NCBI GenBank assembly: GCA_021603905.1
Contig: BQIU01000050.1
Coordinates: 1 to 32,575, forward strand
Origin: Nitrospirales bacterium
GTDB taxonomy: Bacteria; Nitrospirota; Nitrospiria; Nitrospirales; UBA8639
Length of the DNA stretch: 32,575 nt
Direction of reading: 5' to 3'
Both the position numbers and the translations under genes were made by a program. Shown here in pieces: positions 1 to 32,575 of this stretch. The notes beneath the pieces were generated by a model, which saw nothing but the letters and a program-made list of their open reading frames with translations, made no database searches and had not been told where the DNA came from. How positions within the stretch are numbered: position 1 is the stretch's first letter; every line of letters begins with the position of its first letter.

Positions 1-96
1 GAGTTCCTTCCACGGCACGACCTGATCCATCTCGTTGAGAAAGCGCTCAATGCGTAAGAGTTTCGTTTTCATCTGGTACCTCATCGTGGTTTGCAT
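1..96 (-). CDS. IS5-family transposase, N-terminal part (continues beyond window start)
   Basis: Read on the minus strand, the first bases encode RIERFLNEMDQVVPWKEL, preceded by in-frame methionines at 72, 84 and 96. A phrase of the type R-x-x-F-L-x-x-M-D-x-V-V-P-W-x-x-L is the hallmark of the N-terminal domain of IS5-group DDE transposases (compare IS5 itself, RKEIFLSRMEQILPW). The catalytic core lies outside the window, so intactness cannot be judged. The start is uncertain: no clear ribosome binding site precedes any of the three methionines, and I chose the longest. The terminal inverted repeat should lie a few tens of bases to the right (about 100-170), but I cannot fix it without the other end. 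The fragment is antisense to the start of the neighbouring plus-strand gene. Confidence 0.65.
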   Translation of the reverse strand, partial: MQTTMRYQMKTKLLRIERFLNEMDQVVPWKEL

Positions 97-1321
97 GAGG
101 GCTATTCTACAGAATTCTGTTCCTTTTGCAGAGGGTTCTATATTTAATAATTCTTCCAAGAATATTTCCAATTCCGTTGTGATCCCCATAAGTACCTATG
201 GCGTGGTCATGTACGCAAAAGCGGTCACCAGCGATCCAGAAGTCTGGATCTATAAACATAGTCAGGGTGGAACGATCTCGCCGCATCCCCCACCAAATCC
301 TCCGCCACCCCCACCAAATCCTCCGCCACCTCCACCAAATCCTCCGCCGCCTCCACCAAATCCTCCGCCGCCCCCGCCAGATGGCTCAACAGTCGCCATC
401 AACTTTCAACCTAGCTCAGCTACCACACCAGCAGGCTTCCTAAAAGATGATGGCTCCGTCTTTAATGCTTCTCGCGGTTATGGCTGGTCAACACGAGTCA
501 ATACACGAGACCGCAATCGTTCAAGCAACCAGTCGCTCGATACGTGGGTTCACTTTGACACAGGTGCCGTTGTCACCTGGCAATATATGCTTCCCAATGG
601 CCAGTATCATGTGTCGCTTGCGAGTGGCGATCCCTCCTGGCCACAAGGACCACATCATGTCCAAATCGAGGGAGTCACAGTTATTAATAATGTCTCTACC
701 AAGGTCAATGAATTTGTAAATATTACGAATCATCTCGTGACGATTGCCGATGGTCAATTAACGATTCGCCTCACGCGTCCAAACGGCACGAGCAAGAAAA
801 CCATTCTCAACTTTGTCCGCATTGCTCCCGTGGGATCAAACCCACCACCACCGCCACCGCCAGGTGGCCCAACCGTTGCCATCAACTTTCAACCTGGCAC
901 AGCTGCCACGCCAGCAGGTTTCCTAAAAGATGATGGCTCCGTCTTTAACGCTTCTCAGGGATATGGTTGGTCAACGCGGGTCAATACCCGCGATCGGAAT
1001 TTTCTCAACGATCAGTCTCGAGACTCCTTTATTCATTTTGACGCCGGCAACTCTGTCACTTGGCAGTACAACCTCGCCAATGGTAGCTACGTCGTCTCAT
1101 TAGCCAGTGGCGATCCTAGTTATAGCCAAGGGCCGCATCATATCGTGGTCGAAGGAAAGACTGTCATTCACAATGTCACGACTCAAGTAAACGAATTCCT
1201 GACAATCACCGATTTCCCAGTAACTGTGAACGATGGAAACCTTTCCATTCAGCTTACGCGCAACGGGGGGAAGACTAAAACGATACTCAATTTTGTCCGT
1301 ATTGCCCCTGCAGGAGGATAA
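50..1321 (+). CDS. Proline-rich protein with two malectin-like domains; 5' end probably altered by an IS
   Basis: The protein has a hydrophobic N-terminus resembling a signal peptide, then a proline stretch built from PPPPPPN heptads. Two near-identical domains of about 145 residues follow, starting at TVAINFQP (nt 389 and nt 872; period 161 residues) and joined by a second polyproline linker. Each domain carries PAGFLKDDGSVFNAS, GYGWSTRVNTRDRN, a WxHFD/IHFD strand, YxVSLASGDPS and ILNFVRIAP. That pattern fits malectin/carbohydrate-binding beta-sandwich domains of secreted proteins. The frame is also open from a TTG at 35; I prefer ATG 50. Codons before about position 100 are antisense to an IS5-type transposase start, so the present N-terminus may be an accident of insertion and the original signal peptide lost. 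The role is probably surface or extracellular glycan binding; no catalytic domain is visible. Confidence 0.6.
   Translation: MRKSFVFIWYLIVVCMRAILQNSVPFAEGSIFNNSSKNISNSVVIPISTYGVVMYAKAVTSDPEVWIYKHSQGGTISPHPPPNPPPPPPNPPPPPPNPPPPPPNPPPPPPDGSTVAINFQPSSATTPAGFLKDDGSVFNASRGYGWSTRVNTRDRNRSSNQSLDTWVHFDTGAVVTWQYMLPNGQYHVSLASGDPSWPQGPHHVQIEGVTVINNVSTKVNEFVNITNHLVTIADGQLTIRLTRPNGTSKKTILNFVRIAPVGSNPPPPPPPGGPTVAINFQPGTAATPAGFLKDDGSVFNASQGYGWSTRVNTRDRNFLNDQSRDSFIHFDAGNSVTWQYNLANGSYVVSLASGDPSYSQGPHHIVVEGKTVIHNVTTQVNEFLTITDFPVTVNDGNLSIQLTRNGGKTKTILNFVRIAPAGG
290..373 (+). repeat. Four tandem 21-bp units encoding PPNPPPP heptads
   Basis: Four head-to-tail copies of a 21-bp unit (ccaccaaatcctccgcc plus four bases) start at 290, 311, 332 and 353. 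They differ only at third positions such as cca/ccg and ccc/cct. The unit is a multiple of three, so copy-number change would lengthen or shorten the proline linker in frame. It lies inside the malectin-like gene and works as an extended rod or linker. Confidence 0.85.
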
Positions 1322-1355
1322 AGCGTGAAAAAATCTTAGGCTTTAGACAAATGCT

Positions 1356-1394
1356 ACCGTCCCCACTGATGATTTTTCTTATGATGGGGACGGT
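1356..1394. terminator. Perfect 10-bp inverted repeat after the malectin-like gene
   Basis: ACCGTCCCCA (1356-1365) pairs perfectly with TGGGGACGGT (1385-1394) across a 19-nt loop, 35 nt after the stop of the malectin-like gene. No T-run follows on either strand, so this is at best a weak intrinsic terminator or a transcript-end hairpin. The rest of 1322-1652 holds a second small inverted repeat (ACGTCC 1464-1469 with GGACGT 1481-1486) and no gene I can support. Confidence 0.35.
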
Positions 1395-1652
1395 TGCACC
1401 GGCAGTACGACTGAACTGTCAGGTTGAATATGCCGAAAATTGAGGAACAATCAACAATGAAGAACGTCCTTACCCTGAGCGGACGTGCGGTTGCATCTTT
1501 TATGTGTAGAGACAAGCAAAGAGCAGCAAGGGAGAGAGCGCTGTATGATTTGCTTCCTATTCGAGGATGTTCCTAGCAAACACGGAATACGAAAAGACGT
1601 GCATCGAAAAACTTCTCGTTGACTCGTTCACCCGTTCACTCTCTTGAGCCAG

Positions 1653-2108
1653 CTATCCGACAAGCGATACGGAATGCTCATTGCCATTGAGTCCATCTTC
1701 TTCTGGATCAATCCAAGATTTCTGAGGAAACCCCAACGAATCTGTCCCTTCACCATAATAGAGCGCATTGGCCTTCAGGAGATAGGTCATCGGGCCAATG
1801 GTTCCATCAGTTTCCATGATTTTATATTGCGGATCACGTAACTCTGGGAGGGATGGATACCGGCCTGGCAATACCCGAAGCACGCGATGGATCGTAATAT
1901 GGGTTCGTCGTTCACCGGTTGAGTCACTGTAGACCACGACCATCATACCATTCGGCAGGAGTTTACTCTCAGATGGGAGATCGACTTGAAACTCTTCGGG
2001 ATTAGGAATATTCAGGCAGGCAATACTCGCAAGCGGCAGAATGATCAACAGAAGAATCACGCCTCCTGATACAACAGACCTTGTAAAAAAAGGAATGGAG
2101 CCTCTCAT
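1653..2108 (-). CDS. Hypothetical lipoprotein-like protein, 151 aa
   Basis: The start is firm: ATG at 2108 is preceded by AAAGGAGGT with about six bases of spacing. The N-terminus is a basic MRGSIPFFTR, a long hydrophobic stretch (VILLLIILPLASIAC) and then a cysteine. This matches a signal peptide II lipobox in the loose PROSITE sense, although the -3 position (S) is not the usual Leu. The mature part is about 120 residues, mixed beta-like and acidic at its end (DPEEDGLNGNEHS). I do not recognise a family. An envelope-anchored protein is the most that can be inferred. It stands alone, with about 250 bp free of genes upstream. Confidence 0.6.
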   Translation of the reverse strand: MRGSIPFFTRSVVSGGVILLLIILPLASIACLNIPNPEEFQVDLPSESKLLPNGMMVVVYSDSTGERRTHITIHRVLRVLPGRYPSLPELRDPQYKIMETDGTIGPMTYLLKANALYYGEGTDSLGFPQKSWIDPEEDGLNGNEHSVSLVG

Positions 2109-2360
2109 TCGGCACCTCCTTTGCTGAAGGTTGGTCCAAACTTTTGCCCTTATAGTTCTTTTCGGTCAGTTAATGGAAAAACTGTAGAGATAGGTGTCGT
2201 TCATGTAGAACTTGGAGGAAGGGACTAGTGACATAACTCAATGAAACCTATAGCCATTTCCTCATAAATGTTCTTGCAGAATCACGAAGAGGATGTGGCG
2301 AAATATGAAGGACCATACCACACTGAGGGGTTCGATAAAGAGAAGAAGGGATCTCGCGGG

Positions 2361-2570
2361 CTACTCTGAACTACCCAGCATATCATCGATGAGTGGACGA
2401 TTAATATCTTCACACCCTGGGCAAATTAAATCAAAGAAGGCTTCATGATCTTCGACATAGTTTTTTTCATCCACAAGCTTTTCCTCATGAACGGACTCAA
2501 AGCAAATCGGGCAAAGCATCATGATGCCCCGCATAACCTTGACAGTTTTTCGACCAACACTTCCAGCCAT
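2361..2570 (-). CDS. Small two-CxxC zinc-ribbon protein, 69 aa
   Basis: The protein has CPIC at residues 20-23 and CPGC at 50-53, a spacing typical of a single zinc ribbon with both knuckles formed by CPxC pairs. The tail is acidic. ATG 2570 is preceded by GAGGT with seven bases of spacing, which supports this start over the internal methionines at 13, 17 and 18. The function is unknown. It could bind nucleic acid or a protein partner, or just be a structural zinc protein. The next gene on the same strand (2683-2877) also encodes a CPxCG protein, so the two may be related in role. Confidence 0.6.
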   Translation of the reverse strand: MAGSVGRKTVKVMRGIMMLCPICFESVHEEKLVDEKNYVEDHEAFFDLICPGCEDINRPLIDDMLGSSE

Positions 2571-2594
2571 AGCATCTACCTCACATGCAATTGG

Positions 2595-2681
2595 TTCGTA
2601 TCTCGTCGTTCGTTGCTCGTATTTCGTCGAAGGCTAGGAGAAAGTTTCACGAGATGCAAGCGACAAGAGACGAGCAGCGAA
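2595..2681. repeat. 87-bp imperfect palindrome rich in CGT words
   Basis: Two 37-bp arms (2595-2631 and 2645-2681) form an imperfect inverted repeat around a 13-nt loop. By eye about 26 positions pair, several mismatches would be G-U pairs in RNA, and both outer ends are TTCG/CGAA. The element fills the space between two minus-strand zinc-ribbon genes and ends one base from the stop of the upstream gene. The words TCGTCG, TCGTT and GCTCGTAT recur in a second long palindrome at 24558-24692. This suggests a small dispersed REP/MITE-like family, perhaps doubling as a transcript-end structure. Confidence 0.6.
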
Positions 2682-2682
2682 T

Positions 2683-2877
2683 TCAGGACCACCCACGCTG
2701 CTGAGCAAGCAAAAAGTCTTCTTGCTCAAGATCAATACCACAATCGGGACATTCATATGGTTCATCAGGAGGCGGGACCGGCAATTCTTTCTCCTGGACC
2801 CTTCCCTGACAGACATGGTAAAAATGTCCAGCAGAATGCTCTTCATCTAACACATCGTTTTCGTATTTAAGAATCAT
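2683..2877 (-). CDS. Small CPxCG zinc-binding protein, 64 aa
   Basis: The protein carries YECPDCGID at residues 42-50 and an upstream HFYHVCQG that could supply the other ligands. The N-terminus MILKYENDVLDEEHSAGHFYH is hydrophilic. The start at ATG 2877 has no good Shine-Dalgarno sequence. An overlapping frame (2634-2846) is a shadow because the CPxCG motif lies only in this one. It is separated from the zinc-ribbon gene 2361-2570 only by the palindromic element, so the two could form one transcription unit. The function is unknown. Confidence 0.5.
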   Translation of the reverse strand: MILKYENDVLDEEHSAGHFYHVCQGRVQEKELPVPPPDEPYECPDCGIDLEQEDFLLAQQRGWS

Positions 2878-3003
2878 TGTCTGTTGTTATTTCAATAGAA
2901 TAAAAGTAGCCACACACGCCAAGGGATGAAATGTGACAAGATCAACTAAACTCCCTTTTTATACCAAGGCAACCTTTCGGTGCGCAATCCTGGAGTCCTG
3001 AAT

Positions 3004-4182
3004 ATGATACGTTTTAACCTTCAAAGCTGGCCATTCCTACATGGATTGGCATGTTCCATTGTTGTTTACGCTTTGGGCTCTTCTCCCGCCATGGGATTAT
3101 CCGCAGCGCCTGAAACATCGACAGCTCCATTTGCCTTAACGCCTCTCATCACAGATCAGCTTCATAAACCAATCTTTGTAATCCACACCCGAGAAGGCAA
3201 CGATCGACTGTTTATCGTCGAACAAGATGGAAAAATTCTCATCTTTGAAAAAGGACGACTTCTCCCAAAACCCTTTCTCGATATCTCCAGCAAGGTGTCA
3301 ACTGGAGGAGAGCGGGGGTTACTTGGCTTAGCGTTTCACCCGAATTACGCCAAGAACGGACGATTGTTCATCAATTATACCCGTAAAGAAGATCAAGCCA
3401 CGGTCATTGCCGAATATCACCGTGCAGCCATTCCCGATCAAGCTGAGATGAAGGAGCGTATCCTCCTCGTCATGCCCCAACCCTATGGAAACCATAATGG
3501 CGGCATGGTGGCATTTGGTCCTGACGGATATCTCTACATCGGAATGGGAGATGGGGGCGCGGGAGGCGATCCGGAAAATCGTGCACAAAACTCCAAGGAA
3601 TTACTTGGAAAAATTCTTCGTATCGATATTGATCAAGGTGACCCGTATGGCATCCCCGCTGATAATCCATACGTCAAAAACGGAGGGCGGCCAGAAATCT
3701 ATGCAATTGGATTTCGAAATCCGTGGAGATTTTCCTTTGATCGCCAAACCGGAGAGCTATGGGCAGGAGACGTTGGGCAAAACTCGTGGGAAGAGATCAC
3801 CAAGGTCAACAAAGGTGAAAACCTTGGCTGGCGATTGATGGAAGGAGAGCACTGCTTTCAACCAAAGCAAGGCTGCCAGAACTCAACACAGCTGACAATG
3901 CCGGTCCTGAATTATGCCAATGGCGATAATGGGCGTTGCTCCGTCACGGGTGGCTATGTGTATCGCGGGAAAACTATGCCCTCGCTTCAGGGCACATATC
4001 TCTTCGCAGACTTCTGTAGCGGAGAAATTTTTGGATACGCAAACAAGTCGTTTAAAGTCCTACTCGACACGGATTTGCAGATTCCATCACTTGGAGAGGA
4101 TGAAACCGGTGAACTGTATATCCTCGGCTATGATGGATCTATTCACAAACTCACTCCAGGTACCAAATCAACTGGGCCTTAA
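3004..4182 (+). CDS. PQQ-dependent sugar dehydrogenase (glucose/sorbosone dehydrogenase family), periplasmic
   Basis: Family enzymes oxidise aldoses with pyrroloquinoline quinone on a six-bladed beta-propeller. Visible landmarks are [42 protein letters not shown] (with the conserved His), [57 protein letters not shown] and a final GGYVYRG blade. The length is normal. ATG 3004 has GGAG eight bases upstream and gives a clean signal peptide (hydrophobic stretch ending near PAMGLSA). A GTG at 2980 would add eight residues without a ribosome site. Location: periplasm. No PQQ synthesis genes lie in the window, so cofactor supply is unknown. The last 15 bases overlap mreB tail to tail. Confidence 0.85.
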
Positions 4183-5205
4183 CAGCGAGACTTTGTTAAA
4201 GAGGTCTCCTTCATCCAGAACTTTCCCCACCCCAAGAACCACTGAGGTCAGCGGATCTTCTACCGTGATAATGGGAAGATTGGTTTCTTCCTGAAACCGC
4301 GTCGCCAAACCCGGGAGCATCGACCCACCACCCGTAATCACCACACCTCGGTCGATAATATCACCGGCCAACTCTGGCGGAGTATTTTCCAATGACGTTC
4401 GAAGCGCATTAACGATGGAGTGAATGGGTTCTTCCAAGGCCTCCCGAATCTCTGCATCGTTCACCACGACCGTACGGGGAATCCCTGAAATCATATCCCG
4501 CCCTTTCACCATCATCGTTTTTTGCTGTTCTAATGGATAGGCCGATCCGACTTCTATTTTAATTTTTTCAGCCATATGCTCGCCAATCAGCAAATTATAG
4601 CGTCGCTTAATATAGCTCATAATGGCGTCATCCATCTGATCCCCAGCTACCTTCACCGATTCACTGCACACAATGCCACCCAATGAGATGACCGCAATAT
4701 CGGTCGTTCCGCCTCCAATATCCACAACCATATTACCCGAAGGCTCGGTAATCGGAAGACCCGCACCAATGGCGGCGGCGACCGGCTCTTCGATCAAATA
4801 GACTTCTCGCGCCCCGGCATGTGTCGCCGACTCACGCACTGCCCGTTGCTCAACTTCGGTAATCCGCGAGGGCACTCCGATAATGCATCGTGGCCGGACA
4901 AAGGAGTTTCGGTTGTGCGCTTTGGTAATAAAATAGTGCAGCATCCGTTCCGTCATGGCAAAATCTGCAATGACGCCTTCTTTGATCGGCCGTATCGCAA
5001 CTATATTCCCCGGCGTACGACCAACCATTTTCTTGGCTTCGGCTCCCACCGCCAACACAGAATTACTTTGCTTCTCAATCGCCACGACCGAGGGCTCACT
5101 GAGCATAATGCCTTTTCCACGTACATAGACCAATGACGTGGCCGTACCAAGGTCAATGGCCAAATCACTTGAAAACCATCCGAGAAAGTCTCCTGCTAGT
5201 CCCAC
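4168..5205 (-). CDS. mreB: Rod-shape actin homologue MreB
   Basis: MreB is the bacterial actin that polymerises under the inner membrane and guides lateral wall synthesis. Actin-fold signatures are [19 protein letters not shown] (phosphate 1), [18 protein letters not shown] (phosphate 2) and [14 protein letters not shown] (adenosine loop). The conserved [12 protein letters not shown] and [11 protein letters not shown] are also present. At 345 residues it has the usual length. The GTG start at 5205 is preceded by AAGGAG with five bases of spacing; an ATG seen just upstream is out of frame. No mreC or mreD follows: the next gene downstream is the convergent sugar dehydrogenase, whose coding end it overlaps by 15 bp. 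It may be an orphan copy or a species where mreB is split from mreCD. Confidence 0.93.
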
Positions 5206-6011
5206 GGCATCTCCTTCCTGAGAATGTCAATCCACATCATTCGTTGTTTACATCCATTCCTCGGAATGTCCCACAACTCACGCAATCGTACCCGTAATGT
5301 CATAATCGGTTGAAAATCGAAAAAATGAAGACGAAATAGGAAATAACTGAGATAAGGAAAGGAGAAAAGAGCGGATCAGCTCATCCATGAGATCCGATTT
5401 CATTAACGATCAACAGTAAATGATTGTGACGAGGTTGCGACGCAAGCGGGTGTTCGCTCTTATCACACTTCTCTAGTATTCTATGATGGTCTCGTTGATG
5501 AGTCCATACCAACCAAGCGGTTGCACAGGCTATGACATCACTGCACTGGTGTCAAGAGGTGAAGTGGGAAAACACAACAGGCCCTAAACATTCACCGCTC
5601 TTTGAGAAAATATCGTCATTATCTTGCTCTCTACCCTTCGTATGGTATAAGTAGATAGAGGAAAATATAGCCGTTCCAATATTTCCAACATTTGGTGCGT
5701 GTGATGGCGCAGGGTCTGGTTTGACGCCCGTGATCACACCTCAGAAGGAATGTTACTACAGCGTAGGATGTCCATGGATCGCTCTTAAACATAGGAACTA
5801 TCGTGTCTAAGGACGGTTCGGCTAGACTTGGATACCTATAACGAATATATAAAGAAGGATAGTTGAATCACTAAGGTCGGAGACATTGACGTACGCGTTG
5901 TCTCACCACCATCGTGTCCAAGCATATCTTCTGTTATCGAATGGATTTGCTATTTTCCTTCAGATCTTCCTCTAAACATTGATATAACTACACAGAGGTC
6001 ATTGCATCCGC
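5206..6011. other. 806-bp intergenic region between divergent mreB and M23 peptidase genes
   Basis: No supportable gene was found here. The one frame that is open (5552-5737, minus) has no ribosome site and no recognisable protein character. A hairpin at 5372-5396 pairs CGGAT and CTCAT with ATGAG and ATCCG, with a 3-nt bulge. On the minus strand it is followed by a T-rich stretch. The region must hold the promoters of both flanking genes, but I see no convincing -35/-10 pair. No tRNA-like T-loop sequence was found. Confidence 0.5.
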
Positions 6012-7463
6012 GTGTCGAAAAAATTTCTCGTTATTCTGGTTGCTCTCGTACTGATGACCACATACCTGGTCATCGTTGGCCTATCGCGATGGGGAGATAT
6101 CACTCCACCGGAGATCCTCATCACCCAGCCATTTGATCAAGTTGGTCCTTCCACTCCACTGTCTATTCGCATCTCTGATCCTGATACCGGCTTACGTCAT
6201 ATTTCGATTCGAATCGTGCATAATCTGAAAACCTACGTGCTTGATAAACAATCGTTTTCCTCGCACGGTCTGCTCTCCGCCGAAGGAGGCACCCGACACG
6301 ACTATGAACTCACGGTGACGCCGTATGAAGACGAGACCATTCCGAGAAAACCCGGTGATGCGAAACTTGTCATCACCGCTCGCGACTATTCCTGGCGCAA
6401 TCTCCTCGAAGGCAATCGGCACCGAATCACGCAGGACTTCACCCCCAAGTTCAGTCCGCCACGCCTTGAATTGCTCTCACCTCCAAGTTCAATCGCGCAA
6501 GGAGGTTCAGGCGTTGTCCGATACCGAGCCTCACCTGATGCCGTTACGCATGGAGTAAAGATCCAATCGGCTTTTTTCCCAGGCTATCCCATGCCTGACG
6601 ATTCCGGCATGTTTGCCCTCATAGCCATGCCGTACAACGCCAAATCGAATACACCGATTCAGCTCACGGCGCAGGATGCCGTCGGTAATACCGCGATCCT
6701 GGACGTGGACCTCCGCGTCAAGAAAAAGGCCTGGAGGACTCGACGTATCGGGATTTCCGATTCATTTATTGAAAAAACAGTCTTGCCAATCATTGCCCAA
6801 ACGCCGGAGCTGCCGGAACAAAGTACCAACCTCGAAAACTTTGTCATGGTCAATAACCAGCTTCGACAAATAAATAATCAAACGATTCGAGACTTTTCAA
6901 AACAGAGTGAAGCGGCATTTCTCTGGACAAAAGCATTTCGCCAACTCCCTGGCTCAAAAGTTGAAGCGTCATTCGCCGACCATCGAAATTATGTGTATAA
7001 AAATAAAGTCGTCGACACACAAGATCACTTAGGTTTTGATCTCGCCGTCACCAAACATTATCCGGTCCAAGCGTCCAACGATGGAGTCGTGCTATTTGCC
7101 GGGTACCTGGGCATTTACGGCAACACCATCATTATCGATCATGGCTATGGTCTGCAGTCCCTCTATGCACATCTTTCTTCATTTTCCGTCAAAACCGGCG
7201 ATGCCGTGCTCATTGGACAAATCATTGCTCGTTCAGGTACAACGGGCCTCGCCGCCGGGGATCATTTGCACTTCAGTTTGGTGTTGCATGGAGAACAAGT
7301 GAACCCAACCGAATGGTGGGATGCCAATTGGGTACAGACCCGTATTCGAGATAAACTCAGCCTCGAGGCACCACCTGAGATCATTCTTGAACCGGAGCAA
7401 CCAGAGCCTAGTAATGCCCTTGGACCCAGACCTGGCCTCAATCCTCCGCCCGCAACCCCGTAA
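6012..7463 (+). CDS. M23 family (LytM/NlpD-type) peptidoglycan endopeptidase, membrane anchored
   Basis: A single N-terminal transmembrane segment (residues 4-24, FLVILVALVLMTTYLVIVGL) anchors the protein. A long beta-rich linker region of about 300 residues follows, then a C-terminal peptidase M23 domain. Zinc ligands are visible: H339 and D343 in HLGFD, and H420 of the HLH pair in DHLHFSL (residues 418-420). The fold motif NTIIIDHGYGLQSLYAHL lies between them, so the site looks catalytically complete. The tail is Pro/Glu rich. The start is GTG 6012, with AGAGGT rather far upstream. The likely role is trimming of cross-links in the cell wall, consistent with mreB as divergent neighbour. The middle region may hold regulatory Ig-like domains, which I cannot assign. 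Confidence 0.88.
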   Translation: MSKKFLVILVALVLMTTYLVIVGLSRWGDITPPEILITQPFDQVGPSTPLSIRISDPDTGLRHISIRIVHNLKTYVLDKQSFSSHGLLSAEGGTRHDYELTVTPYEDETIPRKPGDAKLVITARDYSWRNLLEGNRHRITQDFTPKFSPPRLELLSPPSSIAQGGSGVVRYRASPDAVTHGVKIQSAFFPGYPMPDDSGMFALIAMPYNAKSNTPIQLTAQDAVGNTAILDVDLRVKKKAWRTRRIGISDSFIEKTVLPIIAQTPELPEQSTNLENFVMVNNQLRQINNQTIRDFSKQSEAAFLWTKAFRQLPGSKVEASFADHRNYVYKNKVVDTQDHLGFDLAVTKHYPVQASNDGVVLFAGYLGIYGNTIIIDHGYGLQSLYAHLSSFSVKTGDAVLIGQIIARSGTTGLAAGDHLHFSLVLHGEQVNPTEWWDANWVQTRIRDKLSLEAPPEIILEPEQPEPSNALGPRPGLNPPPATP

Positions 7464-7622
7464 CCTATAGCCGGTTTAAATAAATTCCGCATATTTGAAA
7501 TGAATTATCACGCTGAGTTAGTTGATATGCCCAGCTGGAACGTATTTGGATTCGCTATAGATACCTCAGTCGATGACCTTCAAATACGATGATGCCCTTC
7601 CAGATGTTCAAGTAACACAGCA

Positions 7623-10046
7623 ATGGCCAAAACGAAATCCAAGAAGACCAAACCCAAACCTCACATCGATGAGATTATCACCTCGGTCCCTCTGGATGAG
7701 ACGACACGCCAGCGGTATCTCAACTATGCCCTCTCCGTCATTACGTCTCGAGCCCTTCCCGATGTTCGTGATGGCTTAAAACCCGTCCAACGACGCATTC
7801 TGTTTTCGATGTATCACAATCATCGGTTGACACCCGATCGACCACCGATTAAAAGCGCCAAAGTAGTCGGTTCCGTCATTGGTGAATGGCACCCCCACGG
7901 CGACTCAGCCGTCTACGATGCCATGGCCCGCATGGCGCAGTCGTGGTCCTTACGACTGCCTCTTGTTGATGGACATGGAAATTTCGGGAGCCTCGACGGT
8001 GACCCTCCAGCCGCCTATCGATATACCGAAGCCCGACTCGCTCCGGCAGCCGTCGACCTGTTGTCAGAACTCAACAAAGAGACGGTTGATTTTCAACCCA
8101 ATTACGATGGAAAAGCCGAGGAACCCCTCGTTCTTCCTTCTCGTTTTCCCAATCTGCTAGTCAACGGCTCTACCGGCATTGCCGTGGGCATGGCCACAAA
8201 CATCCCGCCCCATAACCTGGGGGAGGTCATCGACGCAGCTGTAGCTCTCATCAATGATCGAAACTGTTCGATTGCCGACCTGCTCAAACACGTGAAGGGT
8301 CCGGATTTTCCCACTGGAGGCGAAATTCTTAACAGCCGTTCAGACATTCGTGAAATTTATGAGAAGGGGCATGGCTCAGTCCGACTTCGTGGCGAATACA
8401 CCGTAGAGTCGCGCGGACAAGGAGAACCAGAGATCATCATCACGTCAATCCCCTTTGCCGTCGACAAATCAACCATTGTCGAACGAATTGGGGAACTCGT
8501 TGGTGCACGTAAAATCCCGCAGCTGCTTGATGTACGAGATGAATCCACGACGGATGTCCGCATTGCACTCGAGGTGCAAAAAGGTGCCGACCCCGATGTC
8601 GCCATGGCCTATCTGTTCAAGAATACTCCGTTACAGAATAATTTCTCGGTTAATCTCACTTGCTTAGTGCCAACACCCGGGACGTCGGCCTCACGGCCCG
8701 ACTGTCTGAATCTCAAACAAATCCTGGAACAATTTGTCGATTTTCGCTTCGACACCGTCAAACGGCGGTACGAGTATGACTTACGGGTCCTTGAACGCCG
8801 CATTCATATCCTCAACGGATTTAAAATTATTTTTGACGCGCTCGATCAAGTCCTGAAAATCGTTCGACAGAGTGAAGGCAAAGCCGATTCAGCACAAAAA
8901 CTCCAGCAACGCTTTGATCTTGATGCCATACAAACCGAGGCCATTCTCGAAACAGCGATCTACAAATTGTCACGTACCGAAATTAAGAAAATGTTGGACG
9001 AGCTGAGCGACAAGCGTCGACAGGCAAAAGAGCTCAAGGCCCTACTGGCCTCCAAGCCGAGACTCTGGACGGTGGTCAAAGACGAACTGGCCGAAGTATC
9101 CAACACCTACACCGATAAGCGCCGGACGAAAATTGGCAGACGCCAAACCGAAGAAGTCCAGTTTGATCCAGAAGCCTACATGGTGAAAGAAGATGCCATC
9201 CTCACCGTCTCAACAGATGGCTGGATTAGACGTGTCGGACTCATTAAAGACTTGTCAAAAGCCCGTCTTCGAGAAGGTGATCGACTTATGCTGGCGCTCG
9301 GCGGCAGCACAGTCGACAATATCGTCTTTTTCTCAAACTACGGCAGCGCCTACACCATACGTATCGGAGATATTCCTCCCGCACGAAGTGGATATGGCGA
9401 CCCGGCACAAAAACTTTTTAAGTTCAAAGATGGAGAACGCATCATCGCAGCCTTAAGTTTAGATCCACGCATGCGACGAATCGACCCAGTCCAGACAAAA
9501 GGGAAAAAGGCCAAATCGCTACCACTCTTTGAGCAAACTGACCAAGACGGATCAGCCTCGATTGGCCAAGCCATGGCGGTGAGTTCAACAGGAATGGGCG
9601 TCCGTTTTGAGTTGAGCACCTTTCAAGAGCCGTCAACCCGATTGGGTCGAAAATTCATGAAAGTCAAAGACGCCGAAGAAGTCGTGGGTATAGGATTCCT
9701 CGAAGGCTTACTCAACGCATCGAACCTTGCCGTGGCGACCCAACGCGGTCGCCTGCTACTGTGCCCGGCAGAAGACGTCTCTCTCCTTTCGGGTCCAGGA
9801 CGAGGTGTGATCGTGATTAAATTAGAACAACACGATCGCGTTGTGGCCTTCGGCCTCCTGAAAGACAAAACCGATCAAATCGTCCTGCTCAAACAGGATG
9901 GATCGAAACTGTCCGTCTCATCTAAAAAATATCAATCGGTGAGCCGTGGCGGAAAAGGCCATCCCCTCTTTCGTCGAGGAAGTTTGAGTGGAGCCGAAAT
10001 ACCAGAAGCAATATTACCTGAATTTCTAACAGAGGCGACCAATTAA
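7623..10046 (+). CDS. parC: Type IIA topoisomerase subunit A (ParC-like / GyrA-like)
   Basis: The breakage-reunion domain is complete: YLNYALSVITSRALPDVRDGLKPVQRRIL, then GEWHPHGDSAVYDAMARMAQ, then DGHGNFGSLDGDPPAAYRYTEARL. The catalytic tyrosine is Y134. The quinolone-contact positions (S95 and D99, corresponding to E. coli GyrA S83 and D87) are the sensitive-type residues. The C-terminal part has beta-pinwheel repeats (ILTVSTDGWIRRVGL, FFSNYGSAYTIRIGDIP, NLAVATQRGRLLL, IVLLKQDGSKLSV). No canonical GyrA box (QRRGGKG) follows the first blade; instead SRGGKG occurs at the extreme C-terminus. At 807 residues, paired with a 646-residue B subunit, a topoisomerase IV-type enzyme is more likely than gyrase. 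No good ribosome site precedes ATG 7623. Confidence 0.87.
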   Translation: MAKTKSKKTKPKPHIDEIITSVPLDETTRQRYLNYALSVITSRALPDVRDGLKPVQRRILFSMYHNHRLTPDRPPIKSAKVVGSVIGEWHPHGDSAVYDAMARMAQSWSLRLPLVDGHGNFGSLDGDPPAAYRYTEARLAPAAVDLLSELNKETVDFQPNYDGKAEEPLVLPSRFPNLLVNGSTGIAVGMATNIPPHNLGEVIDAAVALINDRNCSIADLLKHVKGPDFPTGGEILNSRSDIREIYEKGHGSVRLRGEYTVESRGQGEPEIIITSIPFAVDKSTIVERIGELVGARKIPQLLDVRDESTTDVRIALEVQKGADPDVAMAYLFKNTPLQNNFSVNLTCLVPTPGTSASRPDCLNLKQILEQFVDFRFDTVKRRYEYDLRVLERRIHILNGFKIIFDALDQVLKIVRQSEGKADSAQKLQQRFDLDAIQTEAILETAIYKLSRTEIKKMLDELSDKRRQAKELKALLASKPRLWTVVKDELAEVSNTYTDKRRTKIGRRQTEEVQFDPEAYMVKEDAILTVSTDGWIRRVGLIKDLSKARLREGDRLMLALGGSTVDNIVFFSNYGSAYTIRIGDIPPARSGYGDPAQKLFKFKDGERIIAALSLDPRMRRIDPVQTKGKKAKSLPLFEQTDQDGSASIGQAMAVSSTGMGVRFELSTFQEPSTRLGRKFMKVKDAEEVVGIGFLEGLLNASNLAVATQRGRLLLCPAEDVSLLSGPGRGVIVIKLEQHDRVVAFGLLKDKTDQIVLLKQDGSKLSVSSKKYQSVSRGGKGHPLFRRGSLSGAEIPEAILPEFLTEATN

Positions 10047-10099
10047 ATGGTTCGTCAACACGTTCATCCAAACCTCGATGTTCTTTAAAGAGCTTATCC

Positions 10100-12040
10100 A
10101 TGGCTAAAAAATACGACGCAAGTGACATTGTTGTGCTAGAAGGCATTGAACCGGTTCGACGTCGACCGGCAATGTATATCGGCGGCACAGACAAAACGGG
10201 CCTCCATCATCTCGTGTGGGAAGTTTTGGATAATGCGATTGACGAAGTCATCAATGGTCACGCCACCACGATTCTCGTCGAACTCGACAAAGCTCGCAAT
10301 GGCATCACGATTACGGATAATGGGCGCGGAATTCCAGTCGAGAAGCATCCAAAATTTAAAAAATCCGCCCTGGAAATTATCATGACCACCTTGCATGCCG
10401 GGGGAAAGTTTGAGACGGGCAGCTACATTCACTCAGGAGGACTCCATGGTGTGGGCGCCTCTGTCGTGAACGCCTTATCGCGTCATCTCGAAGTACGAGT
10501 CAAACGAGACGGACAGGAATGGTCGCAAACTTACCAAGCCGGCAAAGCCCAAGGTCCAGTCAAACGAATCGGCCAGGCTCGGGGGACAGGCACATCGGTG
10601 TATTTCCGACCAGATCCAGCTATTTTTGGAAAAATGATACTCTTCGATCCAGTCTTACTGAAAGACACGTTGGAAGCCAAAGCCTATCTTCATAAAGGCC
10701 TCAAACTCACCTTTAAGGACGGAAGCTCTGGCGAAACCCACAGCTTCGTACACGAACAAGGCATTCAAGAGTATCTGGTCAAACTCGTCACAGATCGTGG
10801 ACGAAAACCTTCGGCAGATTTTGTCTTTTACTTAGATCGAAAACTCAAACAAACCGGCGATCAAGCGGAAAATGGCAACGGATTCGGCATGGAAGTCGCG
10901 CTGCAATGGACCGATGAACCGGCTGAGTTTATTCGAAGCTACGTAAACGGGGTCCCCACCCCTAACGGCGGCACGCATGAAATCGGACTCCGCGCCGGCA
11001 TCGTCAAAGCGGTTCGGAACTACATCGAAACGCATAATTTGACTCCCAAAGGCGTCAGCCTCCAAGCCGAAGATATCCGCGAAGGCTTGGCGGCCGTACT
11101 CAGCGTCTTGATTTTGAATCCACAGTTCCAAGGACAAACCAAAGAACGTCTCAATAATCCAGAAGTGCAGAGTGTAACGGATAGCGCACTACGCCCGGCA
11201 TTGGAAACCTTCCTCAACGCAAACCAGTCTATCGCAGAATCACTCGTTGGCCGTATGGTGCTTGCCGCCCGTGCCAGGGAAGCCTCACGGGAAGCCTCCA
11301 AAGCCGTCATGCGAAAATCCGCCGTCAGTCATCGGCTCAATCTTCCTGGGAAACTAGCAGATTGTCAAAGCACCGATCCCACCATCAGTGAACTGTTTAT
11401 CGTCGAGGGCGATTCAGCTGGCGGCACAGCCAAACAAGGACGCGATTTAAAAACACAAGCCATCTTACCGATCCGCGGAAAGGTCCTCAACACCGAGGAA
11501 TTAACCTTGGCCAAAGTGGTAGAGAACAAAGAGTTGGCGGATCTGGTGAAAGCGCTGGGTTGTGGAATCGGCAAAGACTTTGACGTCAAAAAACTTCGCT
11601 ATCACAAAATCATTCTCCTCATGGATGCCGACATCGATGGGTATCATATCAGCACCCTCCTCTTAACCTTTTTCTTTCGGCATGTGCCGGACCTGATCAA
11701 GCAGGGACATGTCTTTATTGGACAACCGCCTCTCTATCGAATTGAAATTGGCAAAGAAGTGCATTGGGCTGGAACCGATGAGGAAAAAGTCCGTATTCTG
11801 GAACATGCCCGCAGCAACGCCAATCCTACCATTAGCCGCTTCAAAGGGCTTGGGGAAATGTTCCCGCAACAACTTCGAGAAACCACCTTGCACCCCTCGA
11901 CACGACGGCTGTTAAAAGTCGAACTCATGGACGAACTCACCACGGATCGTATCTTCCACGACCTTATGGGCAAGAAAACCGAAGCCCGCTACGACTTCCT
12001 CATGGCCAACGCCGGTCAAGCCGATGATTTGGATGTGTAA
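10100..12040 (+). CDS. parE: Type IIA topoisomerase subunit B (ParE-like)
   Basis: This is the ATPase and TOPRIM subunit that partners the upstream A subunit (53-bp gap, same strand, probably co-transcribed). GHKL ATPase motifs are VLDNAIDEV, DNGRGIPVE, TLHAGGKF and GGLHGVGASVVNALS. TOPRIM motifs are IVEGDSAGGTAKQGRD and LLMDADIDGYHISTLLLTFFF. The C-terminal signature is ISRFKGLGEM. The length of 646 residues lacks the extra domain of many proteobacterial GyrB proteins and fits ParE. A tyrosine follows DADIDG where most family members have a small residue. The gene order A then B is the reverse of the common parE-parC or gyrB-gyrA order. ATG 10100 has only a weak AAAGAG upstream. Confidence 0.88.
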   Translation: MAKKYDASDIVVLEGIEPVRRRPAMYIGGTDKTGLHHLVWEVLDNAIDEVINGHATTILVELDKARNGITITDNGRGIPVEKHPKFKKSALEIIMTTLHAGGKFETGSYIHSGGLHGVGASVVNALSRHLEVRVKRDGQEWSQTYQAGKAQGPVKRIGQARGTGTSVYFRPDPAIFGKMILFDPVLLKDTLEAKAYLHKGLKLTFKDGSSGETHSFVHEQGIQEYLVKLVTDRGRKPSADFVFYLDRKLKQTGDQAENGNGFGMEVALQWTDEPAEFIRSYVNGVPTPNGGTHEIGLRAGIVKAVRNYIETHNLTPKGVSLQAEDIREGLAAVLSVLILNPQFQGQTKERLNNPEVQSVTDSALRPALETFLNANQSIAESLVGRMVLAARAREASREASKAVMRKSAVSHRLNLPGKLADCQSTDPTISELFIVEGDSAGGTAKQGRDLKTQAILPIRGKVLNTEELTLAKVVENKELADLVKALGCGIGKDFDVKKLRYHKIILLMDADIDGYHISTLLLTFFFRHVPDLIKQGHVFIGQPPLYRIEIGKEVHWAGTDEEKVRILEHARSNANPTISRFKGLGEMFPQQLRETTLHPSTRRLLKVELMDELTTDRIFHDLMGKKTEARYDFLMANAGQADDLDV

Positions 12041-12053
12041 AGACTGGAGGCGT

Positions 12054-12096
12054 GAAACGTGAGTTAGGAGAAACAACGTGTCTCCCTATACGTTTC
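12054..12096. terminator. Nested inverted repeat after parE
   Basis: GAAACGT (12054-12060) pairs with ACGTTTC (12090-12096), and inside it GGAGA (12067-12071) pairs with TCTCC (12081-12085). It starts 13 bases after the parE stop. There is no long T-run. It could act as a transcript-end structure or be a short member of the CGT-rich palindromic elements seen at 2595 and 24558. The rest of 12041-12252 shows no gene. Confidence 0.4.
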
Positions 12097-12252
12097 CCAG
12101 AGGCGGAACCAGAAGCCTGGTTGGACATATCAAACATGGTCCCAACGCATCTCGTATCTCTGTAATTGGCACTCGGGTAGACCATTTGTTCCCGCGCTGA
12201 TTCCCTGTACTTTTTTCTAGGGGTTGGGTAGCATGGCCTAGGAAATTAACAT

Positions 12253-13818
12253 ATGGATAGGAAAGAGAAAAAAGCGCTTAGCGAAACGGATATCTGCGAT
12301 CTGTTCATCACGCCTGCCATCAAAAATGCTGGTTGGGACCCCATACGACAGATCCGGCGCGAAGTAACTCTGGCGCCTGGTCCAATTGTCGTCAGAGGTA
12401 CGATGTCATCCCGCAACAAGAAAAAGAAAAAATTTGCAGATTATGTACTCTCTTGGAAGCCAGGAATTCCTGTGGCGGTCGTCGAAGCCAAAGACAACAA
12501 TCACACAGTGAGCCAGGGCATGCAGCAAGCACTGGGGTATGCGGAAATGCTAGAGGTGCCGAGCGCATTTAGTTCAAACGGTGATGCCTTCGCCTCACAC
12601 AATAAAGTTCTGGCATCAGGTGCAGATATTGAAACTCAGTTACCTTTGGAAGCCTTCCCACCTCCAGGGAAACTTTGGACGCGGTATAAGACCTTTCGTG
12701 GCATCGATGAGGAAGCCGAACGACTAGTCCTGCAGCCGTACCATGAAGATACCTCAGGAAAAGAGCCTCGCTACTACCAGGTAGAAGCCGTCAATCGCAC
12801 GATAGAGGCGGTAGCCAGAGAAAAACGACGCGTACTGCTGGTCATGGCCACGGGCACGGGAAAGACCTACACCACGTTTCAAATCATCTGGCGTTTATGG
12901 AAGGCAGGTGCCGTGAAACGGGTCCTCTTTCTCGCGGATCGAAACATTCTCGTCGATCAGACGTTGGTGAATGACTTCAAGCCCTTTGGCCCAGTCATGA
13001 CGAAAGTGAAAAATCGGAAAATCGATCCGGCCTACGAAATCTATCTGGGCCTGTACCAAGCCATCACGGGGCCAGCAGAAGAAGACAAGATCTTCAAGAA
13101 CGTTTCAGCCAATTTCTTTGACATGGTCGTTATTGATGAATGCCACCGTGGAAGCGCAGCAGACGATTCGGCGTGGCGCGAAATTCTTAAGTACTTCTCC
13201 GACGCGATCCAAATCGGCCTCACGGCGACCCCCAGAGAAACCAAATACGTATCGAGCATCACCTACTTTGGCGAGCCGGTCTACACCTATAGCCTCAAGC
13301 AAGGGATCGAGGATGGCTTCCTGGCACCGTACAAGGTCGTGCGCATCGATATCGACAAAGACATCTTGGGCTGGACCCCGCCACCGGGCATGCAGGACGA
13401 TCTCGGGCATGACATCGAACAGCGCGAATACAATCAAAAAGATATGGATCGTATACTCGTGTTGAACCAGCGCACAAAACTGGTGGCCAACCGGGTCATG
13501 CAATACTTACGCGCAACCAATCCGTTCGATAAAACCATCATATTCTGCGAAGACATCGACCATGCAGAGCGCATGCGCGCAGCCATGGTCAACGCAGCAG
13601 GCCAGCTGGCACTGGATAACCCGAAATATGTCATGCGCATCACCGGCGATAGATTCATGGGGTCAAATCTAGTTTTATCTATTCAAAAATTTATAGGGTC
13701 GAGCCTCTTGCGGATAGGGCGGTCCAGTTGTGCTACGAAAACTATGCTCGAACGCGTGTGGGTGAGCAATGGCGCTGAGTCGTGGCAAAGTATCCCCCAG
13801 ATGAACCATTGGTCGTGA
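12253..13818 (+). pseudogene. hsdR: Type I restriction endonuclease subunit R (HsdR), truncated
   Basis: The N-terminal nuclease domain (FADYVL, then VAVVEAK with E78 and K80, then [13 protein letters not shown]) is followed by the first motor domain: Walker [11 protein letters not shown] (about residues 197-206), VIDECHRGS (DECH, about 295) and LTATP. Homology continues into the second motor domain ([18 protein letters not shown]) up to KYVMRITGD at nt 13650. From 13659 the sequence changes to an unrelated repeat (GGGGTCAAATCTAGTTTTAT), and the remaining 50 codons are not HsdR. Family members are much longer (about 750-1050 residues), so the rest of motor domain 2 and the C-terminal domain that docks on the methylase are gone. 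No hsdM or hsdS is in the window. It is almost certainly inactive for restriction. Confidence 0.85.
13659..13678 (+). repeat. Dispersed motif, copy 1 (at the hsdR break)
   Basis: GGGGTCAAATCTAGTTTTAT is identical, base for base over 20 nt, to 15049-15068. It lies exactly where HsdR homology ends. Related, less exact copies in the same orientation occur at 14240, 15693, 16473 and 18745. This looks like the terminus of a small mobile or REP-type element. Confidence 0.75.
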
Positions 13819-13951
13819 CAGCGTATGTGACCGGTCAACTCGAAGCAGGCGACACCATCTGGTCGCAAAAGTAAAAGTGTGGTTTGCCCCTGAAGGGGGG
13901 AACCGCCAAGTGTGTTGCTGGGAAAGATTAGCAACGAAAAGATGCGGCTAA
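13680..13951 (+). pseudogene. C-terminal remnant of an unrecognised gene, with a stop and a frameshift
   Basis: From 13710 one frame reads [22 protein letters not shown], then a TGA, then [17 protein letters not shown], then TGQLEAGDTIWSQK. A one-base shift near 13870 continues as KVWFAPEGGNRQVCCWERL and ends at TAA 13949-13951. The text is protein-like across the stop and the shift, which suggests a decayed gene tail rather than chance. I do not recognise the family. It starts directly after the 20-nt motif that ends hsdR, so two unrelated gene fragments are fused here. Confidence 0.45.
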
Positions 13952-14239
13952 TTGCAGATGGTAAAATTAGGAGGGAAAGGCAGGTAGCTGACACTAAAGA
14001 AGGGCACGAAAATGGGATCATTTTACTTTTTTGACACTTCTTACTGGAAACATCTTCCCTCCGTTGCTCCAGCACTATATCGCAAGAACCTGCCTCCGAT
14101 TAGTCCTCTGAGTCACCCGCTTGAGGTCACGTCTTGCATGCTGACCTACTCAGGGCCTCTTCCAACATTACTGATTCCCCCGAATCGTGCACTTTTCTCT
14201 GTATATTCTTGTAGAGGAACAGTTTGCACAAAGTGAGCA

Positions 14240-14255
14240 GGTCAGGTCTCGCATT
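14240..14255 (+). repeat. Dispersed motif, degenerate copy
   Basis: GGTCAGGTCTCGCATT resembles the GGGGTCARRYCT... motif found at 13659, 15049, 15693, 16473 and 18745. It lies in the otherwise gene-free stretch 13952-14409, where I see no other supportable feature apart from the promoter at 14349. Confidence 0.35.
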
Positions 14256-14348
14256 CCTCTATTCGTCCTACCCTACGTACGGAAATCCAGCGAGGATGGG
14301 CAGAGTTGGTTGAGCTGCTCTTTGAATCATTCTGAATTCGTCACACGC

Positions 14349-14377
14349 TTGACGGGTGGCTAGTATGACGATAACAT
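14349..14377 (+). promoter_or_regulatory. Sigma-70-type promoter for the first AbrB/VapC pair
   Basis: TTGACG (14349-14354) and TAACAT (14372-14377) are separated by 17 bp. Transcription would start near 14384, leaving a short leader that holds the AGGGAGGT ribosome site before ATG 14410. Toxin-antitoxin operons of this kind normally repress themselves at such a promoter. Confidence 0.5.
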
Positions 14378-14409
14378 GATCGATCAGCAATTAGTAGGGA
14401 GGTTTCCAG

Positions 14410-14619
14410 ATGGCCACGACAACGATTTCACCGAAATTTCAAATTGTGATCCCCAAGGACGTGCGGGAGAAGCTCCACCTCTGTCCACAGCAGCGATTGC
14501 AAGTCGTTGAAAAAGGTGGAGTGATTACCCTAGTGCCGGAAGTTCCCCTCAAAACTCTGAAGGGAGCCCTTAGGGGGATGTCCAAGACCGATATTCGGGA
14601 AAAGAAAGACTGCCTGTGA
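14410..14619 (+). CDS. AbrB/MazE/SpoVT-fold antitoxin
   Basis: The 69-residue protein begins TTISPKFQIVIPKDVREKLHL, a classic swapped-hairpin AbrB DNA-binding domain. Family members bind their own promoter as dimers, and the C-terminal tail (here GALRGMSKTDIREKKD) wraps the toxin. GGGAGG lies about seven bases before the ATG. The stop overlaps the next gene's GTG by four bases (GTGA), so the pair is translationally coupled to the PIN toxin. The gene looks intact. Confidence 0.85.
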   Translation: MATTTISPKFQIVIPKDVREKLHLCPQQRLQVVEKGGVITLVPEVPLKTLKGALRGMSKTDIREKKDCL

Positions 14620-14987
14620 AGATTGCCATGGATTCCAGCGGATGGATCGAATTCTTTACAGGAGGCCCACTCGCCAATCGCTATGCAGCGTATTTCACCC
14701 CTCGGTATAACCGCATCACGCCGACCATCGTAGTTTATGAAGTATACAAAATCATTAAACGGGAGAAAGGTGAAGAGACAGCCTTATTATTTTCAGCCCA
14801 ACTCAGTGCGAACCCTATTGTTGAACTTACAGAATCCATTGCCTATCTCGCCGCAGATTTGAGCCTAAGACACGGATTAGCCATGGCCGACGCTATTGTG
14901 TATGCAACGGCAAAGGATCAGGACGCACATGTGGTCACGGGAGATGCGGACCTGAAGGACTTACCCGGAGTCATCTACGTCAAGTAG
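14616..14987 (+). CDS. vapC: PIN-domain RNase toxin, VapC family
   Basis: VapC toxins are Mg-dependent RNases that usually cleave tRNA or rRNA. The acidic metal-binding residues are present: D6 (AMDSSGWIEF), E42 (VVYEVYK), D92 (MADAIVYATA) and D110 in VTGDADL. At 123 residues it has the usual length. The GTG start overlaps the antitoxin stop. The module is complete, unlike its neighbours, which are gene relics. It lies between the two identical copies of the 20-nt motif (13659 and 15049). Confidence 0.87.
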   Translation: MKIAMDSSGWIEFFTGGPLANRYAAYFTPRYNRITPTIVVYEVYKIIKREKGEETALLFSAQLSANPIVELTESIAYLAADLSLRHGLAMADAIVYATAKDQDAHVVTGDADLKDLPGVIYVK

Positions 14988-15048
14988 AAACTCCTATATC
15001 TAAATTCGTCTCGGAGTATATCCATCCGGCCAAAACGAAACGTAAAAA

Positions 15049-15068
15049 GGGGTCAAATCTAGTTTTAT
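15049..15068 (+). repeat. Dispersed motif, copy 2 (exact 20-nt match to 13659)
   Basis: This copy of GGGGTCAAATCTAGTTTTAT continues into TATATTTGA, which can pair with TCAAATCTA of the motif (8 of 9 bases) around a GTTTTA loop, making a small stem-loop. Together with copy 1 it brackets a 1.4-kb block that contains the unknown gene tail and the complete AbrB/VapC pair. About 45 bases later the Mrr relic begins. Confidence 0.75.
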
Positions 15069-15112
15069 ATATTTGAGACACTGGTATAGCGCCAGGTCTT
15101 CGAGTAGGGTAG

Positions 15113-15355
15113 GAGGTCAATGGATTCCAAGAAATTCAAAGCTTTGTCGGCGGACGACACAAGGACGATAAAAGGCTCTACATGAGTATGGAAGGCTTTA
15201 CAAAGGATGCTCGCTAGGAAGCGGAGCATTCTTCAATTCCACCGACTCTCATGGACTTAGATGACTTGTCCAAGCCAAACATTGATCACTACGAAAAGAT
15301 GGACCCCGAAGCCCGAGCATTGCCGCCGCTCACTCGGGTCTATTGACCAACGTAG
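15113..15355 (+). pseudogene. Relic of an Mrr-type restriction endonuclease (C-terminal part)
   Basis: One frame reads QEIQSFVGGRHKDDKRLYMS, then MEGFTKDAR, a TAG, then EAEHSSIPPTLMDLDDL, HYEKMDPEARALPPLTRVY, a TGA, and PT. This matches the C-terminal half of Mrr-family nucleases, where IQ/RxFVGAL, a KGxFxTTSxFTKDA-type strand, an LxDxxxL strand and HYxxLDPEARALxPLxxVYWP are typical. The TGA stands exactly where the family has Trp (VYWP). The N-terminal part with the catalytic D and QxK is missing. Two nonsense codons plus loss of the 5' end make this a dead gene. Confidence 0.65.
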
Positions 15356-15494
15356 GGGAAAGGGATTGCAGAAAGCCTTTTAAAGAAAAGTCTACGCGGA
15401 ACCTCATACAGATTATTTTGGGGTTATAGAAGTTAGTTGGAGAACAGATTGCTCTTTCAGGATTAAATAGTCAAACGTGTTACCATTGGAATGA

Positions 15495-15617
15495 ACCATC
15501 CCAAATGGAGAGCATGCCCGTGTCGATCCCGATAAGGTAAGGGATTACCTTCTGAATGTGGCTCACCCGGACAGTTTTGGGAAAGCGTCGTTTTTCACTG
15601 CCATGGATTTCAATTGG
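15495..15617 (+). pseudogene. Relic resembling a DUF6883-type small protein
   Basis: The frame reads RVDPDKVRDYLLNVAHPDSF followed by GKASFFTAMDFNW. Small proteins of the DUF6883 type share a DxxKlrdYLLnxxHPxGxxKAxFFxxxGF core, so this looks like the N-terminal third of such a protein. The sequence then loses similarity at CDPPFKIQS, shortly before another copy of the dispersed motif (15693). The frame stays open to 15782, but the second half is not protein-like. Upstream, 15356-15494 shows nothing I can assign. Confidence 0.4.
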
Positions 15618-15692
15618 CCGTACCTATGCGACCCTCCCTTTAAAATCCAGTCAACTCATAGTGCTACATTATCAACTTCACTAGTATTATTA

Positions 15693-15710
15693 GGGGTCAG
15701 ACTCGATTTA
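15693..15710 (+). repeat. Dispersed motif, copy 3
   Basis: GGGGTCAGACTCGATTTA is related to copies 1 and 2 and shares with copy 2 an ACACTGG word shortly downstream. It lies between the DUF6883-like relic and the BrnT relic. It is nearly identical to the copy at 18745 over the first 14 bases. Confidence 0.6.
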
Positions 15711-15760
15711 AAACACTGGCTCGCAGGACAAACGTATGGACAAAAAAATAGGCTTAGAAT

Positions 15761-15859
15761 AAGATCAATTTACAGGTTTTAGGATTTGATTGGGATTCTG
15801 GCAATAAGCCCAAATATCGGAAACATGGCCTCACGCCTGAATGGGCAATTTTTTATTGA
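15761..15859 (+). pseudogene. brnT: N-terminal relic of a BrnT-type ribonuclease toxin
   Basis: The frame reads GFDWDSGNKPKYRKHGLTPEW then AIFY and a TGA. BrnT toxins begin with F-D/E-W-D-xx-K/N-xxK-xxK-H-G-V/L-s-xx-E-A, and the match through KHGL is good. Only about the first 25 residues remain of a protein that normally has about 90. No BrnA antitoxin gene is visible. The family assignment rests on one short motif, so confidence is moderate. Confidence 0.5.
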
Positions 15860-15923
15860 GAGACAGGTAGAGCGACAACTGAAGCGACTTCGATGTGATG
15901 ACTACATGGCCTGACAATACGAT

Positions 15924-16415
15924 ATGCAGAAAATGTTTAAGAGACCGACACAGCACATGAGTCCGGATGACTATATGCGCCTGGCTATTGTCATGGCGCA
16001 GAAAGTACCCCAGCATCCCTTTGGGGCCATAATCGTTCAACACGCCACCGGACAGGTCCTCGCCCAAGGGTTTAACCGATCTTCTCGCAATCCTACCTTT
16101 CACGGAGAAGTCGATGCCATCAATCGTTGTGCGGCTGCCCATGTTCGCATTGATTGGACAACACTCGATTTATATACCACAGCGGAACCGTGTCCCATGT
16201 GTCAGAGTGCTATCGAGTGGGCCGGGATTTCCACCGTCTACTTTGGAACTTCGATTCCTTTTCTCCAACAACACGGGTGGCGGCAAATCGATATTCGAGC
16301 CGAGGAGGTGGCCCGCCGTACCCCATTTCGACAGACCAAGGTCATTGGAGGCCTTCTGGAATCCGAGTGCAATGCCTTATTTAAGGCGGCCCATCACCGC
16401 CGCTTGAAGCCATAG
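15924..16415 (+). CDS. Zinc-dependent nucleoside/nucleobase deaminase (CDA/TadA-like superfamily)
   Basis: Zinc ligands and the proton shuttle are present: H60-G-E62-V in PTFHGEVDAI, and C90/C93 in EPCPMCQSAIEWAG. The 163-residue length and HPFGAIIV, TGQVLAQGFN and LYTTAEPC fit COG0590 deaminases. Having HGE rather than HAE is seen in guanine/nucleoside deaminase-like members, so this is probably not the essential tRNA editor TadA. The substrate cannot be fixed from sequence. No ribosome site is clear for ATG 15924; starts at 15933 and 15957 are possible. It stands as an intact gene among relics, and the dispersed motif (16473) follows 58 bases after its stop. Confidence 0.8.
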   Translation: MQKMFKRPTQHMSPDDYMRLAIVMAQKVPQHPFGAIIVQHATGQVLAQGFNRSSRNPTFHGEVDAINRCAAAHVRIDWTTLDLYTTAEPCPMCQSAIEWAGISTVYFGTSIPFLQQHGWRQIDIRAEEVARRTPFRQTKVIGGLLESECNALFKAAHHRRLKP

Positions 16416-16472
16416 GTTTCTCGATTATTACTTTAGTAACAAATTGCCAGTTATTCTGAATATGATTTGCAT

Positions 16473-16490
16473 GGGGCAAGTCTAGTTTTA
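16473..16490 (+). repeat. Dispersed motif, copy 4
   Basis: GGGGCAAGTCTAGTTTTA differs from copies 1 and 2 by loss of one T and one A-to-G change. It follows the deaminase gene and precedes the hicA relic, which reads in the opposite direction. A shorter match (GCTTAGTTTTAT) is visible near 17108-17119. Confidence 0.55.
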
Positions 16491-16617
16491 CCTCTTTACC
16501 TTTTCACCATGAAAGGCAGGCCCGTCTTTGGTTGAGTCAGGACTTTTCTATTCCAGAATTTAGGTCGAAAACTTTCAATATGAGGAAGTTCAAGAATTCC
16601 ACTCATGGATGGACATC

Positions 16618-16852
16618 TTAAAGGAGATCCCGGGAGTGTTCGGGGGAAACCTTGGCTGCCCTAAAGGAATTGTTTCAACATTTCGGTCTTGATAACGTGA
16701 TGACGGGGAATCATGACGAGATATTTGTCATCAGTTATGGAGACATGTTTGCCTTCTCGAAGTACGCACAAACCAGCGCGTTCAGGTGCCCGCACGACGC
16801 GGTCATTCGAAACGTGCGGAAGCTTCGTCCTACGGTTCTGAGTTTGTTTCAC
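16618..16852 (-). pseudogene. hicA: HicA-type toxin gene, frameshifted near its 3' end
   Basis: HicA is a small dsRBD-like mRNA interferase. From GTG 16852 the frame reads TKLPHVSNDRVVRAPERAGL, VLREGKHVSITDD, YLVMIPRHHVIKTEMLKQFL and meets TAG at 16661-16663. This matches HicA (LPxVSGxxVxRALERAGF, xGSHVxM, VPxHxxIKxGTL), including the catalytic His (H36 in GKHVS). The adjacent frame continues RAAKVSPEHSRDLL to TAA 16618-16620, the expected HicA tail. One extra base near 16664-16670 therefore breaks the gene and leaves a 63-residue product instead of about 77. The GTGA overlap couples it to hicB. The L-to-P change in RAPERAG and S-to-K in GKH may also weaken it. Confidence 0.65.
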
Positions 16853-17079
16853 CGCTTGGGATCTTCCACGCTCTTCAGGGAGGTCTTAATCGCATCCTTG
16901 ATATGGCTCAAGACTTCTTCCTCAGTTTCTCCTTGGGAACCAAACCCCTTTAAGGTCGGATAAGAAACCACGAATCCGTCAGCCTCCTGGTCTGGCTGGA
17001 CGATGATCGGATACTCTATAGATATCTTCAATTGCTTGATGTCGCACGACGATAGCAGAAGCCGAATGGCAAGGAACAT
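16849..17079 (-). CDS. hicB: HicB-type antitoxin, short form
   Basis: SIEYPIIVQPDQEADGFVVS, then YPTLKGFGSQGETEEEVLSH, then IKDAIKTSL is the HicB (UPF0150-like) partial RNase H fold: a beta strand, DGFVVSYPxLxGFxSQGxTxEEA, and a helix. The product has no C-terminal ribbon-helix-helix or HTH, so it is the short type that precedes hicA. Residues 1-16 (MFLAIRLLLSSCDIKQ) do not look like HicB; a TTG at 17031 would give the family-like start LKISIEYP. Neither start has a clear ribosome site. Order hicB then hicA with a 4-base overlap is the less common arrangement. Because hicA is frameshifted, this antitoxin may be orphaned. Confidence 0.65.
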   Translation of the reverse strand: MFLAIRLLLSSCDIKQLKISIEYPIIVQPDQEADGFVVSYPTLKGFGSQGETEEEVLSHIKDAIKTSLKSVEDPKR

Positions 17080-17179
17080 TGGATGAAGAGAAGTCGTAAA
17101 GAGGCACGCTTAGTTTTATGACATCTACGCTAGTGTTGGTGTGAGATATGGCCGTACCGTTCGGTGCGGATTCAGTTTT

Positions 17180-18220
17180 TTACGCCCTCATTCTTTCTAG
17201 CGCCATGCGGTTGGCGACAATCAATGGAGGCAGATGCTCTCGTAAGGCAGTCGTCAAGACTTCATGAACAGTAGGCTGGATCTTTTTAATCCATGGCACA
17301 ACTCGTCGCTGGTGCAACATTTCCCGTACCACGAGCTGAATTAACCCTCCGGCGTTCAAGACGTAATCCGGAACGTGCACGATGTCTCTTTTCATCACAC
17401 GGTACGGATCACGCGCTTCATCCAAAAATTGATTATTGGCTCCTCCGGCCACAATGCCGGCTCTTAGTTGCGGAATGGTCTTGGAATTCAGGACGCCACC
17501 CAGGGCGCACGGAGCAAAGATGTCGGCCGGGATTCGATGAATGGTCGATAACGGGACCACGGAGGCCTTCCAAGTTTGTTGAGCTCGTGTCGCCCGTTCC
17601 GGTCGCAAGTCCGCCACTACCAGCTTCGCGCCACGCTTAAATAGGAGATGGCCTAAATTCCATCCCACTTGACCGACACCCTGTATGGCCACAACACGCC
17701 CGTGAAGATCTTGAGTCTTGTGCACTAATTGACAGGCGGCTTGCATGCCTGCAAGCACTCCCTTGGCAGTCGAAAGGGAGGGATCTCCGCTGCCCCCCTG
17801 TTTTCCTGTAGTTCCCGTCACATGGCGTGTCTGTTCCGCGACGACATCTAAATCTTCAGGAAGAATCCCTGAGTCCTTTGCCGCAAGATATTTTCCTTTC
17901 AGTGTTTCAATGAGTCTGCCCATAGAGCGAAGCAATGGACGAGTTTTGTCTGTGGCGGGGTTCCCAATGATGACGGCCTTTCCGCCTCCACTCGCTAATC
18001 CGGAGATGGCGGCCTTTTTACTCATAGCTTCGGCCAAGCGAAGCACATCATGGAGCGCCTCCTTCTCATTGCGATATGGCCACATCCGGATGCCTCCCAA
18101 GGCGGGACCCAGTTGAGTGGAATGTACCGCTATTATCCCATGGAAATGGGTGGACGGATCTTTCCCGACGATGACGGTTTCAAACCCCTTGATCTTGAGA
18201 TGTTTAGTCTTGAGCATCAT
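17180..18220 (-). CDS. Leu/Glu/Phe/Val-type amino-acid dehydrogenase
   Basis: These enzymes oxidatively deaminate amino acids to 2-oxo acids with NAD(P). Visible are GPALGGIRMWPY (residues 38-49), AEAMSKKAAISGLASGGGKAV with substrate/catalytic lysines K69 and K81, KYLAAKDSGI (the acidic catalytic segment), and the Rossmann loop IQGVGQVGWNLG (179-190). CALGGVLN, AGGANNQ and PDYVLNAGGLI also match leucine dehydrogenases. At 346 residues it fits Leu/Phe/Val dehydrogenase rather than the longer glutamate enzyme. The substrate is not decided. ATG ATG at 18220 has a weak site. It is an intact housekeeping-type gene at the right end of the relic region. Confidence 0.87.
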   Translation of the reverse strand: MMLKTKHLKIKGFETVIVGKDPSTHFHGIIAVHSTQLGPALGGIRMWPYRNEKEALHDVLRLAEAMSKKAAISGLASGGGKAVIIGNPATDKTRPLLRSMGRLIETLKGKYLAAKDSGILPEDLDVVAEQTRHVTGTTGKQGGSGDPSLSTAKGVLAGMQAACQLVHKTQDLHGRVVAIQGVGQVGWNLGHLLFKRGAKLVVADLRPERATRAQQTWKASVVPLSTIHRIPADIFAPCALGGVLNSKTIPQLRAGIVAGGANNQFLDEARDPYRVMKRDIVHVPDYVLNAGGLIQLVVREMLHQRRVVPWIKKIQPTVHEVLTTALREHLPPLIVANRMALERMRA

Positions 18221-18464
18221 TCCATTTTTGGATTTCTCGTATCTTAGGCTGGATTGATCCCTAATACAAAGCTTCCTTTTATTTTATCACTAGAGCGTTG
18301 AGTAAAGGAAAAAAGGGTCGAGGTCTTTAGACTTGTGCTTTTCCATGTTAGCTCGGATATCAAGATTTTCTCCTTCCTGTTCGATACATAGTTGTACCCA
18401 TTTCGCCTTTTATAGAAAAAAACAAATCAGAAATAAGTCAACTCGTCCCTTTCTTTGGTGATGT

Positions 18465-18737
18465 ATGGATAAGCCGTCTTCGAACATACGCAACCTTTCT
18501 CAGCCTATCGTGGCAGCTCTTTGGGAAGGGAAAAAGATTAATGCGATCAAATTGCTCAGAGAAGAGCAAAACCTGGGACTCAAGGAAGCCAAGGACCTCA
18601 TCGATCAGCATATCCAGCATAATCCTGCACTTCAGAAACAATTTTCTCTTTTTCATTCGGAAGATATACGAGGTGTAGGCTTTGTCCTACTGGTGATCCT
18701 GATGCTAGTACTGGCCTTCTATTTCTTCTTCTTGTAA
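18465..18737 (+). CDS. Small membrane protein with ribosomal L7/L12 C-terminal-like domain
   Basis: Residues 13-50 (PIVAALWEGKKINAIKLLRE, then EQNLGLKEAKDLIDQH) match the L7/L12 C-terminal domain core, where K-I-x-V-I-K-x-V-R-x-x-T-x-L-G-L-K-E-A-K-x-L-V-D is diagnostic. In L7/L12 that surface recruits translation factors. Here the domain is not on a ribosomal stalk; it is followed by a C-terminal transmembrane segment (about 70-90, VGFVLLVILMLVLAFYFFFL). The product would be a tail-anchored protein with the domain in the cytoplasm. The function is unknown. ATG 18465 has only a weak TGGTGA upstream. The dispersed motif follows its stop by 7 bases. Confidence 0.65.
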   Translation: MDKPSSNIRNLSQPIVAALWEGKKINAIKLLREEQNLGLKEAKDLIDQHIQHNPALQKQFSLFHSEDIRGVGFVLLVILMLVLAFYFFFL

Positions 18738-18744
18738 TTTTTTA

Positions 18745-18762
18745 GGGGTCAGACTCGAATTG
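18745..18762 (+). repeat. Dispersed motif, copy 5
   Basis: GGGGTCAGACTCGAATTG shares its first 14 bases with 15693. Sequences of this form (GGGGTCAG followed by CTCG/TCTTG and AATTG) are, to my knowledge, common in bacterial intergenic DNA near Y1/REP-type transposases. It marks the right edge of the relic region; 18763-18979 shows nothing else I can support. Confidence 0.6.
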
Positions 18763-18979
18763 CACGAAGTTGTATAATTCCTTGCAAGTCGTTGTCAATA
18801 TCGTTACCCATTACCCATTGTATTTTGCTACCCGTTCCAACAGTTATCGTATTGCCAGATAGCGAGGGGAAGTCGCTCTACTTATTTGGAGAGCTTCAGG
18901 AGAGACAGCATGAAGAATCTTTCTCTGTTATACTAAGCCCCTGTTACATCTGGCATTTTACGGGCATTTTTTCATTATC

Positions 18980-20713
18980 ATGGAAACCGAAGATACATCT
19001 CCGACTCCCCTCACGCCCCTCGATCGCGTGAAACGCTATCATCAGCAAACCAAGCATAACTTTAATCACTATGCCCAATCCTTGGGCTACATGGATTGGG
19101 CCAATCAACCCGATCCTTTTCGTCGATTTGAAGGGGCGCCGCTCATCCCACTTCCGCGCCTGATACCAGAAGATAAACCTGTTTCGCCACATTACGAAGA
19201 CCTGTATCGCGCGAGAACAATTCCGTCGCAACCACTGACCATCGAATCCCTATCACGATTTTTTGAATATGCTCTCTCTTTAACCGCGTGGAAAGAGTAT
19301 GGCGGAAATCGCTGGGCCTTGCGCAGCAATCCTTCTAGTGGCAACTTGCATCCGACCGAAGGGTATCTGTTTCTCGGTGAATTTTCAGATCTACCTCTTG
19401 ATCCTGGCCTCTACCATTATGCCCCCAAAGAACATGGACTCGAACATCGCCTGGCTTGTACCGAAAATGAAGTCAGGCCCCTATTCGAAGGATTTCCCGA
19501 GCAGGCATTTTTTGTTGGCCTGAGTTCCATTCACTGGCGGGAAGCCTGGAAATATGGCGAACGCGCATTCAGGTATTGTCAGCACGATGTCGGCCATGCG
19601 ATCGGCACGCTTCGTATCGCTGCCGCCACATTGGGTTGGCACATGATGCTGCTTGAAGGGAATTCGGATGAAACCCTCTCGACATTGTTTGGCTTGGATC
19701 GATCAGACGATTTCGTGCAGTCTGAAAAAGAATATCCAGAACTGATTGCGGCGATTTGGCCGGAACAAACAGAGGAAATGGAACAGACAGGCCAACTTCC
19801 GTTAATAATCGATCAGCAAGTCGTGAAATCTCTTGCCCAAGGCCACTGGCAGGGCAAAGCCAATCGATTGAGCCGGGATAATCCCATTCCTTGGGAAATC
19901 ATCGATGATGTGGCGGAAGCTTCATGGAAGTCCTCTCAGGCACAGACCTTCGTACCCCTTGCCCCCTCCTATCCCCAAAGCGGAGAGGGCAAATCTGCCC
20001 TTAATCAACCAACCGCTGGTCAAATCATCCACCAACGGCGGAGCGCCGTCTCATTTGATGGGCACACCAGCATTCCCGCTCATCGATTTTTTACTATGCT
20101 GAGCCGCGTCATGCCGTCTGGAGAACTCCCTGTCAGTCAGCGCCCGATGCCCTGGGACTGTGTGCCTTGGAAACCGGCGATTCATCTCGCACTGTTTGTC
20201 CATCGAGTGGAGGGTATTCCGTCCGGACTTTACCTATTGCTTAGAGATCGCTCTCAAGAGACATTGACTGAACTCAAATCCACCATGCACGAGCAATTCG
20301 TCTGGACCACACCAGAGAAGTGTCCGGACGACCTTCCTCTGTATCTCTTAGAAGAAGGTAATGCGCAAAAGATTGCGATGCAGGTCAGTTGTTGGCAGGA
20401 AATCGCAGGCGACAGCGCCTTCTCCTTAGGCATGATTTCCGAGTTTGATCACACCTTAGAAACAAATGGACCTTGGGCCTATCGGCGTCTCTTTTGGGAA
20501 ACTGGGCTGATTGGGCAGGTACTGTACTTGGAAGCTGAGGCGGCCGGAATCCGATCAACGGGTATTGGGTGTTTCTTTGACGACCCCGTCCATCGAGTGT
20601 TTGGGGTTTCCCCCCACACCACATACCAATCCCTCTATCACTTTACGGTCGGCGGACCGGTTGACGACACTCGCCTCACAACCCTGCCGCCCTACGAGGA
20701 CCGCGTCCCCTAA
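18980..20713 (+). CDS. SagB/ThcOx-type nitroreductase-family oxidoreductase, two-domain
   Basis: The family consists of FMN-dependent oxidases, best known for oxidising azolines to azoles in thiazole/oxazole-modified peptides. The first nitroreductase domain spans about residues 65-260, with the FMN-site phrase RSNPSSGNLHPTEGYLF, then GLYHYAPKEHGLEHRL and FRYCQHDVGHAIG. The second spans about 340-565 (IIHQRRSAVSFDGHTSIPA, GLYLLLRDRSQE, GLIGQVLYLEAEAAGIRSTG, IGCFFDDPVH). No cyclodehydratase (YcaO, SagC/D) or precursor peptide is nearby, so a peptide-maturing role is not supported here. No ribosome site is clear before ATG 18980. A glycosylase gene follows after four bases. Confidence 0.85.
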   Translation: METEDTSPTPLTPLDRVKRYHQQTKHNFNHYAQSLGYMDWANQPDPFRRFEGAPLIPLPRLIPEDKPVSPHYEDLYRARTIPSQPLTIESLSRFFEYALSLTAWKEYGGNRWALRSNPSSGNLHPTEGYLFLGEFSDLPLDPGLYHYAPKEHGLEHRLACTENEVRPLFEGFPEQAFFVGLSSIHWREAWKYGERAFRYCQHDVGHAIGTLRIAAATLGWHMMLLEGNSDETLSTLFGLDRSDDFVQSEKEYPELIAAIWPEQTEEMEQTGQLPLIIDQQVVKSLAQGHWQGKANRLSRDNPIPWEIIDDVAEASWKSSQAQTFVPLAPSYPQSGEGKSALNQPTAGQIIHQRRSAVSFDGHTSIPAHRFFTMLSRVMPSGELPVSQRPMPWDCVPWKPAIHLALFVHRVEGIPSGLYLLLRDRSQETLTELKSTMHEQFVWTTPEKCPDDLPLYLLEEGNAQKIAMQVSCWQEIAGDSAFSLGMISEFDHTLETNGPWAYRRLFWETGLIGQVLYLEAEAAGIRSTGIGCFFDDPVHRVFGVSPHTTYQSLYHFTVGGPVDDTRLTTLPPYEDRVP

Positions 20714-20717
20714 AGGC

Positions 20718-21302
20718 ATGCATTCTTCTTCCCCCAACATTCTTCCACAATCATTCTACGACCGTCCCACGCTAAAGGTCGCGAAGGAGCTGTTAGGGAA
20801 ATATCTATTACGAACCTCTGCTGACGGCCGAATTGTGGCGAAAATCGTCGATGTGGAAGCTTATATTGGCCCAGAAGATAAAGCCTGTCATGCGTCAAAA
20901 GGGAGAACCAAGAGAACGGAAGTCCTTTTCGGACCACCGGGACAGACCTACGTCTACTTAATTTATGGAATGTACTACTTACTGAATTTTGTGACGGAAC
21001 GTCTCGATTTTCCGGCCGCGATACTCATTCGCGGAATTGAGATCGTTGAACAGAGAGGAGAACCGCTCGCTCACCCCCTTCACATTGACGGACCCGGACG
21101 AGTCTGCCGGCACTTGAACATTGATAAAGCCTTGAACTGTGTGGATGTCACAATCGGGCAATCAATTTGGGTGGAGGACCGAGGTGAGCGTCTTCGAGCC
21201 AACCGCATCACTGCCCTCCCTCGAATCGGTGTTGACTATGCAGGGGAATGGGCCAAAAAGCCGTGGCGGTTCTGCCTGCGATCTCCCGCCCAACAGGAAT
21301 AA
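20718..21302 (+). CDS. 3-methyladenine DNA glycosylase (AAG/MPG family)
   Basis: This enzyme removes alkylated and deaminated purines. Family landmarks are QSFYDRPTLKVAKELLGK, IVDVEAYIGPEDKACHA with catalytic E47, GRTKRTEVLFGPPGQTYVY, LIYGMYYLLNFV, AAILIRGIEIVE and GPGRVCRHLNID. At 194 residues it is complete. The frame is open upstream to 20511, inside the preceding gene, but family similarity begins right after ATG 20718 (ILPQSFYDRPT), and this ATG sits four bases past the upstream stop. That argues for translational coupling. The AAAGG just before it is too close for a standard ribosome site. Confidence 0.88.
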   Translation: MHSSSPNILPQSFYDRPTLKVAKELLGKYLLRTSADGRIVAKIVDVEAYIGPEDKACHASKGRTKRTEVLFGPPGQTYVYLIYGMYYLLNFVTERLDFPAAILIRGIEIVEQRGEPLAHPLHIDGPGRVCRHLNIDKALNCVDVTIGQSIWVEDRGERLRANRITALPRIGVDYAGEWAKKPWRFCLRSPAQQE

Positions 21303-21553
21303 GCCAAGAGACTCACAAACTCACCCACTTGCCATAGGGCGAACGACATCTTGAAGAACTCCTACAGAATGGGTTAGGGTAATTACCGTGAATGGGGGAA
21401 CATGCACCCACTATCGTTCACTCTACAAGATTTCCAACCTTCTAGACTTTCCAGGAAGCTTTCGAGGTTTGCTAATGAGTTCTCATGCTCTGTCAGCTAG
21501 AATGGCTTGGCTGAAATTTATTTCTTTTGGCGACAATACACAGGGAGGTTTCA

Positions 21554-21646
21554 ATGGGTAATCCACTCGATACAATCAGTGGAACAATTACGGCTGGGTT
21601 TGTGTTGACCGTTGTGCTCTATGGGTTCGTGAAGATGCTCGTGTAA
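21554..21646 (+). CDS. 30-residue single-span membrane peptide
   Basis: A short gene with an excellent ribosome site: GGGAGG about six bases before ATG 21554. The product starts MGNPLDTISGTITAGFVL, continues TVVLYGFVKMLV and stops at TAA 21644-21646. Residues 8-29 form one hydrophobic span with a short polar N-terminus. It ends 62 bases upstream of the Urate_ox_N-like membrane protein on the same strand. Such tiny one-span proteins often serve as accessory subunits of membrane enzymes (compare CcoQ/CcoS-like or CydX), so a partner role is plausible but unproven. The upstream gap 21303-21553 shows no other gene. Confidence 0.6.
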   Translation: MGNPLDTISGTITAGFVLTVVLYGFVKMLV

Positions 21647-21708
21647 GGCTGCAAAGACTCTTATCACGACAACTATTCACCAGAAATTTTAGAAAAGAGG
21701 GAATCAAT

Positions 21709-22188
21709 ATGGAAAGCTTGTATGCGTGGGGTCATTTCCTCGCGGGTATCACCTGGATCGGGATTCTGTACTACTTCAACTTTATACAGGTCCCATTTTT
21801 GAAGGCCGTGAAACCAGAGACGAAAGCTGAAGCGTTTCAGCATCTCGTTCCGAACGCCTTATGGTGGTTCCGCTGGAGCGCCTTGGTCACGTGGATATTT
21901 GGTGCGGTCCTGCTAATGAGTCAGCATCGGTTCGGGAGTGCATTCATGATGCAGGGACAGGATGCGGTCATTGGGATGGGAGCCTGGCTTGGCACAATCA
22001 TGCTGCTGAATGTATGGGGCGTGATTTGGCCGAATCAGAAAAAAGTTCTAGGCATGAAAGAAGCTACCGCCGACGAAAAGGCCAAAGCCGGCCGCACAGC
22101 TTTGTTAGCATCCCGAACGAACACGATGCTCTCAATCCCCATGTTGTTTTTCATGGGTAACTCTGGGCATGCATCCGGTTTGTTCTAA
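21709..22188 (+). CDS. Urate_ox_N/PuuD-type membrane protein, 159 aa
   Basis: The protein begins MESLYAWGHFLAGITWIGILYY with four predicted membrane spans: about residues 5-25, 55-72, 85-107 (IGMGAWLGTIMLLNVWGVIW) and 138-152. The pattern WxHFLxGITWIGxLYYFNFxQ, the WWFRWxAxxTWxFG segment and IWPNQKK match the N-terminal membrane domain of PuuD-type urate hydroxylases. The full-length enzyme carries a cytochrome c domain at its C-terminus; that is absent here, so a urate activity is not implied. Conserved His and Trp residues suggest a heme or redox role. AGAGGG precedes ATG 21709. A strong terminator follows. Confidence 0.7.
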   Translation: MESLYAWGHFLAGITWIGILYYFNFIQVPFLKAVKPETKAEAFQHLVPNALWWFRWSALVTWIFGAVLLMSQHRFGSAFMMQGQDAVIGMGAWLGTIMLLNVWGVIWPNQKKVLGMKEATADEKAKAGRTALLASRTNTMLSIPMLFFMGNSGHASGLF

Positions 22189-22225
22189 TAGAACGACGTC
22201 TTCCGATTTTCTAGCGACTCGTTTC

Positions 22226-22258
22226 AAGGGCCAGCATAATCATATGCTGGCCCTTTTT
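22226..22258 (+). terminator. Strong intrinsic terminator
   Basis: AAGGGCCAGCATA (22226-22238) pairs perfectly with TATGCTGGCCCTT (22243-22255) around an ATCA loop, and the stem runs directly into a five-T tract (22254-22258). It ends the unit of the small membrane peptide and the Urate_ox_N-like gene, 37 bases after the stop. Confidence 0.93.
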
Positions 22259-22451
22259 CGTGATCCACGTTCTTTCACAATCCACCTTGTGTGCACTCAG
22301 CAAGACTCTTTCAGTAAGCGATGCGTTGCCCTAACGTTTCCATTAACCAAAATCAGCTTCAAATTAATCCAGATTACGTCATTAACGACCTTTAACTGAG
22401 CGCGTTGATTCCGTTGGATGAAAATAGCAAACGTCTACACGCAGAGAAAAA

Positions 22452-22480
22452 TTGACGAATTGCAAGTATAAGTGTATGAT
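22452..22480 (+). promoter_or_regulatory. Sigma-70 promoter with repeat operator for the second VapBC pair; predicts a leaderless mRNA
   Basis: TTGACG (22452-22457) and TATGAT (22475-22480) are spaced by 17 bp, a near-ideal promoter. Transcription should start at about 22487, which is the A of the antitoxin ATG, and no ribosome site is present upstream. ATAAGTG occurs twice (22468-22474 and 22479-22485), 11 bp apart, one helical turn, overlapping the -10. This is a likely operator for the antitoxin or toxin-antitoxin complex. Confidence 0.7.
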
Positions 22481-22486
22481 AAGTGC

Positions 22487-22720
22487 ATGGCTGTAAAAAC
22501 GATTACCATTGATATGGAGGCCTACACCTTACTTGCCAGTCGCAAAAAGCAAGGACAATCCTTTTCTTCAGTCATTAAGGAAAGTCTGGGTGGAAAGGCT
22601 ACCGCCAAAGACCTCTTACAACTCTTGTCTTCAGTCAAAGTCGAAGAATCGACACTTGACCATATTGAAGAACAAGTGATGCGTAGAAAAAAGCATCCTG
22701 CCAAAGCCCCTCGCCTATGA
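22487..22720 (+). CDS. vapB: VapB-type antitoxin
   Basis: The 77-residue protein starts MAVKTITIDMEAYTLLASRK and continues KQGQSFSSVIKESL. This is the VAPB_antitox (UPF0330) pattern: a short beta strand followed by helices that dimerise and bind DNA. The charged C-terminal part (residues 45-77) should cover the toxin. The frame is open from GTG 22472, but the -10 box of the promoter overlaps that codon, so ATG 22487 is the real start. The stop overlaps the toxin ATG by four bases (ATGA). Confidence 0.8.
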   Translation: MAVKTITIDMEAYTLLASRKKQGQSFSSVIKESLGGKATAKDLLQLLSSVKVEESTLDHIEEQVMRRKKHPAKAPRL

Positions 22721-23118
22721 GCTTTCTTGACACGTCATTTGTCATCGATCTTCTTCGAGAAGAAAAACGTCGTACATATGGTCCTGGTCATCGCAAACTC
22801 GAAAATTTACAGGATGATCCAGTACGTCTGAGTATGTTTGTGGTCTGTGAACTTGAAGCTGGCGTGGCTTTGGCAACGTCAATGAAAGAACGTAGCCGAA
22901 TTGACTTGCTCTTTCAGCACTGCGAAATTCTCTATCCAGATCAGCGTCTACCAGAGACTTACGGCAAATTGCTTGCTCATCTCCAAAATCAAGGAACCCC
23001 AATCGGATTGATGGACCTCCTAATTGGAACTCACGCGTTGCTATATGATGAAGTCCTTATTACACGGAATCTTAAGGATTTCAAGAAAATCCCTAACTTA
23101 CGAATAGAGTCTTATTAA
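22717..23118 (+). CDS. vapC: PIN-domain RNase toxin, VapC family (second copy)
   Basis: The 133-residue PIN protein has metal-binding D5 (FLDTSFVIDLL), E45 (VVCELEAG), D100 (GLMDLLIGTHA) and a C-terminal TRNLKDFKKIPNL strand with D121. The order and spacing are canonical, so the nuclease site looks complete. It is translationally coupled to vapB. It is only distantly similar to the VapC at 14616 and has a different antitoxin type, so the two modules were acquired separately. Confidence 0.88.
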   Translation: MSFLDTSFVIDLLREEKRRTYGPGHRKLENLQDDPVRLSMFVVCELEAGVALATSMKERSRIDLLFQHCEILYPDQRLPETYGKLLAHLQNQGTPIGLMDLLIGTHALLYDEVLITRNLKDFKKIPNLRIESY

Positions 23119-23164
23119 ACACGTTTCAATTTCACCGCTAAAACTTCCCGTCCTACCGTATTAT

Positions 23165-23401
23165 TTATTCCTGCACAACAATATGCGTATCGGTTTCTTC
23201 AACGCCAGGAATCGTGTGAAGTTTGGTCATGATGAGGTCGGATAGGGCTCGGTCATCGGATGCATTAATGAGCCCAAAGATATCTGGTTGACCAAAACAG
23301 GCATGCGCTTGCTCGACGCCAGGCATGGCTTTCAACGTCGCGAGGACCTCTTGGGATTTTCCGGTTTTGACTTTCATGAGGATATAGGCTTTAGTTGCCA
23401 T
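23165..23401 (-). CDS. Stand-alone Lrp/AsnC ligand-binding (RAM) domain protein
   Basis: The 78-residue protein reads ATKAYILMKVKTGKSQEVLA, then LKAMPGVEQAHACFGQPDIF, then a VEETDTHIVV end. This is the RAM domain of Lrp/AsnC regulators without the HTH. Such SMLP-type proteins form ring oligomers that bind amino acids and may act as sensors or partners of full-length regulators. AAGGAGG lies about seven bases before the ATG, a firm start. It is divergent from the BtuF-like gene. Confidence 0.85.
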   Translation of the reverse strand: MATKAYILMKVKTGKSQEVLATLKAMPGVEQAHACFGQPDIFGLINASDDRALSDLIMTKLHTIPGVEETDTHIVVQE

Positions 23402-23608
23402 CGTGCCCTCCTTGGTAACATTCGTATGATTGTTCTCACGCTCAGGTAATCGTGCTTTTTACCATATTCGAGACAACGGATTCTATGAAACAATTTGTAA
23501 ATTTGGCTTGGCCAATTCTCTCTCTTCTCGTTATGATGGGTGATCTTAGCGACTAACAAGAAAGACAACCGAAACTCTCTCATCCTTAGAAATGATGAAA
23601 ATCCGATA

Positions 23609-24556
23609 ATGCGCATGGCCTCAAACACACAAAAGCACCGAATTGTCACACTAATTCCAAGTGCCACCGAGATGGTTTGTGCTTTGGGGTTAGAAAATCA
23701 GCTCGTTGGACGGTCCCATGAATGTGACTTTCCGCCTTCGGTCACTCACCTTCCAATTTGTACCGAGCCAAAATTTGAGGTGAACGGAACGAGCCATGAG
23801 ATTGACACACGGGTGAAAAACCTTTTGGGAAATGCTCTTTCCGTCTATCGTGTGTTCCCTGATGTATTGCAAGATTTACAGCCCGATGTAATCGTCACGC
23901 AGACTCAATGCGGCGTGTGCGCCGCCAATCTTCAGGATGTCGAGCTGGCCCTCGATTCGTGGCTCGGCAAGAGACCCGCCATCATATCTCTCCAAACCAC
24001 CGATTTATCAGGTGTATGGAATGACCTGCAGGCTGTGGCCCTGACCTTAAAGCAAGAAACCCAGGGGCAAAAGGTTCTGAATTCCCTTCAAACACGCATG
24101 CAGGCAATTACCCAACACGCTAACTCTCTGAACCATTCACCAAGGGTGGCCTGCATTGAATGGATGGATCCCCTCATGGCAGCGGGGAATTGGGTGCCTG
24201 AGCTGGTGGAAATGGCTGGGGGATCAAGTCTATTTGGCAAGGCCGGACTTCATGCGCCCTGGATCACGTGGGAAGCGCTTCTGCAGGCGGACCCGGACAT
24301 CATCCTCGTCCTTCCATGTGGTTTTTCTCTTTCTCAGATTCAAGAGCATTTTCACACTCTGACGTCAAATCCGGAATGGAATCAATTACGAGCCGTGCAA
24401 ATGAGGCAAGTCTACGCCACAGATGGCAATCAATACTTTAATCGTCCAGGGCCACGACTTGTCGACTCATTGGAAATACTCGCTGAAATCTTTCATCCCC
24501 AAATTTTCAACTTTCATCATCAAGGCACAGGTTGGGTCCAGGTGCTGCCTAAATAA
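23609..24556 (+). CDS. BtuF-like cobalamin/iron-complex-binding protein without signal peptide
   Basis: The fold is that of ABC-type vitamin B12/siderophore binding proteins: RIVTLIPSATEMVCALGLEN, LVGRSHECDFPPSV, ALSVYRVFPDVLQDLQPDVIV, TQTQCGVCA, DPLMAAGNWVPELVEMAGG and YFNRPGPRLVDSLEILAEI. No signal peptide or lipobox precedes the domain, whichever start is used (GTG 23540, ATG 23609 or ATG 23615), and no permease or ATPase gene is nearby. Cytoplasmic members with the SHECDFPP and CGVCA cysteine motifs are a recognised stand-alone group usually annotated as cobalamin-binding proteins. The start is not certain; I chose ATG 23609 because similarity starts just after it. Confidence 0.75.
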   Translation: MRMASNTQKHRIVTLIPSATEMVCALGLENQLVGRSHECDFPPSVTHLPICTEPKFEVNGTSHEIDTRVKNLLGNALSVYRVFPDVLQDLQPDVIVTQTQCGVCAANLQDVELALDSWLGKRPAIISLQTTDLSGVWNDLQAVALTLKQETQGQKVLNSLQTRMQAITQHANSLNHSPRVACIEWMDPLMAAGNWVPELVEMAGGSSLFGKAGLHAPWITWEALLQADPDIILVLPCGFSLSQIQEHFHTLTSNPEWNQLRAVQMRQVYATDGNQYFNRPGPRLVDSLEILAEIFHPQIFNFHHQGTGWVQVLPK

Positions 24557-24557
24557 A

Positions 24558-24692
24558 AAAAACGTCGCTCGTCGCTCGTCTTTCGTATCTGGTGGAAGAA
24601 AAGAGGATATCGCTCGTATTTGTGAGAAGAGCCTTTGGGCTTTTCTTTGACGCTTCCCGTTCCTCCTTCCACCCCTTACGAACGACGTTTTT
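24558..24692. repeat. 135-bp long imperfect palindrome with 10-bp perfect ends
   Basis: AAAAACGTCG (24558-24567) pairs with CGACGTTTTT (24683-24692). Inward, TTCGTA (24582-24587) pairs with TACGAA (24677-24682), GGTGGAAG (24591-24598) with CTTCCACC (24666-24673), and AGAAGAGCC (24625-24633) with GGCTTTTCT (24638-24646) around a short loop. The left arm contains a 14-base CGT-rich insert not present on the right. It begins directly at the stop of the BtuF-like gene. It shares CGTCG, GCTCGT and TCGTAT words with the palindrome at 2595-2681. The rest of 24693-24863 holds no gene I can support. Confidence 0.7.
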
Positions 24693-24863
24693 CCTCTTGC
24701 CGACTTGTGTTCTCTCTCCCCTATCAGTGTATGATTCTGATCAATATAGCGAAATCAAAAAAGAGCTGGCTGATTCAATCCAACTGACACTGCGCGAGAA
24801 ACCACTTCATAGATACAAAAGTTTACTGGAACGGCTATAACCCGACAGCTTTATCATCGATTC

Positions 24864-27578
24864 ATGACATTCCTCTCCAAAGAACACACGATTCTTGAAA
24901 AAGGCCCGATGGAGTTTCGGCCTTTTGGAATGAATGAAAAAGGCGAGAAAATACGGGATGTGACAGGAATTAAAGTCAGTGCCTATGTGACCCATCTGGA
25001 AGAAAGTGCAATAAAAAACAGTGGGTCCGAAGCCGGCCCTCAAGCCTCAGCCGAGCTCTGCGCTCTCCTGAACGCACGTATTCCTGATCCCACGTATCAT
25101 GTCTCTCCATCGTTTTTAAAGAATATTTGGAACAGCTATTCCTACGAATTTGTCTGCTTTTTGACCGAGTTTTGCCTCCTGATTTCCAAAGATCCGCAAT
25201 TTCAAATTCATGTCGGGAAAACCAAGTATATTTCACCGATTATTCAAACCCTGGGTCGTCCATTCTCTGTGTCCCAAATCTACAAAATGTTTCCACATTT
25301 CGGACAAAAATTTGCGAGAGGTTCAATCCTTTTTGAAGTGGGCACCGTGACCGAAGGAACAGCGATTCTTCGGATGAAATACAACGAGCACGTTTATCAG
25401 CAATTTGGTGCATATCGAAAACGCTGTGCCGACCAAATATGTGAAGTCTCGAAAACCGCACTTTCGGTTGTTCCTCAGCATGTTCACCAGTTGGGACATG
25501 CGACGGTCAAAGATCTCCAATGTATTGCCAATGGTGACGAGTGGTGTGAATGGGAATTTCGTTGGACCCCACCGGCGCAAGTTCCGTTTGGGTGGTCGCT
25601 CGGGGGGATCTTAGCCGGAGTTCTCGCCTTCGGGTATCTTCAGTGGCAGCATCCGACGGTCACGTTCACGGAGGCCTTAATCATTGCCCTGTTCCCACCG
25701 GTGATCGCCTGGTTCTGTACCCAACGCCATCAACAAGTGCATTCGCAGCAACGAGAAGCCTTGATTGTGGAACAACTGGAAACGGTGGAAACTCGTCACG
25801 AGGAACTCCGCGAAGCCTTTCTGGAGCAGGAACATGGCACCGTTGAACTTCGTCGGAAAGTGACGCAACTCACCACCCTTCATCGCGCCGGACTGCTCTT
25901 TAGCGCTACATTGGATCGAGAAACCTTAATTCAAAATGTTCTAAAGACAATCGTTCAAGAGCTGCATTATGACCGGGCCATGATCAGTTTTTACGATCCC
26001 ATACGAAAAGTCTCCCATGATACTCGCGTCTTGGGTCTGTCTGACGACGCTGCACAGTTTGCTCGCTCCCGGGAAATCCCCATATCAGATCCGACGACGA
26101 TCGAAGGACAAGTCGTTTTGAAGGGCGAGCCGGTTCTGCTTGAAAATATCCATGACCATGACGTGTGGGAACGGCTTCACAGCATGAACCAGGAGATGGC
26201 CAAAATCACCAAAGCGACATCGTTGATAGCCGTACCATTAAAAGTGAAGGATAAAGTGATGGGAACTTTGATGGTCGATCGGGTTCAGGGTCCTCTGACC
26301 CAAGATGACTTGGATGTCATGGCTACCGTCGCTACCCAAGTGGCGATTTCCCTCGATAATACAGATGCGTATCATCAAATTGAGGAATTAAATCTAGGGT
26401 TGGAACAGCGAGTGGAGGAACGAACCGCGGAACTCCAGCAGGCCTACGAGGAATTGCAAGAACTTGATCGCCTGAAATCGCAATTCCTCGCACATGTGTC
26501 TCACGAACTTCGCAGCCCGCTGACCAGCATCAAAGGGTTCGCCGAAAATATCTTAGGCGGCGTCACGGGCAGCATTACCGAAAAACAAGAACGGTGCCTT
26601 CAGCGAATCCAAGCCAATAGCAACAGGTTGGCACGAATGATTTCCGACTTGCTCGACCGCGCGCGGCTAGAAGCCGGAAAAATGGAGGTCATACTCAGCG
26701 AAGTGCCCCTGGCTTTACTAACGAAGGAGTGCATTGAAGAGCTGATTCCGCAAGCCGCAGAAAAGCAGCAATCCCTCAGACTAGAATGTCAGGACGATAC
26801 ACTAACGGTACATGCCGATGCAGACAAAATGAGCCAAATACTCATCAATCTGCTCGTGAATGCGATTAAATATACACCGCCTGAAGGTTCGGTGTGTGTC
26901 AAACTCATGCGACTCGATGCCATGTTTGCCAGACTGACGGTCGAAGATACCGGAGAAGGCATTCCTGCGGCTGACCTCCCGGATTTATTTCAACCGTTTT
27001 TCCGCGTCAATCGTCGACACAAAACTCACGTTAAAGGGTTAGGATTAGGCCTCTCGATTGTGAAGCAGCTCGTAGACCTTCAGAACGGGACCATCACTGT
27101 GAAAAGTGAAGTCGGAAAGGGAACAACGTTTCACGTCGATCTTCCACTCGAACCATTGACAGAAAAAAGAACCTCTTCTGACATCAAGTCCACAAAACGC
27201 ATTCTCGTGGTAGACGATGATCCAGATATTTTGGAGCTTGTTGTTGATCGCTTAGAAGGCGACGGGTACCAAGTAGAACCCGCACAGACGGGAGGAGCAG
27301 CACTTGAGGCCATCCAGAAAAGACTCTACGATGGGATTATTTTGGATATTGGCCTGCCGGATACGGACGGCGTACAGATTCTTCAGGCCATTCGACAACA
27401 CTATCCACATCTTCCAGTCGTCATGGTCACAGCCTCTGAATCCAAAGACCGTGCCATGGCCGCCATGGAACGGGGCGCGAATGCATACCTGTTAAAACCT
27501 TTTGATGCGGCTCAATTCAAGTTTGTGACGACTCAATGGTTTGGGAAGAAATCTCACACGGAAACTTCAATAATATAA
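24864..27578 (+). CDS. Hybrid sensor histidine kinase with receiver domain
   Basis: This 904-residue protein has, in order: an N-terminal sensor region (1-235) whose end (GHATVKDLQCIANGDEWCEW, then EFRW) resembles the C-terminal part of V4R/heme-NO-binding-like domains; two membrane spans (about 242-258 and 268-285); a coiled coil; a GAF domain (about 338-500); a second coiled coil (EQRVEERTAELQQAYEEL); HisKA with H547 in HVSHELRSPLTS; HATPase (DADKMSQILINLLVNAIKYT, DTGEGIP, GLGLGLSIVKQL); and a receiver domain (VVDDDPDI, phospho-acceptor D828, K in LLKPF). It senses in the cytoplasm and phosphorylates itself and its receiver. It is an orphan: no partner regulator adjoins it. The start is uncertain; ATG 24909 with AAAAAGG nearby is an alternative. 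Confidence 0.9.
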   Translation: MTFLSKEHTILEKGPMEFRPFGMNEKGEKIRDVTGIKVSAYVTHLEESAIKNSGSEAGPQASAELCALLNARIPDPTYHVSPSFLKNIWNSYSYEFVCFLTEFCLLISKDPQFQIHVGKTKYISPIIQTLGRPFSVSQIYKMFPHFGQKFARGSILFEVGTVTEGTAILRMKYNEHVYQQFGAYRKRCADQICEVSKTALSVVPQHVHQLGHATVKDLQCIANGDEWCEWEFRWTPPAQVPFGWSLGGILAGVLAFGYLQWQHPTVTFTEALIIALFPPVIAWFCTQRHQQVHSQQREALIVEQLETVETRHEELREAFLEQEHGTVELRRKVTQLTTLHRAGLLFSATLDRETLIQNVLKTIVQELHYDRAMISFYDPIRKVSHDTRVLGLSDDAAQFARSREIPISDPTTIEGQVVLKGEPVLLENIHDHDVWERLHSMNQEMAKITKATSLIAVPLKVKDKVMGTLMVDRVQGPLTQDDLDVMATVATQVAISLDNTDAYHQIEELNLGLEQRVEERTAELQQAYEELQELDRLKSQFLAHVSHELRSPLTSIKGFAENILGGVTGSITEKQERCLQRIQANSNRLARMISDLLDRARLEAGKMEVILSEVPLALLTKECIEELIPQAAEKQQSLRLECQDDTLTVHADADKMSQILINLLVNAIKYTPPEGSVCVKLMRLDAMFARLTVEDTGEGIPAADLPDLFQPFFRVNRRHKTHVKGLGLGLSIVKQLVDLQNGTITVKSEVGKGTTFHVDLPLEPLTEKRTSSDIKSTKRILVVDDDPDILELVVDRLEGDGYQVEPAQTGGAALEAIQKRLYDGIILDIGLPDTDGVQILQAIRQHYPHLPVVMVTASESKDRAMAAMERGANAYLLKPFDAAQFKFVTTQWFGKKSHTETSII

Positions 27579-27658
27579 CGCTATCCCATTCTCCCAGTGG
27601 TGCTTCGACCACCTTGGACACACCACCCCAAATCCTGCCAGTTAATAAGAAATCATAC

Positions 27659-27683
27659 AAATCCCCCTATGCATTGGGGGAAT
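27659..27683 (+). terminator. GC hairpin downstream of the kinase
   Basis: TCCCCC pairs with GGGGGA around TATGCATT, flanked by AA/TT. It is 81 bases after the kinase stop. Only a broken T-rich stretch follows (aattgtcagttttc), so termination would be moderate. Confidence 0.45.
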
Positions 27684-27805
27684 TGTCAGTTTTCTTACTC
27701 ACAACAATTATGCGATATTCAGTTAACGATAGCTTAGATGAGAAATAACACCACTGAACTTTTTCTTTTTCATCTGATTTTCTACTAACTAAAATACAGT
27801 TGTTA

Positions 27806-27822
27806 TTGGCATGATGTTTGCT
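27806..27822 (+). promoter_or_regulatory. Sigma-54 (RpoN) promoter, copy 1
   Basis: TTGGCATGATGTTTGCT matches the -24/-12 consensus YTGGCACGNNNNTTGCW with one change (C to T). The invariant GG (27808-27809) and GC (27820-27821) have the required 10-bp spacing. Transcription would begin near 27833. The next open frame starts at 27905. A sigma-54 promoter needs an activator with a GAFTGA loop, and none is encoded in this window. Confidence 0.65.
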
Positions 27823-27904
27823 GTATCTTGAATTATAGAGGTTTTTCAACAAAAATAGTCGTTTTTTCGATGTTTTTTTACCACACTGTAGAGAATTTGA
27901 GACA

Positions 27905-28196
27905 ATGAATCACCCTGAAGAACATTCAAACGAACAAGTTGGAGACCAAGAAAGCGACGACCCTTTACCTACTATCACACAAAAGGATTCGATCATGTCA
28001 GACGCCACGTCACATAAACCCTTCTCTCTCTCCTGCTGGTGGTCTCGCGGACCTTCCGGGCAAGTTCAGGAATGGGAATCAAGACCAACCCCCCCTCAGA
28101 ATCCACCCCGAGCGCATAATGAACGCCACCGCCCAAGCTCAGCTCGTTGGAAACGAAATACTAGGACACAAAATACAACAAAAGCATAACCAATAG
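27905..28196 (+). other. Possible small, frameshifted gene downstream of the sigma-54 promoter
   Basis: Two overlapping frames are open here. The first (ATG 27905) starts MNHPEEHSNEQVGDQESDDP and is acidic and hydrophilic but becomes Trp/Arg/Pro-rich and shadow-like after about 40 codons. The second (to 28196) is more protein-like in its latter part: INPSLSPAGGLADLPGKFRN, then HPERIMNATAQAQLVGNEIL. A single shift near 28010-28020 would join the acidic start to this tail and give one protein of about 96 residues. I recognise no family. It is the first possible gene after the sigma-54 promoter at 27806. This could equally be two chance frames. Confidence 0.25.
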
Positions 28197-28373
28197 ATCT
28201 CTCTGCTCTGCCCAATTTGGCCGTTGACACATCCACCTATACTTTGACGAGTGGTGTGAGAGCCGAAAACCGTTTATTTTGACATCAAACCACACGGGAC
28301 TCTAGCGCTTTACACAGACCTCTGTACCCAGCCTTCACTCATTCAGTAGATATTCCCTTCCTTCACAAGGGGT

Positions 28374-29440
28374 TATAGCGAATCCAAATATAAGTTCCAG
28401 CTGCAACCTAGACGACGATTGTTGTGTTATCCTGCGTAACCTCAATAGGCAACTGACGTTCAACGCGGGTCTACTCCTGATGTGTCGACTTGAGGTCGCC
28501 TTGGCGACGATCATTGTCTCCCTAACGGAAATCCGAAGCGGCATGCAACGTTGAACCGAGTCTTCCCTCTGAGGTGTCGATGACAGGTCGCCTTGGCGAC
28601 GATCATTGTCTCCTTAACGGAGATCCGAATCGGCATGCAACGTTGAACCGAGTCTTCCCTCTGAGGTGTCAATGACAGGTCGCCAAGCCCGCGCGATTAC
28701 TTACTTCAAACATGCGAAGTTATAGCCGTACCATTGAACACTCGCCTGTACGATTTGTGTGGTTGCGTTGTGTATTATAGTCAATTCGGTTGAACGCTCT
28801 GCGGTTTCGCTATAATTGAAACGGCAATAACCAAAACCTCAGTTGTTGACCTCTATAGTCAAGTCTCATCATTCTGAACCTACATATTGGTTGAAAGTTA
28901 ATAGGCTTGGACACGATGAACTGAAAGGCCTTGCCCCCTTCACAGACTTTCAACATTGATCATTCAATTAGCCATTTGACATACGGCTTAGAGGCGTTCA
29001 AGTCCAGTTGAATTGCGAAAGGAAGCCTAGTCTACCTGGTTGCTTACCCTAGGCATAGTTGAATGGACAGACCCTGTTTCTCTACTGTGGAGTAGATTAG
29101 AAGTAGCCTAGGCGACGGTTGGTGCAACCCTCTAGTAGGATTGAATCGGCTGCCAATGGTGAGACCTGTTTGCCTCTGGAGTGTTGGTTATAGATCGCCT
29201 GTACGCCTCAAACATCGGAAGATTATACCCGCTTGGATTATAGTGAATACAAATACGCTCCAGCTCAACCATGAGTACTTTCAACGCGATATCCCATGTG
29301 TCAAAAATACGAAAAATCATTGAATCGGCTATAACTGGCAATGATTGACGTTTGATCTCACGTATTGGATGTCAAACTTGTACAAGTTGGCGCTTTATCG
29401 TTTCGGTATAACTGAAACGGCTATAAGAGGCACGCCTAAA
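28374..29440. repeat. Non-coding mosaic repeat region with recurrent TATAG/CTATA words
   Basis: About 1.07 kb with no credible gene. Segments recur in shuffled order. One is TTATAGxGAATxCAAATA...TCCAGCTxxAACC (28374 and 29235). Another is TCAAACATxxGAAGxTTATAxCCG (28705 and 29207). A third is GTTTCGxTATAAxTGAAACGGC (28803 and 29399), itself a GTTTC/GAAAC inverted repeat. TCGCCTGTACG (28742 and 29196) and TTCAACGCG also occur twice. About ten TTATAG/CTATAA words occur. An inverted repeat GTTGAAAGT/ACTTTCAAC spans 28890-28954. The region lies between two sigma-54 promoters. It may be degenerate mobile DNA or a template for structured RNA. Confidence 0.6.
28494..28684 (+). repeat. 92-bp tandem repeat, two full copies plus partial flanks
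   Basis: GGTCGCC recurs at 28494, 28586 and 28678, a period of 92 bp. The two full units differ at only a few positions. Each unit contains GTCGCC-TT-GGCGAC (perfect 6-bp hairpin) and TCTCC-TTAAC-GGAGA (perfect in unit 2; one base changed in unit 1). A third copy begins but diverges after GGTCGCC, and a diverged flank (TGTGTCGA) precedes unit 1. There are no spacers, so this is not CRISPR. Confidence 0.85.
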
Positions 29441-29629
29441 ACTTGCGGGCAATCTTTTCATTTGAACTTCCCCATGGAAGGGAAAGGCCTTCAATGCATA
29501 CAGGAAACTTGCCGAGACCTAGGCAAATGCTGGCTCAGGCCTACACATTCCCTTTTTTATCCATTTCGCATAAAACAAAAAAAATACGGAAAAACAATGG
29601 CCTATAGCATCTCAAAACAAATTAACAAG

Positions 29630-29646
29630 TTGGCATCTTGGTTGCT
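29630..29646 (+). promoter_or_regulatory. Sigma-54 (RpoN) promoter, copy 2, before the AAA+ gene
   Basis: TTGGCATCTTGGTTGCT has GG (29632-29633) and GC (29644-29645) exactly 10 bp apart and matches TTGGCAY....TTGCT. The start of transcription would be near 29657, giving a 35-base leader before ATG 29692. The core TTGGCAT...TTGCT is shared with copy 1 at 27806, so the two are probably co-regulated. Confidence 0.6.
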
Positions 29647-29691
29647 TATTCATAATTCTTGTGATGCATCAAAACAAAAGGAACCAATTCC

Positions 29692-30519
29692 ATGCCTACT
29701 GATACGCTTTTCCACTCGATCAAGGAGCCACACCCCCAACGCGCAGTTGAAACCCTTATCGGTCAGGGGACACGTTTTATCGAACTTCTGGATCAACTTC
29801 GCCTCGTGGCACAAGCTGATTGTCGCGTCCTACTTATTGGAGAAAAAGGCAGCGGGAAAGCCACATTAGCACGCCGCATTCATGACCAGAGTATTCGAGG
29901 ACAATCTCCTTTCTACAGACTACACTGCGCAACCTTCCTCCCCAATAGTTCACAGCACCCTTTACAAATTTGGAACAAAGAGGAATGTTCGCCTTCGTCC
30001 GACCACAGGGAACGCCCTCTCGACTTAAACCGCGGCTGCACACTGTATCTTCATGAGGTTGGAGCACTGACGTCAGAAGCGCAAACTTGGCTTCTTCGCA
30101 CTCTCTTAACCATAGAAATGGAATTGTTGAATCGACCAAATTATGACCGAGAAGACCAAATTCGGATTATTGCCGGAACATCGCAAGACTTACAGGTAGA
30201 AATGGCTAAAGGGCGATTTCGGACGGAACTGTTCTATCGCTTGAATGTGGTTCCCCTACACATTCCGCCTCTTCGTCATCGACCTGAAGACATCGAGGCA
30301 TTCGTCTTACATTTTGTCAAAATGTATGCGAAAAAATACGACAAACACATTGATCAAATAAGCGACCAAACCTATCAGGTGCTCATGGACTATGGCTGGC
30401 CTGGGAATATTACAGAAATGCAGTACCTACTTGAAAAAGCGACGATCTTATCAAAAAATGGCATCGTTCATATTGAACAGATTGCCCATGACCCCCCAAA
30501 TTTCCCCCTCCATTCCTAG
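29692..30519 (+). CDS. Degenerate sigma-54-activator-type AAA+ protein without GAFTGA loop or HTH
   Basis: The 275-residue protein is the AAA+ core of bacterial enhancer-binding proteins: Walker A GEKGSGKAT (50-58), RIIAGTSQDL, MAKGRFRTELFYRLNVVPLH, IPPLRHRPEDIEAFVLHFV and YGWPGNITEM. Several functional residues are lost. The GAFTGA loop that contacts sigma-54 is replaced by IWNKEECSPSSDHRERPLDL. Walker B has HE (121-122) instead of DE. The sensor II GNVRE is GNITE. No receiver or other sensor domain precedes it and no Fis-type HTH follows. It probably cannot open sigma-54 promoters and may be a regulator by binding, an antagonist or a decaying gene. Oddly, a sigma-54 promoter lies just upstream. 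The ribosome site is GGA, nine bases from ATG. Confidence 0.75.
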   Translation: MPTDTLFHSIKEPHPQRAVETLIGQGTRFIELLDQLRLVAQADCRVLLIGEKGSGKATLARRIHDQSIRGQSPFYRLHCATFLPNSSQHPLQIWNKEECSPSSDHRERPLDLNRGCTLYLHEVGALTSEAQTWLLRTLLTIEMELLNRPNYDREDQIRIIAGTSQDLQVEMAKGRFRTELFYRLNVVPLHIPPLRHRPEDIEAFVLHFVKMYAKKYDKHIDQISDQTYQVLMDYGWPGNITEMQYLLEKATILSKNGIVHIEQIAHDPPNFPLHS

Positions 30520-30560
30520 AAGAGGTCTTCTTCTCATACAACAGCCTTGTGCGTTCGACT

Positions 30561-30576
30561 GACACAGAGTTGTGTC
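30561..30576 (+). terminator. Small hairpins after the AAA+ gene
   Basis: GACACA (30561-30566) pairs with TGTGTC (30571-30576) around GAGT and is followed by TTTCT. A second hairpin (CCCTTTGC with GCGAAAGGG) lies at 30586-30605. Either could end the AAA+ transcript, but both are weak. The remainder of 30520-30727 shows nothing else. Confidence 0.35.
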
Positions 30577-30727
30577 TTTCTAAAACCCTTTGCGATGCGA
30601 AAGGGAAGTGATAGATAGAGCTGACTCCAGGAGACGGACACGAAGCCATGTCTGTTCGAAAAATTTCTGCATGAAACGTGTGAACGCTGCGTCAAGGTAG
30701 GAGATGAAAAAGGAAAGAGGAAAAGTT

Positions 30728-30910
30728 TTAGAGCGTCTCTCGGATTTTCAATCCACGATACCCGCTTTCAAGCACTTTTTTGAAAAACCGAAGGACATCG
30801 GCTAGGTCAAACCAAAACCCACAATTGATACAACGCGCATGAATCCGCTGAGCGAGGGTGGCATAGTGACGTTCCACCAACATGGTTCCTTGGCATTTCA
30901 GACAAGTCAT
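30728..30910 (-). CDS. Small zinc-ribbon protein, about 60 aa
   Basis: From ATG 30910 the product begins MTCLKCQGTMLVERHY and has a second knuckle CINCGFWFD about 22 residues later. This is the usual layout of small CxxC...CxxCG zinc-ribbon proteins (C-K-C-Q-G-T-M-L-V-E-R, then R-C-I-N-C-G). The frame is open further to ATG 30940, which would add MGIVLQYVVI; I prefer the start at the conserved motif, although neither has a ribosome site. The C-terminal part is basic (FFKKVLESGYRGLKIRETL). Function unknown. Confidence 0.55.
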   Translation of the reverse strand: MTCLKCQGTMLVERHYATLAQRIHARCINCGFWFDLADVLRFFKKVLESGYRGLKIRETL

Positions 30911-31041
30911 AATAACAACGTATTGCAGAACAATTCCCATGAAACTTGATATGAAGACACCCCATCAGCCTACATCAAAACCGGTAGTATCCGTCAACCC
31001 TGGCCAACTCTTCATCCTTCCCCTAGAGCCCACTCGGACAA

Positions 31042-31242
31042 CTATCGGAGTCGATTTAAGATCACGGCAACACATCCTGCAAGCAGCCCCCCACCCAAAA
31101 TGGTCAATGCCGTTGACAGGAGGCCTTCAAACGTCGTTGATGACGATGACCCATAGACAAGATCTCTGACCCCTCCCTGGACAAGGAGCACCGAGAACGT
31201 TGTCAGTGATCCCATTCCAAACCACCAAAGAAATGTTCGCAC
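31042..31242 (-). CDS. Small two-span membrane protein, 66 aa
   Basis: The product starts MRTFLWWFGMGSLTTFSVLL and ends ILGGGLLAGCVAVILNRLR, giving two hydrophobic spans (about 4-23 and 42-62) joined by a short polar loop. The GTG start at 31242 has AGGA four bases upstream. No family is recognised. It is colinear with the zinc-ribbon gene 100 bp downstream. Confidence 0.5.
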   Translation of the reverse strand: MRTFLWWFGMGSLTTFSVLLVQGGVRDLVYGSSSSTTFEGLLSTALTILGGGLLAGCVAVILNRLR

Positions 31243-31548
31243 GTTTTCCTTTTATGGGATAATACGAGTATGACCTAAGATGAGATAATTGCGAAGATTC
31301 AGCTTGGATACATCTAAAGGGATATCTTAGAACTCTTGTTGAATGACCAACAGGGATACCGATGAAGAAAATGCGATCGGGGGCCAATTGACTTGAGACT
31401 CACAACACTTCCCATAACCACTTCTGCGGAAAACCCTCTCGGTCTGTGTCCCAACTTTGAGCTAATTATGGCCAATCAACGACGAGGCTATCTGAGACTG
31501 TAACGAAGGACCTAGAACCTGTCAAGAAAGAGGGATGGCTTACAACGC
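31243..31548. other. 306-bp intergenic region
   Basis: No gene is supported. A TATTAT word on the minus strand about 16 bases before GTG 31242 could be a -10 box for the small membrane protein, but no matching -35 is visible. The open frame 31127-31387 on the minus strand is antisense-like and lacks a ribosome site. Confidence 0.3.
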
Positions 31549-32575
31549 TTAAGACTGAGGCGTTGCCGATGCCTCAAGATTGCCTCGAGACTTGAGACCA
31601 TGATGGAGAAAAATGGATACACTATTTGCAGAATTATTCGCGATGGCTAAGCCTGGCTGTTCGTTTCGTCCTGCCGCCACAACTAATGAGGTCAAGGCAA
31701 ACGGTCCATAGGGAGTTGGATAATGCTTAGGGGGATAGTGAAAGGTTCCATCACCTTTTCCGAATAACAACGACATACTTCCCGACTGAATATTGACCAC
31801 CGCCACATCAGACATCTTATCACCATCAAAATCATAGGCTAAGCCCTGATTTGGCCCGGCATCACCTCCGGAGTCTTTGCCTTCCTGAAATGTTCCGTCT
31901 CCGTTTCCAAGAAACACGGTAATCGTATTCATCTCGCCGTTGACGACTAATAAGTCCAGGTTTCGATCACTATTGAAATCGGCGAATGAAACCCCAAGTG
32001 GCCGCTTGCCTGTGCGATAATCTGTCGGCGATTCAAAGGTGCCATCACCGTTTCCTGGCCAGATAGACACGGCATGGCTCATTGGCCCTCCATTACTCAC
32101 AGCCAAATCAAGGTGGTCATCCCCATTAAAGTCGGCCGTCTTCACAGAAGTGGGCGTATCGCCATATTCGTAGAGTGCTCCAAGTCGAAACTTCCCGGTC
32201 CCCATGCCCAACAGAACTTGGAGTTTATCATTCCGCAGAGCAACGACTAGGTCGGGCAACATATCCTCATTATAATCACCATACGCAATATCAACCGGTG
32301 TCCGGTGGACAGGATACTGTGCCCCACGAGTAAAGTTCCCATTCCCTTCACCAAGAAAGATCAAGACCTGATTGCTTCCTGAGCAGGCGACGGCTAAATC
32401 CACCCGTCGATCCATGTTGAAATCAACAATCGCTAAATTCCTTGGTTCCTGACACGCTTTCACCGTCCGTTGATCTTGAAAGCTTCCATCACCATTTCCC
32501 ATCAAAATGGACAATGAGTTTTCTTGAATATTACTCGTAATGAGATCAGAATACCCATCGCCATTCAAATCGCCT
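31549..32575 (-). CDS. FG-GAP/VCBS repeat protein, 5' end beyond the window
   Basis: The visible 340 residues are a run of beta-propeller repeats of about 50 residues with calcium-type DxNxDxxxDL loops: DFNMDRRVDLAVA, DYNEDMLPDLVVA, DFNGDDHLDLAVS, DFNSDRNLDLLVV and DFDGDKMSDVAVV. These alternate with VxIxLGxGDGTFQ strands. Such proteins are usually secreted or surface bound and resemble integrin alpha-chain propellers. The frame continues GDLNGDG to the last base, so the true start, and any signal peptide, lies outside. The last blade (LTSLVVAAGRNEQPGLAIAN) is degenerate. The C-terminus (HHGLKSRGNLEASATPQS) is short, with no anchor. Confidence 0.85.
   Translation of the reverse strand, partial: GDLNGDGYSDLITSNIQENSLSILMGNGDGSFQDQRTVKACQEPRNLAIVDFNMDRRVDLAVACSGSNQVLIFLGEGNGNFTRGAQYPVHRTPVDIAYGDYNEDMLPDLVVALRNDKLQVLLGMGTGKFRLGALYEYGDTPTSVKTADFNGDDHLDLAVSNGGPMSHAVSIWPGNGDGTFESPTDYRTGKRPLGVSFADFNSDRNLDLLVVNGEMNTITVFLGNGDGTFQEGKDSGGDAGPNQGLAYDFDGDKMSDVAVVNIQSGSMSLLFGKGDGTFHYPPKHYPTPYGPFALTSLVVAAGRNEQPGLAIANNSANSVSIFLHHGLKSRGNLEASATPQS

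Follow-up and report, generated by a model that had tools for sequence, protein, structure and literature searches.

A conserved putative sigma-54 locus and a probably unrelated accumulation of partly nested, TA-inserting miniature elements in a Nitrospirales bacterium

We analysed a contig of 32 575 nucleotides from a Nitrospirales bacterium (the window, below) and consider it likely that two unrelated things overlap in it: a conserved sigma-54 locus, and an accumulation of ~94-bp TA-inserting miniature elements that are partly nested in one another. Promoter 1 of the locus would drive a gene for a small protein and promoter 2 a gene for a sigma-54-activator-like AAA+ protein. An enhancer-binding protein encoded elsewhere probably switches on both, with a possible link to the hybrid kinase encoded upstream, and the repeat block between the promoters would be a chance accumulation outside the sigma-54 circuit. 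New here are a nested variant of TA-inserting MITEs and a sigma-54 small-protein/pseudo-activator locus.

The window belongs to a genome of 4.74 Mb in 203 contigs, 91% complete (G000). The genus comparison set has five genomes, G000 itself and G001, G002, G003 and G004; the closest MAGs by the AAA+ gene are Nitrospirales bacterium NPIRA04 (G004, 93% identical), NPIRA02 (G003, 71%) and OFTM51 (G002, 58%). A plasmid search with 27580-30600 as the query gave no match. The features are collected in Table 1.

Table 1. Positions in the window of the regulatory locus and of the repeat units, with the evidence for each
Feature	Position	Strand	Basis
Single 94-bp MITE unit	7466..7559	-	Absent from G003
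Degenerate 95-bp MITE-like unit in non-conserved ORF	24745..24839	+	No counterpart stretch in G003, G002, G001
Hybrid histidine kinase (GAF-HisKA-HATPase-receiver)	24864..27578	+	Pfam; orthologue, same order, in G003, G002, G001
Predicted sigma-54 promoter 1, TTGGCATGATGTTTGCT	27806..27822	+	Pattern match; aligned sites in G003, G001, G002
Leader with conserved ACACTGAAGA-type stretch, 5' of small gene	27843..27904	+	Four-species alignment
Small protein gene, 64 aa, motif W..RG..G.V.EWE.R	27995..28189	+	Orthologues in 5/5 genus genomes
Composite MITE A, 456 bp, TATAGCGAATCC...GAAACGGCAATA, in GTTAAC with TA duplication	28374..28829	+	G004 empty site
94-bp inner unit of composite A, TATAGCCGTACC...GGTTTCGCTATA	28721..28814	+	First removal step leaves GAAGTTAATTGAAACGG, as in single-unit copies
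Native spacer (~57 bp) between two insertions	28830..28886	.	Shared with G004; 28845-28886 aligns to L072 441-482
Composite MITE B, right end GAAACGGCTATA at 29425	about 28887..29425, left limit uncertain	+	End matches
Inner unit TATACC...GGTATA in composite B, itself interrupted by the 29239..29333 unit	29224..29410	+	Absent from shorter copies, same point
Innermost 95-bp unit TATAGTGAATAC...GAATCGGCTATA, nested in the 29224-29410 unit at GGAT/ACTG	29239..29333	+	Uninterrupted copies
Conserved block TAGGCAAATGCTGGCN5CCTACAC, ~100 bp upstream of promoter 2	29520..29546	.	Five-species alignment; weaker in G001
Predicted sigma-54 promoter 2, TTGGCATCTTGGTTGCT	29630..29646	+	Conserved in 5/5 genus genomes
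Sigma-54-activator-like AAA+ protein, 275 aa, without GAFTGA, Walker-B Asp-Glu, HTH	29692..30519	+	Pfam; five-orthologue alignment; dN/dS

Results

The sigma-54 locus and its promoters

A preliminary description of this DNA had proposed a compact regulatory locus (kinase, promoter 1, small gene, promoter 2, AAA+ gene), and comparison within the genus supports this: the order kinase, small gene, AAA+ gene is identical in G003, G002 and G001, and the promoters are conserved. The G004 contig is truncated; it begins 3' of promoter 1 and carries the small gene and the AAA+ gene.

The two 17-mers picked out earlier as promoters lie exactly at 27806-27822 and 29630-29646, and both fit the pattern TTGGCAYNNNNNTTGCT (GG-N10-GC). 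The pattern has only these two matches in the window, against a mean of 0.00 in 100 dinucleotide shuffles, and 17 matches in the whole genome (13 forward, 4 reverse), against 0 and 1 for a reversed control pattern. The gene rpoN, on whose presence the earlier promoter assignment depended, is found in the genome as a 508-aa open frame. At promoter 1 the site is present in G001 (TGGCACAAGCATTGCT), is a near match in G003 (TTGGCACCATACTTGCC, with TTGCC at the −12 end) and is degenerate in G002 (TAGCATATTTTTTGCT, AG for GG); the position is beyond the contig end in G004. With a GG-N10-GC core at each site and rpoN in the genome, both appear to be genuine sigma-54 promoters. The conserved block upstream of promoter 2 is a candidate enhancer or activator site.

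We note some further sigma-54 sites and signals. At 27660-27684, downstream of the kinase and before promoter 1, is the palindrome AATCCCCCTATGCATTGGGGGAATT, possibly a terminator stem or else a site for an activator. Elsewhere in the genome some of the sites stand just 5' of genes that, from translations read by eye, we take to be flagellar-rod-like, FliL-like and sugar-epimerase-like. Reading by eye also gives one site (L042, G000:C29:24989) preceding a gene whose product has a PEP-CTERM-like tail, and further sites preceding epimerase- and glycosyltransferase-like genes, a hint of a sigma-54 surface-polysaccharide regulon.

A small protein family with upstream sigma-54 sites

The gene 3' of promoter 1 had been suspected of being frameshifted. 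It is intact: the frame 27995-28189 is matched by an open orthologue in each of the four remaining genus genomes and has an AAAGGA ribosome-binding-like site before its ATG at 27995, and an in-frame upstream ATG at 27905 would give a protein of 94 aa. Its dN/dS values (Nei-Gojobori, our own script) are 0.15 against G004 and 0.08, 0.35 and 0.16 against G003, G002 and G001, synonymous change being near saturation in these last three comparisons; the gene is under purifying selection.

A profile of nine members of this family (A2) was searched against 196 genomes of the order and matched 24 of them at E <= 0.001. Three matches are marginal and 21 strong (E < 1e-15), the latter in five genomes of the window's genus and 16 of genus g9; the match in G030 is interrupted by one TGA. 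Nineteen of the strong hits could be tested for an upstream promoter, G004 having no upstream sequence and G094 being missed by the motif expression. In 16 of the 19, the 320 bp upstream of the motif include a strict sigma-54 site, compared with 30 of 1936 background segments. G003, with its near match, is among the three others; the small genes of G002 and G092 have no upstream sigma-54 site by the patterns used. The g9 genomes that were testable and new to the upstream-site search have the site in six of seven cases, and because the genomes are related, none of these counts are of independent events.

The small protein has no Pfam or NCBIfam family match. One of the nine A2 members matched PIMT_C at E 0.17, which we take as chance. 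Outside the genus, a receiver-domain gene or stretch is found upstream of the small gene in G018, G012 and G032; the upstream gene is a different one in G024 and G030, and we therefore claim no fixed partner for the small gene.

A maintained AAA+ protein missing activator motifs

The protein encoded 3' of promoter 2 matches the sigma-54 interaction domain (PF00158, Sigma54_activat) at 6e-29, together with the lid, and its orthologues are 93, 71, 58 and 50% identical to it. Walker A (GE.GSGK), which with this AAA+ domain marks an enhancer-binding protein, is invariant in the five orthologues, as is the RFR.ELFYRLN region, which we take to be the arginine-finger region. The protein had been called a defective activator, and the part of that claim concerning activator motifs stands. 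Nothing aligns as a GAFTGA loop in any of the five orthologues; the Asp-Glu of Walker B is missing, being HE in four and DG in one; and all five end just after the lid, the Pfam scan of the window protein giving no HTH family. The gene, however, is maintained, with dN/dS of 0.15 against G004, 0.13 against G003 and 0.11 against G002 (synonymous change near-saturated in the last two comparisons; not computable for G001). Since orthologues in five species share the losses and show purifying selection, it is not a decaying copy.

A dispersed family of TA-bounded units

The block between the promoters is indeed repeat-rich, as had been described. Rather than being local to the promoters, its repeats are dispersed in the genome: positions 28200-29600 have at least 80 matches in G000 at E <= 1 (40 of 159 first-look candidates scored), a number that includes the block itself and often several matches per locus. 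DNA similarity to the block was found in all five genus genomes and in none of 16 others. The left end TATAGCGAATCCAA, with one mismatch allowed, occurs at 162 places in G000 (reversed control, 0) and at 41, 29, 124 and 99 places in G001, G002, G003 and G004; each of the 16 other genomes has 0-3, and the reversed-pattern control also gives 0-3 per genome. The right end, with two mismatches allowed, occurs at 70 places in G000 (control, 0).

Copies of minimal length, such as 7466-7559, span 93-95 bp and have imperfect inverted repeats of ~23 bp; when 12 minimal units were compared with their own reverse complements, 15.9 of 23 end positions matched on average, against 5.9 when shuffled. These units are thus short and non-coding with terminal inverted repeats, as MITEs are, and the target site duplication of MITEs is seen on comparing composite A with G004, which has a single TA in GTTAAC. 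Removing 28376-28829 from the window leaves GGGGTTAACC, and the orthologous G004 site reads GGGTTAACC. This empty site confirms TA insertion and duplication for the block. At the orthologous site in G003, G002 and G001 no similarity to the block was found (blastn, E <= 1e-3). Where the window has the single unit 7466-7559, the length of the G003 site is that predicted for a single TA; its bases have diverged.

The flanks of the copies tell of the target. We first set aside 24 nested inner copies, those with a right flank that starts with ACTG. Among the 62 non-nested copies, the two bases directly flanking TATA...TATA are complementary in 53, against 29.7 expected (C-G 33, T-A 19, A-T 1), and outer positions 2, 3 and 4 are complementary in 10, 19 and 20, against 8.3, 17.2 and 16.0 expected. 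Such a pattern would result if elements entered the TA of CTAG or TTAA and duplicated it. A CTAG preference has reportedly been seen for IS630.

Some observations bear on single copies or on the rest of the window. On another contig (G000:C70:16869-17288; L073, L046) a strong sigma-54 site lies ~130 bp upstream of a 273-bp repeat copy, and no same-strand ORF of at least 40 aa starts within 350 bp downstream; a promoter-repeat link is possible there, or chance. The predicted 82-aa ORF at 24592-24840, which holds the degenerate unit and has no Pfam match, is probably not a gene. A 21-bp tandem repeat at 287-379 (4.4 copies, 94% matches) falls within ORF 35-1321, for which Pfam gives matches to carbohydrate-binding-like domains, and an FG-GAP repeat protein encoded on the minus strand at 31549-32568 runs up to the contig end, past which it may extend.

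A length ladder and nested units

The distances from left end to nearest right end form a ladder. In 86 copies (the loci in hand, not all 162 left ends, with two right ends, at L277 and L284, counted twice) they fall near 95, 187, 280, 370, 460, 552 and 645; one more right end lies at 737. Their mean distance from a ladder of period 92.5 is 6.4, against 22.6 for uniform lengths, a descriptive statistic since these data also supplied the period.

Copies of one, two and three units, when aligned, show a ~93-bp TATACC...GGTATA unit inserted at a single position within the basic unit, and elsewhere in the basic unit an insert of a second type, its ends resembling CTAGGCGAC...GTCGCCTAG. When inner units bounded by TATA are removed, 10 of 13 copies of 184-189 bp shrink to 93-96 bp, and over 63 composites 44 such removals are possible, against 9.55 in shuffles. 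As for the innermost unit of composite B, uninterrupted counterparts of the 29224-29410 unit that holds it are found, for example GGATGTACTG (L079), GGATTTACTG (L080) and GGATTGACTG (L103). Under the TATA rule 21 of the 63 composites are irreducible and only two exceed one step, and the window block itself reduces only from 1052 to 866 bp, with a doubtful second step at its right end; other unit types or tandem duplication must therefore contribute too. Composite A contains a 92-bp tandem repeat; the pair, at 28456-28639, could have arisen by tandem duplication or by insertions repeated at the borders of units. Nesting is well supported for the one insert type, and for the rest we infer it. 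New copies often land inside older ones, and composites would therefore grow in ~93-bp steps.

Discussion

The insertion of elements into one another can be read unusually well in this repeat family, through its length ladder and the empty site of a relative, and the family could show how intergenic DNA expands in uncultured relatives of nitrite oxidisers. The small-protein family, which lies outside Pfam and NCBIfam, offers a clean sigma-54 target for study.

Two other interpretations of the block deserve consideration. In the preliminary description, promoter 1 was suggested as the possible source of a long structured RNA that spans the repeats and functions within the regulatory locus. Promoter 1 does point into the block, and a read-through transcript could be structured because the block holds inverted repeats. 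What lies directly 3' of promoter 1, however, is a conserved protein gene. The block is not conserved at its site, since G003, G002 and G001 have nothing similar there and G004 has only the native spacer; its units are dispersed mobile elements that occur at many other loci as well; and Rfam, at gathering scores, gives 0 matches in the whole window. A conserved long RNA is not supported, and we regard this interpretation as very improbable. A somewhat less remote idea, though still quite improbable, is that the repeats are palindromes of the REP/BIME type, dispersed by a RAYT (Y1) transposase, or else tandem arrays generated by recombination. High copy number and the tandem 92-bp copies would suit it, but the units, 93-95 bp long, have inverted ends that match and TATA borders that are fixed, G004 shows just one TA at its empty site, and the complementarity of the outer bases fits a palindromic TA target. 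These points all favor TA-inserting miniature elements.

For the AAA+ protein the question is one of role. Given the motifs that it has and those it has not, it is unlikely itself to activate sigma-54 polymerase and would more likely modulate other activators, for example by joining their rings. A specific form of this idea, which we offer tentatively and think unlikely as it stands, is that a kept pseudo-activator poisons the rings of real sigma-54 activators as a feedback brake, with the small protein (W..RG..G.V.EWE.R) as its adaptor; for a protein that is without the parts for activating sigma-54 polymerase and yet is predicted to be sigma-54-promoted, the idea is directly testable. Alternatively, the protein could be a sigma-70 regulator like GAFTGA-less NtrC, and not a modulator of sigma-54 activators at all. 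GAFTGA-less NtrC proteins are known to be active at sigma-70 promoters, according to the available passages of PMC10274813, but those relatives act at target promoters, and the AAA+ protein has neither receiver nor DNA-binding domain; we hold this alternative to be decidedly unlikely.

As to mobilisation, the ~94-bp elements would insert at TA, prefer palindromic CTAG or TTAA and duplicate the TA, as IS630/Tc1-mariner transposases do. No IS630-type transposase (PF13358) was found in G000, which is 91% complete. The PF13358 search covered five genomes, G004 not among them; G002 gave one hit, at a contig edge, and G003 gave a fragment. A search for the repeat-end motifs near these two hits gave no clear matching ends.

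Among known systems, the AAA+ protein resembles the NtrC of Caulobacter and Rhodobacter and the VpsR of V. cholerae in having the AAA+ sigma-54-interaction fold without the GAFTGA loop; it differs from these, as they appear in passages of PMC10274813, in having no receiver or DNA-binding domain, an altered Walker B and its own predicted sigma-54 promoter. For the repeat family, within mainly non-subscription literature, the passages available from PMC12342949 and PMC12306157 contain no description, and in those of PMC12306157 Nitrospira appears solely in a table of REP counts. Transposases of the IS630 family insert at TA and duplicate it (passages of PMC2170065), and RUP/IS630-Spn1 and IS630/Tc1-mariner share the TA target and TA duplication with the window repeats (passages of PMC2170065 and PMC2229807). 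In contrast to RUP with IS630-Spn1, no autonomous partner of the window repeats was found in their own genome. The Correia elements (CREE) of Neisseria, as given in passages of PMC5039591 and PMC2229807, are short and non-coding (~107 and ~155 bp), with TATAG-starting inverted repeats of 24-26 bp and terminal TA, and average 92-249 copies per genome by species. We considered whether the window repeats are Correia elements and rejected this: the 26-bp Correia repeat TATAGTGGATTAA... is not found, the ends differ after TATAG, and the inverted repeat of the window is TATAGCGAATCCAAATAA... instead. Resemblances to Correia, on the evidence of the same passages, are that the window repeats are short and non-coding, have TATAG-starting inverted repeats and TA termini, and occur in many copies; unlike Correia, they form a ~93-bp stacking ladder and, among 21 genomes searched by DNA similarity, match only the five of this genus.
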